A program made the translations under genes and the position numbers. Positions 1-64,000 of a DNA stretch of 64,000 nucleotides are shown piece after piece (the first letter of the stretch is position 1; each line of letters starts with the position of its first letter). The stretch is from Bacillus sp. UNC41MFS5 (GTDB lineage Bacteria; Bacillota; Bacilli; Bacillales_B; DSM-18226). The stretch is from positions 182,307-246,306 of the forward strand of contig NZ_JMLP01000005.1 of the NCBI RefSeq assembly GCF_000686805.1, written 5' to 3'. The notes below the pieces were generated by a model, which did not search any database, was not told the origin of the DNA, and worked only from the letters and a program-made list of their open reading frames with translations.

Positions 1-105
1 CTCCTGCGGGAGGACGGGGCAGGGGAGACCCCGCAGGAGCGCAGCGACGAGGAGGCTCCCCGGACCGCCCGCGGAAAGCGAAGCGCCTGGAGCGGAAATT
101 AACAG
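1..105 (+). repeat. GC-rich dispersed repeat, copy A (cut by window edge)
   Basis: A GC-rich block in an AT-rich genome. It is nearly identical to 34246-34351. It starts with a 10-bp inverted repeat (CTCCTGCGGG at 1-10, CCCGCAGGAG at 30-39) and ends in AAATTAACAG, matching the right end of copy B. The left end lies outside the window. Similar elements are, from memory, widely dispersed in Bacillaceae genomes. No protein is encoded. Confidence 0.85.
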
Positions 106-127
106 GCCGGTTTATCAAAGTCATAAA

Positions 128-367
128 AAGTAAAAACCAGCTCCTAAAAGGAACTGGTTTGAAGTACATACTATGTAGCCGCATTTGCCGTATTAATATA
201 AGAAAGTTTTAAACCACCACTCCTCAAAGTGGGTGTTCTCAGAAACCCTTCCTGCATGTCCTCCAAGTCTTATAGACAGAGGCTTGTCATTCCAGTTCCA
301 ATGGTTAAACTCCCTTTTACAGCTTAAAGGTTAAAACTTTATTATGACTACGAACAACGCAGCTTGT
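128..367 (-). ncRNA. candidate structured small RNA, unassigned
   Basis: Read on the minus strand, a sigma-A-like promoter (402-374) is followed by a region whose ends pair: GGTTAAAACTTT at 329-340 against AAAGTTTTAAACC at 203-215 (plus-strand spelling). Inside are smaller hairpins, for example CCACT/AGTGG in the 3' half and CCTC/GAGG around a TATAA loop. A terminator follows at 134-160 with a T-rich tail on this strand. There is no convincing reading frame. Length and a long closing stem resemble 6S-like RNAs, but I do not recognise conserved 6S sequence. It could also be the 3' UTR of the peptidase gene that ends at 425. Confidence 0.5.
134..160 (-). terminator. rho-independent terminator
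   Basis: Stem AAACCAGCTCC/GGAACTGGTTT with one mismatch and a 5-nt loop. The T-rich tail (TTACTTTTTA) is on the minus strand, so it ends minus-strand transcription from the RNA candidate and/or the M24 gene. Confidence 0.7.
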
Positions 368-373
368 ATTAGT

Positions 374-402
374 ATAATATATCAATTCTGTCTAAATTTC
401 AA
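374..402 (-). promoter_or_regulatory. putative sigma-A promoter for the small RNA
   Basis: Minus-strand TTGAAA (402-397), 17-bp spacer, TATTAT (379-374). It lies just downstream of the peptidase stop codon and points into the structured region, with a predicted start near 367. Confidence 0.5.
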
Positions 403-424
403 TGTAAAAAAATTACAAATGAAA

Positions 425-1522
425 TTATTTTGTAATCTGCAAGTCTTTAGGAAACTTTGTAAGAACTTTTGCCCCGTCTGCAGTAATATAAATGTCATCT
501 TCAATCCTTACACCGGCCACATTTGGTACATAGATACCTGGCTCAATCGTGTAGACCATACCTTCCTCAATAATGAGCGGGTTGGTTTCTGTCAATGAGG
601 GATACTCGTGGACGCTAATTCCGAGCCCGTGACCGAGCCTGTGTGGAAAATAGTCTCCATAGCCTGCATCCGCAATAATTCTACGGGCAGTAAGGTCTAC
701 TTCTGCAGCTGTTACCCCTGGTTTGCTTACTTCAATAGCAGCGAGCTGTGCTTTTAATACGGTGTCATAGATTTCTTTTTGCTTGTCATTAATGTCTCCG
801 TAAGCCACGGTCCTAGTGATATCAGAACAATACCTATCAACAACCACACCCAAATCAAATAAAACAAGATCCCCTTTTTGAATTTTCGTTTCTCCAGGGT
901 TTCCATGGGGAGAAGCGGCATTGGCTCCGGCAAGAACCATTGTCGAAAACGACATTTCGGTAACACCCTTTTGTTTTAAGGCGTACTCTAAAGCATTCAG
1001 TATTTCCAACTCTGTTTTGCCTTCCTTAATTTCACTAGCCCCGAATTCAACGGCGAAATCAGCAAGGGCACAAGCCTCTTCAATGATTTTTAATTCCTTG
1101 GCATCTTTAATCATTCGAAGCATGCGTAATTTTTCTTCAGCAGAAACAAAGGATGCTTGTGGGAATAATTTTGAGAGGTGTTCATAGCGTTCTACATTCA
1201 TATGTTCTTTTTCAATGGCTGCTTTCGATACACTCTTTATTCTTTTATTAATAGAATTTAAAATCATTTCCCATGGGTTTTCGATATCACTGTATCCAAG
1301 AATTTCATGGTCCCAGCCTGAACGTTTGGCATCAGGCACTTCCATTCCTGGGCAGACTAGAAAAGGCTCTTCCGTCTGAAAGACTGCTAGTGCGAGCAAC
1401 CGTTCATGTGGATTGGTGTAATATCCGCTTAAATAAAATACATTCTCAGAAGAGGTTAGAAAACTAACTTCTATATCGTTTTCCTTCATCCATGATTGAA
1501 GTTTCGTTAATCGTTGATTCAT
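425..1522 (-). CDS. M24 family Xaa-Pro dipeptidase
   Basis: A 365-residue cytosolic metallopeptidase of the pita-bread fold, predicted to release N-terminal residues next to proline. An N-terminal creatinase-like domain (about 1-130) is followed by the catalytic domain. The five metal ligands are visible: D223 and D234 (in FDLG and SDITR), H298 (HRLGHG), E327 (EPGIY) and E341 (RIEDD). The ATG at 1522 is chosen because GGGGGAG sits 6 nt upstream; an upstream extension adds only poorly conserved residues. The gene is divergent from ytkL. B. subtilis lacks it at this place. The exact substrate cannot be told from sequence. Confidence 0.9.
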   Translation of the reverse strand: MNQRLTKLQSWMKENDIEVSFLTSSENVFYLSGYYTNPHERLLALAVFQTEEPFLVCPGMEVPDAKRSGWDHEILGYSDIENPWEMILNSINKRIKSVSKAAIEKEHMNVERYEHLSKLFPQASFVSAEEKLRMLRMIKDAKELKIIEEACALADFAVEFGASEIKEGKTELEILNALEYALKQKGVTEMSFSTMVLAGANAASPHGNPGETKIQKGDLVLFDLGVVVDRYCSDITRTVAYGDINDKQKEIYDTVLKAQLAAIEVSKPGVTAAEVDLTARRIIADAGYGDYFPHRLGHGLGISVHEYPSLTETNPLIIEEGMVYTIEPGIYVPNVAGVRIEDDIYITADGAKVLTKFPKDLQITK

Positions 1523-1709
1523 GTTAACTCCCCCTATGTAATTCATATCCTATTTGAGATTATCAATTAAAACATGAAAAGTAAACTTTCGATGCATTTA
1601 ATTCCTCTTGCTTAAATTCGATTTTTCAGGAATATACTAGAGATTATGGAAGGGATTCCAGTTATTGTATTGAAATAAGTAATAGAGGAAAACGAGAGGA
1701 GCGATTGTG

Positions 1710-2390
1710 ATGAAAATATCTTATCACGGACATTCAGTAGTACAAATTCAAACAAATGGAAAGAATATTTTAATTGACCCATTTATTAATGGTAACCAAT
1801 TAACAGACTTGAAAGTGGCTGAAACAAGACCTGATGTCATTATTTTATCCCATGGTCACAATGACCATGTCGGGGATACGGTTGAGTTAGCAAAGAAAAA
1901 TAATGCCCTCGTTGTGGCCAACCATGAACTTTCTACTTTTCTAAGTTGGCAGGGAGTGAATACCCATGGGATGCATATTGGAGGAGCCCATCAATTTGAG
2001 TTCGGAAAAGTTAAATTAACGCAAGCCTTTCATGGTTCAAGCTATACAACGGAAAATAATGAAATCATCTATTGTGGAATGCCTGCAGGGATTTTATTTA
2101 TGAATGAAGGAAAAACCATTTATCATGCTGGAGATACTGGGTTATTTTCAGATATGAAACTAATTGGTGAGCGCCATCCAATTGATGTAGCGTTCCTGCC
2201 AATTGGTGATAATTTTACCATGGGTCCTGAAGATGCAGCATACGCAGCCAAATTGCTAAAAGCTAAAACAGTTGTTCCAATCCACTTCAATACATTCCCG
2301 CCAATTAAACAGGATCCATTTAAGTTTATTGAGATGCTGGAGGATAAAAACGGTAGAGTACTCCAACCAGGCGAAGCGATTGAATTTTAA
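1710..2390 (+). CDS. ytkL: UPF0173 metal-dependent hydrolase YtkL
   Basis: A 226-residue metallo-beta-lactamase-fold protein. The HxHxDH zinc motif is HGHNDH at residues 48-53. Further ligands are likely in FHGSS and in the later HAGDTG and IPIHFNT segments. Family members are single-domain hydrolases of unknown physiological substrate. The ATG at 1710 has GAGAGGAG 8 nt upstream; the preceding in-frame GTG is too close. Position next to ytoI is conserved with B. subtilis. Confidence 0.93.
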
Positions 2391-2419
2391 ATGTTCTAGG
2401 TGATTTACATACTTTTTTA

Positions 2420-2465
2420 CCTCCCCTATGCATAAATATGAAACAAGCAGTCTTTTTAGGGGAGG
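2420..2465 (+). promoter_or_regulatory. hairpin covering a Shine-Dalgarno
   Basis: CCTCCCCTA (2420-2428) and TAGGGGAGG (2457-2465) are a perfect 9-bp inverted repeat with a 28-nt loop. The 3' arm is the Shine-Dalgarno of the small membrane gene starting at 2474, so the folded mRNA would hide it. The repeat could also be a DNA operator. Confidence 0.5.
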
Positions 2466-2473
2466 AAATTAAG

Positions 2474-2713
2474 ATGAAAAAGAACAGATATTTACTTTGC
2501 TTGTTACTCTGTGGCTTCTTGCTGTATTATGGAGTCCCGCGCTTATCGATTCATGCCGGTGGTGCCGAAGGGATATTTTCATTAGCCTGGCTGGCATTTG
2601 CGTTAATGGTTATTGCCGGAAATCTAACAGGTTTGCTTTATAGTCCAAAAAGGCAAGGTCAGAAACCTAATGTCGAGCGGCGAGTAAAGAAGAAATCCAG
2701 GTCCTTTCATTGA
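2474..2713 (+). CDS. small membrane protein, unknown function
   Basis: A 79-residue protein with a basic N terminus (MKKNRY), a hydrophobic segment at about 7-20, a second at about 37-56 and a strongly basic C-terminal tail (KKKSR). This predicts two membrane spans with a cytosolic tail. The ATG at 2474 follows GGGGAGG by 8 nt. No family is recognised. The Shine-Dalgarno is one arm of a perfect inverted repeat, which may control translation. It lies alone between ytkL and ytoI. Confidence 0.75.
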   Translation: MKKNRYLLCLLLCGFLLYYGVPRLSIHAGGAEGIFSLAWLAFALMVIAGNLTGLLYSPKRQGQKPNVERRVKKKSRSFH

Positions 2714-2839
2714 TAATTAAAGTCAATGTGTGAATCCGCATTGAATCAAGGCTTTCAACACTCTATAATAAAATTTATACGTAATCCGGATTATTCGTAA
2801 CTGAATGATTGGAATTTGACTATAAAAAGGGTGAAGGTC

Positions 2840-4159
2840 TTGGCCACAAAGCATGAACAAATTTTACAATATATAGATGGACTCCCAATCGGGGAAAAAA
2901 TATCTGTCAGGCAAATTGCTAAGGCGATGACTGTAAGTGAAGGTACAGCCTACCGCGCGATTAAGGAAGCAGAAAATAAAGGATATGTCAGTACCATTGA
3001 ACGTGTTGGAACGATAAGAATCGAACGGAAGAAAAAAGAAAACATTGAAAAGCTGACTTTTGCAGAAGTAGTAAACATTGTTGATGGACAGGTGTTAGGC
3101 GGAAGAACAGGGTTGCATAAAACCTTAAGTAAGTTTGTGATTGGTGCAATGAAACTAGAAGCCATGATGCGCTATACAGAAGCAGGTAACCTCTTAATTG
3201 TTGGTAACCGTACACAGGCACATGAACTAGCCTTAAAAGAAGGAGCTGCTGTACTCATTACCGGGGGATTCGATGCGGAAGAACATATCAAGAAGCTTGC
3301 GGATAAACTCGAAATACCTGTAATCTCAACTAGTTATGATACCTTTACGGTTGCTACGATGATTAACCGGGCGATTTATGACCAATTGATTAAAAAAGAA
3401 ATAATATTGGTTGAAGATATTTTGACCCCGCTTGCCGATACTTTTTATCTAAAAACGACGGATAAGGTGTCGAAATGGCACGAATTTAACCAACAAACTG
3501 CCCACAGCCGCTATCCTGTTGTCGATCAAAACATGAAAATACAAGGGATGGTTACAAGTAAGGATATTCTAGGTCAAGATATGGATACATCTATCGATAA
3601 GATAATGACCAAACATCCAATGTCTGTTAATGGGAAAACAAGTGTGGCTTCAACGGCTCATACCATGGTTTGGGAAGGAATTGAAGTTCTCCCTGTTACA
3701 GATGACGCTAATCGACTAGAAGGAATCATCAGCAGGCAGGATGTATTAAAAGCCTTACAAATGAACCAACGGCAGCCGCAGGTTGGGGAAACCATTGATG
3801 ATATCGTTACCAATCAAATGGTATTAATGCAGGGCAAAGCAAAAGGAGAAGAGGTTTACTCGTGTGATGTAACACCGCAGATGACAAATCAGCTGGGGAC
3901 CATATCATACGGTGTTTTTACTACCATTGTCTCAGATGCTGCCAACAGAGTCTTACGCTCCTATAAAAAAGGTGACCTTGTCGTTGAAAATATGACCATT
4001 TACTTTATTAAACCAGTTCAGATGGAAAGTACATTAGAAATTTATCCAAAAGTACTTGAAGTAGGACGTAAATTTGGAAAAGTGGATGTCGAGGTTTTCA
4101 ATGAAGGCATATTAGTCGGGAAAGCGATGATGATGTGTCAACTGCTAGATAGAAGTTAG
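2840..4159 (+). CDS. ytoI: YtoI: HTH-DRTGG-CBS-hotdog putative regulator
   Basis: A 439-residue multidomain protein. A winged-helix segment (about 15-55, SVRQIAKAMTVSEGTAYRAI) is followed by a DRTGG domain (about 70-175), two CBS repeats (about 190-310) that usually bind adenine nucleotides, and a C-terminal hotdog domain (about 325-430). The architecture suggests a nucleotide-sensing transcription regulator, but no target is known to me. The TTG start at 2840 gives the N terminus MATKHEQIL, as remembered for B. subtilis YtoI, and has AAGGGTGA upstream. Confidence 0.9.
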   Translation: MATKHEQILQYIDGLPIGEKISVRQIAKAMTVSEGTAYRAIKEAENKGYVSTIERVGTIRIERKKKENIEKLTFAEVVNIVDGQVLGGRTGLHKTLSKFVIGAMKLEAMMRYTEAGNLLIVGNRTQAHELALKEGAAVLITGGFDAEEHIKKLADKLEIPVISTSYDTFTVATMINRAIYDQLIKKEIILVEDILTPLADTFYLKTTDKVSKWHEFNQQTAHSRYPVVDQNMKIQGMVTSKDILGQDMDTSIDKIMTKHPMSVNGKTSVASTAHTMVWEGIEVLPVTDDANRLEGIISRQDVLKALQMNQRQPQVGETIDDIVTNQMVLMQGKAKGEEVYSCDVTPQMTNQLGTISYGVFTTIVSDAANRVLRSYKKGDLVVENMTIYFIKPVQMESTLEIYPKVLEVGRKFGKVDVEVFNEGILVGKAMMMCQLLDRS

Positions 4160-4166
4160 AAAGAAA

Positions 4167-4197
4167 AGCGAAAGCGCCTTGGCGCTGGAGCTAGACA
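4167..4197 (+). repeat. 31-nt stop-codon-proximal repeat, copy 1
   Basis: Begins 7 nt after the ytoI stop and contains a small hairpin AGCGCC-tt-GGCGCT before GCTAGACA. It matches 26 of 31 positions with 63939-63969, which sits at the same place relative to etfA. It looks like a fragment of the larger family seen at 37869-38008. Confidence 0.7.
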
Positions 4198-4213
4198 GTT
4201 ATCGGTATAAACA

Positions 4214-4238
4214 AAGCCGCTTCATAGAGAAGCGGCTT
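4214..4238. terminator. bidirectional terminator between ytoI and ytpI
   Basis: Perfect 10-bp stem AAGCCGCTTC/GAAGCGGCTT, 5-nt loop, T-rich run at 4242-4250 on the plus side and a short T-rich side on the minus strand. The flanking genes converge here. Confidence 0.85.
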
Positions 4239-4246
4239 CAGATTTT

Positions 4247-4558
4247 TTATTTTTGTAGTTCAAAATTTTTTGCTTCCTCGATTGCGAAAGGATAGTAATG
4301 TTTGTATTTTTTGAAACCAATCCAGCTGAATATGGCTCCATAAACAATAAATACTGCCGCAACAATAAACATAACCTTTGTTTCGGAAATAAATAGCATG
4401 TGATTGACTCCGAATAAAAAGACAAAAAGCCCTAATGCAATATTTGATTTAGCCGCAAGCCATTTCTTTTCTACTAAACGGTTGCTTCTGATGTATTTTG
4501 TTTTATAAAATAGGTAGAAAGCAAATAGTACAGCAATTAATATAACAAGTACAAACAT
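4247..4558 (-). CDS. ytpI: YtpI-like membrane protein
   Basis: A 103-residue protein with three predicted membrane segments (about 2-17, 40-57 and 63-82) and a charged C terminus. It matches the size and position of B. subtilis YtpI, whose function is not known to me. The ATG at 4558 is chosen because GGAGG lies at 4570-4566; a longer upstream frame has no ribosome site. It is transcribed divergently from nrnA. Confidence 0.85.
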   Translation of the reverse strand: MFVLVILIAVLFAFYLFYKTKYIRSNRLVEKKWLAAKSNIALGLFVFLFGVNHMLFISETKVMFIVAAVFIVYGAIFSWIGFKKYKHYYPFAIEEAKNFELQK

Positions 4559-4653
4559 ATTATTTCCTCCAAGCATAGAAAATCTTCTATTATTGTAACT
4601 GTAAAGACAAAAAAATACCACCATGGAATATGAGTTGGTAAAGGAGAAGCGCC

Positions 4654-5604
4654 ATGATTGAGCAAATATTAGCAGAGATTAAAAAATATGAAACAATAAT
4701 TATTCATCGCCACGTTCGTCCCGATCCAGATGCTTATGGTTCACAAGGCGGCTTGGCAGCCATTTTACAAGAATCCTTTCCGGATAAAAAGATTTATGCT
4801 GTGGGCCAAGAAGAACCAACTCTTCATTACATGCGCAGGCTGGATGTGATTGAAGATGAAGTATACAAGGGGGCATTAGTGATTGTTTGTGATACCGCAA
4901 ATGCGGAAAGAATTTGTGATAAGCGCTATGAACTTGGTGATAAATTAATAAAAATTGATCACCACCCGAATGAAGATCCATATGGTGATTTACTATGGGT
5001 GGATACAAGTGCCAGCTCATGCAGTGAAATGATTTATGAATTTTATTTAAAAGGACAAGCCGAAGGGCTAAAAATGAACGATACAGCAGCGAGACTACTT
5101 TACGCTGGAATAGTCGGTGATACGGGCAGATTTTTATTTCCTAGTACAACAGAAAAAACGCTAGGCTATGCCGGAGAATTGATTCATTATAATTTTTCTC
5201 GTCCGGAATTATTTGACAAGATGTATGAATTAGATCTCAATATCGTAAAATTAAACGGATATATACTTCAAAATTTTGAACTTCAGAAAAACGGTGTTGC
5301 CTCCGTAAAATTAACAAAAGAACTTCTCAAAGAATACAATGCAAAACCAGCAGAAGCATCACTGCTTGTCGGAATATTAGGGAATGTAAAAGGGATCAAG
5401 GCATGGGTATTCTTTATTGAGGAAGATGAGCAAATAAGAGTTCGTCTGCGTTCCAAAGGCCCGGTGATAAATGTAGTTGCAAGAATGTTCAAAGGCGGTG
5501 GACATCCACTAGCTTCCGGAGCCTCTATCTATTCGTGGAACCAAGTGGACGATGTATTAAAAGCACTTGGTGAGGTATGTGAAAACTATTCTTTAAGCAA
5601 ATAG
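4654..5604 (+). CDS. nrnA: bifunctional nanoRNase / pAp phosphatase NrnA
   Basis: A 316-residue DHH-DHHA1 phosphoesterase that degrades 2-5 nt RNA fragments and converts 3'-phosphoadenosine 5'-phosphate to AMP. Visible motifs are HRHVRPDPDAYGS (18-30), CDTANAE, the DHH signature IDHHPNED and the DHHA1 glycine motif GGGHPLASGAS near the C terminus. All metal ligands appear intact. The start is ATG after AAGGAGAAG. It links RNA turnover to sulfate assimilation and is monocistronic here, ended by a terminator at 5607-5635. Confidence 0.95.
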   Translation: MIEQILAEIKKYETIIIHRHVRPDPDAYGSQGGLAAILQESFPDKKIYAVGQEEPTLHYMRRLDVIEDEVYKGALVIVCDTANAERICDKRYELGDKLIKIDHHPNEDPYGDLLWVDTSASSCSEMIYEFYLKGQAEGLKMNDTAARLLYAGIVGDTGRFLFPSTTEKTLGYAGELIHYNFSRPELFDKMYELDLNIVKLNGYILQNFELQKNGVASVKLTKELLKEYNAKPAEASLLVGILGNVKGIKAWVFFIEEDEQIRVRLRSKGPVINVVARMFKGGGHPLASGASIYSWNQVDDVLKALGEVCENYSLSK

Positions 5605-5606
5605 AA

Positions 5607-5635
5607 AAATCGGCCCTCGTAGAAGGGGCCGATTT
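5607..5635. terminator. bidirectional terminator, nrnA / ytrI
   Basis: Stem AAATCGGCCC/GGGCCGATTT, 10 bp, followed by TTCTTATTATT on the plus strand. The A-rich left flank gives U residues for the converging ytrI transcript. Confidence 0.8.
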
Positions 5636-5639
5636 CTTA

Positions 5640-6140
5640 TTATTCAAAATGAATCTCTAATTGAATGGATAGGTTTGTAAAAAAAGCCATTTCTTTAACC
5701 TTGAGTTTATACCTTTTATCATTTATTTTTACTGGTTTATTCTCTATTATCTTTTTCAGAAGGTCCTTACTTTTATAGACGGTTTCAATATCCTTTGCTA
5801 GCATCATACTAATATCATCTTTCACCGAATCTTCTGTCTCTAATACACTTAATGAATCAAGTTTATATTTTTCCCAGTTTGTAATTCGAATATTGATTTT
5901 CTGTACCGTCAGCTGTTCAATGTTCCGCTTGTTGATCTCTTTATATTCTTCCTGCCAAATTTTTTTCTCCTCGTTTAAGTCCACAATCTCCTGTGCTTGT
6001 TTCCGAATTAATTCGGTGTTCTCTTCCTGCCAGACTCCATAAATATATAAAAAAATGCACCAGCTAATCGCTCCTCCAACGGCCATTCCTGCAAAAAAAC
6101 GCTGCCAGGCAGGTTTTCGATATAATGGTGGAATTCTCAT
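5640..6140 (-). CDS. ytrI: sporulation membrane protein YtrI
   Basis: A 166-residue protein with a short cytosolic N terminus, one membrane span (about 17-37) and a coiled-coil-rich region after it (about 40-80). It corresponds to YtrI, a sigma-E-dependent B. subtilis protein needed for efficient sporulation. The ATG at 6140 overlaps the ytrH stop as ATGA, so the two genes are translationally coupled. The upstream extension in frame lies within ytrH and is rejected. Confidence 0.88.
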   Translation of the reverse strand: MRIPPLYRKPAWQRFFAGMAVGGAISWCIFLYIYGVWQEENTELIRKQAQEIVDLNEEKKIWQEEYKEINKRNIEQLTVQKINIRITNWEKYKLDSLSVLETEDSVKDDISMMLAKDIETVYKSKDLLKKIIENKPVKINDKRYKLKVKEMAFFTNLSIQLEIHFE

Positions 6141-6475
6141 GATGAGATATGCTCCTGGGTTAACCAATTAATGATTAAGGCTCCAGTCTGGGCACCGCCT
6201 AAGGCAGAGAGGATTAATAAGAACTGTTTAAAAAGATCCTTTGTATCTGCATTAAATAAACCCCTTTCAAACGTATAAACTGCGTCAAACGTCCCGCCTA
6301 TGGCGGATACAATGGCCCAGATCCTAAGTGCTGATGATAAGCGATATACAGTTGTCAACGGCGGCTGACCGGTTAGGAATGAAGCAATCCCCCCTATAAG
6401 TGATCCGCCGAGTACGACTCCCAAGGCAATAAAGTAGCTTTCAATAAAAGCAGGAAAAAAACCAATCTCTTTCAT
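6137..6475 (-). CDS. ytrH: sporulation membrane protein YtrH
   Basis: A 112-residue hydrophobic protein with three likely membrane segments (about 10-35, 48-66 and 84-103). It matches the sigma-E-controlled YtrH of B. subtilis in size and in its position between dnaE and ytrI. The ytrH-ytrI pair reads away from dnaE. Start is ATG at 6475. Expression is expected in the mother cell during engulfment; no sigma-E promoter was assigned with confidence. Confidence 0.9.
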   Translation of the reverse strand: MKEIGFFPAFIESYFIALGVVLGGSLIGGIASFLTGQPPLTTVYRLSSALRIWAIVSAIGGTFDAVYTFERGLFNADTKDLFKQFLLILSALGGAQTGALIINWLTQEHISS

Positions 6476-6629
6476 CTTGTCAACCGCCTCTTCGCATAGT
6501 CAATACCCAATACTCATGTATATGGACAAACAATTGAAAATATGTTTATAAAAAAGGGAACATATTTTCTTTTTTATGAATCTCGTTCTATAATAGAGGG
6601 AGAGATTATCGAATTAAGGGTGTGACAAT

Positions 6630-9600
6630 ATGTCTTTTATTCACCTGCATGCATATAGTGCCTATAGTTTATTATCAAGTACGGCATCTGTCCCGGATTT
6701 AATAAAAAATGCAAAGTCAAAAGGGTTTTCTGCCATTGCTTTAACGGACAGAAACGTCATGTACGGAACCATTGAATTTTATAAATTGTGCCAAAAAAAT
6801 AATATGAAACCTATTATTGGATTAACAGTGGATGTGGAAAGTGAGTACACCTCCAACGAAGCCTATCCACTGGTCTTACTCGCTGAAAATGATCATGGTT
6901 ATAGAAATCTTTTAAAGATATCCAGTACCGTTCAAACCAAAACTGATCATGGAATCCCATTAAAGTGGCTGAAACATTATTCAGATGGTCTCATTGCGAT
7001 TACTCCTGGTCTCGAAGGAGAAATCGAACAGTTGCTCATAAATGACAACGAGGAAAGGGCTAAAGAACTAATTAGAAAACTAGATTCCATTTTTGGCAAC
7101 GCTAGCTTTTTCCTAGCGATTCAAAATCATCAAATCGAACAAGAAACAAAAATTAGAAATAAGCTTACTAGTTTGTCAAAAGAAATGACTATCCCACTGG
7201 TAGCCACAAATCAGGTCTATTATTTAGAAAAAGAAGATATGTTTGCCCATGAGTGTTTGTTAGCGATTAAAAATGGTGATAAATTGCAAGATGACCACAG
7301 AGAAAAGTTAGAAAACGATCAGTTCTATTTAAAAACTGCAAGTGAAATGGTCGATTGCTTTTCTGATATCCCCGATGCATTAGAAAACACAATCCGGATT
7401 GCTAACAGATGTCAATTTAACATTGAGTTAAATAAAACCTACTTGCCTGCATTTCCAACGGAAAAAGGGATTCCTGCTGAGGACTACCTTGATATGTTGT
7501 GCCAACAGGGATTAAGTGAACGTTTTTCCTCGCCTGCACAGGAACATTTTGAACGGTTGTCCTATGAATTAGCGGTCATTAAACGGATGAAGTTTAGCAA
7601 CTATTTTTTAATTGTTTGGGATTTTATGAAATACGCACGTGAGAATGGGATATTAACTGGACCAGGAAGGGGCTCAGCAGCGGGTTCATTAGTTGCCTAT
7701 GTTTTATACATTACAGATGTGGATCCACTAAAGCATAATCTACTTTTTGAGAGGTTTTTAAATCCTGAACGAATTTCTATGCCGGATATAGATATTGATT
7801 TTCCAGACCATCGCCGTGATGAAGTGATAAACTATGTTGCTGAAAAATATGGTGAACTGCATGTCGCGCAAATCGTTACCTTTGGAACGCTTGCAGCCAA
7901 GGCAGTACTTAGAGATATTGGCAAGGTATTCGGATTAAATTCCAAGGAGCTTGAACATGTATCAAGGATGATCCCGTCACGATTAGGAATCGACCTTAAA
8001 GGTGCCTATAAAGAATCAGATGCCCTTAGAAAGTTTATTAATGAAAGTCCTATGAATAAACGCCTTTTTGAAACGGCTTTAAAACTAGAAGGACTGCCGC
8101 GTCATACTTCCACACATGCAGCAGGTGTAGTCATAAGTGAGAAGCCGCTCATTGATTTAATCCCCATACAACGAGGGTCTAACCATGTTTTTTTAACACA
8201 ATTTTCAATGGAACATCTGGAAGAAATCGGCCTCTTAAAAATGGACTTTCTTGGCTTGCGAAACCTTACATTGATCGATTCGATAGTATCCTCGATTTCA
8301 CGTAAAACAGGTAAGAAATTAAACATAGGTTCGATCCCATTAGATGACACATTGACCTTTAACCTGTTAGCCAAAGGTGAAACAACGGGTGTATTTCAGC
8401 TTGAGTCAGAAGGGATGCGTAAGGTTTTAATGCGTTTAAAGCCTTCCCGATTTGAAGATATTGTTGCTGTCAATGCCTTATACCGCCCAGGACCAATGGA
8501 AAATATCCCGCTTTTTATTGATAGGAAACACGGTAATCAGAAAGTTGAATATCCACACCCTGATTTACGGCCAATCCTTGAGAATACATATGGTGTTATT
8601 GTCTACCAAGAGCAAATTATCCAAATAGCATCGAAAATGGCTGGATTCTCACTTGGTGAAGCCGATTTATTAAGACGGGCAGTTGGGAAAAAGAAAAAAG
8701 ATATTCTTGATCAAGAGCGCAGTCATTTTGTTCAAGGGGCCCTAAAAAAAGGTTATGAACATACCTTGGCTAATGATATCTATGATTTAATCGTACGCTT
8801 TGCTAACTATGGCTTTAACCGAAGTCATGCAGTTGCCTATAGTATGATCGCCTATCAATTAGCCTTTTTAAAAGCAAATTATCCGGTGTATTTTATGGCA
8901 GGCCTGCTTACCTCGGCAATCGGAAACGATACGAAAATAGCGCAATACGTGATGGAGACGAAACAAAAAGATATCACAGTCCTGCCACCATCCATCAACT
9001 ATAGCGGTTACTCATTTCAAGTTGAACAAGGGGGTATCCGTTTCAGCTTGGCTGCGATAAAAAGTGTGGGGGCTGCTGCCTTAAAAGAAATCTTTCAGGC
9101 TAGGAAAAAGAAAAAGTTCGTTGACTTATTTGATTTTTGTATCCGTGTATCTACAAAAGCCATCAATCGAAAAACGCTCGAGTTTCTTGTACACTCTGGC
9201 TGCTTCGACGAATTTGGTGAAGATCGTGCCATCTTGCTTGCTAGTTTAGATGTCGCAATGGAACATGCACAAATATTTAAACCAACTGACAATAACCAAT
9301 TTGATTTATTTGAAGATGAGTTCATGCCAAAGCCGAAATATATGCAAGTGGATCCAATCAGCCAGGAGAATAAGCTGACATTTGAAAAAGAGGCACTTGG
9401 TTTTTATCTTTCTGACCATCCGGTATCTATTTACGAAGAGCAGTTGAAGCGGAGTGGTGCACAATCCTTATTTGAGATAAATCATAATAACCAGCGGCTA
9501 TCTTCTGGAGTATATATCACCTCAATGAAATCCATTCGTACCAAAAAAGGTGATTCAATGGCCTTTTTAACGATAAGTGATTCAAGCGGTGAAATGGAAG

Positions 9601-9992
9601 CCGTCGCATTTCCTAATGTATACAAGAAGTATTCGCACCTATTAGGACATGGGAAGTTTACATTGCTCGAGGGGAAAATCGAAGAACGTGATGGGAAAAA
9701 GCAATTTATCATTCAACAAGTTTTTCATATTGAAGAGTGGCTAAAAACAAAAACAAGTAAACAATCAGTATTATATTTGAAAATAGTAGAGGAAAAACAA
9801 AATGACAAATTTCTTCTCCAGATTCACCAACTCCTTAAAGAAAACCAGGGAACTGCATCTGTTATATTACACTATGAAAAAAGCCGTAAAACAATAAAGT
9901 TAGGTAATGAAAATAATATCAATCCGACCCTTGAATTATTGCAATTATTAAGAGAGATGCTTGGTTCGAAAAATGTCGTCCTGAAGGAATAA
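6630..9992 (+). CDS. dnaE: DNA polymerase III subunit alpha DnaE
   Basis: A 1120-residue C-family replicative polymerase. The N-terminal PHP domain starts at HLHAYSAYS (residue 5). The catalytic core shows GPGRGSAAGS and the metal-binding MPDIDIDFPD (about 388-397), then the tandem HhH region and an OB-fold domain after residue 950. In Bacillus DnaE extends RNA primers before handing over to PolC. A TATAAT at 6589-6594 probably belongs to its promoter. The start ATG follows AAGGGTG. Length is normal for the family. Confidence 0.97.
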   Translation: MSFIHLHAYSAYSLLSSTASVPDLIKNAKSKGFSAIALTDRNVMYGTIEFYKLCQKNNMKPIIGLTVDVESEYTSNEAYPLVLLAENDHGYRNLLKISSTVQTKTDHGIPLKWLKHYSDGLIAITPGLEGEIEQLLINDNEERAKELIRKLDSIFGNASFFLAIQNHQIEQETKIRNKLTSLSKEMTIPLVATNQVYYLEKEDMFAHECLLAIKNGDKLQDDHREKLENDQFYLKTASEMVDCFSDIPDALENTIRIANRCQFNIELNKTYLPAFPTEKGIPAEDYLDMLCQQGLSERFSSPAQEHFERLSYELAVIKRMKFSNYFLIVWDFMKYARENGILTGPGRGSAAGSLVAYVLYITDVDPLKHNLLFERFLNPERISMPDIDIDFPDHRRDEVINYVAEKYGELHVAQIVTFGTLAAKAVLRDIGKVFGLNSKELEHVSRMIPSRLGIDLKGAYKESDALRKFINESPMNKRLFETALKLEGLPRHTSTHAAGVVISEKPLIDLIPIQRGSNHVFLTQFSMEHLEEIGLLKMDFLGLRNLTLIDSIVSSISRKTGKKLNIGSIPLDDTLTFNLLAKGETTGVFQLESEGMRKVLMRLKPSRFEDIVAVNALYRPGPMENIPLFIDRKHGNQKVEYPHPDLRPILENTYGVIVYQEQIIQIASKMAGFSLGEADLLRRAVGKKKKDILDQERSHFVQGALKKGYEHTLANDIYDLIVRFANYGFNRSHAVAYSMIAYQLAFLKANYPVYFMAGLLTSAIGNDTKIAQYVMETKQKDITVLPPSINYSGYSFQVEQGGIRFSLAAIKSVGAAALKEIFQARKKKKFVDLFDFCIRVSTKAINRKTLEFLVHSGCFDEFGEDRAILLASLDVAMEHAQIFKPTDNNQFDLFEDEFMPKPKYMQVDPISQENKLTFEKEALGFYLSDHPVSIYEEQLKRSGAQSLFEINHNNQRLSSGVYITSMKSIRTKKGDSMAFLTISDSSGEMEAVAFPNVYKKYSHLLGHGKFTLLEGKIEERDGKKQFIIQQVFHIEEWLKTKTSKQSVLYLKIVEEKQNDKFLLQIHQLLKENQGTASVILHYEKSRKTIKLGNENNINPTLELLQLLREMLGSKNVVLKE

Positions 9993-9995
9993 TTC

Positions 9996-10023
9996 TTTAC
10001 AACTATCGCAGATGTGTTATAGT
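9996..10023 (+). promoter_or_regulatory. promoter of ytsJ
   Basis: TTTACA (9996-10001), 16-bp spacer, TATAGT (10018-10023) preceded by TGTG-like extension. The palindromic operator at 10039-10051 falls just after the predicted start site, a repressor position. Confidence 0.6.
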
Positions 10024-10038
10024 GATAATGAGACAAGT

Positions 10039-10051
10039 GTGGTCTGACCAC
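10039..10051. promoter_or_regulatory. GntR/FadR-type operator upstream of ytsJ
   Basis: Perfect palindrome GTGGTCTGACCAC (6+1+6). It contains the TGGTC-GACCA core typical of FadR-subfamily GntR operators. The identical 13-mer occurs at 12070-12082 before accD, and the regulator gene lies between the two. Confidence 0.75.
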
Positions 10052-10118
10052 CAAAAATAGCGGGCTACATAAGTGAGTGTGTTTGTAAATTTTTGTAAAA
10101 ATTTGAGGGGTGGATATC

Positions 10119-11357
10119 TTGACATTACGTGAAGAAGCATTACATATGCATCGAATTAATAAGGGAAAGTTAGAGTCGAAATCAAAAGTTCAAGTCCGAA
10201 ATGCACATGATCTTAGCTTAGCTTATTCACCAGGTGTTGCAGAGCCATGTAAAGATATCTATGAGAAACCAGAATTGGTTTATGAATATACCATGAAAGG
10301 GAATATGGTTGCCGTCGTTTCCGATGGAACAGCCGTTCTTGGACTGGGGAATATTGGACCAGAAGCAGCCCTTCCTGTAATGGAAGGTAAGTCAGTATTA
10401 TTTAAAAGTTTTGCCGGTGTTGATGCATTTCCAATCTGTTTAAACACAACCGATGTAGACAAAATTGTTGAAACGGTAAAATTGCTTGAACCTACTTTTG
10501 GTGGCGTTAATTTGGAAGATATTGCTGCTCCTAATTGTTTCGTCATTGAAGAACGATTGAAAAAGGAAGCAAATATCCCAATATTCCATGATGACCAGCA
10601 TGGTACAGCTATTGTAACGGTAGCAGGGCTTGTTAATGCACTAAAGCTAGTTGGCAAAAAAATGACCGAAATTAAAGTAGTCGCAAACGGTGCCGGTGCT
10701 GCCGGGATTGCAATTATTAAATTGTTATATAGTTATGGTGTAAGGGACATAATTATGTGTGATACCAAAGGAGCCATTTATGAAGGGCGTCCACAAGGTA
10801 TGAATTCGGTGAAAGCAGAAGTTGCAAAGTTTACAAATCGGGATAATCTATCAGGAAGTCTTGAAGATGTAATCAAAGGTGCGGATGTATTTATTGGGGT
10901 TTCAGTTGCAGGTGCACTTTCTAAGGAAATGGTCGCGTCCATGAATTCTGATTCTATTATTTTTGCAATGGCCAATCCGGACCCTGAGATCATGCCAGAT
11001 GAGGCAAAAGCTGCTGGAGCAAAAGTGGTGGGAACTGGTCGTTCAGATTTTCCAAACCAAGTTAACAATGTTCTAGCCTTTCCAGGAATTTTCCGTGGCG
11101 CACTCGATGTTCGCGCTACACATATAAATGAAAAAATGAAAGTCGCAGCAGCAGAAGCAATTGCCAACCTGATCAGCCCAGATGAACTTAATGCTGATTA
11201 TGTTATTCCAGGACCTTTTGACCCAAGAGTTGCACCAGATGTAGCCGCAGCTGTGGCAAAAGCAGCGATGGAAACAGGTGTTGCCCGTATTAAGGTTGAT
11301 CCAGAAGAAGTAAAAGAAAAAACAAAGAGGCTCGCTATTATTGGTAAAAGTGAGTGA
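10119..11357 (+). CDS. ytsJ: NADP-dependent malic enzyme YtsJ
   Basis: A 412-residue enzyme that oxidatively decarboxylates malate to pyruvate with NADPH formation. The malic-enzyme N-terminal domain contains YSPGVAEPC, the substrate/metal region FHDDQHGTAIV and the nucleotide-binding ANGAGAAGIA; FAMANPDPEI follows. It is almost identical in layout to B. subtilis YtsJ. The TTG start at 10119 follows GAGGGGTGG by 5 nt; a GTG at 10110 overlaps that site. NADPH made here can feed the fatty-acid synthesis that starts with accDA downstream, and a shared operator links them. Confidence 0.94.
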   Translation: MTLREEALHMHRINKGKLESKSKVQVRNAHDLSLAYSPGVAEPCKDIYEKPELVYEYTMKGNMVAVVSDGTAVLGLGNIGPEAALPVMEGKSVLFKSFAGVDAFPICLNTTDVDKIVETVKLLEPTFGGVNLEDIAAPNCFVIEERLKKEANIPIFHDDQHGTAIVTVAGLVNALKLVGKKMTEIKVVANGAGAAGIAIIKLLYSYGVRDIIMCDTKGAIYEGRPQGMNSVKAEVAKFTNRDNLSGSLEDVIKGADVFIGVSVAGALSKEMVASMNSDSIIFAMANPDPEIMPDEAKAAGAKVVGTGRSDFPNQVNNVLAFPGIFRGALDVRATHINEKMKVAAAEAIANLISPDELNADYVIPGPFDPRVAPDVAAAVAKAAMETGVARIKVDPEEVKEKTKRLAIIGKSE

Positions 11358-11364
11358 TAGATAA

Positions 11365-11994
11365 GTGGTAAACAATACCAAGGTCTATTTAGAGATTGTG
11401 AAGCAATTACGAGAAATGATTACCATTGATGGTTTAGAAACTGGAGATAAGATTCCTTCTGAACGAGAATTGTCTGAGCGCCTGAATTTCGGGCGCTCTT
11501 CCGTTAGAGAGGCACTTAGAGCATTAGAACTGCTGGGACTAATTGAAACAAGGCGTGGTGAAGGGACGTTTATTCGGGATTTTAGGGGGAATCATCTCGT
11601 TCAGTTGCTTAGTACTTTTATTTTACAAGATGAAAAAGCGAAACGAGATGTGTTTGAAACAAAGAACTTTATTGAGATGGATTGCCTGCGATTAGCCATC
11701 CATAAAATAGATGATCAAAGTATTGAGAACTTAAAAAAATGGGTGAATCAGCAAGGAATTTTAGATGATAATGATTTTTTTTATCAAATAGTTGAAATAG
11801 CAGATAACCACCTCTTTGCTAGAATTTGGTCCATTTTAAAGGATTATTACCACTCTCTGGATTCAAGTAAGATGATCTATTCTCGTGAAGACTATTTAAT
11901 CTTACTTGAGGCATTAGCCGAAAAGAATGAATCAAAAATATTGACTGCTTATTACGGTTTACGGAATTTGTCAGTTTTTAACGACAAATACTAA
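11365..11994 (+). CDS. GntR/FadR-family transcription regulator
   Basis: A 209-residue protein with an N-terminal winged helix-turn-helix (about 1-70), with PSERELSERL and RSSVREALRALELLGL as helices and the wing TRRGEGTFI, then an all-alpha FadR-type ligand domain. The GTG start is 7 nt after the ytsJ stop, so it is probably cotranscribed with ytsJ. Identical palindromes flank it at 10039 and 12070. I infer that it represses both ytsJ (and so itself) and accDA. The ligand is unknown; malate, another carboxylate or an acyl-CoA are plausible. B. subtilis has no equivalent here as far as I recall. Confidence 0.88.
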   Translation: MVNNTKVYLEIVKQLREMITIDGLETGDKIPSERELSERLNFGRSSVREALRALELLGLIETRRGEGTFIRDFRGNHLVQLLSTFILQDEKAKRDVFETKNFIEMDCLRLAIHKIDDQSIENLKKWVNQQGILDDNDFFYQIVEIADNHLFARIWSILKDYYHSLDSSKMIYSREDYLILLEALAEKNESKILTAYYGLRNLSVFNDKY

Positions 11995-12069
11995 CAGATT
12001 TTGAACACATTTTATCTTATAGTGAAGGTTATCCAAGCCCAAAGAAAACCGGGTGTTTTTTAACTATAA

Positions 12070-12082
12070 GTGGTCTGACCAC
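12070..12082. promoter_or_regulatory. GntR/FadR-type operator upstream of accD
   Basis: Second exact copy of GTGGTCTGACCAC, 112 bp before the accD start. The adjoining TATAAG (12065-12070) or TATAGT (12018-12023) may be the -10 element, but no good -35 was found for either. Confidence 0.7.
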
Positions 12083-12193
12083 CCATGTGAAGCTAATAGG
12101 TATGAAGTAAAGCTATAATAGAAAAACTTTTATTATGTAATAATTGGAGAAACTTAACTATTGGTTTTACCGTAGCACAAAGGAGGTAGAATT

Positions 12194-13072
12194 TTGGCGC
12201 TTAAAGATCTTTTTTCAAAAAACCAGACAAAAAAGAAGAAATACGCTCAAATACCGACGGAAACAGCAAAAAGTGATGTTCCTGAAGGCATAATGACAAA
12301 ATGTCCTTCATGTAAGAAAATTATGTATACTAAAGAATTGTTAAAAAATCTAAAGGTTTGTTTGCATTGTGGACATCATTTTCCAATGAACTCTAGGGAA
12401 CGGTTAGACAGCTTCATTGATGAAGGAAGCTTTGTAGAATTTAATGGTGAGATGATTTCTAAAAATCCATTAAATTTTCCTGACTATCTTGAAAAGCTTG
12501 AAAAAGATCGGGAAAAAAGTAAGTTAAATGAAGCTGTTGTAACAGGTATTGGAACAGTTAACGATTATAAGATTGTTCTCGCCATCATGGATGCTTCGTT
12601 TCGAATGGGGAGTATGGGCTCCGTTGTCGGCGAAAAAATTACACAAGCTATTGAAAAAGCGGATGAGTTAAATGTCCCTTTTATTATTTTTACCGCATCA
12701 GGCGGGGCCAGGATGCAGGAAGGTGCACTAAGTTTGATGCAAATGGCAAAAACTAGTGTTGCGTTAAAGAAATTTAGTAATAATGGTGGACTAATCATTT
12801 CAATGATGACTCATCCTACAACTGGCGGGGTTTCTGCGAGCTTTGCGTCATTAGGTGATTTCAACCTTTCCGAACCTGGTGCGCTTATTGCTTTTGCGGG
12901 ACGAAGAGTAATCGAACAATCCATCCGTGAAGAATTGCCAGAGGATTTTCAAACATCCGAGTTCCTTTTAAAACATGGACAACTGGACGCAATCATCCAT
13001 CGTACGGAATTAGTTGAGAAAATCACCAATATTCTAGAAATCCATCAACCTGGAGGTGTGCTCAGATGGTAG
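12194..13072 (+). CDS. accD: acetyl-CoA carboxylase carboxyltransferase beta subunit
   Basis: A 292-residue subunit that, with AccA, moves the carboxyl group from biotin to acetyl-CoA, giving malonyl-CoA for fatty-acid synthesis. The N-terminal zinc ribbon is intact (C37, C40, C56, C59). The crotonase-like core carries [10 protein letters not shown] and the oxyanion glycine region. The TTG start at 12194 follows AGGAGG. The stop overlaps the accA start (ATGGTAG), so subunits are made in step. Confidence 0.97.
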
Positions 13073-14043
13073 GAGAATTAGAATTTGAACGCCCCGTAAT
13101 CGAATTAAGGAAGAAAATCTCTGAGTTACAGGAGTTCACCAAAACAGCTGATGTTGATTTAAGTTCAGAAATAGAAAAATTAGAAAAAAGACTTGAAAAA
13201 CTTGAACAAAGCATATATGAAAATATTAAGCCATGGGACCGGGTACAAATTGCTCGTCTTCCAAACAGGCCGACAACATTAGATTATATACCCTATTTGT
13301 TTGAGAATTTCTTTGAATGTCATGGAGACCGTACCTTTGCTGATGATGAGGCAATCGTAGGCGGGGTTGCTAAATATAGAGGGTTACCAGTTACAGTTAT
13401 TGGTCACCAGCGAGGAAAAGATACAAAAGAGAATATTCGCAGAAACTTTGGAATGCCACATCCAGAAGGATATCGAAAAGCACTTCGATTAATGAATCAG
13501 GCGAATAAATTTAATCGTCCGATTATTTGTTTCATTGATACTAAGGGTGCCTATCCTGGGAAGGCCGCAGAAGAACGTGGACAAAGTGAAGCAATCGCAC
13601 GCAATTTATTTGAAATGGCTGGATTAAAGGTTCCTGTAATTTGTATCGTGATTGGTGAAGGCGGCAGCGGTGGTGCACTTGCACTTGGGGTAGGTAATCG
13701 GATATATATGCTCGAGAATTCCACATACTCAGTTATTTCTCCAGAGGGTGCGGCAGCTATTTTGTGGAAAGATGCATCATTAGCCAGAAATGCAGCTGAA
13801 ACGATGAAAATAACTGCTCCTGATCTAAAGGAGCTAGGCGTCATTGATGATATTATTCCAGAAGTTAAGGGTGGAGCTCAAAGGGACGTCATAAAACAAG
13901 CTGAGGAAATCGATCTTGTACTGAAGAAAGCTCTGCAGCAGCTTCTTAAGCTGTCTGAAGAGGACCTTATCGCTGATCGTTACAATCGTTTCAGAACAAT
14001 AGGTGAATTTGCCACACTTAATGATTACATTGGTGTTAATTAA
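13066..14043 (+). CDS. accA: acetyl-CoA carboxylase carboxyltransferase alpha subunit
   Basis: A 325-residue partner of AccD. A coiled N-terminal region (about 12-55) is followed by the carboxyltransferase core with [12 protein letters not shown] and the glycine-rich [14 protein letters not shown], which binds carboxybiotin. The ATG overlaps the accD stop by 7 nt. Length and domain order are normal. A strong terminator follows directly, so accDA form a closed two-gene unit. Confidence 0.97.
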
Positions 14044-14049
14044 TATAAT

Positions 14050-14069
14050 GTGCTCATATTTATGGGCAC
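14050..14069 (+). terminator. terminator after accA
   Basis: Stem GTGCTCATA/TATGGGCAC (one G-U) with a TT loop, then a long T run to 14082. Confidence 0.88.
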
Positions 14070-14082
14070 TCTTTTTTTTTTT

Positions 14083-15315
<1,233 letters not shown>

Positions 15316-15371
15316 AAATATAAATTTAAGAAAAACTTTAAGTGCTTTTTTAATATAGGAGGAAAACACGG

Positions 15372-17135
15372 ATGTTACGAAAAACAAAAATTGTTTGTAC
15401 GATCGGTCCAGCAAGTGAAAGCGTGGAAAAATTAACTCAAATAATTAATTCGGGTATGAACGTGGCTCGTTTGAATTTCTCTCATGGTGATTTTGAAGAA
15501 CACGGAGCACGAATTAAGAATATTCGTGAAGCAGCAAAACTAACTGGGAAAACTGTGGCGATCCTGCTTGATACGAAAGGTCCTGAGATTCGGACGAATA
15601 ATATGGTAAACGGTGCAATTGAGCTTCAAGCTGGAAAAAATATTATTGTATCGATGACGGAAGTTGAAGGGACCCTTGATAAGTTTTCTGTTACATATCC
15701 TGGATTAATTGATGATGTTCATGTCGGTTCTAAAATTCTTTTAGATGACGGCTTAATTGGTCTAGAAGTGACAGACGTAGATAAATCAAATAAAGAGATT
15801 CATACGAAAATTTTAAATAGTGGTACATTGAAGAATAAAAAAGGTGTGAACGTACCAGGTGTATCTGTTAACCTGCCGGGTATCACAGAAAAAGATACAC
15901 AAGATATTCTTTTTGGAATTGAACAAGGAATTGATTTCATTGCTGCCTCATTCGTGCGACGTGCAAAGGACGTATTAGAAATCCGTCAGCTTTTAGAAGC
16001 GAATAAAGCAACACATATCCATATTATTCCTAAAATTGAGAATCAAGAAGGTGTCGATAACATTGACGAAATCCTGGAATTCTCAGACGGTTTAATGGTA
16101 GCACGTGGTGATTTAGGCGTAGAAATTCCAGCTGAAGAAGTTCCACTGGTTCAAAAAATGTTAATTAAGAAATGTAATGCACTGGGGAAACCTGTCATAA
16201 CAGCAACACAAATGCTTGACTCCATGCAAAGAAATCCACGTCCTACTCGCGCTGAGGCAAGTGATGTAGCGAATGCGATTTTCGACGGTACCGATGCAAT
16301 TATGCTTTCCGGTGAAACAGCAGCAGGCCAATACCCAGTCGAAGCTGTCCAAACTATGCACAATATTGCTTCTAGAGCAGAATCAGCATTAGATCATAAA
16401 GAAATTCTCTCAAGCCGCAGTAAAGATACAGAGCATAATCTTACCGATGCAATTGGACAATCTGTTGCACACACTGCCTTAAATCTTGAAGTGAAATCCA
16501 TTATTACCCCAACAGAAAGTGGACACACGGCAAGAATGATTTCTAAATATCGCCCGAAAGCAGCGATTGTTGCTGTAACTTCTATTGAGCAAGTTTGCCG
16601 TCGACTATCCCTTGTTTGGGGTGTTTACCCGCAGTTTGGCAATGTTGCGACCACAACAGACGAAATGCTGGATGATGCAGTTGAAGCGAGCTTAAATAGC
16701 GGTATAGTAAACCGTGGTGATTTAGTAGTCATTACAGCAGGCGTGCCTGTCGGTGAAGCTGGTACCACGAACCTTATGAAAATTCATGTGGTTGGAGATA
16801 TTATTACAAAAGCACAAGGAATTGGCCGTAAGTCTGCATTTGGGAAAGTGGTTATCGCACATGATGCCAAAGAAGCTTTAGATAAGGTAAAGCAAGGTTC
16901 CATTTTGGTAACGATTGGTACGGATCGTGACATGATCCCAGCTCTTGAAAAATGTGCTGCTGTGATTACCCAAGAAGGTGGATTGACAAGTCATGCGGCT
17001 GTAGTTGGTCTAAGCCTAGGCATCCCTGTGGTTGTAGGGGTAGAAAATGCTTTTGGTTTGTTTAAAGAAGGTCAAGAAATAACCGTTGATTCAAAACAAG
17101 GTGTTATTTACAATGGTCACGCTAGCGTATTATAA
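15372..17135 (+). CDS. pyk: pyruvate kinase
   Basis: A 587-residue enzyme transferring phosphate from PEP to ADP. The N-terminal barrel shows [11 protein letters not shown], the catalytic IPKIENQEG and the Mg2+/K+ region [10 protein letters not shown], with GETAAGQYP at the ADP site. A C-terminal extension (about 480-587) carries TSHAAVVG, the PEP-utiliser-like domain typical of Bacillus and Geobacillus enzymes. The histidine in this domain is present. The start ATG follows AGGAGG. Second gene of the pfkA operon. Confidence 0.98.
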
Positions 17136-17150
17136 AATGTTTGAATAAAG

Positions 17151-17170
17151 AAGAAGGGGGAACCCTTCTT
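17151..17170 (+). terminator. terminator after pyk
   Basis: AAGAAGGG-GGAA-CCCTTCTT followed by six Ts. Confidence 0.88.
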
Positions 17171-17241
17171 TTTTTATATCTGACAAAATGATCCCCATTC
17201 GTAATATAATGAAACTAAGCCTTTTGGAAAGGGGACAATCT

Positions 17242-17628
17242 ATGCGTTATTTATTTCTATTAATCATCTTAATTCCAGCTCTGGATATTGGCGTACTGCT
17301 TTTTTCAGGCAAGACAATTGGTGTATGGCCTACCATTGCCCTAATTGTTTTAACTGGAATCATTGGGGCTTATTTAGCCAAGAGAGAGGGCTTGCAGACG
17401 ATTCGAAGGGTACAAGAACAGTTGAGTTATGGACAACTTCCAGGAGATGCTTTATTAGATGGAATATGCATTTTAATCGGTGGAACACTGCTTTTAACAC
17501 CTGGATTTATTACTGATGTTACCGGTTTCTTCTTCCTTTTTCCACCAACCCGCAAGCCGATAAAATTTTTAATCATAAAAATGTGGCAAAGAAAGATTAA
17601 TAAAGGGAATATAAAAATAATAAAATAA
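17242..17628 (+). CDS. fxsA: FxsA family membrane protein
   Basis: A 128-residue protein with membrane segments at about 2-20, 25-44 and 70-95 and a basic tail. The FxsA signature LILIPALDIG is followed by GIIGAYLAKREG and LLTPGFITDVTGF. E. coli FxsA affects phage F exclusion; the role in Bacillus is unknown. The ATG at 17242 is preceded by GGAAAGGGG; the longer upstream frame lacks a ribosome site. Confidence 0.88.
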   Translation: MRYLFLLIILIPALDIGVLLFSGKTIGVWPTIALIVLTGIIGAYLAKREGLQTIRRVQEQLSYGQLPGDALLDGICILIGGTLLLTPGFITDVTGFFFLFPPTRKPIKFLIIKMWQRKINKGNIKIIK

Positions 17629-17659
17629 AAGTCAGCTTCCGGTTAGGGAGCTGACTTTT
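17627..17659. terminator. bidirectional terminator, fxsA / ytvI
   Basis: AAAAGTCAGCT/AGCTGACTTTT, 11-bp stem with an 11-nt loop, A-rich on the left and T-rich on the right, between converging genes. Confidence 0.88.
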
Positions 17660-17671
17660 TTATTAAAAGCA

Positions 17672-18787
17672 TTATATTTCTTTCCCCATTATAAATCCCC
17701 ATAAATCATGAAAAACATGGGCCCGATAAAGAGTACTAATGATTACTAGAGTGACAGGACCAACAATTAATCCTAATAATCCAATTAATTTAAAACCGAC
17801 GAATAAGGCAATCAGTGTGGCTAATGGGTCGAGGCCAATATTAGATGATAGGATCTTTGGTTCCATAATCTGCCGTTGGACGAGAACTATGATGTAAAGA
17901 ACGCCTAATCCGATTGCAAGCCCCATATTTCCACCAATCGCAGCATAAATAATCCAAGGAACAAAAACAGCACCTGTTCCCAAATAAGGAATAATATCGA
18001 CAATGCCAGTGACTAAGGCAATTGTTATTGCATAATCAACACGAAGGATAAGTAAGCCGATTAGAATAATCACTGTTGTAATGGAGATTAATGTTAATTG
18101 GGCTTTAATAAATCCAAAAAGCGCCTTTTTTAAATCGATAAAAACCGATCTGCTACTTGTTTTTGCTTTCTCTGGTAAAAGTTTGCCGCCCAATGTCGAG
18201 AAACGGTACCAATCTTTACTTATAAAAAACGTAGCCAATAAAGAAAAGATTAAAACTGTCGCTGCATTCGGCAGCCAAGCAATAATATTAGGAATAATTC
18301 CGAATAGACTTTGAATAAAACTTCCAACAGTTGTGCCAATTCTAGTACCGACATTCTGAATATTACTAATAATGGTACCCTGCTGCCCAGAATCAAGTTT
18401 TTTAAAGACACTAGATAATTGTTCATATATCGGCAGAATCTGCGCTGTGAAATAATTCTCTATATACTCAATTAACGTATCAAGATGTTTTGGTACCACA
18501 GTAGATAAATAATTTGCACCCGAAACAATTTCGGCTATTAGGAGTGTAATAAGTCCTGCAAATAAAGCAAAAATAATAATGAGTGCAATAAAAACTGCTA
18601 AGGCACGAGGCATCCTAGCCTTTCTTTCAAAAATGTCAACAAGCGGATTAATTAAAAAGGCAATAATTAAACCTATTAAAAATGGATAGATCAGTTTTGA
18701 TAAATAAAAACACAACAAAAGTCCCAAAACAATTGCTCCAATGACAATGATAAATCGTATCGTCCGGTATAAATACTTTAGATTCAA
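17672..18787 (-). CDS. ytvI: sporulation integral membrane protein YtvI (AI-2E family)
   Basis: A 371-residue polytopic protein of the AI-2E/PerM family with N-terminal hydrophobic helices (about 8-75), a central amphipathic region and a hydrophobic C-terminal half. The TTG at 18787 is chosen because AGGAGG lies at 18800-18795, 7 nt away. B. subtilis YtvI is a sporulation membrane protein of uncertain function. Family members transport small molecules or ions, so calling it an autoinducer exporter would be unsafe. Confidence 0.88.
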   Translation of the reverse strand: MNLKYLYRTIRFIIVIGAIVLGLLLCFYLSKLIYPFLIGLIIAFLINPLVDIFERKARMPRALAVFIALIIIFALFAGLITLLIAEIVSGANYLSTVVPKHLDTLIEYIENYFTAQILPIYEQLSSVFKKLDSGQQGTIISNIQNVGTRIGTTVGSFIQSLFGIIPNIIAWLPNAATVLIFSLLATFFISKDWYRFSTLGGKLLPEKAKTSSRSVFIDLKKALFGFIKAQLTLISITTVIILIGLLILRVDYAITIALVTGIVDIIPYLGTGAVFVPWIIYAAIGGNMGLAIGLGVLYIIVLVQRQIMEPKILSSNIGLDPLATLIALFVGFKLIGLLGLIVGPVTLVIISTLYRAHVFHDLWGFIMGKEI

Positions 18788-19004
18788 AGACAAACCTCCT
18801 TGACAGCAATTATCGTAATTCCAGTTTAACATTTTACGAAATAATCTGCATATTTTTACAAATAAATATCATATCAAAAATATTACAATCACTTTTTTTC
18901 GATGCACAGTCTTAATGGAATATAACGGAAGGCTGACATTAACATTAATTTCACTCGTAGGAGGACATTATGTTACGATAATTTCGAAAAGGAAGGGTGA
19001 AAAC

Positions 19005-19466
19005 ATGCTTAACGAGTCAGTCTTATTTTTACTATTACTGCTAGTTATAGGTATTATCGCGAAAAATAGTTCTTTACTAATCGCAATTGCTGTCCTCCTC
19101 GCTTTAAAAATTGGAGGATTAGATACCAAAGCTTTCTCATTTATACAGTCGAAAGGAATCAATTGGGGGGTAACGATTATAACCATTGCCGTATTAATAC
19201 CAATTGCAAGTGGAGAAATTGGTTTTAAAGACTTAACAGGAGCATTTAAATCCTCTTATGCTTGGATTGCCCTTATCTCTGGAATGATTGTCGCTATGCT
19301 TGCAAAAGGAGGGGTAAAATTACTAGCCGATGACCCCCAGATCACCACAGCATTAGTACTTGGAACAATCCTATCTGTGTCTATTTTCAAAGGTGTAGCA
19401 GTTGGTCCCTTAATTGGTGCTGGAATCGCCTATACTGCAATGAAAATTGTTAGTTTTTTTACGTAG
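19005..19466 (+). CDS. ytwI: DUF441 membrane protein YtwI
   Basis: A 153-residue protein, the usual length for DUF441, with four predicted membrane helices (about 5-40 as a pair, 58-78, 88-106 and 120-150). The ATG at 19005 follows GGAAGGGTG; the longer upstream frame adds a non-homologous N terminus. Its place upstream of citZ is conserved in Bacillus. Function unknown. Confidence 0.88.
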   Translation: MLNESVLFLLLLLVIGIIAKNSSLLIAIAVLLALKIGGLDTKAFSFIQSKGINWGVTIITIAVLIPIASGEIGFKDLTGAFKSSYAWIALISGMIVAMLAKGGVKLLADDPQITTALVLGTILSVSIFKGVAVGPLIGAGIAYTAMKIVSFFT

Positions 19467-19511
19467 ATTTTTTGTAAAATAATATTTTTTTCACTTTTCT
19501 AAGCCTTTCCA

Positions 19512-19540
19512 TTCACAAAAATCTGATAATTGTTTATAAT
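19512..19540 (+). promoter_or_regulatory. citZ promoter
   Basis: TTCACA (19512-19517), 17-bp spacer, TATAAT (19535-19540). Predicted start near 19547, giving a leader of about 195 nt with only a small GAGC/GCTC hairpin. Confidence 0.7.
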
Positions 19541-19545
19541 AGGCT

Positions 19546-19559
19546 TGTAAGCGTTTCTT
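19546..19559 (+). promoter_or_regulatory. cre-like site at the citZ start
   Basis: TGTAAGCGTTTCTT fits the CcpA cre consensus in about 11 of 14 positions and covers the predicted transcription start, consistent with catabolite repression of citZ as known in B. subtilis. Confidence 0.5.
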
Positions 19560-19741
19560 TTTTTACATAAACCACATATATATGCTGATTTGCTTATTAA
19601 CTAATTTAAGCCTACATGGATAGCATTTTAATTGTTTGCTTTTTACCCGAGCAATCGCTCAGTTAATTTAAAGGATGGACAATGGGATTTTTTCACTTTT
19701 ACTGGTATGGGGAAATTTAGAATGAGAAGGAGAGATTTACT

Positions 19742-20860
19742 ATGACAGTAACACGCGGTCTTGAAGGGGTAGTGGCAACAACTTCCTCCATCAGCTCAAT
19801 TATTGATGACACGCTCACTTATGTTGGCTATGACATTGACGATTTAGCTGTAAATGCTAGTTTTGAAGAGGTAATCTATTTATTATGGCATCGCAAATTG
19901 CCGACGGCAGACCAGTTAACAGAATTGAAAAAACAACTTGCTGAAAATTCAGCACTACCACAGGAAGTAATTGAACACTTTAAGTTGTTTCCAATTCAAG
20001 AAGTACATCCAATGGCGGCCCTTCGTACAGCCGTTTCGCTTTTAGGCATTTATGATGATAAAGCAGATTTAATGGATGCTGATTCAAATTATCAAAAAGC
20101 GATTCGCCTTCAGGCAAAAATGCCTGCGATTGTTGCAACATTTGCCCGTGTAAGAAAAGGGTTAGAGCCAATTGCACCTAAACCAGAATTAAGCTTTGCA
20201 GCCAATTTCTTATACATGTTGACTGGGAAAGTACCAGAACCGATCGCTGTTGAAGCGATTGATAAAGCGCTTGTATTACACGCGGACCATGAATTAAACG
20301 CATCTACATTTACAGCACGTGTATGCGTAGCTACATTATCTGATGTTTATTCTGGTGTAACTGCTGCAATTGGGGCTCTTAAGGGACCATTACATGGTGG
20401 AGCAAATGAAGCGGTCATGAAAATGTTAAAAGAAATTGGTACGCTCGAAAATGTTGAACCTTATGTACGTGGTAAGCTTGAGAAGAAAGAAAAAATCATG
20501 GGCTTTGGCCATCGTGTTTATCGAAAAGGAGATCCACGTGCCAAGCACTTAAGAGCAATGTCTAAAAAATTAACTGAACTAACAGGCGAACCACAATGGT
20601 ATGATATGTCTGAAAAAATTGAAAGCATTGTAACAGGGGAAAAGAATCTGCCGCCTAATGTAGATTTCTATTCTGCTTCTGTTTACCACAGCTTAGGGAT
20701 TGACCATGATTTAATGACACCAATCTTTGCAGTAAGCAGAGTATCAGGCTGGCTTGCTCATATTCTTGAACAGTATCAAAACAACCGCTTAATCCGCCCG
20801 CGTGCAGATTATACAGGTCCTGGTCTGCAAAAATATGTTCCAATTGAGCAACGAGGTTAA
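19742..20860 (+). CDS. citZ: citrate synthase
   Basis: A 372-residue type II-like short citrate synthase condensing oxaloacetate and acetyl-CoA. Catalytic residues are visible: H218 in GPLHGGANE, H257 in GFGHRVYRKGDPR and an aspartate in VDFYSASVY. The start ATG follows AAGGAGA. First gene of the citZ-icd-mdh cluster. A cre-like site at the promoter suggests glucose repression. Confidence 0.98.
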   Translation: MTVTRGLEGVVATTSSISSIIDDTLTYVGYDIDDLAVNASFEEVIYLLWHRKLPTADQLTELKKQLAENSALPQEVIEHFKLFPIQEVHPMAALRTAVSLLGIYDDKADLMDADSNYQKAIRLQAKMPAIVATFARVRKGLEPIAPKPELSFAANFLYMLTGKVPEPIAVEAIDKALVLHADHELNASTFTARVCVATLSDVYSGVTAAIGALKGPLHGGANEAVMKMLKEIGTLENVEPYVRGKLEKKEKIMGFGHRVYRKGDPRAKHLRAMSKKLTELTGEPQWYDMSEKIESIVTGEKNLPPNVDFYSASVYHSLGIDHDLMTPIFAVSRVSGWLAHILEQYQNNRLIRPRADYTGPGLQKYVPIEQRG

Positions 20861-20905
20861 TTATTTACTTTTGTTGCAATAATTGGTCTAATAAGAATGT
20901 ATGAT

Positions 20906-20933
20906 AAGGTTAGAGATGAACATCTCTAACCTT
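20906..20933 (+). promoter_or_regulatory. citZ-icd intercistronic hairpin
   Basis: AAGGTTAGAGATG and CATCTCTAACCTT form a perfect 13-bp inverted repeat separated by AA. The tail TTTCC is too weak for a full terminator. It may be an attenuator or an mRNA-stability/processing element. Confidence 0.6.
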
Positions 20934-20983
20934 TCCATAAGTCATAACGTAGCTTTTTTACATAATAGGAGGGAAAATCAACT

Positions 20984-22252
20984 ATGCAAGGCGAAAAAAT
21001 TACAGTTACTAACGGAGTATTAAATGTACCAAACAATCCAATTATCCCATTTATTGAGGGTGACGGAATCGGACCAGATATTTGGGCTGCTTCTGAGAGA
21101 GTTTTAAATGCAGCTGTTGAAAAAGCGTACAAAGGTGAACGCAAACTAATTTGGAAAGAAGTTTTAGCTGGAGAAAAAGCATTCAACCAAACTGGCGAAT
21201 GGCTGCCATCAGAAACACTTGATCTAATTAATGAATATTTGATTGCCATTAAAGGGCCATTAACTACGCCTGTTGGCGGAGGAATTCGCTCGTTGAACGT
21301 TGCTCTACGCCAAGAGTTAGATTTGTTTGTCTGCTTACGTCCAGTAAGATGGTTTGAGGGTGTTCCTTCACCAGTTAAGCGTCCGCAAGATACAGACATG
21401 GTTATTTTCCGTGAAAACACAGAAGATATTTATGCAGGTATTGAATATGAAAAAGGTTCAGAAGCAGTTAAAAAGGTAATTGACTTCTTACAGAATGAAA
21501 TGGGCGTTAACAAAATCAGATTCCCAGAAACTTCTGGTATCGGTATTAAGCCTGTTTCAGAACAAGGTACTTCGCGTCTAGTACGTGCTGCAATTAACTA
21601 CGCCATTAAAGAAGGCCGTACGTCAGTTACACTCGTGCACAAAGGTAATATCATGAAATTTACTGAAGGCGCATTTAAAAACTGGGGCTATGAGCTTGCT
21701 GAGAAGGAATTCGGCGATAAAGTCTTTACATGGGCTCAATATGACCGTATTAAAGCGGAGCAAGGTTCAGAAGCAGCTAATAAAGCACAAGCTGATGCAG
21801 AAGCAGCAGGCAAAATTATCGTAAAAGACGCGATTGCTGATATCTTCTTACAACAAATTCTTACACGTCCACGTGAGTTTGATGTTGTTGCAACAATGAA
21901 CTTAAATGGAGATTTCATTTCAGATGCACTTGCAGCTCAAGTAGGCGGTATTGGTATTGCACCAGGCGCTAACATCAACTATGAAACAGGACATGCGATT
22001 TTTGAAGCAACTCATGGTACTGCACCTAAATATGCAGGTCTTGATAAGGTGAATCCTTCATCTGTTATTTTATCAGGTGTGTTATTGCTTGAGCACCTAG
22101 GCTGGAACGAAGCCGCTTCAATGGTTATTAAATCAGTAGAAAAAACAATTGCTTCTAAAGTTGTAACATATGATTTTGCACGATTAATGGAAGGCGCAAC
22201 AGAAGTAAAAACTTCTGAATTTGCTAGCGAGCTTATTAAGAACATGGAGTAA
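20984..22252 (+). CDS. icd: NADP-dependent isocitrate dehydrogenase
   Basis: A 422-residue homodimeric enzyme converting isocitrate to 2-oxoglutarate. [10 protein letters not shown] marks the N terminus. [12 protein letters not shown] contains the substrate-binding serine and arginines, and [17 protein letters not shown] the metal-binding aspartates; HGTAPKYAG contacts the nucleotide. The ATG follows GGAGG. Middle gene of the TCA cluster, known as citC in B. subtilis. Confidence 0.98.
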
Positions 22253-22342
22253 AGGGTTGATGCAGATGTGGGCTGTTCTTTAATAGCCCCGCCTGCTTTT
22301 TATGGTTCAAGAACAACAAAAACGTTTAAAGGGGAGAGTTAT

Positions 22343-23281
22343 ATGTCATTAAAACGTAAAAAGGTTTCTGTAATCGGCGGAGGATTTACTGGAGCAACTA
22401 CGGCATTTTTACTAGCTCAAAAGGAACTTGGAGATGTAGTTTTAGTAGATATCGCTCCAATGGAAAACCCTACAAAAGGTAAGGCGCTAGATATGCTTGA
22501 AGCAAGTCCAGTACAAGGCTTTGATGCTAATATTACTGGTACTTCAAACTATGAAGATACGCGTGAATCAGATATCGTCGTGATCACTGCTGGTATTGCT
22601 CGTAAACCTGGTATGAGCCGAGATGATTTAGTTCAGACAAACCAAAAGGTTATGAGAAGTGTAACTCAAGAAATCGTGAAGTATTCCCCTAACTGTACAA
22701 TTCTTGTTTTAACCAACCCAGTTGATGCAATGACATACACAGTATTTAAAGAATCAGGATTCCCTAAAAACCGTGTAATTGGTCAATCTGGTGTTCTTGA
22801 TACTGCTCGTTTCCGCACATTTGTTGCGCAAGAATTAAACCTTTCCGTTAAAGACATTACTGGTTTCGTTTTAGGTGGTCATGGTGATGACATGGTTCCG
22901 CTTGTACGTTACTCATATGCGGGTGGTATTCCTTTAGAAACATTAATCTCTAAAGACCGTCTTGAAGCAATTGTAGAACGCACAAGAAAGGGCGGCGGTG
23001 AGATTGTTAACCTTTTAGGTAATGGAAGCGCTTATTATGCTCCTGCTGCTTCTTTAGTTGAAATGTGTGAAGCCATCCTTAAAGACCAACGTCGCGTTCT
23101 TCCTTCTATTGCTTATCTTGAAGGTGAATTTGGTTACGATGGTATCTACCTAGGCGTACCAACTATCCTTGGTGCAAATGGCATTGAAAAAATCATCGAG
23201 CTTGAATTAACTGCTGACGAAAAAGCTGCTCTAGATAAATCAGTTGAATCCGTTCGCAATGTGATGCAAGTATTAGCGTAA
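22343..23281 (+). CDS. mdh: malate dehydrogenase
   Basis: A 312-residue LDH-like NAD-dependent enzyme. It shows the nucleotide site [11 protein letters not shown] (GxGxxG with Phe inserted), the active-site loop [11 protein letters not shown] and the catalytic histidine in [10 protein letters not shown]. The ATG at 22343 follows AAAGGGGAGAG; the longer frame from 22268 has no good site. Last gene of citZ-icd-mdh. Together with the malic enzyme it sets malate flux. Confidence 0.98.
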
Positions 23282-23295
23282 AAAAGGATAAAAGA

Positions 23296-23328
23296 GAAAT
23301 TCGGGGTTACAATGGTTCCCCGAATTTC
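23296..23328 (+). terminator. hairpin after mdh
   Basis: 11-bp stem GAAATTCGGGG/CCCCGAATTTC, followed by TTTGTATTAATTT. Probably a terminator with a modest T tract. Confidence 0.7.
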
Positions 23329-23340
23329 TTTGTATTAATT

Positions 23341-23354
23341 TGGAATCGCTTACA
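23341..23354 (+). promoter_or_regulatory. cre site upstream of the MaoC-like gene
   Basis: TGGAATCGCTTACA matches the cre consensus TGWAANCGNTNWCA at 13 of 14 positions. It lies 16 bp before the MaoC-like start codon and directly after the mdh terminator. Confidence 0.6.
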
Positions 23355-23369
23355 TGGAGGTAGAGTTTT

Positions 23370-23846
23370 TTGCTTTTAGGTAAAAAAAGAAGGTTAGGAC
23401 GTAAAATTGAAGAAATTACTGTCGGTGAAAAACTAGCTATGACTGAAAAAATAGAAGATAAGGATCTGCTTCTTTATTTAGGATTAACTGACGATGCGAA
23501 TCCCCTCTATATTCAGCATGATTATGCTTCACAGACTCCTTTTGAAAAGCCAATCGTTCCGAGCATTATGCTGACAGGTATGATTACCTCAGCCATCTCA
23601 AAATATTTACCCGGTCCTGGAAGCCATATTTTAAGCCAAGAAATCAGCTTTCCAAAACCTGTTTATCATTATGGAGCAGTTGAGTTTTTATTCGAAGTCG
23701 TTGAAGTAACAAGAGATGAACATACCATTGTGATTAGTGTTGTAGGAACCAATGAAAAGAACGAGACCGTCATTCAAGGTAAGGTTAAAGTTTGTCCGCC
23801 ACACCGATTAGAAGAAATTCATGGCAGGGCTTTGGATAATTTTTGA
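23370..23846 (+). CDS. MaoC-like hotdog-fold protein
   Basis: A 158-residue single-hotdog protein of the MaoC/(R)-enoyl-CoA hydratase group. The hydratase motif is altered: the segment reads DDANPLYIQHDYA, so the catalytic histidine of the usual D-x-NP-L-H is tyrosine. A different reaction, or a binding role, is therefore possible. The TTG start at 23370 follows GGAGG. A near-perfect cre box sits just upstream, suggesting CcpA control. It lies between mdh and the phoPR cluster. Confidence 0.85.
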   Translation: MLLGKKRRLGRKIEEITVGEKLAMTEKIEDKDLLLYLGLTDDANPLYIQHDYASQTPFEKPIVPSIMLTGMITSAISKYLPGPGSHILSQEISFPKPVYHYGAVEFLFEVVEVTRDEHTIVISVVGTNEKNETVIQGKVKVCPPHRLEEIHGRALDNF

Positions 23847-23902
23847 TTATATTTGAGGACTTTTTACTGTACTGTTTTTAATTTGAATCTCTAAGTAAAA
23901 TC

Positions 23903-24176
23903 TGTTCTTATGAGTGGTTCATGAGGACAGTTAATGCTAGGAAAAAGCCAAGATTGTCCTCATGAGTGGTACATGAGGACAAATAATGCTTGGAAAGAGT
24001 CAAGATTGTCCTCATGAGTGGTACATGAGGACAAATAATGCTTGGGAAGAGTCAAGATTGTCCTCATGAGTGGTACATGAGGACAAATAATGTTAGGAAA
24101 GAGCCAAGATTGTCCTCATGAGTGGTTTATGAGGACAAATAATGTTAGGAAGGAGTCAAGATTGTCCTCATGAGTA
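23903..24176. repeat. tandem array of 52-bp palindromic repeats
   Basis: Five full units start at 23903, 23955, 24007, 24059 and 24111, exactly 52 bp apart, and a partial sixth starts at 24163. Each holds the hairpin TGTCCTCATG-agtggta-CATGAGGACA (10-bp arms) followed by a 25-bp conserved spacer. The middle copies are nearly identical, while the first and last have drifted. The array fills the gap between the MaoC-like gene and the 3' end of the NERD pseudogene. Confidence 0.95.
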
Positions 24177-24209
24177 ACTTGACCTTCTTCATAAATAGTT
24201 TTACTTAGC

Positions 24210-25023
24210 TTATTTATCAATATAAAAGGAATATTTACCGTGCCCTATTCGATTGAATATTTTTGATAATATCCTATTGATTTTCTTTTTAGACAAATTG
24301 CCCCCACACCATTCAAATACACAATTTGTAGTAATCCTCTTATCTGGAAATAATAGTTTAATTTCCGCCACGTTTCGCAAAATAGCAAATGTTATTTCCT
24401 CTTGGTTCCCGCATTGATTACACACAATCTTATCTCTACTGACGAAAAGTGAAAATGAGTTACATTTTACACAGGTAAATCCCTTTTTTAGCTGATTATA
24501 GTTATAAGGTGGGAGCCTAGTATAAGGAGATTCAATCTTATGAAGGGAAATAAGATTGTCAGCAATCCTGATATAATGTGAATTCGGGGTTAATAAACAC
24601 AACGGATCCCTCAATAGGAATCTTATATCCTAAATTATTCAGCAATTGACCGAGCAAAAACTTGCTGCGTTTCAGTTGGTCTAGGGGATTTTTATAATCT
24701 TTACCGTAAATTTTTTTTAGCCGATCAGGTTCGTATATAAAGTCGCCCTCAAAATTTTTCACCTCAAAAGGGTAAATTATATCTTGGAAAATGAGGGTAG
24801 AATCAAGTTGAAATGTGGAATTATCAACTTCGAGCAGTAAATCGTTTAATACAAGGCACGAGCTTTCAAGCTTCTCTGTTAATTCATCAAATTGTGTTTC
24901 ACCTTTAAAGCCTTTTTCTAGGTTTAAATACTTCTTTTGTTCCTCTCCAGTTAATCCAATTCGTCGGTTTAAAATTCTTAGAATTAATAATTCGCCAGAT
25001 TCAAATCGATTTTTATAAGCCAT
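24210..25023 (-). pseudogene. frameshifted NERD + zinc-ribbon protein gene
   Basis: Two overlapping minus-strand frames together encode one protein. The first (25023-24559) carries the NERD nuclease-like core: GFKGE, LDSTL, FEVKN and NPLDQLKRSKFL. It stops at QDC after INPEFTLY. The second frame continues with IADNLISLHKIESP, a CxxC...CxxC zinc ribbon (CVKC, CNQC) and a C-terminal domain ending GKYSFYID, to 24210. An extra base near 24567 explains the break. Domain order and the C-terminal motif (LLFPDKRIT versus LLFDSKITN) match the intact gene at 50491. It may be a true pseudogene or a sequencing error. Confidence 0.82.
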
Positions 25024-25089
25024 ATTCCACTTCCTTCCTTATATTTAATCTCATTTTATTAAAAATAATGACTAAATTTGGCTCAAAAG

Positions 25090-25118
25090 ATGACTCTTTT
25101 GTTAATATTTATTATAAT
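25090..25118 (+). promoter_or_regulatory. candidate phoPR promoter
   Basis: ATGACT (25090-25095), 17-bp spacer, TATAAT (25113-25118). A second TATAAT at 25184-25189 lacks a good -35 and could be the PhoP-activated one. Confidence 0.45.
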
Positions 25119-25140
25119 TCTGAAGTTCACAACCTTTTTT

Positions 25141-25157
25141 TGTTAAAGTTTTGTAAA
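25141..25157 (-). promoter_or_regulatory. candidate PHO box pair
   Basis: On the minus strand TTTACA-N5-TTAACA, an 11-bp-periodic direct repeat of the PhoP consensus TTAACA. It lies at about the -35 region of the TATAAT at 25184, which fits PhoP autoregulation known in B. subtilis. Confidence 0.5.
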
Positions 25158-25218
25158 ACTAGAAAATACACAAACTTTATTATTATAATGGAGGTAACTA
25201 AAGAAGGTGGGGGATATT

Positions 25219-25935
25219 ATGAAAAATAGAGTGCTTGTTGTCGATGATGAACAGTCAATTGTTACTTTACTACAATATAACTTGGAGCAAGCGGGGTTTG
25301 ATGTAATAACAGCAGGGGATGGTGAAGAGGGGAAACAAATTGCTGAGACACAATCCCCTGATATCATTGTTTTAGATCTTATGCTGCCTAAAATGGATGG
25401 AATGGAAGTTTGTAAGCAGTTAAGGCAAAACAAGATTATGACTCCGATTCTAATGTTAACAGCTAAAGAGGATGAATTCGATAAAATCTTGGGGCTAGAG
25501 CTGGGTGCAGATGATTACATGGTGAAACCTTTCAGTCCAAGAGAGGTGATTGCCCGTGTCAAAGCAATCCTGAGAAGGACACAAATTCAAACGGAAGCTG
25601 CACAGGTAAGTGGGGAAGAGACGGGGTTACTACAAATAGGTAATTTAAAAATCAATTCTGACAAATATGAGGCTTATTTTAACGACAATCTGTTGGAGTT
25701 AACCTTAAAAGAATTTGAATTGCTTCTTTATCTCGCTCAAAATAAAGGGCGTGTCATGACTCGTGATCAATTATTAAGCGCTGTTTGGAATTATGACTTT
25801 GCTGGCGATACTAGAATAGTCGATGTACATATCTCACATTTAAGAGAAAAAGTTGAAGTGGACACAAAAAAGCCAGCCTATATCAAAACAATTCGGGGCT
25901 TGGGCTATAAACTGGAGGAGCCGAAGGGAGAATGA
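25219..25935 (+). CDS. phoP: phosphate response regulator PhoP
   Basis: A 238-residue OmpR-family response regulator. The receiver domain (1-120) has the acidic pair D9/D10, phospho-acceptor D53 in VLDLMLP and the conserved lysine in MLTAKE. The C-terminal winged helix (about 140-235) ends in TIRGLGYKLE. It controls phosphate-starvation genes. The ATG at 25219 has AAGGTGGGGG upstream; the GTG at 25207 lies inside that site. The stop overlaps the phoR start (ATGA). Confidence 0.96.
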   Translation: MKNRVLVVDDEQSIVTLLQYNLEQAGFDVITAGDGEEGKQIAETQSPDIIVLDLMLPKMDGMEVCKQLRQNKIMTPILMLTAKEDEFDKILGLELGADDYMVKPFSPREVIARVKAILRRTQIQTEAAQVSGEETGLLQIGNLKINSDKYEAYFNDNLLELTLKEFELLLYLAQNKGRVMTRDQLLSAVWNYDFAGDTRIVDVHISHLREKVEVDTKKPAYIKTIRGLGYKLEEPKGE

Positions 25936-27350
25936 CCAAATTCCGTAAAGGACTGCTTATTTCACTAATCATATTAATTATTATTGTATTAGTTGGGGTA
26001 GGAGTTTTGTTAGGTCAATTATTTAAAAGCTATTACCTAGAGTCACTAACTCAACATCTTAAAATAGAAGTCTTATGGGTTCTTTCCATTTGTCTTGGGA
26101 TTGCCATCATTATTATTATTTTTTTATGTGTGAGAATTACCTCAAAGTATACAAAACCAATTGAGGCTGCAACTAATGTTGCCATTGAACTGGCTAAAGG
26201 AAATTACCGTGCTCGAACTAAAGTAGGTAAATTAGATGAAACGGGCATGCTTGGGTCATCAATTAATATGCTTGCCGAAAACCTGCAAGAGCTCACTAAA
26301 GCGCAAGAAATGCAGCAGGATCGGCTCAGTGCACTAATTGAAAATATGGGCGCTGGTTTGGTGTTAATTGATAGTCGAGGGTACATCAACCTAATCAATA
26401 AAGGATTTATTGATATTTTCCACGTCAATTCTAGTGATTATTTAAATAAAGTTTATTATGAAGTTATTGATTATGAGGAAATTTGTCAGTTAGTAGCTGA
26501 AGTTTTTCGGACGGAAAAGAAGGTTAGCAAACAAATACTTGTTCCACTATTCATTGAACGAAGATACTTTGTTGTTTATGGTGTCCCGATTCTTGGAACA
26601 AATAATGTTTGGAAAGGCGTATTGCTCGTATTTCATGATATAACTGAAATTAAAAAACTCGAGCAAATGCGGAAGGATTTTGTGGCCAACGTTTCCCATG
26701 AATTAAAAACCCCGGTCACTTCTATTAAAGGATTTACTGAAACACTGATGGATGGTGCCATGAATAATAAAGAAACATTGGAAACGTTTCTTTCCATTAT
26801 TCTAAAAGAAAGTGACCGTCTGCAAACCCTTATCCAAGAACTGTTGGATCTTTCAAAAATAGAACAACAGGGCTTCAGATTAAATATTCAGGACATAGAT
26901 TTATACGAGCTATTAAAAGAAGTGATTACGATTCTTAGTGGAAAAGCCCAAGCAAAGAATATCCGAATTAACCTTCTTTGTAAGCAAGATCAAGTGATAA
27001 TCCAGGGTGATTTAGACCGTTTAAAACAAGTGTTTATTAACTTGATTGCCAATGCCACGGCCTACACTCCGCCTGAAGGGAATGTGGAAATTATCCTCCT
27101 TGAACACGGTGAAAAGGTACGCGTTCATGTTAAAGACACGGGGATCGGAATTAGTAAAGAAGAAATCCCTCGTATTTTCGAACGATTTTACCGTGTCGAC
27201 CGAGACAGAAGCCGGAACTCTGGTGGGACTGGCCTTGGACTAGCGATTGTTAAGCATTTAATTGAAGCCCATCATGGAAATATAAGTGTTAGAAGTGAAT
27301 TGGGTGAAGGAAGCGAGTTTATAATCGAACTATATAAATATTTAAGGTAA
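25932..27350 (+). CDS. phoR: phosphate sensor histidine kinase PhoR
   Basis: A 472-residue membrane kinase. Two N-terminal membrane spans (about 8-30 and 38-62) enclose almost no extracellular loop, then HAMP (about 63-115), PAS (about 120-235), the HisKA box with H256 in NVSHELKTPVTS and the HATPase domain with DTGIGIS and GGTGLGLAI. The near absence of a large external sensor, which B. subtilis PhoR has, is notable and suggests signal input from inside or from the membrane. It overlaps phoP by 4 nt. Confidence 0.94.
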   Translation: MTKFRKGLLISLIILIIIVLVGVGVLLGQLFKSYYLESLTQHLKIEVLWVLSICLGIAIIIIIFLCVRITSKYTKPIEAATNVAIELAKGNYRARTKVGKLDETGMLGSSINMLAENLQELTKAQEMQQDRLSALIENMGAGLVLIDSRGYINLINKGFIDIFHVNSSDYLNKVYYEVIDYEEICQLVAEVFRTEKKVSKQILVPLFIERRYFVVYGVPILGTNNVWKGVLLVFHDITEIKKLEQMRKDFVANVSHELKTPVTSIKGFTETLMDGAMNNKETLETFLSIILKESDRLQTLIQELLDLSKIEQQGFRLNIQDIDLYELLKEVITILSGKAQAKNIRINLLCKQDQVIIQGDLDRLKQVFINLIANATAYTPPEGNVEIILLEHGEKVRVHVKDTGIGISKEEIPRIFERFYRVDRDRSRNSGGTGLGLAIVKHLIEAHHGNISVRSELGEGSEFIIELYKYLR

Positions 27351-27369
27351 TTTCGGAAGGTGGATATAA

Positions 27370-30006
27370 ATGGAAAAGAAGAAACTTGTCCTTATCGATG
27401 GGAATAGTATTGCTTACCGGGCATTCTTTGCACTACCCTTGCTTAATAACGATAAAGGAATTCACACGAATGCCGTATATGGCTTTACGATGATGCTGAT
27501 GAAAATACTTGAGGATGAAAAGCCTAGCCATATCCTTGTTGCATTTGATGCGGGAAAAACGACCTTTCGACATAAGACCTTTAGTGAATATAAAGGTGGC
27601 AGACAAAAAACTCCGCCTGAGCTATCGGAACAATTTCCATTCATCCGTGACCTTCTAGATGCCTATGGAATCTCAAGGTACGAACTTGAGAATTATGAGG
27701 CAGATGATATCATTGGTACCTTGTCATTAAGTGCTGAACATGATGGGTATGAAGTAAAGGTGATTTCTGGAGATAAAGATTTAACGCAACTTTCTTCACC
27801 GACGACTACCGTTGGAATTACACGGAAAGGTATTACAGATATTGAGGAATATACCCCTGAACATGTCGCTGAAAAATATGGACTTACACCAGATCAAATC
27901 ATTGATATGAAGGGGCTGATGGGTGACCCTTCCGATAATATTCCTGGTGTACCGGGTGTGGGTGAAAAAACGGCTATCAAACTTTTAAAGGAGTTTACTA
28001 CGCTTGAAAATTTATTAGCCTCCATTGACCAGGTTAATGGTAATAAGCTAAAAGAGAAGCTGGAAGAATTTAAAGATCAAGCAATAATGAGTAAAGAGCT
28101 GGCAACAATTGAAAGGCAAGCACCTATCGAAGTAAATTTAGACACAATCGCTTATGAGGGTTTTACGCGCGATAAATTAGTTGCTCTCTTTAAAGAATTA
28201 GGCTTTCATTCGTTATTGGACAAGCTGGGAGAAGGTCCGGACATGGCTGATGAGCCAGAACTGGAAGAGATTGAGTTTCAAACTCCGGCAGAAATCACGG
28301 AAGAGTTATTCGCAGACGACAATTATTTTTACGTTGAAATGTTAGATGATAATTATCATTATGCGGAGATTATTGGTTTTTCCCTCGTCAACGAAAACGG
28401 TCATTTCTACTTTCCTACTGAACAGGTATTACAATCAGAGGCCTTCAAAAAATGGGCAGAGGATGAGAGTAAGAAGAAGACGGTCTATGATGCCAAGCGT
28501 TCTGAAGTCTCTTTAAGAAGATACGATATTCATTTAAAAGGGGTCGATTTTGATATTCTGATGGCGTCCTATATCATAAATCCTTCAGAAAACATAGAAG
28601 ATCTCGCCGCGATTACGAAACGATTTGATGTACATACAATTCAAACAGATGAATCCTTTTATGGGAAAGGGGCAAAACGAAAAGTCCCTGATCCAACGAA
28701 GCTTGCGGAACATCTTGTCCGTAAAAGTCTTGCCATGTTTGATTTAAGAGGAAAACTTGAAGATGAATTAAGGAAAAATGAACAATATGAGTTATTTAAT
28801 GAACTTGAAATGCCATTATCGCTTATATTAGCCGATATGGAATCATGCGGAATCAAAGTGGAACAGGAACGCCTCCAGACAATGGGAAAAGAGCTAAATG
28901 AAAGACTGATTGAAATTGAAGAGAAGATATGTGAAATAGCTGGGGAAAAATTTAATATCAACTCACCGAAACAGCTTGGCGTTATTTTATTCGAAAAATT
29001 AAACCTGCCTACATTAAAGAAAACGAAAACAGGTTATTCCACTTCGGCCGATGTATTGGAAAAATTAGCGGAGGATCATGAAATTATTGAATACATCCTT
29101 CTATACAGGCAATTAGGTAAGCTCCAATCTACCTATATAGAAGGATTGTTAAAGGTGATTAATCCTAAAACAGGAAAAGTCCATACAAGATATCAACAAA
29201 CCTTAACAGCCACAGGTCGGTTAAGTTCAATTGATCCCAATTTGCAAAATATCCCGATTCGTTTGGAAGAAGGTCGGAAAATTCGTCAAGCCTTTGTTCC
29301 ATCTGAAGAGGGGTGGATCATTTTTGCTGCTGACTATTCTCAGATTGAACTTCGCGTTCTCGCAGATATTGCTGGTGATGAAAAGCTGATTCAGGCATTT
29401 AAAGAAGATATGGATATTCATACGAAGACCGCGATGGAGGTTTTCCATGTCAATAAAGATGAGGTAACCTCGAATATGAGACGTCAGGCAAAAGCCGTTA
29501 ACTTTGGAATTGTCTACGGAATCAGTGATTATGGACTATCCCAATCCTTAGGAATAACCAGGAAGGAAGCCGGTCAATTCATTGAACGCTATTTAGATAC
29601 ATACCCAGGTGTCAAAGAATATATGGATGATATTATACACTCAGCCAAGCAGAAAGGGTATGTTTCAACCCTTATGCAAAGAAGAAGATATATTCCTGAA
29701 ATTACTGCACGTAATTTTAATATCCGAAGCTTTGCAGAAAGAACGGCTATGAACACGCCAATCCAAGGCAGTGCTGCTGATATCATAAAAAAAGCAATGA
29801 TAGATATGGACGAGGCATTAAAGGACATGGGGTTAAAGACACGGCTTTTACTTCAGGTACATGATGAATTAATTTTTGAAGCACCAGAGGATGAAGTGGA
29901 AATTTTGAAGAAGGTAGTCCCAGATGTGATGGAAAATGCCCTTGAATTAAAGGTGCCCTTGAAAGTGGATTATGCCTTCGGACCAACGTGGTTTGATGCG
30001 AAATAA
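27370..30006 (+). CDS. polA: DNA polymerase I
   Basis: An 878-residue A-family polymerase for gap filling and Okazaki maturation. The N-terminal 5' nuclease (1-290) shows LIDGNSIAYRAFFAL and GEKTAIKLL. A degenerate 3' exonuclease domain (about 300-470), typical of Bacillus enzymes, lacks the acidic catalytic set. The polymerase domain has motif A DYSQIELRVLAD, the O-helix RRQAKAVNFGIVYG and motif C QVHDELIFE. Third gene of the phoPR-polA-mutM string. Confidence 0.98.
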   Translation: MEKKKLVLIDGNSIAYRAFFALPLLNNDKGIHTNAVYGFTMMLMKILEDEKPSHILVAFDAGKTTFRHKTFSEYKGGRQKTPPELSEQFPFIRDLLDAYGISRYELENYEADDIIGTLSLSAEHDGYEVKVISGDKDLTQLSSPTTTVGITRKGITDIEEYTPEHVAEKYGLTPDQIIDMKGLMGDPSDNIPGVPGVGEKTAIKLLKEFTTLENLLASIDQVNGNKLKEKLEEFKDQAIMSKELATIERQAPIEVNLDTIAYEGFTRDKLVALFKELGFHSLLDKLGEGPDMADEPELEEIEFQTPAEITEELFADDNYFYVEMLDDNYHYAEIIGFSLVNENGHFYFPTEQVLQSEAFKKWAEDESKKKTVYDAKRSEVSLRRYDIHLKGVDFDILMASYIINPSENIEDLAAITKRFDVHTIQTDESFYGKGAKRKVPDPTKLAEHLVRKSLAMFDLRGKLEDELRKNEQYELFNELEMPLSLILADMESCGIKVEQERLQTMGKELNERLIEIEEKICEIAGEKFNINSPKQLGVILFEKLNLPTLKKTKTGYSTSADVLEKLAEDHEIIEYILLYRQLGKLQSTYIEGLLKVINPKTGKVHTRYQQTLTATGRLSSIDPNLQNIPIRLEEGRKIRQAFVPSEEGWIIFAADYSQIELRVLADIAGDEKLIQAFKEDMDIHTKTAMEVFHVNKDEVTSNMRRQAKAVNFGIVYGISDYGLSQSLGITRKEAGQFIERYLDTYPGVKEYMDDIIHSAKQKGYVSTLMQRRRYIPEITARNFNIRSFAERTAMNTPIQGSAADIIKKAMIDMDEALKDMGLKTRLLLQVHDELIFEAPEDEVEILKKVVPDVMENALELKVPLKVDYAFGPTWFDAK

Positions 30007-30021
30007 AAGGAGGCGGCTATC

Positions 30022-30867
30022 TTGCCAGAACTTCCGGAAGTAGAAACCGTTCGAAAAACATTAAAAAAATTAGTGGTTAATAAAACAATCAAAGATATAA
30101 CGGTCTATTGGCCGAAAATCATAAAAAATCCACTTGAAGTGGAACAATTTGTCGATGCCTTAATTGGGGAGACTATTATGGATGTAGGCAGAAGAGGGAA
30201 ATTTCTAATTATCTATACAGGAAATTTCGCTTTAGTTTCCCATTTAAGAATGGAAGGAAAGTATGGTCTATATCCCAAGGATGAGCCCTATGATAAACAT
30301 ACACATGTTCTCTTTCATTTTACAGATGGGACCGAGTTAAGGTATCGGGACGTTCGGAAGTTTGGAACCATGCACCTCTATAAAAAAGGGGATGAATTTT
30401 TAACGGAGCCCCTAATCGGACTTGGCCCTGAACCATTTTCAGAGGAATTCACCACCGAGTATTTAGCTGAAAAGCTGGTAAAAACGAATCGGAAAATTAA
30501 AACAGTTTTATTAGACCAAAAAGTCTTTGTTGGCCTTGGTAATATCTATGTGGATGAAGCACTTTTTAGGGCCGGAATCCATCCAGAACGTATGGCTAAC
30601 ACGCTGGATAAAAGCGAAGTCACCCTTCTTCATCGTGAAATTGTTGCAACCTTGAGTGAAGCAGTCAAAAAGGGAGGAAGTACAATCCGTTCGTATGTAA
30701 ACTCTCAAGGTGAAATAGGAATGTTCCAGCTTGAATTATATGCTTACGGTCGAAAAGGTGAAGAGTGTAAACGGTGCGGGACACCTTTAGAAAAAACAAC
30801 TGTTGGAGGCAGAGGAACCCATTACTGCCCCCAATGCCAAAAAATCGAAGCGGAACAGAAAAAGTAA
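30022..30867 (+). CDS. mutM: formamidopyrimidine-DNA glycosylase
   Basis: A 281-residue base-excision enzyme removing 8-oxoguanine. The N terminus after Met is PELPEVE, giving the catalytic proline and glutamate. The conserved lysine near residue 58-60 (RRGKFL), the H2TH helix region and the C-terminal zinc finger (CKRCG ... CPQC) are present. The TTG start at 30022 is fixed by the need for proline at position 2 and follows AAGGAGG. Pairs with polA in repair. Confidence 0.97.
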   Translation: MPELPEVETVRKTLKKLVVNKTIKDITVYWPKIIKNPLEVEQFVDALIGETIMDVGRRGKFLIIYTGNFALVSHLRMEGKYGLYPKDEPYDKHTHVLFHFTDGTELRYRDVRKFGTMHLYKKGDEFLTEPLIGLGPEPFSEEFTTEYLAEKLVKTNRKIKTVLLDQKVFVGLGNIYVDEALFRAGIHPERMANTLDKSEVTLLHREIVATLSEAVKKGGSTIRSYVNSQGEIGMFQLELYAYGRKGEECKRCGTPLEKTTVGGRGTHYCPQCQKIEAEQKK

Positions 30868-30901
30868 AAAAGTGAAAATAGAATAACATTAACCATGGAT
30901 A

Positions 30902-30945
30902 GGCTCCTGCCATATACTATCGTAATGATTTTGGTGGAAGGAGCC
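30902..30945 (+). promoter_or_regulatory. hairpin covering the ytaF Shine-Dalgarno
   Basis: GGCTCCT (30902-30908) pairs with AGGAGCC (30939-30945); the latter contains the likely ribosome site for the ATG at 30955. The loop is 30 nt. It could lower ytaF translation within the polA operon transcript. Confidence 0.4.
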
Positions 30946-30954
30946 CTAGACATC

Positions 30955-31590
30955 ATGGTTCAGTTGTTATCACTTCTCATCCTCGCTTTTGCACTTAGCC
31001 TTGACAGCTTTAGCGTAGGATTTACCTATGGACTAAGGAAAATGATCATGCCGCTTAGGTCAATAATTATTATTGCAAGTTGCTCTGCTATTTCCTTAAT
31101 GATCGCTGTGTCAATTGGACACGGACTTGAGAAAGTTTTATCACCAAGAATTACGGCAAGCCTAGGGGGAATTATCCTAATTGGTCTTGGTGCTTGGGTT
31201 TTGTATCAATTTTTTCGGCCAGAAAAAGAAAAGGATGTACTAGATCAAGAAAAGACAATCGTGAATTTTGAGATCAAGTCCCTTGGATTAGCTATTAATA
31301 TTTTGAAGAAGCCGATGTCGGCTGATTTCGATCAATCTGGTACGATTACTGGGATTGAGGCGTTAATGTTGGGGTTTGCCTTGTCGCTGGATGCCTTTGG
31401 AGCTGGGATTGGTGCAGCGATGCTTGGCTTCTCTCCTTATTATTTAGCTTTTACTGTCGCGATTATGAGCTCTTTGTTTGTACTTTTAGGAATAAAAAGT
31501 GGAACTTTTTTTCATAAATTTGAATGGATTCAAAAGTTCACCTTTTTGCCAGGGATATTATTAATCATTATTGGGATTTGGAAATTATAA
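30955..31590 (+). CDS. ytaF: sporulation membrane protein YtaF (MntP/DUF204 family)
   Basis: A 211-residue membrane protein with two homologous hydrophobic halves. Each has a short ALSLDSF / ALSLDAFGAG motif at the membrane edge (about 12-20 and 140-150) typical of the MntP superfamily, with a charged central loop. B. subtilis YtaF is listed as a sporulation membrane protein. A cation-export role is possible from the family but not shown. The ATG at 30955 is preferred over a GTG-less upstream frame from 30895. Confidence 0.88.
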   Translation: MVQLLSLLILAFALSLDSFSVGFTYGLRKMIMPLRSIIIIASCSAISLMIAVSIGHGLEKVLSPRITASLGGIILIGLGAWVLYQFFRPEKEKDVLDQEKTIVNFEIKSLGLAINILKKPMSADFDQSGTITGIEALMLGFALSLDAFGAGIGAAMLGFSPYYLAFTVAIMSSLFVLLGIKSGTFFHKFEWIQKFTFLPGILLIIIGIWKL

Positions 31591-31612
31591 GAACCAGAAA
31601 GAGGATATGGGG

Positions 31613-32227
31613 ATGTCATTAGTTATCGGGTTAACAGGCGGAATTGCCAGTGGAAAAAGCACAGTCTCTAACTTTTTCAAAGAAATGAATATCACTGTAG
31701 TTGATGCAGATATTGAAGCACGCCTTGCGGTAATGAAAGGTGAAACGGCTTATTTTAAGATTATTGCTGAGTTTGGCGAAGATATATTATTAGCCGATGG
31801 AGAAATCGACCGGCCTAAACTGGGCTCGATTATTTTTCATCAAGTCGAAAAACGGCAATTATTAAACGATATCGTCCACCCGGAAGTTAGAAAAAGAATG
31901 ACAGACCAAGTCGAAACGGCGAAAAAGAACGGCGAAGAAGTGATTGTTCTCGATGTACCGTTACTATTTGAGAGTAAGCTTACCTATATGGTGGATAAAA
32001 CATTACTAGTATTTGTCGACAATGAAACGCAATTAAAAAGATTAATCGCGAGAAATAACCTATCAGTCAAGGATGCAGAGGCAAGGATCCATTCGCAAAT
32101 GCCATTGTCTGATAAATTTAGGCTCGCGGACGCAGTAATTAATAATAATGGTTCGGTCGAAGACACAAAACAACAGCTTCTTGAAATCTTAGCGCAGTTT
32201 GGCATCAATAAAAATAAGATGAAATAA
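31613..32227 (+). CDS. coaE: dephospho-CoA kinase
   Basis: A 204-residue P-loop kinase for the last step of coenzyme A synthesis. The Walker A is GLTGGIASGKST near the N terminus, followed by VVDADIEAR and DVPLLFE. The ATG at 31613 is preferred over 31607 because GAGG lies 8 nt away. It closes the phoPR-polA-mutM-ytaF-coaE run and is followed by a terminator. Confidence 0.96.
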   Translation: MSLVIGLTGGIASGKSTVSNFFKEMNITVVDADIEARLAVMKGETAYFKIIAEFGEDILLADGEIDRPKLGSIIFHQVEKRQLLNDIVHPEVRKRMTDQVETAKKNGEEVIVLDVPLLFESKLTYMVDKTLLVFVDNETQLKRLIARNNLSVKDAEARIHSQMPLSDKFRLADAVINNNGSVEDTKQQLLEILAQFGINKNKMK

Positions 32228-32232
32228 TTAGG

Positions 32233-32251
32233 GAGAAGGAGCCACCTTCTC
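32233..32251 (+). terminator. terminator after coaE
   Basis: GAGAAGG-AGCCA-CCTTCTC followed by seven Ts. Confidence 0.85.
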
Positions 32252-32329
32252 TTTTTTTATGTTAATAAGTTATCTAAATTATAAAACATTTAAAAAATCC
32301 GCATTTTATTCAGCACAATTGCACCTAAA

Positions 32330-32375
32330 TATGTTATACTAATTACATCAGTACGAGTATTAAGTATGACATTAA
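32330..32375 (+). promoter_or_regulatory. gapB promoter with two CcpN-type sites
   Basis: TATGTTATACT (32330-32340) fits the remembered CcpN consensus TRTGHYATAYW at all 11 positions and includes the -10 TATACT. A second site, TATGACATTAA (32365-32375), fits 9 of 11 and lies 35 bp downstream. This arrangement matches repression of gapB by CcpN on glycolytic carbon. Confidence 0.65.
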
Positions 32376-32393
32376 TGCGGAAGGGGTTGCAAA

Positions 32394-33425
32394 ATGAAGA
32401 CAAAAGTTGCAATTAATGGATTTGGGAGAATTGGAAGGATGGTTTTTAGGAAAGCGATCCTTGAAAATAAATTGGATGTTGTGGCTATAAACGCAAGTTA
32501 TCCTGCAGAAACATTAGCACATTTACTTAAATATGATACAAATCATGGACCATTCCATGGAGAAGTTATCCCATTAGATGATGAGCTGCTTGTAAATGGA
32601 AAAAGGATTAAATTATTAAGTAGCCGCAATCCAGAGGAACTACCATGGAGAGCACTCGGGGTTGAGATTGTTATAGAAGCAACAGGAAAATTTAATGCCC
32701 GTGAAGCGGCAGCACTGCACTTAGAGGCAGGAGCAAAGAAAGTAATCTTAACAGCACCAGGGAAAAATGAGGATGTTACCATTGTAATGGGTGTTAATGA
32801 GGAAATGCTTGATGTTAATTATCATGACATTATCTCCAATGCATCATGTACAACTAACTGCCTGGCACCTGTTGCAAAGGTATTAGACGAGAAATTTGGA
32901 ATTGAAAGCGGATTAATGACAACGATTCATGCATATACCAATGATCAAAAAAATATTGATAATCCTCACAAAGATTTACGGAGGGCTCGTGCATGTGGAC
33001 AGTCTATCATTCCAACGACAACAGGAGCAGCTAAAGCAATTTCTTTAGTATTACCGCACCTAAAAGGGAAATTACATGGCATGTCACTTCGTGTACCTAC
33101 ACCAAACGTATCACTTGTTGATTTAGTCGTTGATCTTAAGCAAGATGTAACGGTCGATGAAGTCAATAATGCCTTTATTGAAGTATCCGATGGTCCATTG
33201 AAGGGCATATTGGATTTAACGATGGAACCGTTAGTATCTGTTGATTTTAATACGAATGAGCATTCTGCCATCATTGATGGTTTATCAACAATGGTGATGG
33301 GGACAAGAAAAGTAAAGGTTTTGGCTTGGTATGATAATGAGTGGGGTTATTCTTCACGTGTGGTAGATCTCACGCTGTTAGTTGCTCAGAAAATAGCAGA
33401 ATCCACCGAGTTAAAGGTTGGGTAA
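32394..33425 (+). CDS. gapB: gluconeogenic glyceraldehyde-3-phosphate dehydrogenase GapB
   Basis: A 343-residue GAPDH. It has NGFGRIGRMVFR at the nucleotide site, the catalytic cysteine in SNASCTTNCLAP and the histidine in TTIHAYTNDQ. After strand B the sequence NASYPAET replaces the usual acidic D found in NAD-specific GapA, consistent with NADP use in GapB. It works in the anabolic direction. The start ATG follows GGAAGGGG. Position before speD is conserved, but a terminator now separates them. Confidence 0.95.
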   Translation: MKTKVAINGFGRIGRMVFRKAILENKLDVVAINASYPAETLAHLLKYDTNHGPFHGEVIPLDDELLVNGKRIKLLSSRNPEELPWRALGVEIVIEATGKFNAREAAALHLEAGAKKVILTAPGKNEDVTIVMGVNEEMLDVNYHDIISNASCTTNCLAPVAKVLDEKFGIESGLMTTIHAYTNDQKNIDNPHKDLRRARACGQSIIPTTTGAAKAISLVLPHLKGKLHGMSLRVPTPNVSLVDLVVDLKQDVTVDEVNNAFIEVSDGPLKGILDLTMEPLVSVDFNTNEHSAIIDGLSTMVMGTRKVKVLAWYDNEWGYSSRVVDLTLLVAQKIAESTELKVG

Positions 33426-33436
33426 GCACAAAAAAA

Positions 33437-33463
33437 GCTGTCGATTGACAGCCTTTTTTTTTT
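33437..33463 (+). terminator. terminator after gapB
   Basis: GCTGTC-gatt-GACAGC preceded by As and followed by ten Ts (33454-33463). Confidence 0.85.
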
Positions 33464-33571
33464 GTCCTATCTTGTGACATTTTGGTGTAATAGGCATAAA
33501 ATAGCTTTGTTGAATTTATTTATAAAACAATGAAAAAAGCCCGTCCTAATAAAGTTTTTCATATTGATAGG

Positions 33572-33600
33572 TTGCAAAAAAAATATAAACAAAGTATACT
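33572..33600 (+). promoter_or_regulatory. strong speD promoter
   Basis: TTGCAA (33572-33577), 17-bp spacer, TATACT (33595-33600). Predicted start about 33607, only a few nt before the closing stem of the leader structure. Confidence 0.8.
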
Positions 33601-33606
33601 AGTCAT

Positions 33607-33749
33607 CGTGAACTTCTTGAAATTAGGTAGCGATTAATTACTTAAAGGGTTAGGACCTCTCTGGACTAACTTTCCCCCGTGGTAGTTATAAGATACCGTC
33701 AATACATGATTTCAAGAAAGAACAAAAAGGTTAGAGGGGGAAAATGAAT
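33607..33749 (+). promoter_or_regulatory. structured speD leader with anti-Shine-Dalgarno
   Basis: The 143-nt leader has a 10-bp perfect closing stem (TTCTTGAAAT 33614-33623, ATTTCAAGAA 33709-33718) around three hairpins: 33625-33643, GTTAG/CTAAC at 33649-33670 and GGTA/TACC at 33681-33697. The unpaired TTTCCCCC at 33671-33678, in the junction, is perfectly complementary to GGGGGAAA at 33736-33743, the ribosome site of speD. This looks like a translational switch. I recognise no known riboswitch class. Confidence 0.6.
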
Positions 33750-34124
33750 ATGGAAACAATGGGACGTCACGTGATCTCTGAGCTATGGGGATGCGACTTT
33801 GAAAAATTAAACGATATGAATTTTATTGAAACGACTTTTGTTGAAGCAGCTCTTAAATCAGGAGCGGAAATCCGTGAAGTAGCATTTCATAAATTTGCTC
33901 CACAAGGTGTGAGCGGTGTCGTCATTATTTCCGAATCACATCTAACTATTCACAGCTTCCCTGAGCATGGATACGCCAGCATTGATGTCTTCACTTGCGG
34001 CGATTTAAATCCTAATGTTGCAGCAGATTATATTGCTGAGGCATTAAATGCAGAAACACGTGAAAATATTGAAATTCCACGTGGCATGGGTCCTGTCCAT
34101 GTGAAACAGGCAAAAGTTCTATAA
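33750..34124 (+). CDS. speD: S-adenosylmethionine decarboxylase proenzyme
   Basis: A 124-residue pyruvoyl enzyme giving decarboxylated SAM for spermidine synthesis. The self-cleavage site is in [14 protein letters not shown], where the serine becomes the pyruvoyl group; the catalytic His and Cys (VFTCGDL) follow. The ATG at 33750 gives METMGRHV and stands 9 nt after GAGGGGG; the ATG at 33744 is too close. The long leader suggests feedback control. Confidence 0.97.
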
Positions 34125-34146
34125 TCCTTATAAAAATAATTAGTGA

Positions 34147-34172
34147 AGAGGTGTATCTAAACATACACCTCT
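34147..34172 (+). terminator. terminator after speD
   Basis: AGAGGTGTAT-ctaaac-ATACACCTCT, 10 bp, then TTTTATATTTT. Confidence 0.88.
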
Positions 34173-34217
34173 TTTTATATTTTGTCTGTGTTAATGCATA
34201 TTGCTGATTTTGGCACC

Positions 34218-34351
34218 CTGTTGATTGGAGAGGAAGGCACGAAGACTCCTGCTGGAGGACGGGGCAGGGGAGACCCCGCAGGAGAGCAGCGACGAGGAGG
34301 CTCCCCGGACCGCCCGCGGAAAGCGAAGTGCCTGGAGCGGAAATCAACAGG
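34218..34351 (+). repeat. GC-rich dispersed repeat, complete copy B (134 bp)
   Basis: Bounded by inverted ends CTGTTGATT (34218-34226) and AATCAACAG (34343-34351), with an inner GGCAC/GTGCC pair. The core is nearly identical to 1-105. It is far richer in G+C than its surroundings and lies between the speD terminator and the next promoter. A short frame through it is not a gene. It looks like a non-autonomous mobile or REP-like element. Confidence 0.85.
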
Positions 34352-34424
34352 CAACTTTAACAGAGGCTATATTTTGAGCGAAAATGTTGTACAATAAGAC
34401 AAAAGACAATTGGGGAGGAAAAGT

Positions 34425-34820
34425 ATGGCTATGTTAGGTAACTTATTTGTTCGATTTAAGCAGCAAATTGAAACTTCAGACCGAATTGCTGATGATTCTT
34501 TAAAAACGCATTATTATAAGGCGAAGTTTAATCAAGTTTTCGATTCAGTTGAAAAGTTATTTCATGAAGATGCTGATTGCCAAGTAACAACCGTTTCTAA
34601 AGATCATGGAGAAATTGCTGTTGAAATCAATAAACCAATTCAATGCTTTCTGATTGTTACCATTGTGTCTGTAAAACCAATGGAAACAGCTGTGGACTTT
34701 AATATATCATCTGAAAAATTTTCGATACTCGGTTCCTATCCTGCTTTAAAAAAGCGGATTAATTCTTATTACGAGCGAATTAATCAATTACATAACTTCG
34801 TAGGAATAAAAAACTCCTAA
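34425..34820 (+). CDS. conserved cytosolic protein, unknown function
   Basis: A 131-residue soluble protein with an N-terminal helical part (about 1-50), a beta-rich middle (QVTTVSKDHGEIAVEI, LIVTIVSV) and a helical C terminus. No signal peptide or membrane segment. I do not recognise a named domain. The ATG at 34425 follows GGGGAGG. It sits directly after the GC-rich repeat and before nrdR and seems monocistronic. Confidence 0.75.
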   Translation: MAMLGNLFVRFKQQIETSDRIADDSLKTHYYKAKFNQVFDSVEKLFHEDADCQVTTVSKDHGEIAVEINKPIQCFLIVTIVSVKPMETAVDFNISSEKFSILGSYPALKKRINSYYERINQLHNFVGIKNS

Positions 34821-34908
34821 TACTTACTTGTATAAAGATATTCTTTTTTATAAGATGAAAGTAAGCGTTTAGTTCGGGTTATACAGTGTAGATTTGGAGT
34901 TGATTACA

Positions 34909-35370
34909 ATGAAATGCCCTTCTTGTCAAAATTATGGTACACGTGTCCTTGATTCCAGGCCTGTTGATGAAGGCCGGGCCACACGGAGAAGACGCGAATG
35001 TGAAGAATGTGGGTATCGTTTTACTACGTTTGAGAAGATTGAAGAGATCCCGTTAATTGTAGTCAAAAAAGAAGGTACCAGAGAAGAGTTCAGTCGTGAT
35101 AAAATCTTACGAGGCTTGATAAAAGCTTGTGAGAAGCGGCCTGTGGCTTTAAAGGAACTAGAAGATATAACCCACGGTGTTGAAAAAGACCTGCGCAGTC
35201 AGGGAATTTCTGAAATAAAAAGTGAAGCCATAGGTGAAATGGTTATGGACAGGCTAGCACACGTGGACGAAGTTGCCTATGTCAGATTCGCATCTGTCTA
35301 TCGACAATTTAAAGATATCAATGTTTTTATTGATGAATTAAAAGAATTAATAAAAAAAGAAAAATCTTAA
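34909..35370 (+). CDS. nrdR: transcriptional repressor NrdR
   Basis: A 153-residue repressor of ribonucleotide reductase genes that senses ATP/dATP. The N-terminal zinc ribbon is MKCPSC ... CEECGYRF (cysteines 3, 6, 31, 34). The ATP-cone follows (about 48-138, [16 protein letters not shown]). The ATG at 34909 puts the zinc ribbon at the very N terminus, as in the family. It precedes dnaB, tying nucleotide supply to replication initiation. Confidence 0.96.
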
Positions 35371-35394
35371 GAGCTAAAGAGGTTTTTGGCTCTT
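35369..35394 (+). terminator. weak terminator between nrdR and dnaB
   Basis: AAGAGC/GCTCTT with inner AAA/TTT pairs and a TTTT tail. Probably partial, so dnaB may receive read-through. Confidence 0.55.
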
Positions 35395-35427
35395 TTTGAC
35401 TTTATAACAGGGGAAGGTTGTAGTATT

Positions 35428-36816
35428 ATGGCGCAGCATTGGCAGGAAATTCTTCCTATTGACCGTTATATCGTAACTGCTGATGGGCTACTGCATGATT
35501 ATGACCGGAAAGTGCTGACGTTTTTATATCAGCCCTTGATTGGTTCAACTTGCTTTAGTTTATATATGACTCTCTGGGCAGAGGTAGAGGAAAACCGGAT
35601 TTGGTCAGAGTCCTCCACACACCATCTGTTAATGAATCTCTTAGAGATGAACTTAAAGGACATTTTCGAAGCAAGATTAAAGCTAGAAGGTATAGGTTTA
35701 TTAAAGACCCGTGTCAAAACGGATGAAGGAGGACGGTCTTTTTTATATGAACTTCGTCCTCCTCTGAATCCAGAACAATTCTTTTTAGATGGGATGCTAA
35801 ATATTTATCTTTACCGAAAGATCGGAAAAAACCATTTTTCGCGGTTAAAACGCTTTTTTAGTGACCAACAAAAGCCGAGCGAAGATGAGTATGTCGATGT
35901 TACAAAAGCCTTTCAGGAGGTGTTTGCTTCAGCGGCCCCAGGCAGTATGCAATATATACAAGGGATTTCTGAAGAATTACATGAGGAAGAAAATCAGCAG
36001 TTTATCGGTCGAGTGGATTCAACTCCGATTCAAATTGGTGTGGACTCGTTTGATTTTGAAATGTTAGCTGATGGGCTGAATGAATCACTCGTTCCGAAAA
36101 AAGCATTAACACCAAAAGTAAAAGCTGTGATTAGTAATCTTGCATTTCTGTATCAAATCGCCCCATTAGAAATGAAAAATTTCATCTTAGGTGCTATTAA
36201 CGAACATGATGAAATAGATATTGAAGACTTAAGAAAAGGTGCTCGTGATTGGTATCAGTTTGTTAATTACGACCAGTTACCGAGTCTTATTAACCGAACC
36301 CAGCCTATTGTCCACCAAACGCAAATCACTGAACCGAAAACCCCGGAGGAGAAATTAATCCGTTCTTACGAAACAACGCCGCCGCTTATCGTTTTTAAAG
36401 AATTCTCAGGCGGAGTAGAGCCTTCGAATGCCAATTTGAAAACATTAGAAGAAATTATGATTAAATATAAACTGCCGCCGGGTGTTGTCAATGTTTTAAT
36501 TGAAGTGGCAATGAGAAAGACGGACATGAAATTTACCAAGGGCTTTGTGGAATCCATTGCTAGTCATTGGGCAAGGAAGCAAGTTAAAACGGTGAAGGAA
36601 GCAATGGAACTCGCGAAAAATGAAGAACACAAGGCAGCCGAAAGTAAAAAAACGGGGAAATCAGTTAGTAAAAAGCCGATTCGGACAGAGTTAATTCCAG
36701 ATTGGTTTGATGAGGGCACTAAGGATGCAAGCAAGGAGCCTGCACAGGGAACTAACAATGAGGTCGAAGCAAAGAAACGGGCAATTGAAGAAAAATTAAA
36801 AGCGTTCCGCAAATAG
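35428..36816 (+). CDS. dnaB: replication initiation / membrane attachment protein DnaB
   Basis: A 462-residue Firmicute helicase co-loader (not the E. coli DnaB helicase). Two DnaD/DnaB-type DDBH domains are expected, at about 20-190 and 330-410; the second includes the YxxxIxxxW-like helix region LEEIMIKYKLPPGVVNVLIE. The C-terminal quarter is highly charged. The ATG at 35428 follows GGGGAAGG. It acts with DnaI (next gene) to load the replicative helicase at oriC. Confidence 0.94.
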   Translation: MAQHWQEILPIDRYIVTADGLLHDYDRKVLTFLYQPLIGSTCFSLYMTLWAEVEENRIWSESSTHHLLMNLLEMNLKDIFEARLKLEGIGLLKTRVKTDEGGRSFLYELRPPLNPEQFFLDGMLNIYLYRKIGKNHFSRLKRFFSDQQKPSEDEYVDVTKAFQEVFASAAPGSMQYIQGISEELHEEENQQFIGRVDSTPIQIGVDSFDFEMLADGLNESLVPKKALTPKVKAVISNLAFLYQIAPLEMKNFILGAINEHDEIDIEDLRKGARDWYQFVNYDQLPSLINRTQPIVHQTQITEPKTPEEKLIRSYETTPPLIVFKEFSGGVEPSNANLKTLEEIMIKYKLPPGVVNVLIEVAMRKTDMKFTKGFVESIASHWARKQVKTVKEAMELAKNEEHKAAESKKTGKSVSKKPIRTELIPDWFDEGTKDASKEPAQGTNNEVEAKKRAIEEKLKAFRK

Positions 36817-36828
36817 GGGGTGCCGTAG

Positions 36829-37755
36829 TTGGAGAAAATCAATAAAACCTTAAATAGATTGGCTTCAAATGAAAGTTTTCAAAAACGCTATGAACAACAG
36901 CGAATGCAAGTCCTGCAAAATCCTGATGTTAAAGCATTTCTATCAAAGCATCAAGAGGCTATTGATGCTTTGATGATTGATAAAAGTATGAGTAAACTGT
37001 ATGAGTACATCAATCAGAGCAAGGATTGCAATAAATGTGATTCCCTTGATGGCTGCATTAATTTTATGAAGGGGTATCACCCTGATTTGGTATTAGCTCG
37101 AAATTCTATCGATGTTGTGTATAAACAATGTCCAAGGAAAATTATGGCTGACGAAAAGAAGAAAAATGAGAAGTTGATTAAGAGTTTATATGTCCCTAGA
37201 GATATCTTGGAAGCCTCCTTTGAGGAATTTGAAGCGGACACTGGCCGACTCGATGCCGGCGATCAGGCGGCAACGTTCTTAATGAATTATGAGGCAGGAA
37301 ATAAACCAAAAGGCCTTTATCTTTATGGAAAGTTCGGTGTGGGAAAATCTTATTTATTAGGGGCAATTGCCAATGAATTGGCGAAGAAACAAATTTCTTC
37401 GATGATTGTCTATGTGCCGGAATTGTTGCGAGAGATGAAAGGGTCGATTGCGGATTCCACATTGAATGAAAAAATAGAAGCATTAAAAAAAGAACCCATC
37501 CTCATGCTTGATGATATCGGCGCTGAAGCAGTATCAAGTTGGACGAGGGACGAGGTGCTTGGCCCCATTCTACAATTTAGAATGCTTGAGAGTCTTCCTA
37601 CATTTTTCACATCAAATTTTGACTTTAAAGGGCTTGAGCATCATTTAACTTACAGTCAGAGGGGCGAAGAAGAGAAGATGAAAGCAAGACGAATCATGGA
37701 GCGAATTCGTTCCTTGAGTGCGCCTGTGATGGTCGAGGGTCCAAACAGAAGGTAA
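36829..37755 (+). CDS. dnaI: primosomal helicase loader DnaI
   Basis: A 308-residue AAA+ ATPase. The N-terminal domain has a zinc-binding cluster (CNKC...C) near residue 65-75 that contacts helicase DnaC. The C-terminal domain has Walker A GKFGVGKS (167-174) and Walker B ILMLDDIGAE. The TTG start at 36829 follows GGGGGTG, 12 nt after dnaB. It loads the replicative helicase with DnaB and DnaD. Confidence 0.97.
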   Translation: MEKINKTLNRLASNESFQKRYEQQRMQVLQNPDVKAFLSKHQEAIDALMIDKSMSKLYEYINQSKDCNKCDSLDGCINFMKGYHPDLVLARNSIDVVYKQCPRKIMADEKKKNEKLIKSLYVPRDILEASFEEFEADTGRLDAGDQAATFLMNYEAGNKPKGLYLYGKFGVGKSYLLGAIANELAKKQISSMIVYVPELLREMKGSIADSTLNEKIEALKKEPILMLDDIGAEAVSSWTRDEVLGPILQFRMLESLPTFFTSNFDFKGLEHHLTYSQRGEEEKMKARRIMERIRSLSAPVMVEGPNRR

Positions 37756-37868
37756 TACAAATCAAAGAAAGTAGTTTAGGGATTGTCGTAAACAAGTCGG
37801 CAGTCCTTTTTCTCGTTAAGGAGATTATAAAATTAAAATGTTATGATAATTGAATGAGTTCTCTGAAT

Positions 37869-38008
37869 CCAGCTCCAGCGCCCAGCGGCTAGTGTACTTC
37901 GCTCTCCGCCCTACGATAAGTCAACATCGAATCGCTAACGCTCTCCGTGTTTCCTTTATCTCGGTTGGAGCGCTCCAGTCCATACGCCGCTAAACGGGCG
38001 CTTCCACC
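37869..38008 (-). repeat. about 140-bp dispersed palindromic-ended element
   Basis: Outer arms GCGCCCAGCGGC (37878-37889) and GCCGCT...GGGCGC (37986-38001) are inverted repeats with a 4-nt insertion. The inside is moderately GC-rich with GGAGCG/CGCTCC pairs. It occupies most of the 365-bp dnaI-ytxC gap. In reverse orientation it ends in GGGCGCTGGAGCT, like the 31-nt fragments at 4167 and 63939. No open frame. Confidence 0.75.
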
Positions 38009-38120
38009 TCTTGTTCTTACTTTTTTTCTGTAAATAACAAAAGCATGTACCAGCTAACTTCTATTTTAGCCAAGTCCCCCATATATATTAATACAAAGTT
38101 GGCTTAAAGGGGGGATTTGG

Positions 38121-38999
38121 TTGGCGGAAATCATCTTCCAAAGCAAGTTGGATGCTGAAAAATTTTATGACCACTTGCTGAAGTACTTACCAAATAATCA
38201 AGACAAAGAAACTATTCTTCTAATTGAAGATCGACATATAGTAAAATTTTTTGGCAGTATGATATCGGTTGAAATTTCTAGAATTGTTAAACATGCTTTT
38301 TATGAATTCATTACGAACATAAAGCGTGATGATTGGTTTAGGGAAATATTAAAAAGCCATTATTTCTACGATGAATATGAAGAACAGCAGCAAATTATCG
38401 AGATTATTGATTCCATTCTCGAAGGTCAACGAGAAGACCTGTCTGTTTTTTTGAATGATGCAAATGAAGAGACACAGATTAAATCTGCAATTGAGCATAT
38501 TTTTCTGGATAATATCTCTTTTTCGTTTGACTCGTTTCTCAAATTTAGATTGCGTCCGTACCTTCAGTCGTTGGAAGGGTATGTCGAGATTGCGATTGAT
38601 GAATATAAAATGGAGCAAGAATATCAAATATTTGTGCAGATGCTCCGTGAGTTCCTGGTAAATCGTGAACCAAAAATGGAGGTGCTCCATTTATTGTTTG
38701 ACGAGGAAATCACCTTTTATAATGAGCAGTTTGTCGAAATGAAACGTGCTGAATTAACAAGATTGATTGACCGTAAATTACTGGTTAATCATCCTGTCTA
38801 TGTCGACTCTGCATCAATTGCCCCATTATTATCACTTGCGCCTATAACCATTTTTTTGTATACAAAGGACCCAGATGAGCCCTTAGTAAGAACCATCAAA
38901 AATATTTTTGAAGAAAGAGTAACCATTAAATCATATGCTTCACTAAGAGATGTGAATAAATGGGCAGAGAATCATCAATCTTCTGAAAACCAGGCTTGA
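38121..38999 (+). CDS. ytxC: YtxC-like sporulation protein
   Basis: A 292-residue mostly alpha-helical soluble protein. Length and place between dnaI and thrS match B. subtilis YtxC, the type member of the family. The biochemical role is unknown. Two acidic stretches (EYEEQQQIIE, EDLSVFLNDANEE) lie in the first half. The TTG start follows AAAGGGGGGA. It has its own upstream gap containing a dispersed repeat, so it may not be cotranscribed with dnaI. Confidence 0.88.
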   Translation: MAEIIFQSKLDAEKFYDHLLKYLPNNQDKETILLIEDRHIVKFFGSMISVEISRIVKHAFYEFITNIKRDDWFREILKSHYFYDEYEEQQQIIEIIDSILEGQREDLSVFLNDANEETQIKSAIEHIFLDNISFSFDSFLKFRLRPYLQSLEGYVEIAIDEYKMEQEYQIFVQMLREFLVNREPKMEVLHLLFDEEITFYNEQFVEMKRAELTRLIDRKLLVNHPVYVDSASIAPLLSLAPITIFLYTKDPDEPLVRTIKNIFEERVTIKSYASLRDVNKWAENHQSSENQA

Positions 39000-39043
39000 G
39001 AAAAGGAATTGTGTGAAAATTTGTCTTATTAGGTTGATGTCCC

Positions 39044-39072
39044 TTGATTTTTCAAAAAATAATCATTATAAT
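39044..39072 (+). promoter_or_regulatory. thrS promoter
   Basis: TTGATT (39044-39049), 17-bp spacer, TATAAT (39067-39072). Confidence 0.75.
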
Positions 39073-39078
39073 TGCATA

Positions 39079-39366
39079 CATAGTATTGTCATAGCAAAAG
39101 TAATGATAAGGATAACAGTATTTTTTACGGTTTCTAGAGAGGGAGGACATGGCTGAAAGCCTCCTAACACGAAAATAATACTTACCACCTTTAAACTTCA
39201 GCAGTGAACGCTTCATGTCTTCATGCGGTTAGTAATTGACTGACGGCTCTCGACCGTTAACAGACCAAAGTCATTTTTAAGCTGTCATTATTTGAAAATG
39301 AAAAATTGGGTGGAACCACGTGTTTATCAAAACTCGTCCCTTTTCCAGGGATGGGTTTTTTTATTT
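39079..39366 (+). promoter_or_regulatory. T-box riboswitch of thrS
   Basis: The leader contains the canonical T-box sequence TGGGTGGAACCACG (39307-39320), whose bulge pairs with the uncharged tRNA acceptor end, followed by the terminator AACTCGTCCCT/AGGGATGGGTT (331-357 of 39 kb) and Ts. A Stem I with AG-rich segment GAGAGGGAGGA lies near 39137. ACC at 39184-39186 is a plausible threonine specifier but was not proven by folding. Confidence 0.92.
39331..39363 (+). terminator. T-box terminator of thrS
   Basis: Stem 39331-39341 / 39347-39357 with two G-U pairs, then seven Ts. Its 5' arm competes with the antiterminator formed by the T-box sequence. Confidence 0.85.
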
Positions 39367-39427
39367 TTCAAAAAGCGGATTTTGGGCAAAAATGGCCCGA
39401 AACGCTTAATTCAAAGGAGGAATTACC

Positions 39428-41362
39428 ATGTCAGACGTTGTTAAGATTTCGTTTCCAGATGGGGCAGTAAAGGAGTTCCCACAAGGAACAACAACGGAAG
39501 ATATTGCCGCATCCATCAGCCCAGGCCTAAAGAAAAAAGCGATTGCCGGCAAATGGAACGGTCAGTTGTTTGATCTTCGCCGTCCAATTAATGAAGACGG
39601 TTCAATAGAAATCGTCGTCCCAGATTCCAATGATGCGTTAGAAATTTTACGCCATAGTACTGCGCATTTGATGGCACAGGCTGTTAGAAGACTTTATCCA
39701 GGTGTGAATTTAGGTGTTGGACCTGTTATCGAAGGTGGATTTTATTATGATATGGACCTTGAAGAATCATTAACTCCAGAAGATCTGCCAAAGATTGAAA
39801 AGGAAATGGCCAGAATCGTTAATGAAAATATTGAAATTGTTCGCAAAGAAGTAAGCCGTGCTGAGGCTGTTCAGCTTTTTAAAGAAGCCGGTGACCCATA
39901 CAAGCTGGAACTAATTGAAGCCATTCCTGATGATGAAACAGTGACAATTTACGAACAAGGTGATTTCTTTGACCTTTGCCGCGGAGTCCATGTCCCATCA
40001 ACAGGTAAAATCAAAGAATTTAAGCTATTAAGTATTGCAGGTGCTTATTGGCGCGGCGACAGCAAAAATAAAATGCTGCAGCGCGTTTATGGAACAGCCT
40101 TCTTCAAGAAAGAAGACTTAGCAGAACACCTTCGCTTACTTGAAGAAGCAAAAGAGCGTGACCATCGTAAAATTGGTAAAGAGTTAAACCTTTTCACTAG
40201 TAATCAATTGGTAGGTCAAGGGTTACCGTTATGGCTTCCAAAAGGTGCAACCATTCGCCGGGTAGTGGAACGATACATTGTTGATAAAGAACAGCGCCTA
40301 GGCTATGACCATGTTTACACTCCAATAATGGGCAGTGTCGATTTATATAAGACTTCAGGTCACTGGGATCATTACCAAGAAGATATGTTCCCAGTAATGG
40401 ACATGGATAACGAGCAATTAGTTCTCCGTCCAATGAACTGTCCGCATCATATGATGGTGTACAAAAACAGCATCCACAGCTATCGTGAGCTGCCGATTCG
40501 AATCGCAGAACTAGGAACTATGCATCGTTATGAAATGTCTGGTGCACTTTCAGGACTACAGCGTGTCCGTGGAATGACTTTAAATGATGCACATATCTTT
40601 GTTCGTCCCGACCAAATTAAAGATGAATTCAAACGGGTTGTGAACCTGGTTTTAGCAGTATACAAAGACTTTGATATTAATGACTATTCCTTCCGTCTTT
40701 CTTACCGTGACCCGCAAGATACTGAAAAGTATTTTGACGATGATGCAATGTGGGAAAAAGCACAAAGTATGTTAAAGGATGCCATGGATGATCTTGGTCT
40801 TAACTACTATGAGGCAGAAGGAGAAGCCGCCTTCTACGGTCCTAAGCTTGACGTTCAAGTGAAGACAGCTTTAGGGAAGGAAGAAACACTTTCCACTGTT
40901 CAATTGGACTTCTTACTACCAGAACGTTTTGATTTAACATATGTGGGTGAGGACGGCAAACCGCATCGTCCAGTCGTAATCCACCGTGGTGTGGTATCCA
41001 CAATGGAACGTTTCGTTGCCTTCTTAATTGAAGAATATAAAGGTGCTTTCCCTACTTGGCTCGCTCCAGTACAGGTGCAGGTCATTCCAGTTTCTCCTGG
41101 TGTGCATTATGATTATGCGAAGCAAGTTCAAGAACAGCTTCAAAATGAAGGTATTCGTGTCGAATTGGATGGCCGTGATGAAAAAATCGGATATAAAATC
41201 CGTGAAGCACAAATGCAAAAAATACCATATATGCTTGTTGTTGGGGATAAAGAAGTCGAAAATCAGGCTGTTAATGTCCGCAAATATGGCGAGCAAAACT
41301 CAGAAACAAAGCCATTCTCAGAGTTTTTAACTTCATTAATCGCTGAAGTGAAAAGAGGATAA
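39428..41362 (+). CDS. thrS: threonyl-tRNA synthetase
   Basis: A 644-residue class II synthetase. TGS domain (1-64), then the editing domain with [11 protein letters not shown] and the downstream CRGVHVP, the catalytic core with MNCPHHM (zinc cysteine), motif 2 [18 protein letters not shown] and motif 3 [14 protein letters not shown], and a C-terminal anticodon-binding domain (about 540-640). The ATG follows AAAGGAGG. Controlled by the T-box upstream and closed by a terminator. Confidence 0.98.
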
Positions 41363-41370
41363 ACAGTAGA

Positions 41371-41390
41371 AAGAGAGGTTCGCCTCTCTT
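41371..41390 (+). terminator. terminator after thrS
   Basis: AAGAGAGG-TTCG-CCTCTCTT then TTTGTTT, a classic tetraloop terminator. Confidence 0.88.
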
Positions 41391-41466
41391 TTTGTTTGAA
41401 AAAAACTATTGAATAATTATTTATTTCTTGCTAAAATAAATTTCGTTGTCAAAGAAAATAGTTCGT

Positions 41467-41496
41467 TTGACATTGTATCTTTGCTTATGTTATATT
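41467..41496 (+). promoter_or_regulatory. infC operon promoter
   Basis: TTGACA (41467-41472), 18-bp spacer, TATATT (41491-41496). Predicted start near 41503, about 290 nt before infC. Confidence 0.75.
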
Positions 41497-41502
41497 AACT
41501 AA

Positions 41503-41655
41503 GGTGAAAAATTGAATACTGTTTTTGGGAAAAGAAGAAGCACCCGCTTCTCACCTGATTGACGCAATTAGCAGTTGGCAGGTTTTACTTGAACTTTTTG
41601 GTTTCATTACTTTTGTTCTGTAAAGTGTGGGTGCATTCATCCGCACTTTTTTGTT
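41503..41655 (+). promoter_or_regulatory. L20-type autoregulatory leader of infC-rpmI-rplT
   Basis: The 5' segment GCACCCGC (41540-41547) can pair with GTGGGTGC (41627-41634). That segment is also the 5' arm of the terminator AAGTGTGGGTG/CATCCGCACTT (41623-41648) followed by Ts. The two folds exclude each other, as in the known Bacillus leader where ribosomal protein L20 favours termination. ACCTG and CAGGT segments near 41554 and 41579 form an additional stem. Confidence 0.8.
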
Positions 41656-41790
41656 TGTGCAATAATAGCACTGCTAAAAAGTTTTATACCTGTTGATTCT
41701 TGTGTAGCGTTTTACGTTATGGTTTGAAAGGGCTTGTTATGATTTTCTTGACCAAGACGTTGTATTCGTGATAAACCTTGGAGGTGGCTA

Positions 41791-42309
41791 ATTATTAGCA
41801 AAGACATGTTGTTAAATGAGGGCATTCGCGCTCGCGAAATTCGCCTAATTGATCAAAATGGCGAGCAGTTGGGGATTAAAACCAAAACTGAAGCCTTAGA
41901 GATTGCCGGAAGAGTGAACCTTGATTTGGTACTTGTAGCACCAAATGCAAAGCCTCCAGTCGGCAGAATTATGGACTATGGCAAATTTAAATTCGAGCAG
42001 CAAAAGAAAGAAAAAGAAGCTCGTAAGAATCAAAAAATCATCACCACTAAAGAAGTTCGTCTCAGCCCGACAATTGATGAGCATGACTTTAATACAAAGT
42101 TACGCAATGCAATTAAGTTCTTAGAAAAAGGCGACAAGGTAAAAGCTTCCATCCGTTTCAAGGGCCGGGCGATTACCCATAAAGAAATTGGTCAACGTGT
42201 GTTAGACCGTTTTTCAGAGGCGTGCAAGGAAGTTGCAACGATTGAATCACATCCAAAAATGGATGGTCGAAGCATGTTCCTAGTTTTAGCACCTAAAACC
42301 GAAAAGTAA
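41791..42309 (+). CDS. infC: translation initiation factor IF-3 (AUU start)
   Basis: A 172-residue factor that keeps ribosomal subunits apart and checks the start codon. In-frame codons ATT ATT AGC AAA GAC precede the first ATG, giving the family N terminus (M)[19 protein letters not shown] when ATT at 41791 is used. GGAGGTGG is placed correctly for it and too distant for the ATG at 41806. AUU initiation gives IF-3 autoregulation, as in B. subtilis. [13 protein letters not shown] has glycine where the usual cysteine stands. Confidence 0.93.
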
Positions 42310-42325
42310 TAAGGAGGATATCCCA

Positions 42326-42526
42326 ATGCCAAAAATGAAAACTCACCGTGGCGCTGCAAAGCGTTTTAAAAAGACTGGTTCAGGTAAATTAAAACGTGAC
42401 CACGCTTATACAAGCCACTTATTTGCTAACAAATCTACTAAAGCAAAGCGTAAGCTTCGCAAAGCATCACTTGTTTCTAAAGGTGATTTCAAACGCATTC
42501 GTCAATTATTAACTTACATGAAGTAA
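42326..42526 (+). CDS. rpmI: 50S ribosomal protein L35
   Basis: A 66-residue very basic protein beginning [20 protein letters not shown], the L35 signature. The ATG follows AGGAGGA 16 nt after infC. Part of the infC-rpmI-rplT operon under L20 control. Confidence 0.98.
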
Positions 42527-42564
42527 AAATTAAGTGATCGATTTATATATTGGAGGGAAATTAA

Positions 42565-42924
42565 ATGCCACGTGTAAAAGGCGGTACAGTTACGCGCAAA
42601 CGTCGTAAAAAAGTTCTTAAATTAGCAAAAGGTTATTTCGGTTCAAAACATACATTATATAAAGTAGCTAACCAACAAGTTATGAAATCTTTAATGTATG
42701 CTTTCCGCGATCGTCGCCAGAAAAAACGCGACTTCCGCAAACTTTGGATTACTCGTATCAATGCAGCAGCTCGTATGAACGGTCTTTCTTACAGCCGTTT
42801 AATGCATGGCTTAAAGCTTGCTGGTATCGAAGTAAACCGCAAGATGCTTGCTGAATTAGCAGTAAGCGATGCAAACGCATTTGCTGAATTAGCAAACGTT
42901 GCAAAACAAAACATCAACAAGTAA
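42565..42924 (+). CDS. rplT: 50S ribosomal protein L20
   Basis: A 119-residue basic protein starting [28 protein letters not shown] (shown in part), with [20 protein letters not shown] in the middle. It binds 23S rRNA early in 50S assembly and, in Bacillus, also the operon leader, causing premature termination. Last gene of the operon; the terminator is 12 nt downstream. Confidence 0.98.
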
Positions 42925-42935
42925 TTTGAAATATC

Positions 42936-42959
42936 AGCCATTCTCTTATGAGGATGGCT
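42936..42959 (+). terminator. terminator after rplT
   Basis: AGCCATTCTC-TTAT-GAGGATGGCT (one G-U), then TTTTCT. Confidence 0.85.
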
Positions 42960-42984
42960 TTTTCTATAGAGGAGGATACGGGGG

Positions 42985-43245
42985 ATGAAAATATGGTTAG
43001 TGGTCTATTTTATCATGAATATAGCGGGACTCGTGATTATGTGGGAGGATAAGAAGCGTGCTAAAAAGCATGAATATCGCATCTCTGAGAGAACATTATG
43101 GCTGGTAGCATTATTTGGCGGTGCTGTAGGTGCGACCGCAGGCATGCAATTGTATCGACATAAAACGAAGCATACTTCATTTAAGATTGGTTTTCCGGTC
43201 CTTGCCATAATTGAACTAATTCTTTTAATTAAATATTTATTATAG
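42985..43245 (+). CDS. ysdA: DUF1294 membrane protein YsdA
   Basis: An 86-residue protein with three hydrophobic segments (about 2-18, 37-54 and 68-84) and a basic loop MWEDKKRAKKHEYRISE between the first two. The pattern ERTLWLVALFGGAVGATAGM is typical of DUF1294. Function unknown. The ATG follows GGAGGATACGGGGG. It is a few nt upstream of the dUTPase gene, so both may form an operon. Confidence 0.88.
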   Translation: MKIWLVVYFIMNIAGLVIMWEDKKRAKKHEYRISERTLWLVALFGGAVGATAGMQLYRHKTKHTSFKIGFPVLAIIELILLIKYLL

Positions 43246-43260
43246 GGAGTGATGGTAGTC

Positions 43261-43752
43261 ATGAATTTAGAAAGGCTGTTTCAGATGCAAAAAGGTTTGG
43301 ATTCTCATATTGAAGAAAAGCACAACCTGCAGAACGAAGATCTATTTGACAGGAAGGTACTCGCACTGCTTGTAGAAATTGGTGAATTAGCAAATGAAAC
43401 ACGCAGTTTTAAATTTTGGAGTATTAAGCCATCATCAGCCAAAGAAGTAATTCTTGAAGAATTTGTTGATGGTGTTCATTTTATTTTATCGCTTGGAATT
43501 GAATGTGGATATGACACGGAGCGAATGAATTTGAACGGTGGGGAATCATCCTTGACTGTGACCGAGCAGTTTCTATATGTGTACGATAGGATCATTATTT
43601 TTCAAAAGAGCAGAAGTTTGGATGATTACATAAATCTATTTGTATCCTACTTGGGGTTAGCGTCATTACTCGGTTTTATAAATGAAGAAATAGAAAGAGC
43701 ATATTTCCACAAAAACGAAGTAAATTATCAAAGACAGCAGAATAACTATTAG
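43261..43752 (+). CDS. all-alpha dUTPase-type nucleotide pyrophosphatase
   Basis: A 163-residue member of the dimeric dUTPase / MazG-like superfamily. The metal-binding pattern is LLVEIGELANETRSFKFW with E..E, then EVILEEFVDGVHF with E and D, about 25 residues later. It should hydrolyse dUTP (or a related nucleotide) to the monophosphate. The ATG at 43261 gives MNLERLFQMQ; an in-frame GTG at 43249 overlaps the ribosome site GGGAG. Follows ysdA closely. Confidence 0.85.
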   Translation: MNLERLFQMQKGLDSHIEEKHNLQNEDLFDRKVLALLVEIGELANETRSFKFWSIKPSSAKEVILEEFVDGVHFILSLGIECGYDTERMNLNGGESSLTVTEQFLYVYDRIIIFQKSRSLDDYINLFVSYLGLASLLGFINEEIERAYFHKNEVNYQRQQNNY

Positions 43753-43823
43753 CAGAAAAATTGCCGATTTATTCCTGTTTTCTGTATAATGAAGGTCAAA
43801 CCAACAGTTAAGGGGGCTTATCA

Positions 43824-44909
43824 ATGGCGAAACTTGATGAAACTTTGACGATGTTAAAAGAATTAACGGATGCCAAAGGAATTCCTGGTAATGAGAGTGA
43901 AGTTCGGGAAGTCATGAAAAAATACATAGAACCATTTGCTGATGAACTTACAACGGATGGACTCGGCAGTCTAATTGCCAAAAAGGTAGGTAAAGAAGGC
44001 GGCCCTAAAATTATGGTCGCAGGTCATTTAGATGAAGTTGGCTTCATGATTACCCAAATCGATGACAAAGGTTTCCTTCGTTTTCAACCAGTTGGCGGCT
44101 GGTGGGGCCAGGTTATGCTCGCCCAGCGTGTAACGATTGTGTCGAGAAAGGGAGATGTAACCGGAATTATCGGTTCTAAGCCTCCGCATATTTTATCACC
44201 AGAAGCACGCAAGAAACCTGTTGAAATTAAGGACATGTTTATTGATGTAGGTGCTTCAAGCCGTGAGGAAGTCACGGAGTGGGGCGTTCGTCCGGGTGAT
44301 ATGGTTGTCCCTTATTTTGAATTTACCGTTATGAACAATGAAAAGATGTTATTAGCTAAAGCCTGGGATAACCGGATTGGCTGTGCCATTGCTATTGATG
44401 TGTTGAAGCAGCTGAAAGGTGTAGACCATCCTAATGTTGTGTATGGTGTCGGAAATGTTCAAGAAGAGGTTGGTTTGCGCGGTGCCAAGACGGCAGCGGC
44501 CAAAATTAATCCGGATATCGGCTTTGCCGTTGATGTAGGTATTGCCGGGGATACACCGGGAGTTTCTGAAAGAGAAGCCATGAGTAAAATGGGTAAGGGG
44601 CCACAAGTTGTCATCTATGATGCCTCACTTGTAGCTCATAAAGGCCTCCGCGATTTAGTGACCGACACAGCTGATGAACTGGGCATTCCCTATCAGTTCG
44701 AATCGATTCCTGGCGGCGGTACGGATGCTGGGTCGATCCATTTGACCCATAATGGGGTTCCAGCGATACCAATTACTATTGCAACAAGGTATATCCATTC
44801 CCATGCCGCGATGCTCCATCGTGATGATTACGAAAATGCGGTAAAATTGATTGTGGAAGTCATCAAACGTTTAGACCGTGAGACGGTTAATAAAATTACG
44901 TTTGAATAA
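43824..44909 (+). CDS. ysdC: M42 family aminopeptidase YsdC
   Basis: A 361-residue zinc/cobalt aminopeptidase that assembles into large dodecamers in this family. Motifs are GHLDEVGFM (first metal His/Asp), [10 protein letters not shown] (bridging Asp), [10 protein letters not shown] (catalytic and metal Glu pair), [11 protein letters not shown] and the C-terminal [10 protein letters not shown]. Start ATG follows AAGGGGG. Probably glutamyl- or leucyl-preferring; specificity is not visible. Confidence 0.93.
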
Positions 44910-44984
44910 CTTATTGTGGGGTCCCTGGTAGAACTTTACCGGGGATTTCTTCTGCTCATTTAACTGCTTTGGTAGTGTTCTTGA

Positions 44985-45125
44985 ATTCGCTGATAGAATG
45001 CAGAAATTCGCCGATTGATTATTAAAATTCGTCGATAGAAGTGTGAAATTCGCTGATTGAATATCAAAATTCGCTGATAGACGACATAAACTCAATGATA
45101 GCCGTGAATTTTCATTGATAAATAT
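44985..45125. repeat. 21-bp tandem repeat array (TTCGCTGATAGA family)
   Basis: About seven units with TTCGCTGATA-like cores starting at 44986, 45007, 45028, 45049, 45070, 45091 and 45111, almost strictly 21 bp apart. Cores are conserved and the remaining 10 bp vary, apart from A-rich flanks. Because 21 bp is seven codons, reading through it gives an artefactual SANF-type peptide repeat. It shares the CGCTGATA core with the arrays around the NERD gene at 50300 and 51475. Confidence 0.93.
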
Positions 45126-45195
45126 TCAGATTGGGATGAATTTGCACAAATTAATTCAGAATTTGCTCAAAAAAAATTATTTTGAACAGAAAAAA

Positions 45196-45220
45196 GCTGT
45201 CAATCTAACCGATCGACAGC
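45196..45220 (-). terminator. terminator after sspI
   Basis: GCTGTC/GACAGC stem with a 13-nt loop; on the minus strand it is followed by TTTTTTCTG. Confidence 0.75.
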
Positions 45221-45238
45221 ATCTGAATGAATATTTGA

Positions 45239-45445
45239 CTACTTTAACCCACTTTCAAGGGTTGTGAGCATTTCTTTCTTCTCTTCTTCGGATGAATTTT
45301 TCCAAATAATTTCAAATAATACGCCGAGACCCGGGAGCATTTTTTCTTCCCCGTTTTGAATCGCATCAACAATCGTATCTTCTAATTGATCTTGTGTATT
45401 CCCAGCAACATTGTGAACAATCGCATTACGTAAATTTAAATTCAT
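45239..45445 (-). CDS. sspI: small acid-soluble spore protein SspI
   Basis: A 68-residue spore protein, matching the SspI family along its full length: [17 protein letters not shown], then [16 protein letters not shown]. SspI is made in the forespore and found in the spore core. The ATG follows AAAAGGAG. A CATATAA in the upstream region could be a sigma-G -10 element, but the -35 is not clear. This gene confirms a spore former. Confidence 0.95.
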
Positions 45446-45564
45446 GTATATGCACTCCTTTTTATCCTGTATTACTTTTATATGTTTTCTATTTTTGGTT
45501 TTATTATGTATTTTTGTTAGGCTATAATATAAAAATCATCGTTATTGTAAAAGGAGAGCGGGTT

Positions 45565-46314
45565 TTGAAGCATATAGAATCAATAAATAATCCAAAAGTT
45601 AAACAATGGAAAAAACTGTTGACCAAAAAAGAACGGGATAGGTCAGGAACATTTTTAGTGGAAGGCTTCCATTTAGTAGAGGAAGCCCTAAAACAAGGAG
45701 AACAAATTTTAGAAATCATTGTCTCTGAAAAAGTGGATTTACCTTCACGATGGGATGCTGGTTCCACGCCAGTTACACAAGTTACGGAAGAGATATCGAA
45801 TTCACTATCAGATACAGAAGCACCGCAAGGAATTTATGCCGTGTGCCGGATTGCAGCTGAGGAAGTGAATGATGCAAAAACCTATCTGTTCATTGACGCA
45901 GTTCAGGACCCAGGGAATCTCGGCACTATGATTCGCACCGCAGATGCAGCAGGGATTGACGCTGTTGTGGTTGGACGTGGAAGTGTGGATATTTATAATT
46001 CTAAAGTACTTAGGTCCGCACAGGGAAGTCATTATCACTTGCCGATAATTAGAGGGGACCTTCATGAATGGATCGACAAGCTGAACGAAAAAAATATTCC
46101 TGTTTATGGTACAGCACTTGAAGGGGCATCTGCATATACTGATATTTCCACAGGTGATTCGTTTGCCTTGATTGTTGGAAATGAAGGAAATGGTGTTGGT
46201 AAAGATATACTTGCGAGTACAACAGCCAACCTTTATATCCCGATTTATGGGAAGAGTGAGTCATTAAATGTAGCCGTTGCAACGGGAATCCTGCTTTATT
46301 ATTTGAAAAAATAG
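45565..46314 (+). CDS. ysgA: TrmH/SpoU-family RNA 2'-O-methyltransferase YsgA
   Basis: A 249-residue SPOUT methyltransferase with an N-terminal substrate-binding domain (about 1-90) and the knotted SAM domain. Motif 1 is DPGNLGTMIRTADAAG, motif 2 LIVGNEGNGV and motif 3 IPIYGKSESLNVAVATGIL. It should methylate rRNA or tRNA ribose; the exact site is unknown. The TTG start at 45565 follows AAGGAGA by 7 nt; a longer frame from 45394 is antisense to sspI and rejected. Confidence 0.9.
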   Translation: MKHIESINNPKVKQWKKLLTKKERDRSGTFLVEGFHLVEEALKQGEQILEIIVSEKVDLPSRWDAGSTPVTQVTEEISNSLSDTEAPQGIYAVCRIAAEEVNDAKTYLFIDAVQDPGNLGTMIRTADAAGIDAVVVGRGSVDIYNSKVLRSAQGSHYHLPIIRGDLHEWIDKLNEKNIPVYGTALEGASAYTDISTGDSFALIVGNEGNGVGKDILASTTANLYIPIYGKSESLNVAVATGILLYYLKK

Positions 46315-46326
46315 GCGTAAACTAGT

Positions 46327-46356
46327 TTGACCTTGCGTGGAGAATTATTATATAAT
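46327..46356 (+). promoter_or_regulatory. pheS promoter
   Basis: TTGACC (46327-46332), 18-bp spacer, TATAAT (46351-46356). Confidence 0.75.
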
Positions 46357-46362
46357 AATGAA

Positions 46363-46680
46363 CAATATGGAATATTAAATGACGATGACGGAGAAAAGTA
46401 TCTTATTTAAAACCATTTAGGGAGAAAGTGCCGCGACTGAAAGCACTTTTATGGCAGGGATAAGAGAAGTTCACCTCCTGAGTTGGCATCGGGACCACGA
46501 TTAAAAGCAATAGCTTGAGAGTAGATTACTTGTCCAGCTACTTCCGCTTTCCGTGTAAAGATGCGCCGGCATATGCCGTTATCCGAATGAAGCGAACACA
46601 ATGTGTTTTACATAACGTGTTTACAAGGGTGGTACCGCGAAACTTTAACCTCGTCCCTTTCCAGGGATGGGGTTTTTTTG
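46363..46680 (+). promoter_or_regulatory. T-box riboswitch of pheST
   Basis: T-box sequence AGGGTGGTACCGCG at 46626-46639 followed by the terminator stem AACCTCGTCCC (46647-46657) / GGGATGGGGTT (46664-46674) and seven Ts. The Stem I segment GAGAAGTTCACC places a phenylalanine specifier TTC at 46470-46472, in the usual context after GAAG. Uncharged tRNA-Phe should cause read-through into pheST. Confidence 0.93.
46647..46679 (+). terminator. T-box terminator of pheST
   Basis: 11-bp stem with two G-U pairs, 6-nt loop, and a T tract at 46673-46679. Confidence 0.85.
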
Positions 46681-46688
46681 TTTTTTCT

Positions 46689-46701
46689 GGTGCCTGACAC
46701 C
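46689..46701. repeat. 13-mer near-palindrome GGTGCCTGACACC, copy 1
   Basis: Sits between the pheS T-box terminator and the pheS ribosome site. Its exact reverse complement occurs inside pheT at 49995-50007. Pairs as GGTGCC/GACACC with one wobble. Confidence 0.6.
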
Positions 46702-46725
46702 AATTATTATTAAGGAGGAATTGAC

Positions 46726-47763
46726 ATGCAAGAACGTTTAAAGGAATTGCAGGAAGAGGCTATTCAAAAGATTGAACAGTCCGGAAGCTTAAAAGAATTA
46801 AATGACATCCGTGTTGCCTACTTAGGAAAAAAGGGGCCAATTACGGAAGTGTTGCGCGGCATGGGGAAACTTTCAGCTGAAGAGCGTCCAGTTATGGGGG
46901 CTTTAGCAAACGAAGTTCGTGAAGCGATTGCCGAAAAAATTGAAGCCAAACAGAAGGGGTTAGAAGAAGCAGCTGTCCTAGAAAAGCTAGCTTCAGAAAG
47001 TATCGATGTTACTCTTCCAGGCCGCCCTGTGAAGGTTGGAAATCATCATCCGCTGACTAGAATTATCGAAGAAATTGAGGACTTATTTATTGGTATGGGA
47101 TACCAGGTCGCCGAAGGTCCGGAAGTTGAGCAGGATTATTATAACTTTGAAGCTCTTAATTTACCGAAGGGCCACCCAGCCCGCGATATGCAGGACTCTT
47201 TCTATATTACTGAAGACATCCTTCTCCGTACCCATACATCTCCAGTTCAAGCCCGGACGATGGAGAAGCACCAAGGCAAAGGCCCAATTAAAATTATTTG
47301 CCCTGGTAAAGTGTACCGCCGTGATAATGATGACGCGACACACTCCCACCAATTTATGCAAATCGAAGGTCTTGTTGTCGGTGAAAACATCCGGATGAGC
47401 GACCTGAAAGGAACATTAGAAGTGTTTGCGAAAAAAATGTTCGGGGAAGATCGTGAAATCCGTCTACGCCCAAGCTTTTTCCCCTTCACAGAACCATCTG
47501 TTGAAATGGACATTTCTTGTAAAATTTGCGGCGGTTCAGGTTGCAGCGTTTGTAAGCGCACAGGCTGGATCGAAATTCTCGGAGCAGGTATGGTCCATCC
47601 TAATGTCCTTGAGATGGCCGGATACGATTCTAAAAAGTACACTGGCTTCGCCTTCGGTATGGGACCTGAGCGAATTGCAATGTTAAAGTACGGTGTCGAT
47701 GATATCAGACATTTCTATACCAATGATGTTCGTTTCTTAAAACAATTTTCAAAACACGAGTAA
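46726..47763 (+). CDS. pheS: phenylalanyl-tRNA synthetase alpha subunit
   Basis: A 345-residue class II catalytic subunit. The N-terminal coiled coil (about 1-90) contacts tRNA. The catalytic domain has [19 protein letters not shown], motif 2 around [17 protein letters not shown] and [17 protein letters not shown], and motif 3 [17 protein letters not shown]. The ATG follows AAGGAGG. It forms an alpha2beta2 enzyme with PheT. Confidence 0.98.
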
Positions 47764-47814
47764 ATTGGAAGGCTTCAATCCGTTGAAGTTGAATAAATAA
47801 AGGAGGATGACGAC

Positions 47815-50229
47815 ATGTTCGTTTCATATAAATGGCTCCAAGATTATATCGATTTAACTGGAGTAACTGCTACTGAATTAGCAGAAAAAATTACAAAAAG
47901 CGGTATTGAGGTTGAGGGAGTCGAAATCCTTAACGACGGCATTCAAGGCGTAGTTGTTGGTCATGTTCTTGAACGTGAACAGCACCCAAATGCGGATAAA
48001 TTAAGCAAGTGTCTTGTCGATGTAGGCGGAGAACAACCGGTTCAAATCATTTGCGGAGCGCCAAATGTGGCACAAGGGCAAAAGGTTGCGGTAGCAACAG
48101 TAGGTGCAGTATTACCAGGTGATTTTAAAATAAAACGCGCGAAACTTCGCGGTGAAGAATCGAACGGAATGATCTGTTCGCTGACAGAGCTAGGCATGGA
48201 AGGAAAGGTAGTTCCGAAAGAGTATTCAGAGGGGATCTTTGTTTTTCCAGCGGATGCAGAAGTAGGCGTCGATGCACTGGCCGAGTTAAATCGCGATGAT
48301 GAGATTCTTGAACTTAGCTTGACGCCAAACCGTGCGGATTGTTTAAGCATGCTGGGTGTTGCCTATGAAGTAGCAGCAATTCTTGGCAGAGACGTTAAAC
48401 TTCCAGAAACGAACCTGCAAGCTTCAACTGAAAAAGCATCTGACTATGTAAAAATTACGGTCGAAGCAAAAGAGGATAATCCATTATATGTGGCGCAAAT
48501 CATTAAAAATGTAAAAATCGGACCATCTCCGCTCTGGATGCAAACACGCTTAATGTCTGCTGGAATTCGTCCACATAATAATGTCGTCGATATTACCAAC
48601 TACATTCTTCTTGAGTATGGTCAACCGCTTCATGCGTTCGACTATGACCGCTTAGGTTCAAAAGAAATCCTTGTCCGCCGTGCAGCTGACGGTGAGAAAT
48701 TTATCACTCTGGATGATGCAGAACGGACACTTACTTCCGATCATCTGGTCATTACAAATGGAACAGAACCTGTTGCCCTTGCTGGTGTCATGGGAGGAGC
48801 AAATTCAGAGGTTACTACAGATACAACAACTGTACTACTTGAATCCGCTTATTTTAACGGGGCTACTGTTAGAAAAGCATCGAAAGACCATGGTTTAAGA
48901 AGTGAAGCGAGCGCTCGTTTTGAAAAAGGTGTCGATCCTAATCGTGTTCGTGCTGCTGGAAATCGGGCTGCCTACCTGATGGCAAAATACGCTGGCGGTG
49001 AAGTACTAGAAGGTGCCGCAGAGGCGGATACACTGACCGTTGAACCAGCGGTTGTTTCAATCACTTTAGAAAAAATCAATCGTGTTTTGGGAACAGACCT
49101 TGTGATGAATGACGTAAAAGAAATCTTCGATCGCCTACAATTTGGTGTCAGCATCGAAGAGGATACCATCACTGTTACAGCACCAACACGCCGCGGTGAT
49201 ATTAAAATTGAAGAAGATTTACTAGAAGAGGTCGCTCGTCTTTACGGCTACGACAATATCCCAAAAACATTGCCAATTGGTTCAACTACCCCTGGTGGAT
49301 TGTCCGAGTACCAGCAGAAGCGTCGCGAGGTTCGTCAATACCTTGAAGGAGCAGGCTTATACCAAGCAGTGACATATTCCCTTACTAGCGAGGAAAAAGC
49401 AACGCAATTCGCGCTTGAAAAGCGAGATACTATCCGTCTTTCTATGCCGATGAGTGAAGAGCGCAGCATCCTCCGTTTAAGCATCATGCCGCAGCTTTTG
49501 GAAGTGTTAAAATACAACAGCGCTCGTCAAAACGATAGCTTAGGTGTGTATGAAACTGGGGCTGTATTCTTAGCAAATGGCACAGATACTCTTCCATCAG
49601 AAAAAGAACACTTAGCAGCAGCCATTACCGGGCTATGGTCTAGTCATTCTTGGCAAGGAGAGAAGAAGGCAGTCGACTTCTTCGTGATCAAAGGAATCCT
49701 AGAAGGAATGTTTGCTAAGCTTGGTTTACTAGAACAGGTTCAATTTGTTCAAGCGCAAGTAGACGGCATGCACCCTGGACGTACGGCTGAGGTACTCTTA
49801 AATGGGGAGAAAATCGGCTTTATCGGTCAAGTTCACCCAACAGTTCAAAAAGAGCTAGATTTGAAAGATACCTACGTATACGAGCTTTCATTAAAGGCAG
49901 TACTTGAAGCAGAAACACCGGCATTACAATACCAGGCTATCCCACGCTTCCCGTCCATCACAAGAGACATTGCCCTTGTGGTAAACAGAGAAACGGTGTC
50001 AGGCACCCTAAAAGAAATTATCGTAACAGCAGGAGCACCGCTTCTGAAGGAAGCTGAAGTGTTTGATTTATATGAGGGAGATAAGATGGAGGCAGGCAAA
50101 AAGTCGATTGCGTTCTCTCTTAAGTATGTTGATCCGGAGCGTACGTTAACGGATGAAGAAGTAACAAAGATTCATAACCGAGTTCTTGAAGCTTTAGAAG
50201 AAAAAGCAGGCGCGGTTTTAAGAGGTTAA
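47815..50229 (+). CDS. pheT: phenylalanyl-tRNA synthetase beta subunit
   Basis: An 804-residue partner of PheS. Domains in order are an EMAP-like tRNA-binding domain (about 40-150), B3/B4 editing domain (about 210-400, with [18 protein letters not shown]), B5 (about 405-475), a catalytic-like core and the C-terminal ferredoxin-like anticodon domain (about 710-804, [12 protein letters not shown]). The ATG follows AGGAGGATGACG. A 13-mer repeat, GGTGTCAGGCACC, lies in its coding sequence at 49995. Closed by a strong terminator. Confidence 0.98.
49995..50007. repeat. 13-mer near-palindrome, copy 2 inside pheT
   Basis: GGTGTCAGGCACC, the exact reverse complement of 46689-46701, coding for part of VSGTL in the C-terminal domain of PheT. 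Confidence 0.6.
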
Positions 50230-50236
50230 TTATTAT

Positions 50237-50269
50237 AAGCTAGTTCGAAGATTGAATTCGAGCTAGCTT
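50237..50269 (+). terminator. terminator after pheT
   Basis: AAGCTAG-TTCGAA paired with TTCGAG-CTAGCTT, 13 bp with one wobble, then TTTTCCTTTTTTT. Confidence 0.88.
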
Positions 50270-50299
50270 TTTCCTTTTTTTAAGGTAAAATTTACGGTT

Positions 50300-50389
50300 C
50301 GCTGATATATTTTATTTTTCGCTGATAAATGCTTCAGATTCGCTGATATATTGAATTTATCGCTGATAAACTTCTAATTACCGCTGATA
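50300..50389. repeat. CGCTGATA tandem array, left of NERD gene
   Basis: Five CGCTGATA cores start at 50300, 50320, 50341, 50361 and 50382, with 20-21 bp spacing in the same orientation. Segment 50300-50335 is identical to 51495-51530 at 34 of 36 positions, so the two arrays around the NERD gene are related beyond the core. Confidence 0.93.
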
Positions 50390-50490
50390 AAAATAAATAG
50401 ACAAACTTTATTAACAAATTTCGCTAAAATTCGGCAGGGATTTCCTGCTCTTTTCAGAATTATATTAGTAAAATGAAAGGAGTGAAAAGT

Positions 50491-51465
50491 TTGGTTATAA
50501 AAGAAAGGACAATTCCATTAGTACTTCTTATATTAGAGTCATTATGCCGGCGTCTCCCATTGAATTACCCAAAGTATCAGCAAATTTTAGAGGAGCTGGG
50601 GAGGAGACAGGCTGGTTATAAAGGTGAGGTGAGTCTTGATTATTATTTACGTCTCCTGCCAATTGATAAATACCTAATACTCCACGATTTAAACCTTCCT
50701 GATGGTGACTACAACTGCCAAATTGATACCCTTCTCCTAACATCCGAATTCGCCCTAATTGTTGAAGTGAAAAATATGGCTGGCAAATTAATATTTGATA
50801 CAGAAAATGAACAGTTTATTCAAATAAATAATGACAAGGATAAAGGCTACCCCGATCCAATTGCTCAATCAGATAGGCATAAAAGGTTTTTAGTGAAAAT
50901 AATGGCAGAATGTAAATTTCCCCCAGTTCCGGTTGATTACATAGTAGTTCTAAGCAATAACTATTCTTCATATGTCATAACCGGAAAAAACACTCATAAA
51001 GTAAAACCACGAGTATGTAAGTCAGATGTATTTCTTAATAAAATTCAGTTTTTTGAAAAGCAATATGTTACTTCATTCCTTCATACGAAAGACCTCCGAA
51101 AACTGAGTCGACTTCTCGTAAAAATGAATAAGGTACCGACTAGCTATGTTTTGAAAAAGTATGGAATTAACAAGACTGATCTTTTAACTGGTGTTTTCTT
51201 CCCCAATTGTACCCATGGCCCACTTATTCGTAAGAAAAAGCAATGGTATTGCCCTTCTTGCAACAAATTTTCCAAAGATGCTCATATAAGTGCCCTTAAG
51301 GATTACTTTCTATTATTTGATTCGAAAATTACAAATCAGCAGTTTCGGGAATTTGCTCACATAAAATCAGTTGATACAGCAAAAAGATTACTACTTTCTG
51401 TAAATCTGAATTTTTCAGGAACAAAAAAGGGACGCTTTTACTTTCCGAAGAGCATACCTTGGTAA
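50491..51465 (+). CDS. NERD nuclease-like domain protein with zinc ribbon
   Basis: A 324-residue protein. The NERD domain (about 42-165) has the endonuclease-like pattern GYKGE (42-46), QID (D79), VEVKN (E92, K94) and PIAQ (123-126). A zinc cluster follows with C240, C254 and C257. The C-terminal domain (about 264-320) ends KGRFYFP. All nuclease residues are present, so it may cut DNA. The TTG start at 50491 follows AAAGGAG by 8 nt. It has no operon partner and lies between two related repeat arrays, which hints at an acquired cassette. It is a paralogue of the broken gene at 24210-25023. Confidence 0.85.
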   Translation: MVIKERTIPLVLLILESLCRRLPLNYPKYQQILEELGRRQAGYKGEVSLDYYLRLLPIDKYLILHDLNLPDGDYNCQIDTLLLTSEFALIVEVKNMAGKLIFDTENEQFIQINNDKDKGYPDPIAQSDRHKRFLVKIMAECKFPPVPVDYIVVLSNNYSSYVITGKNTHKVKPRVCKSDVFLNKIQFFEKQYVTSFLHTKDLRKLSRLLVKMNKVPTSYVLKKYGINKTDLLTGVFFPNCTHGPLIRKKKQWYCPSCNKFSKDAHISALKDYFLLFDSKITNQQFREFAHIKSVDTAKRLLLSVNLNFSGTKKGRFYFPKSIPW

Positions 51466-51474
51466 ACTTTGTTT

Positions 51475-51564
51475 CGCTGATAAAAATCAATTATCGCTGA
51501 TATATTTTATTTTCCGCTGATAAATGGTTCGTTATCGCTGATAAAACTCTATTCTGCGCTGATA
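51475..51564. repeat. CGCTGATA tandem array, right of NERD gene
   Basis: Five cores start at 51475, 51495, 51515, 51536 and 51557, with 20-21 bp spacing and the same orientation as the left array. It begins 9 nt after the NERD stop codon. Confidence 0.93.
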
Positions 51565-51655
51565 AAATAAAAAAGTGATATTACGATGGGCAAAGAATTC
51601 CCATTCTAATGCGAAACTCCACTGTAAGAAAGAGTCGATATCCTTATTAAACAAA

Positions 51656-51685
51656 AAAGAGGTTGCAGATAAAGGCAACCTCTTT
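51656..51685. terminator. terminator between NERD gene and pterin dehydratase
   Basis: AAAGAGGTTGC/GCAACCTCTTT, 11-bp perfect stem. On the minus strand it is followed by TTTTTG, ending the pterin dehydratase transcript. Confidence 0.8.
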
Positions 51686-51700
51686 CAAATTCGCAATAAA

Positions 51701-51991
51701 TTATATTTCTTCATAAATCGAGTCATAGTTATTTGCCAAAGTGATATCCAAATCAGTTAATCCGCCGGCATTCCATGAGGTTAATCGCAGTGTTACTAAT
51801 TTATAGTCAATCGCAATGAAGGGGTGATGATTTTTTTCTTCTGAAAGCTGTGCAATGACATTCACGAACGCCACACCCTGTAAAAATTCACGAAAGCGAT
51901 ACTTTTTCACAATGAATTTTCCGTCCAATTTCCAGCCTGATAAGCCCGCAACAGCCGCAGTAATCTCCGCTTCACTTAGTCGATTTGCCAC
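51701..51991 (-). CDS. 4a-hydroxytetrahydrobiopterin dehydratase (PCD/DCoH)
   Basis: A 96-residue PCD-family protein. The catalytic segment EKNHHPFIAIDYKLVTLRLT carries the HHP motif, and W is present in the GWKLDG start and SWNAGGLT. The enzyme dehydrates 4a-hydroxytetrahydropterins formed by aromatic amino-acid hydroxylases, but many bacteria carry it without such an enzyme; no hydroxylase is in this window. The GTG start at 51991 follows GGAGGAG. B. subtilis lacks it here. Confidence 0.9.
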   Translation of the reverse strand: MANRLSEAEITAAVAGLSGWKLDGKFIVKKYRFREFLQGVAFVNVIAQLSEEKNHHPFIAIDYKLVTLRLTSWNAGGLTDLDITLANNYDSIYEEI

Positions 51992-52052
51992 CCTGAACTC
52001 CTCCAAACAATGTTTTTATATATCTATTCGAAAAACAGCCCCAAAAATCATT

Positions 52053-52997
52053 TCAATTTCGTTTCTTATTAACAAGTGCGATCGCTTTATCGGTATTGGC
52101 AAAGTGGAGCTTCACATAATTCGGAAGGATGTCACGTCCTTTGATCATAATCAGTTTCGCTGCAGCTATATCCACCTGTGCCCCTGCCCCTTTTGGAATC
52201 TTAAAGCCGGCAGACTCGCTGAGTTTATCAATATATTGGATGAAGGCATATCGCGCGAGAATACTTGCTGCTGCAACCGCTAAATGAATGCCTTCTGCTT
52301 TTGTACTAAAATAAACATTCTCTTTGGCAACTGCTTTTTGGCCTTTAATATGCTGAAAATAGGTACTGCCCTGTACAAATTGGTCGATAAGAATGGCTTC
52401 GGGTTTTTCAGGAGAGATTTTGTCTAATACATATAAAATCGCTTGATTATGTAAGATTGCCTTCATTTTTCCCTGCGACATTCCTGCTTTTTGGACCTGA
52501 TTATATTTTTCGTTTTTTAACGTCATTAAACTAAAGGGAATAATATCTTTAATGACCTTCGCAATTGCAATAATTTTTTCATCGTTTAAATCCTTCGAAT
52601 CCCGCACGCCTAATTCTTTCAACAATGGAATATTTTCTTTTTTCACATAAGCTGCAACGACTGTAATTGGACCGAAAAAGTCTCCCGTCCCTACTTCATC
52701 TGATCCAATTACTGACATTTGACTAATCCCAACAGGCAGGTCGCCTTTCGCTGGTGATTTCGATTTAGAAGGAGCGGAAGGCTTGTTTGAGGTGGCACTG
52801 CCCCATTTACTGGCCTCTTTTTCACTATCGTTTCCTTGGAATAATACTTTGCCAGATTTATAAGCTGTAATCATACAAGCAGACGTTTTTGCGGCAAACA
52901 CACTTCCGGGAATGTTTTTATCTAGTAAACTTTTTCCGTAATAGTTTCTCATTTCCATGATCTTATTCATTTCTAGATTCAATACAACATTACCCAT
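52053..52997 (-). CDS. rnhC: ribonuclease HIII
   Basis: A 314-residue RNase H type 2 enzyme with an N-terminal TBP-like substrate-binding domain (about 1-90, TSACMITAYKSGKVLFQG), a low-complexity linker rich in K, S and P, and the catalytic domain. GSDEVGTGDFFGP supplies the first acidic residues; further ones are in VRDSKDLND and ILIDQ. It removes RNA from RNA-DNA hybrids. The ATG at 52997 gives MGNVVLNLE. Divergent from zapA. Confidence 0.95.
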   Translation of the reverse strand: MGNVVLNLEMNKIMEMRNYYGKSLLDKNIPGSVFAAKTSACMITAYKSGKVLFQGNDSEKEASKWGSATSNKPSAPSKSKSPAKGDLPVGISQMSVIGSDEVGTGDFFGPITVVAAYVKKENIPLLKELGVRDSKDLNDEKIIAIAKVIKDIIPFSLMTLKNEKYNQVQKAGMSQGKMKAILHNQAILYVLDKISPEKPEAILIDQFVQGSTYFQHIKGQKAVAKENVYFSTKAEGIHLAVAAASILARYAFIQYIDKLSESAGFKIPKGAGAQVDIAAAKLIMIKGRDILPNYVKLHFANTDKAIALVNKKRN

Positions 52998-53105
52998 ACT
53001 ATACACACCACATTTCTAAATAAAGATAAAATACGCTTTAACTTTTCCACAGATAACGGTTCATGTTATGATAGAGAGTAGGATTCTCTGAATGGAGGCA
53101 TGACG

Positions 53106-53366
53106 TTGTCGAATAATCAAAAAAATAGAACAACCGTAGATATATACGGACAACAATATGTTATTATGGGTTCCGAAAGTCCAAGTCACATCCGGCATGT
53201 GGCCTCATTAGTTGACAATAAAATGCGCGAAATCAGTTATAAGAATCCCACTTTAGATGCAAGCAAACTCGCCGTTTTAACAGCTGTAAATGCAGTCAAT
53301 GATTTTCTTCAAATGAAAGACGAATTAAGTCGGCTGCAAACAGAACAACTAAAGGAAAAGGACTAA
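53106..53366 (+). CDS. zapA: cell division protein ZapA
   Basis: An 86-residue FtsZ-associated protein. The N-terminal globular part has TVDIYGQQYVIMGSESPSHI, and the C terminus forms a coiled coil for dimerisation (about 48-86). It bundles FtsZ filaments at midcell. The TTG at 53106 lies 7 nt after GGAGG; the ATG at 53100 is too close. It is followed at 6 nt by the CvpA-like gene. Confidence 0.93.
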   Translation: MSNNQKNRTTVDIYGQQYVIMGSESPSHIRHVASLVDNKMREISYKNPTLDASKLAVLTAVNAVNDFLQMKDELSRLQTEQLKEKD

Positions 53367-53372
53367 AAAATC

Positions 53373-53927
53373 ATGTTGGATTTAGCTATTATCATTTTTT
53401 TAATTATTGGATTCTTTGTAGGCCTGAAAAGAGGCTTTATTCTGCAGCTTTTTCATTTAATAGGTTTTATTATTGCATATGTAGCAGCAAATTCATACTA
53501 CGAACAGTTAGCACCGAAGTTGACATTATGGATTCCTTATCCGAACTTTGGTAACATGTCTACACTAAAAATCCTAGGTGACAGCAGTAATATGGAAGCC
53601 GCCTTCTATCGTGCGATTGCCTTTGTCATCATCTTTTTTGCGGTAAAAGTGTTATTGCAAATTATTGGTTCCATGCTTGACTTCGTTGCTCATCTGCCTG
53701 TCTTACGGCAATTGAATGTTTGGGCAGGAGGAATCTTAGGTTTCGTTGAAGTGTATTTGGTTATCTTTATTTTATTATATATTTCAGCCCTTGTACCAAT
53801 TGAATTTATGCAAAATGCTTTGGATCAATCGATTTTGTCAAAAGCAATTGTGAATAACACGCCGATCCTTTCACAGCAAATAAAAAGCTTGTGGATTGAA
53901 TATACAGCTGCTTTAACTTCTCTGTAG
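53373..53927 (+). CDS. yshB: CvpA family membrane protein
   Basis: A 184-residue protein with four predicted membrane helices (about 2-22, 25-43, 70-92 and 105-135). The CvpA pattern GFFVGLKRGFILQLFHLIG is at the N terminus. E. coli CvpA is needed for colicin V production; the Bacillus role is unknown. It follows zapA by 6 nt, suggesting cotranscription, and corresponds to B. subtilis YshB by position. Confidence 0.9.
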   Translation: MLDLAIIIFLIIGFFVGLKRGFILQLFHLIGFIIAYVAANSYYEQLAPKLTLWIPYPNFGNMSTLKILGDSSNMEAAFYRAIAFVIIFFAVKVLLQIIGSMLDFVAHLPVLRQLNVWAGGILGFVEVYLVIFILLYISALVPIEFMQNALDQSILSKAIVNNTPILSQQIKSLWIEYTAALTSL

Positions 53928-54001
53928 CAGAGAAGTTTTTCTATTCATGCCTTAAAGTAGGATAAAATGAAAATGCTAATCAGTAGGTAGGTGACTTATA
54001 A

Positions 54002-55720
54002 ATGGAAGTAACTAAAAAAGATTTATTACGCTTATTAGAAATGATAGCAATTTATATGGAGTTAAAGGGAGAAAACCCTTTTAAGGTTTCTGCTTTTCGA
54101 AAAGCTGGCAATGCCTTGGAAACCGATGAACGCGACTTAGCAGAAATTGCTGACTTTACAACGATTTCTGGGATCGGTAAAGGGACGGCCGCTGTCATAG
54201 ATGAATACATAAAAGAGGGTACTTCCTCCGTTTTAACGGAGTTAAAGGCGGAAGTTCCAAGAGGACTAATCCCGTTGCTTCAGCTCCCAGGCCTTGGCGG
54301 TAAGAAGATTGCCAAACTATACAAAGAGTTAAAGGTCGTTGACGTATCCAGTTTAAAAGAAGCATGTGAAGCTGGAAAAGTTCAAGCACTCGCTGGTTTT
54401 GGTAAAAAAACAGAGGAAAAAATTCTCAGTGCCATTGCCAATGTTGGGACCAGACCTGACCGGCTTCCATTAGCTTACATGCTGCCCATTGCAGAGCAAA
54501 TTGAAGCCACACTTGCGGATTTCAAGGATATTGAGCGATTCTCACGTGCAGGAAGCCTGCGCAGAATGAGAGAGACAATCAAAGATCTTGATTTTATCAT
54601 CGCAACCAATCAGCCTGAACATGTGCGCGAGCAGCTATTACAATTAGCAAACATTAAAGAAGTGATTGGAGCGGGAGAAACGAAGGTCTCCCTCGTTTTT
54701 GCCTATGATTATGATATTTCTGTCGATTTTCGCCTCGTGAAACCAGAAGAATTTACCACAACCCTGCATCATTTCACTGGATCAAAAGATCATAATGTCC
54801 GGATGAGACAACTTGCGAAAGAGCGCGGTGAAAAGATTAGCGAGTACGGTGTGGAAATTATCGAGACCGGGGAAATTCTCACTTTCTCATCTGAAGAAGA
54901 ATTTTTCAAGCATTTTGACCTTCCCTTTATTCCTCCAGAAATAAGAGAGGACGGGAAGGAAGTCGAGACATTCAGCGTAACTGAGGAATTAATTGAGTTA
55001 GCAGATATCAAAGGTGATCTGCACATGCATTCCACTTGGAGCGACGGTGCCCATTCCATTGAACAAATGGCTGAAGCATGCCGGGCAAGAGGTTATCAAT
55101 ATATGGCCATCACGGACCATTCACAGTATTTAAAAGTGGCTAATGGTCTTACACGCGAAAGACTACTAATGCAAAGAGAAGAAATTAACAGACTAAATCA
55201 AAAGTATGATGATTTTCTTATTCTAGCAGGTGTCGAGATGGATATTCTTCCAGATGGCAGCTTGGATTATGATGATGAGTTGCTAGCTGACATGGATTTC
55301 GTGATTGCCTCCATTCATTCTGCCTTTTCTCAACCACGGGAAAAAATCATGGAGCGTCTAAAGACAGCGTTAACGAATGCCCATGTGGATTTAATTGCTC
55401 ATCCAACGGGCAGGAAAATCGGGCGCCGCGAGGGATATGATGTCGACATCGATCTACTGATTCAACTTGCCAAAGAAACCAATACAGCACTAGAACTAAA
55501 TGCAAATCCCAACAGGCTAGATCTAGCAGCCGAATATTTACGAAAGGCTCAAGATGCGGGAGTAAAAATCCTTATCAACACAGATGCACATAAAATGGAT
55601 ACATTAAAGCATATGGAAATCGGTGTTTCCGCAGCCAAAAAAGGCTGGATTAAAAAATCATCCGTGTTAAATGCCCTGGATAAAAATGACCTGCTAGAAT
55701 TTTTACATAATCGAGAATAG
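54002..55720 (+). CDS. polX: DNA polymerase/3'-5' exonuclease PolX
   Basis: A 572-residue family X repair polymerase. Helix-hairpin-helix segments (TISGIGKGTAAVID, LPGLGGKKIAKLY) precede the nucleotidyltransferase core with SLRRMRETIKDLDFIIA and YDYDISVDFRL (metal aspartates). The C-terminal PHP domain (about 335-570) has DLHMHSTWSDGAHS and ITDHSQY and gives 3'-5' exonuclease activity. The ATG follows GTAGGTGA. It works in base-excision gap filling. Confidence 0.96.
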   Translation: MEVTKKDLLRLLEMIAIYMELKGENPFKVSAFRKAGNALETDERDLAEIADFTTISGIGKGTAAVIDEYIKEGTSSVLTELKAEVPRGLIPLLQLPGLGGKKIAKLYKELKVVDVSSLKEACEAGKVQALAGFGKKTEEKILSAIANVGTRPDRLPLAYMLPIAEQIEATLADFKDIERFSRAGSLRRMRETIKDLDFIIATNQPEHVREQLLQLANIKEVIGAGETKVSLVFAYDYDISVDFRLVKPEEFTTTLHHFTGSKDHNVRMRQLAKERGEKISEYGVEIIETGEILTFSSEEEFFKHFDLPFIPPEIREDGKEVETFSVTEELIELADIKGDLHMHSTWSDGAHSIEQMAEACRARGYQYMAITDHSQYLKVANGLTRERLLMQREEINRLNQKYDDFLILAGVEMDILPDGSLDYDDELLADMDFVIASIHSAFSQPREKIMERLKTALTNAHVDLIAHPTGRKIGRREGYDVDIDLLIQLAKETNTALELNANPNRLDLAAEYLRKAQDAGVKILINTDAHKMDTLKHMEIGVSAAKKGWIKKSSVLNALDKNDLLEFLHNRE

Positions 55721-55732
55721 GAGGTTATCTCC

Positions 55733-58093
55733 ATGCAAGAAAAGGCATTAAAAGTACTAGAATTTACTAAAGTAAAAGAACAACTGTTAGAACATGCGGC
55801 TTCTTCCCTTGGGAGAAGAAAAATACAGGACTTGGTGCCATCTACTGATTTTGATGAGGTGGTTAAACTTCAAGCAGAAACAGACGAGGCAGCGACGGTG
55901 TTCCGGGTAAAAGGGAATGTTCCACTTTCAGGAGTTCATGATATAACTGCTCACATCAAACGTTCTGTCATTGGCGGTGTGTTAAGCCCGCATGAGCTCA
56001 TTCAAATAGCTAGTACCATCCATGCAAGCAGACAAATGAAACGATTTATTGAGGAATTTGCCGATGAACGAACAGAAATTCCGATTTTGTCTGAACAAGC
56101 GGAAAGAATTATTCCGCTCACAAACCTTGAGCATTCGATTAAACACGCCATCGATGACAATGGTGAGGTATTAGACAGCGCAAGCGATCTTTTGCGGTCA
56201 TTAAGGCACCAACTGAGATCCAATGAATCGAGGGTTCGAGAAAAACTGGAAAGCATGATTCGTTCATCGAATGCCAGCAAAATGCTTTCGGACGCTATTG
56301 TCACGATTCGGAACGACAGATTTGTCATTCCTGTTAAACAGGAGTATCGCGGCCATTACGGCGGGATTATTCACGATCAAAGCGCATCAGGACAAACCCT
56401 TTTTATAGAACCGCAAGTGATTGTCCAATTAAACAATCAACTGCAGGATATTCGTGTGAAGGAACAACTCGAAATCGATAGGATTCTAACAGAGTTATCG
56501 GCGGCAGTGGCTGAACACGAGAGTGAACTTAAAGTCATCGTCGAGGTCCTTGCCAATTTAGACTTTATTTTTGCAAAAGCTAGATATGGAAAACGAATTA
56601 AAGCATCCATGCCGGTCATGAATAATGAAGGAAGAATTGCTTTATATAAGGCAAGACATCCACTTATTCCAAGCGATGAAGTCGTAGCCAACGACATCTT
56701 GCTTGGAAAAGAGTTTACAACGATTGTTATCACGGGTCCGAATACAGGCGGAAAAACGGTCACCTTAAAAACACTCGGGTTGTGTACATTAATGGCCCAG
56801 GCGGGTTTGCAGGTTCCAGCGTATGACGGTTCAGAGCTGGCTGTTTTTGATGCTGTTTTTGCTGATATAGGCGATGAACAATCAATTGAACAAAGCTTAA
56901 GTACCTTTTCATCCCATATGGTTAATATCGTGGATATCTTAAATCGAGTCGATTTTAATAGTCTTGTACTATTTGATGAACTCGGGGCGGGCACCGATCC
57001 GCAGGAAGGTGCGGCCTTGGCGATTTCCATTTTGGATGAGGTCCACAAGCGGGGCGCAAGAGTCATTGCAACGACACATTATCCTGAGTTAAAAGCATAT
57101 GGATATAACCGTGAGGGTGTATTGAATGCGAGTGTCGAGTTTGATGTGGAAACATTAAGCCCTACCTATAAATTGTTATTAGGAGTTCCAGGGCGGAGTA
57201 ACGCTTTTGAAATCTCTAAACGTCTTGGCTTAAATGAACGCGTCATTCAGGCGGCACGCTCACATGTAAGTGAAGATTCGAACCAAATTGATAAGATGAT
57301 TTCATCACTGGAAGACAGTAAACGACTAGCAGAAAAAGAGCAAGAGGAGGCTCGTGATTATTTAAAATCTGCTGAGAAACTCCATCAAGACTTGCAAAAA
57401 CAACTGATGGAATTTTACGAGAAAAAAGACTCTATGCTTGAGAAGGCAGCAGAAAAGGCTGGAGAAATCGTTGACGAGGCAAAGAGTGAAGCCGAACGGG
57501 TCATCCGAGATCTTCGCAAAATGCGCACAGAAAAACATGCCGATATTAAGGAGCATGAATTAATTGAAGCAAAACGGCGCTTAGAAGACGCCGCACCAGA
57601 AATACCAAAATCCGCTGTTAAACTCACGAATAAAAAAACGAAGAAACCTACGTATATGCCTGGCGATGAGGTAAAGGTACTTACCTTTGGCCAAAAGGGC
57701 ACACTGGTTGAAAGAGTTTCTTCGAATGAATGGCAGGTACAAATCGGAATTCTCAAAATGAAAGTAAAAGAAAAAGATATGGAATATATGAGTACCCCGA
57801 AACAGGTTGAAACTAAGCCGATGGCGATTGTAAAGGGTCGGGATTCATATGTTAAACTGGAATTAGACCTTCGCGGGGAGAGGTATGAAGATGCTCTTCT
57901 TAAGGTGGAAAAATATATTGATGATGCGCTGCTTTCCAGTTATCCACGTGTATCAATCATCCACGGTAAAGGAACGGGTGCGCTGCGACAGGGTGTTCAG
58001 GAATACTTAAGAAACCATCGATCTGTCCAAAAAATTCGCTTTGGAGAAGCTGGGGAAGGCGGATCAGGCGTAACCATCGTAGAGTTTAAATAA
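55733..58093 (+). CDS. mutS2: endonuclease MutS2
   Basis: A 786-residue MutS homologue without mismatch-recognition domain I. The ATPase has Walker [14 protein letters not shown] and Walker [18 protein letters not shown] coiled coil (about 515-630) links it to the C-terminal Smr nuclease domain (about 710-786) with [12 protein letters not shown] and [12 protein letters not shown]. It suppresses recombination and, in B. subtilis, helps rescue collided ribosomes. The ATG follows AGGAGG, 12 nt after polX. Confidence 0.97.
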
Positions 58094-58112
58094 TGTCCGG
58101 GGAGTTTTGGCA

Positions 58113-58520
58113 ATGGACCAGTTTTGGGAGAACGAATATATTCAAATAGCTGCTAATTATAGTGTCGTCATTTTATGTTTGGTCGTCTTTTTAGCTATTT
58201 TTGAAATGGTGACCAAATATAAAAATTGGGAAGAAATCAAAAAAGGAAATGTGGCTGTGGCGATGGCGACTGGAGGAAAAATATTGGGAGTGGCCAATAT
58301 CTTCCGCTGTACAATCGAGCAGAACAATTCGCTGCTTTCCATGATTGGCTGGGGGATTTATGGATTTTTGTTATTAGTTGTGGGTTATTTTATTTTTGAA
58401 TTTTTAACGCCAAAATTTAAAATTGACGAAGAAATTCTAAATGATAATCGTGCAGTTGGGTTGATTTCGATGGTGATCTCGATTGGCTTATCGATTGTCA
58501 TTGGTGCAGGTATTACGTAA
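58113..58520 (+). CDS. yshE: DUF350 membrane protein YshE
   Basis: A 135-residue protein with four predicted membrane spans (about 13-34, 50-66, 73-95 and 110-132), the DUF350 layout. ATGGKILGVANIF is typical of the family. The ATG at 58113 follows GGGGAG by 9 nt; the TTG at 58107 is too close. It follows mutS2 by about 20 nt and belongs to the same transcript. Confidence 0.88.
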   Translation: MDQFWENEYIQIAANYSVVILCLVVFLAIFEMVTKYKNWEEIKKGNVAVAMATGGKILGVANIFRCTIEQNNSLLSMIGWGIYGFLLLVVGYFIFEFLTPKFKIDEEILNDNRAVGLISMVISIGLSIVIGAGIT

Positions 58521-58534
58521 GGGGAGAATAATAA

Positions 58535-58618
58535 GTGGAGACATTAGCTAAGATACTTCTCGGATTATGCGGCTTGTTTTTGCTAATCGGTTTGATCTAT
58601 ATGTTATTTTTTGCGTAA
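58535..58618 (+). CDS. 27-residue single-span membrane peptide
   Basis: GTG at 58535, 7-8 nt after AAGGGGAG, opens a frame of 27 codons ending TAA at 58618. The product starts METLAKILLG and continues as one hydrophobic helix (about 6-26). It lies 14 nt after yshE and is followed within 10 nt by a terminator, so it fills the end of the operon exactly. Good ribosome site and clean membrane helix support a real small protein. Function unknown. Confidence 0.65.
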   Translation: METLAKILLGLCGLFLLIGLIYMLFFA

Positions 58619-58625
58619 GTCAAAG

Positions 58626-58659
58626 TCACCGCTGAGGATCATTCAGCGGTGATTTTTTT
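58626..58659 (+). terminator. terminator ending the polX-mutS2-yshE operon
   Basis: TCACCGCTGA-ggatcat-TCAGCGGTGA, 10-bp perfect stem, then seven Ts. Confidence 0.9.
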
Positions 58660-58673
58660 AACCTCATCGTCAA

Positions 58674-58702
58674 TTGTTTAATGTGATGTACTGTAATATA
58701 AT
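58674..58702 (+). promoter_or_regulatory. lcfA promoter
   Basis: TTGTTT (58674-58679), 17-bp spacer, TATAAT (58697-58702). No FadR-type palindrome was found near it. Confidence 0.6.
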
Positions 58703-58753
58703 AGAAGAGAAGTTTGAATTTTTATAATTATCCACATAGAAAAGGGGGATATT

Positions 58754-60460
58754 ATGTATGAAGAAAAGCCTTGGCTAGCACTGTATCCGAAAGAAATACC
58801 TGCCACACTCGAGTACTCCAGAGAGCCTGTTCAGCAATACTTAGTGAGTTCTGCAGAACAATACCCTGAAAAAATAGCGATTCATTTTATGGGAAAAGAC
58901 ATCACCTATAAACAACTTTATGAGGATGCCATGAAATTTGCTGGTTATTTGCAAGAAAACCTGGGCATTTCAAAAGGTGATCGGGTCGCGATTATGCTGC
59001 CTAACACACCACAGGCCGTGATTAGTTATTTTGGTATACTAATGGCAGGCGGAATTGTTGTTCAAACGAACCCGTTATATACGGAACGTGAACTAGAATA
59101 TCAGATGAAGGATTCAGGAGCGAAGGCAATCATTACACTCGACATCCTCTACCCACGCGTATCAAAAGTGATGCCACAAACAAATTTACAACATATAATT
59201 GTAACCGCTATCAAGAACTACCTACCATTCCCTAAAAATCTAATTTATCCCTTCATCCAGAAAAAACAATATGGAATTGTCGTGAATGTAAAACACGGAG
59301 GAAGCACACATCTGCTTTCGGAAATAGTAAAAATGAAGACTCAAAAAGTGAAGCATGTTGAATTCAATCCTGAGGAAGATGTTGCTCTCCTTCAATATAC
59401 AGGAGGAACGACAGGATTTCCCAAAGGCGTCATGCTCACACATAAGAATTTAATTGCTAATACAAAGATGTGCCAGGCCTGGCTATACAAATTCAAGCCA
59501 GGAGAAGAATCAGTTCTCGCAATCGTCCCGTTCTTCCACGTGTATGGCATGACCACCGTGCTCATTTTATCAGTAATGCAGGCAAACAAAATGATTTTAT
59601 TACCTAAATTTGATGTCGAGACAACATTAAAGACCATTCAACAACAGCGCCCGACAGTGTTCCCAGGTGCACCAACCATTTATATTGGCATCTTAAATTA
59701 TCCTGATTTGAAAAAATATGATCTATCATCGATTCATTCTTGTATCAGTGGCTCAGCTGCACTTCCAGTTGAAGTACAAGAGAAGTTTGAGGACGTTTCT
59801 GGAGGAAAACTTGTAGAAGGCTATGGGTTAACGGAAGCATCTCCAGTCACACATGCGAACTTTTTATGGGATGCCCCTCGAGTAAAAGGCAGTATTGGGG
59901 TGCCGTGGCCAGATACAGAAGTAAAAGTTGTATCAACAGACACAGGTGAACCGGTGCCGATAAAGGAAATTGGAGAAATCGTGATAAAAGGCCCGCAAAT
60001 CATGAAAGGGTACTGGAATCGCCCAGAGGATACCAAGGAAGTCTTGCATGATGGATGGTTATATACAGGTGATCTTGGCTATATGGATGAAGAAGGCTAT
60101 TTTTATGTAGTTGATCGCAAAAAGGATATGATTATCGCCGGTGGGTATAATATCTATCCAAGAGAGATAGAGGAAGTATTATATGAACATCCGGATGTGG
60201 TTGAAGCGGTCGTAGCAGGAATACCTGATAAATACCGTGGAGAAACGGTTAAGGCATATATTGTTTTAAAAGAAGGTTCATCGGTTACGGCAGAAGAAAT
60301 GAACCAATTTTCACGAAAATATCTTGCAGCATACAAGGCACCAAGATACTATGAATTTAGACAAGAATTGCCCAAAACAGCTGTAGGGAAAATTTTAAGA
60401 AGGATGCTAGTTGAAGAAGAGAAACAAAAAATAGAAGAAGAAAACCAAAAGCACGCATAA
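58754..60460 (+). CDS. lcfA: long-chain fatty acid-CoA ligase
   Basis: A 568-residue ANL-superfamily adenylate-forming enzyme that activates long-chain fatty acids for beta-oxidation. Motifs are the P-loop YTGGTTGFPKGVMLTHKN, the core VEGYGLTEASPV, the hinge region GWLYTGDLGYMDEEGYFYVVD-type segment (about 432-450) and the catalytic lysine in PKTAVGKILRR. The ATG follows AAAGGGGG. It lies upstream of the fadR operon but has its own promoter and terminator. Confidence 0.96.
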   Translation: MYEEKPWLALYPKEIPATLEYSREPVQQYLVSSAEQYPEKIAIHFMGKDITYKQLYEDAMKFAGYLQENLGISKGDRVAIMLPNTPQAVISYFGILMAGGIVVQTNPLYTERELEYQMKDSGAKAIITLDILYPRVSKVMPQTNLQHIIVTAIKNYLPFPKNLIYPFIQKKQYGIVVNVKHGGSTHLLSEIVKMKTQKVKHVEFNPEEDVALLQYTGGTTGFPKGVMLTHKNLIANTKMCQAWLYKFKPGEESVLAIVPFFHVYGMTTVLILSVMQANKMILLPKFDVETTLKTIQQQRPTVFPGAPTIYIGILNYPDLKKYDLSSIHSCISGSAALPVEVQEKFEDVSGGKLVEGYGLTEASPVTHANFLWDAPRVKGSIGVPWPDTEVKVVSTDTGEPVPIKEIGEIVIKGPQIMKGYWNRPEDTKEVLHDGWLYTGDLGYMDEEGYFYVVDRKKDMIIAGGYNIYPREIEEVLYEHPDVVEAVVAGIPDKYRGETVKAYIVLKEGSSVTAEEMNQFSRKYLAAYKAPRYYEFRQELPKTAVGKILRRMLVEEEKQKIEEENQKHA

Positions 60461-60478
60461 GTGCTCCTCTTTTTTTTG
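60450..60478 (+). terminator. terminator overlapping the lcfA stop
   Basis: AGCAC-gcataa-GTGCT then CCTCTTTTTTTT. A short stem with a strong T tract. Confidence 0.65.
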
Positions 60479-60530
60479 ACAGATTAAGCCTGTCCTAATG
60501 CCTCGAATATGAAAAAGGTAATGAGATATC

Positions 60531-60559
60531 TTGACAGATTCCGAGTTAATAACTATTAT
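60531..60559 (+). promoter_or_regulatory. fadR operon promoter
   Basis: TTGACA (60531-60536), 17-bp spacer, TATTAT (60554-60559). Predicted start about 60566. Confidence 0.8.
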
Positions 60560-60566
60560 TAAAATA

Positions 60567-60584
60567 TGAATGATTATTCATTCA
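60567..60584. promoter_or_regulatory. FadR operator
   Basis: TGAATGATTATTCATTCA, matching the B. subtilis FadR consensus TGAATGAMTANTCATTCA except that position 8 is T. It covers the predicted transcription start, so bound FadR would block the fadR-fadB-etfBA operon until long-chain acyl-CoA releases it. Confidence 0.85.
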
Positions 60585-60654
60585 TATTTTCTTTTTTTAG
60601 TAATCTTCACGGTATTAACTGAAACGGAACTTTTCTTTCAAAGGAGGGATAGAG

Positions 60655-61239
60655 TTGAAAAAAAGTAAGCCAAAATACATGCAAATTATTGATGCTGCGG
60701 TGATTGTTATCGCGGAAAATGGCTACCATCAAGCCCAAGTTTCAAAAATTGCTAAGCAGGCTGGAGTGGCTGATGGCACCATTTATCTATATTTTAAAAA
60801 CAAGGAAGACATCCTTATCTCTCTCTTTGAAGAAAAAATGGGAAGTTTCATTGAAAAAATAGATACAATGATAGCAGGAAAAGGGACAGCGGCAGAGAAG
60901 TTATTAATGATGGTAGAAGCTCATTTTAGTATGCTTTCTGAAGACCATCACATGGCAATCGTGACACAGTTGGAGTTACGGCAATCGAATAAGGATTTGC
61001 GGCTCCGAATTAATAATGTTCTAAAAGGTTACCTACAGGTAATTGATAAGATTGTTATTGAAGGTAAAGAAACCGGAGAGTTTTCCAGCGACCTCGATAT
61101 TCGATTGGCCCGGCAAATGATTTTCGGTACAATCGATGAAACTGTGACATCGTGGGTGATGAACGAGGAAAAGTACGATCTAGTTGCACTAGCAGCTCCA
61201 GTCCATCGCCTCTTGATTAATGGCTGTGGAAGCCGGTAA
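60655..61239 (+). CDS. fadR: TetR-family fatty-acid degradation repressor FadR
   Basis: A 194-residue TetR regulator. The N-terminal helix-turn-helix (about 10-55) has QVSKIAKQAGVADGTIYLYFKNKEDIL, shown here in name only as the TetR signature, and the C-terminal domain binds long-chain acyl-CoA. The TTG start at 60655 follows AAAGGAGGGA. Its own operator lies at 60567. It heads the fadR-fadB-etfB-etfA operon (B. subtilis YsiA). Confidence 0.95.
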   Translation: MKKSKPKYMQIIDAAVIVIAENGYHQAQVSKIAKQAGVADGTIYLYFKNKEDILISLFEEKMGSFIEKIDTMIAGKGTAAEKLLMMVEAHFSMLSEDHHMAIVTQLELRQSNKDLRLRINNVLKGYLQVIDKIVIEGKETGEFSSDLDIRLARQMIFGTIDETVTSWVMNEEKYDLVALAAPVHRLLINGCGSR

Positions 61240-61262
61240 ATATGAAAATAGGGGGAATTCCA

Positions 61263-62036
61263 ATGGAATACTTAAAATGGTCTTTTCAGGACAATATTGC
61301 CACAATCACTATTGATCGTCCACCGGCGAACGCCCTTTCCTCAGGACTACTAAGGGAATTGTCAACTGTGCTTGATGAAATTGAACCTAATCGCGAGATC
61401 AGAGCGATTGTCATTCATGGGGAAGGGGGCTTTTTCTCTGCTGGCGCAGATATTAAAGAATTTACTACGGTTACTTCTTCTGAGGGATTTTCAAATCTTG
61501 GAAAGTATGGACAAAACTTATTTGACCGAATGGAAAAATTCCCGAAACCGATTATCGCCGCTATCCATGGCGCAGCACTGGGCGGGGGGCTTGAACTAGC
61601 AATGGCATGCCATATTCGCTATGTTAGTGAAAAGGCAAAACTAGGCCTGCCTGAATTGCAACTTGGCTTAATTCCAGGATTTGCTGGTTCGCAACGTCTG
61701 CCTAAATATGTGGGTGTGGCAAGAGCTACGGAAATGCTGTTCACTTCTGAGCCAATCACAGGTATTGAAGCGGTCCAATTTGGTTTAGCAAATCGAGCCT
61801 TTCCCGAAACAGAAGTAGTCGAGCAGGCGCTTAAACTAGCAGGGAAAATTGCGAAAAAAAGCCCCGGGTCCATTAAGGCAGCAATTGAATTGTTAAATTA
61901 TGCAAAAACAGAAGAGTTCTATGAAGGTTCCAAAAGAGAATCTGAGTTATTTGGTGAAGTGTTTGTTTCTAACGATGGGAAAGAAGGCATTCAAGCCTTT
62001 ATTGAAAAAAGAGAACCAAATTTTAAGGGTGAATAA
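61263..62036 (+). CDS. fadB: enoyl-CoA hydratase FadB
   Basis: A 257-residue crotonase. IDRPPANALS and the oxyanion-hole segments AGADIKEF and AALGGGLELAMACHIR are present. The two catalytic glutamates are expected in LGLPELQLGLIPGFAGSQRLP; the first (E in PELQLGL) is visible, while the second position reads G-F-A-G, so its identity should be checked. The ATG at 61263 follows GGGGG; the ATG at 61242 has no site. Beta-oxidation step 2 (B. subtilis YsiB). Confidence 0.92.
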   Translation: MEYLKWSFQDNIATITIDRPPANALSSGLLRELSTVLDEIEPNREIRAIVIHGEGGFFSAGADIKEFTTVTSSEGFSNLGKYGQNLFDRMEKFPKPIIAAIHGAALGGGLELAMACHIRYVSEKAKLGLPELQLGLIPGFAGSQRLPKYVGVARATEMLFTSEPITGIEAVQFGLANRAFPETEVVEQALKLAGKIAKKSPGSIKAAIELLNYAKTEEFYEGSKRESELFGEVFVSNDGKEGIQAFIEKREPNFKGE

Positions 62037-62140
62037 ACTTATCTTTGCAGGTATAATTGTAGAGGAAGCTCTTTTTTTATAAGAAATTTTCTTAATCTTT
62101 CAAACTGAGCGAATGCTCGAAATTTATTAGGAGGGAAATC

Positions 62141-62914
62141 ATGAATATTTATGTATTAATGAAAAGAACCTTTGATACCGAGGAAAAAATTTCGATTTCT
62201 GCTGGAAAAATTAATGAGGATGGTGCGGAATTTATCATCAATCCGTATGATGAATATGCAATTGAAGAAGCGATTCAGGTTCGCGATGCTAAGGGTGGAG
62301 AAGTAACCGTTATTTCTGTTGGAACAGAAGAAGCAGAAAAGCAATTACGAACTGCGCTGGCAATGGGTGCAGATAAAGCAGTCCTCATCAATACGGAGGA
62401 TGATGTTGAAGGCGGAGATCAATTTACAACTGCAAAAATCCTTGCTGAATATCTTAAAGATAAAGATGCTGATTTAATCATTGGCGGGAATGTAGCGATT
62501 GACGGTGGAACAGGCCAAGTAGGACCACGTGTTGCGGAATTGTTAAACATCCCTTATGTAACGACTATTACTAAGTTAGAAATTGACGGAACAAATGTAA
62601 CCGTTACCAGAGACGTTGAAGGTGATTCTGAAGTCATTGAAACTAGCCTTCCTCTATTAGTTACAGCCCAACAAGGTCTAAACGAACCGCGCTACCCATC
62701 CTTACCTGGAATCATGAAAGCAAAGAAGAAGCCGCTTGAAGAATTAGAGTTAGACGACCTAGACCTTGAAGAAGACGATGTGGAAGCAAAAACAAAAACG
62801 ATTGAAATTTATTTGCCGCCTAAGAAAGAAGCAGGCCGCGTTTTGGCTGGCGATTTGAATGATCAAGTAAAAGAACTTGTTCATCTTCTTCATACCGAAG
62901 CAAAAGTAATCTAA
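62141..62914 (+). CDS. etfB: electron transfer flavoprotein beta subunit
   Basis: A 257-residue subunit that binds AMP and passes electrons from acyl-CoA dehydrogenases. The N terminus MNIYVLMKRTFDTEEKI, the ALAMGADKAVLI loop and the signature GLNEPRYPSLPGIMKAKKK are typical. The ATG follows AGGAGGG. Its place after fadB ties it to fatty-acid oxidation. Confidence 0.96.
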   Translation: MNIYVLMKRTFDTEEKISISAGKINEDGAEFIINPYDEYAIEEAIQVRDAKGGEVTVISVGTEEAEKQLRTALAMGADKAVLINTEDDVEGGDQFTTAKILAEYLKDKDADLIIGGNVAIDGGTGQVGPRVAELLNIPYVTTITKLEIDGTNVTVTRDVEGDSEVIETSLPLLVTAQQGLNEPRYPSLPGIMKAKKKPLEELELDDLDLEEDDVEAKTKTIEIYLPPKKEAGRVLAGDLNDQVKELVHLLHTEAKVI

Positions 62915-62953
62915 CGGGTTAAATACAAATTTTGTTCTCAGGAGGTATATGGA

Positions 62954-63931
62954 ATGTCAAGAAAAGTAGTAGTTTTAGGAGAAGTTCGTGACGGTTCATT
63001 ACGTAATGTTTCATTCGAAGCGATTGCAGCAGCAAAAACAGTTGCTGAGGGCGGAGAAGTAGTTGGTGTTTTAGTGGGCGATTCTGTAAGCGCTCTATCG
63101 ACTGAGTTAATCCAATTTGGTGCGGACCGTGTGATTGTGGTTGAAGATGAGAAATTAAAACTTTATACATCTGATGGTTACGCTCAAGCACTTTTAGCGG
63201 TGCTTGATCAAGAAAAACCAGAAGGATTGGTTTTTGGTCATACCTCATTAGGTAAAGACCTTTCCCCGAGAATTGCCGGAAAATTAGCATCAGGTTTAAT
63301 CTCTGACGCCACAGCTATTGAAGTAGCTGGTGGAAATGTCGTGTTCACAAGACCGATTTATTCCGGTAAAGCATTTGAAAAGAAAATTGTTACAGGGGGC
63401 TTAATTTTCGCAACGGTACGACCAAATAATATCACTCCACTAGAGAAAGATGAGAGCAGAAGCGGTGATGTATCAACCCTTTCTGTAGAAATCAAAGACC
63501 TTCGTGCAATTATTAAAGAGGTCGTCAGAAAGGCGAGTGAGGGTGTTGATTTAAGCGAAGCCAAAGTAGTTATTTCAGGAGGCCGCGGTGTAAAAAGTAC
63601 GGATGGATTCCAACCGCTTAAAGAGCTAGCAGCAGTCCTTGGCGGAGCGGTAGGCGCTTCTCGTGGTGCTTGTGATGCTGATTATTGTGATTATTCGCTG
63701 CAAATCGGTCAAACGGGCAAGGTTGTTACACCAGACCTTTATATTGCTTGCGGTATTTCCGGAGCTATTCAGCACTTAGCAGGAATGTCCAACTCAAAGG
63801 TAATCGTTGCTATTAACAAGGACCCAGAAGCAAACATTTTCAAAGTAGCAGATTATGGAATCGTCGGCGACTTGTTTGAAGTAGTACCTTTATTAACTGA
63901 AGAGTTTAAAAAATTGAAGGTACACTCATAA
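62954..63931 (+). CDS. etfA: electron transfer flavoprotein alpha subunit
   Basis: A 325-residue FAD-binding partner of EtfB. The N-terminal domain (1-190) is followed by the FAD domain with VVISGGRGVKS, GASRGACDADY, QIGQTGKVVTPDLYIACGIS and AINKDPEANIFKVADYG (motifs listed separately). The ATG follows AGGAGG. Last gene of the fadR operon; a 31-nt repeat and a hairpin follow. Confidence 0.97.
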   Translation: MSRKVVVLGEVRDGSLRNVSFEAIAAAKTVAEGGEVVGVLVGDSVSALSTELIQFGADRVIVVEDEKLKLYTSDGYAQALLAVLDQEKPEGLVFGHTSLGKDLSPRIAGKLASGLISDATAIEVAGGNVVFTRPIYSGKAFEKKIVTGGLIFATVRPNNITPLEKDESRSGDVSTLSVEIKDLRAIIKEVVRKASEGVDLSEAKVVISGGRGVKSTDGFQPLKELAAVLGGAVGASRGACDADYCDYSLQIGQTGKVVTPDLYIACGISGAIQHLAGMSNSKVIVAINKDPEANIFKVADYGIVGDLFEVVPLLTEEFKKLKVHS

Positions 63932-63938
63932 TAAGAAG

Positions 63939-63969
63939 AGCGGAAGCGCTTAGGTGCTGTAGCTAGACA
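63939..63969 (+). repeat. 31-nt stop-codon-proximal repeat, copy 2
   Basis: Begins 8 nt after the etfA stop. It is 26 of 31 identical to 4167-4197, including the small hairpin AGCGCT-ta-GGTGCT and the GCTAGACA end. As in copy 1, a terminator hairpin follows directly. Confidence 0.7.
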
Positions 63970-63977
63970 ATAGAAAA

Positions 63978-64000
63978 GCGAGCGGAAGGTCTCCGCTCGC
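63978..64000 (+). terminator. hairpin after etfA, cut by window end
   Basis: GCGAGCGGA-AGGTC-TCCGCTCGC, 9-bp perfect stem. The T tract, if present, lies beyond the window. Confidence 0.65.

Follow-up and report, generated by a model that had tools for sequence, protein, structure and literature searches.

SpeD commits SAM to spermidine synthesis, and in Bacillus sp. UNC41MFS5 its gene is preceded by a leader RNA (33607 to 33749) that the original prediction had read as an undescribed translational riboswitch. The question raised by this locus is whether the leader is a dedicated regulator of speD and, if so, how it would act and which signal it would sense. We put at roughly two in three the probability that it acts in cis as a switch of translation serving speD alone, most probably a riboswitch that responds to some metabolite of the SAM/polyamine branch, a reading based on comparative sequence analysis. 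Coordinates refer to the window, that is, the whole stretch of 64,000 nucleotides of contig NZ_JMLP01000005.1 that was analyzed, and features are on its plus strand unless stated otherwise.

The speD locus and the layout of its leader

The source genome is Neobacillus-like, with the 18 best SpeD matches all belonging to Neobacillus or to Bacillus without a species name. Around speD we found the order gapB, speD, a small protein, nrdR, and two more genes, which match dnaB and dnaI in this order when compared with the annotated block of the plasmid NZ_CP015439.1. This 258-kb plasmid record of Anoxybacillus amylolyticus carries a leader as well (L333), within a chromosome-like block, polA-mutM-coaE-gap-speD-nrdR-dnaI. 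The window's speD, coding for S-adenosylmethionine decarboxylase (33750 to 34124), scores 139.9 bits against TIGR03330 (cut-off, 75.65). The mechanical open reading frame (ORF) begins two codons earlier, at 33744, but the true start is more likely the ATG at 33750, since orthologs conserve METMGR as the beginning of the protein and this start gives a spacing of 9 nt to the G-run. Neofunctionalized ornithine or arginine decarboxylases have been described among SpeD homologs (PMC10407285). Ten further SpeD proteins all keep the ESH, IH, and TCG residues of the window's SpeD, so that no sign of such a neofunctionalization is apparent at these residues.

Terminator-like hairpins stand on both sides of the gene, one with a T-run after gapB (33437 to 33461, stem at 33437 to 33452 followed by the T tail), which separates gapB from speD, and another after speD (34145 to 34174). 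The sigma-A-type promoter named in the original prediction, TTGCAA-N17-TATACT, is read at 33572 to 33600 (TTGCAA at 33572 to 33577 and TATACT at 33595 to 33600), and the transcript would start near 33607. A promoter consensus scan is weak by itself (3 sites versus 2.3 in shuffles), but the pattern TTG[C/A]AA-N15..19-TATACT precedes the core in 81/81 leaders (the window plus L001-L080). Two other predicted elements were read as described, namely, a 10-bp closing stem (33614 to 33623 with 33709 to 33718) and an exact complementarity between TTTCCCCC (33671 to 33678) and GGGGGAAA (33736 to 33743). The former contains a CCCCC stretch (the C-run, 33674 to 33678), which would be the anti-Shine-Dalgarno (anti-SD) element, and the latter contains the GGGGG Shine-Dalgarno sequence (SD) of speD (33736 to 33740). 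Elsewhere in the window, known RNA families above the gathering score are a T-box leader (46376 to 46661), an L20 leader (41526 to 41658), and 6S RNA (172 to 368, minus strand).

Distribution of the leader and comparison with known RNAs

Relatives were taken from the best 80 of 582 confirmed SpeD matches, which come from Neobacillus, Mesobacillus, Cytobacillus, Peribacillus, Metabacillus, species of the B. subtilis group, and others. All 80 orthologous speD upstream regions contain CTTAAAGGGTTAGGACC without a single change. Once eight duplicates had been dropped, a 46-nt core showed seven variable positions, affecting 31 of 73 distinct leaders, mostly by one C/T difference. The 42-nt T1 core CTTAAAGGGTTAGGACCTCTCTGGACTAACTTTCCCCCGTGG (33641 to 33682), which is nearly invariant, occurs once in the window and in none of 100 shuffles.

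A covariance model of the core (R1, the weak matches of which were fetched and inspected) found 189 of 398 Bacilli genomes at E values up to 1e-3, with one match each. In all 80 loci tested, speD lies downstream, at a distance of about 29 to 71 nt from the modeled core (80 of 81 fetched matches were used, L138 being the same locus as L095). A full SpeD above the TIGR03330 cut-off is present in 275 of the same 398 genomes, and the SpeD genes without an R1 match often have a remodeled leader upstream, in which these stems and their flanking loop (GGAACCAGGATTCAC...GTGAATGACGTAGGTCC) surround a different core. The covariance model of this shell of stems and flanking loop (R3) matched 174/398 genomes, at two places in 11 of them. 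Together, R1 and R3 detect leaders in 263 genomes, 262 of them within the 275 that code for SpeD, while in the only one outside this set (G263) the matching stretch lies at the edge of a contig. Among the 13 SpeD genomes without a model match, 12 were inspected upstream (G060 was left out), revealing a degenerate leader by eye in G026 and none in the other 11. The leader is also absent before the second speD copies of some leader-bearing genomes (L213, L218, L220, L286, and L294-L296). A phylum-wide draw of 398 genomes gave 11 with a match to model R2, three of which are Bacillota outside the class Bacilli and have it directly before speD. All 33 further loci fetched with R3 or by place contain speD, and no match before any other gene was seen in the fetched loci, with the R3 matches checked in part. 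Searches with two exact patterns found no viral copies. The speD leader is thus a real and widespread cis-regulatory RNA family, undescribed so far, rather than a curiosity of one species.

Some loci depart from the common arrangement. In L179-L185, speD has no leader; judged by eye, the adjoining upstream DNA is the terminal part of a different coding gene, and speD seems to belong to an operon there. Two speD genes, one with a T1-type and the other with a T2-type leader, are found in G012, G052, G067, G095, G106, G117, G128, G161, G182, and G193 (family f12) and in G096 (family f35), and these genomes invite a comparison of the inputs of the two leaders.

Such a link with a single gene could also mean that the leader is a protein-binding site, for example of SpeD itself (translational autoregulation), with the protein locking or releasing the pairing between the C-run and the SD. 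Autogenous control predicts that the leader is found solely with speD, as it is in the loci examined, and conservation of the core extends from its pairing to its sequence. However, nearly the same core precedes SpeD proteins with 38 to 92% identity to that of the window (80 loci), and the near-identical SpeD-type proteins of G012 carry different core types (T1 in L242, T2 in L271). A shared protein ligand therefore fits poorly, and we consider this explanation quite improbable.

The original prediction had stated that no known SAM riboswitch class fits, and the Rfam search bears this out. No family of Rfam 15 matches the leader at the gathering score, none overlaps 33607 to 33749 on the plus strand at E values up to 10, and none was found in 16 diverse leader loci at E values up to 0.5. 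The sub-threshold matches (20 in total) lie at or near the gapB terminator in 19 cases; the remaining one is opposite the leader, on the minus strand, and scores far below the gathering threshold of its family. A known Rfam family, SAM riboswitches included, was rejected on these grounds. SAM-II, SAM-V, and preQ1 are pseudoknot-type translational riboswitches that pair the SD with the aptamer loop. The speD leader resembles them in the putative sequestration of the SD and differs, in a comparison made by Rfam scans only, in its predicted shape of an elongated hairpin with a large internal loop. The spermidine riboswitch, described as a SAM-I aptamer variant with 13 examples and a narrow spread (PMC10853860), is alike in that it belongs to Gram-positive bacteria, accompanies polyamine genes including speD, and plausibly has the same ligand. 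It conforms to the SAM-I aptamer, whereas the speD leader, present in 263/398 Bacilli genomes, has no match to RF00162 in the window or in the 16 diverse loci, a comparison made wholly through this family, as Rfam lacks a model of the variant itself. A search of the literature, with supplements and most subscription journals outside its reach, found no description of the speD leader or of its core sequence.

The odc1 motif (PMC8632094) is similar as a leader of a polyamine synthesis gene with a pseudoknot and control of the ribosome site, but it is found in Alphaproteobacteria, before ornithine decarboxylase, and includes a conserved upstream ORF (uORF) of 11 residues, which the speD leader does not have. 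The core could itself be a short uORF coding for a leader peptide, with speD controlled through its translation in the manner of uORFs that respond to polyamines. In the window, the core has one open frame running to a stop codon, and in 7 of 63 distinct leaders this frame can be entered from a GTG close to the transcript start. Nevertheless, an upstream in-frame ATG, GTG, or TTG without an intervening stop exists in only 8 of these 63 leaders, the frame of the core with respect to the GTG takes all three possible values (39, 15, and 9 leaders), and related cores carry indels that are not multiples of three, one of them of 52 nt. With so few usable starts and no fixed frame, a leader peptide is refuted as a general mechanism, and we give it next to no weight.

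Predicted fold of the leader and putative partners of its C-run

The original prediction had drawn three internal hairpins around a junction, but conservation favors one elongated hairpin in which P1, P2, and P3 are followed by a conserved large internal loop and by P4, and the alignments support this predicted fold. Covariation is clearest in P3 (33635 to 33641 with 33682 to 33688), with compensatory changes in 6/7 pairs over 90 sequences, and in P4 (GUUAG at 33649 to 33653 with CUAAC at 33666 to 33670, plus the inner CC at 33656 to 33657 and GG at 33663 to 33664), where they affect 3/7 pairs. The P3/P4 covariation score was 0.341, compared with 0.166 ± 0.008 in shuffles, a test inflated by relatedness, and at most 0.102 with slid partners, a control that retains relatedness. 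The alignment used (A4) includes 90 of 92 references (L086 and L127 were omitted); L121 was omitted for an insertion. This insertion (L121, from G022) consists of 52 nt in the tip of P4 and, by eye, is able to form a hairpin. The search of speD upstream regions with covariance models, proposed along with the original prediction, has turned the leader into a family in which the anti-SD is kept and P3 and P4 covary.

The evidence for the outer stems is of another kind. P2 (GGUA at 33626 to 33629 with UACC at 33694 to 33697) is supported by pairing rather than covariation, with 97.5% of cells paired and one row with a double change. In P1, 98.5% of cells are paired over 30 Neobacillus-type leaders (A5), and one pair has compensatory changes (G-C to A-U in three rows). 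Another 28 Bacillaceae leaders (A6) form a different closing stem that uses the conserved 5' end GUGAACUUC, with 96.2% of cells paired. Both alignments were split by hand according to the closing stem, leaving L035 and L047, among others, in neither. A lack of covariation in the closing stem had been named beforehand as a result that would speak against the prediction; the outcome is weakly positive for the 30 Neobacillus-type rows, with their one compensatory pair, and negative for the 28 others, which show none. The remaining alignments comprise 54 of 73 distinct leaders (A1), 41 of 58 (A2), and 37 of 87, picked for diversity (A7). RNAalifold missed the closing stem on the first alignment, and the folding energy of the single sequence is ordinary (z of 0.13, with 106 of 200 shuffles folding as well), so the case is carried by the comparative evidence.

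The anti-SD of 16S rRNA is CCUCC. Judged by sequence, GGGGG is for this reason a poorer ribosome site, yet it is a perfect partner for the CCCCC of the leader. GGGGG is found within 32 nt before speD in 161/161 leaders (149/149 distinct ones), compared with 32 of the 226 other SD-bearing ORFs at the fetched loci and 7/49 ORFs of the window, controls that rest on mechanical ORFs and a 17-nt stretch. An earlier count had looked up to 120 nt after the core and was repeated within the 32 nt before speD. Loss of the complementarity between C-run and G-run in orthologs had been another outcome expected to contradict the prediction; among gap-free rows, this pairing is kept in 27/27 for two pairs and in 30/30 for three (Neobacillus-type).

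Both sides have changed in the T2 type, with CUCCU in the core and AGGAG as the SD (e.g., L215 and L257), and L223 and L298 show the CUCCU/AGGAG match without any GGGGG. Most T2 SDs still contain a G-run, and T2 may represent one or two evolutionary events only, so that its rows are not independent changes. We also examined 87 shell-type leaders, picked by a pattern in which the P2-P3 shell is obligatory and which excludes the window's own type. In 79 of them, the core tail and the SD could form a helix of at least 5 Watson-Crick pairs, with a mean of 22 and a maximum of 33 in shuffles that keep composition. The C-run of T3 pairs more weakly, with UUCCC/GGGAA in 8/13 leaders, CCCU/AGGG in 4, and no C-run pairing in 1. 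The strict Watson-Crick count was devised after seeing the result of a G-U-tolerant score, by which T2 cores do better with SDs of their own type (19.4 versus 15.7 with T1 SDs), while no such preference exists for T1, T3, or T4/5 cores and 10% of shuffled cores score as high as the native mean. The signal in the whole-flank duplex energy is weak (-16.3 versus -13.4 kcal/mol with swapped partners, and 11% of leaders beat 95% of swaps).

The same C-run has an internal upstream partner of at least 3 bp in all 87 shell-type leaders (shuffles, mean of 42 and maximum of 54). The pairing is mostly GGG/CCC in T1, AGGA/UCCU in T2, and GGGG/CCCC in T4/5. In the window, the proposed rival partner is the G-run within the core (33647 to 33649), which pairs with CCC both in the minimum free energy fold of the single sequence and in the RNAalifold consensus. 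A mutually exclusive alternative pairing of the C-run is therefore present at the sequence level.

A candidate strand-exchange switch and its input

Two partners would thus compete for the C-run, which lies in the 3' strand of the internal loop. In the ON state, it would pair with the core G-run in the 5' strand of this loop, leaving the SD free and speD translated, while in the OFF state it would pair with the GGGGG downstream as a pseudoknot and block the SD, with the signal shifting the balance between the two pairings. The data on SD pairing and on the internal partner support such an exchange, since the C-run is complementary to both and T2 changes both sides; the leader also has its own promoter and flanking terminators. 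The assignment of states follows our preference for feedback repression, in which the closed state would be stabilized. The link of the leader with speD suggests a signal from the SpeD step, for which our ranked guesses, presuming a small molecule, are spermidine feedback, then decarboxylated SAM (dcSAM), and then SAM. Of the translational riboswitch originally proposed, the structured, conserved speD leader with its kept anti-SD and a competing internal partner stands, and the multi-hairpin junction does not.

Among the RNAs co-immunoprecipitated with Hfq of B. subtilis, a 2013 study listed a 79-nt "Unknown or speD leader region" (peak at 2966841 to 2966919; ratio, 14.1), noting that earlier reports had suggested a leader there (PMC3574147). 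It is probably the same leader, which is present in the close relatives of B. subtilis L071, L072, L076, and L078; the section of that paper on this region describes neither its structure nor its conservation or mechanism. The finding would suit a leader controlled by Hfq or by a small RNA acting in trans, and the leader might also attenuate expression constitutively or in response to temperature, with no dedicated ligand. Yet the loop sequences are conserved beyond the need of a hairpin that blocks the SD, and the competition of two partners for a single run points to a switch that has a specific input. We regard these alternatives as improbable and continue to favor a metabolite-responsive switch.

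Which part of the leader would hold the ligand is less clear, since the most conserved element depends on the lineage and a single common pocket is not evident. In the Bacillaceae it is the core, nearly invariant in the window's family, while elsewhere it is the P2-P3 internal loop, with the motif GGAACCAG/GRCGYAGGUCC conserved in Paenibacillus-like families. By text patterns, 266 distinct speD upstream regions, a set enriched by the searches for the leader, divide into 134 with the T1 core only, 78 with the P2-P3 loop only, 31 with both, and 23 with neither. The ancestor may have had both modules. One could go further and see here a new riboswitch superfamily with two separable modules, each perhaps sensing a different metabolite (e.g., dcSAM or SAM, and spermidine), which we consider unlikely. 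If true, one leader would read both the substrate and the product, with lineages keeping one or both modules, and the family would include a natural RNA sensor of dcSAM, none of which is named in the titles or abstracts that we found.

The leader is likely a new riboswitch class in a heavily studied bacterial group. The three-way complementarity among its core G-run, C-run, and SD records a strand-exchange switch with unusual clarity, and because the leader is nearly universal in the B. subtilis lineage, the question can be tested directly in a model organism.
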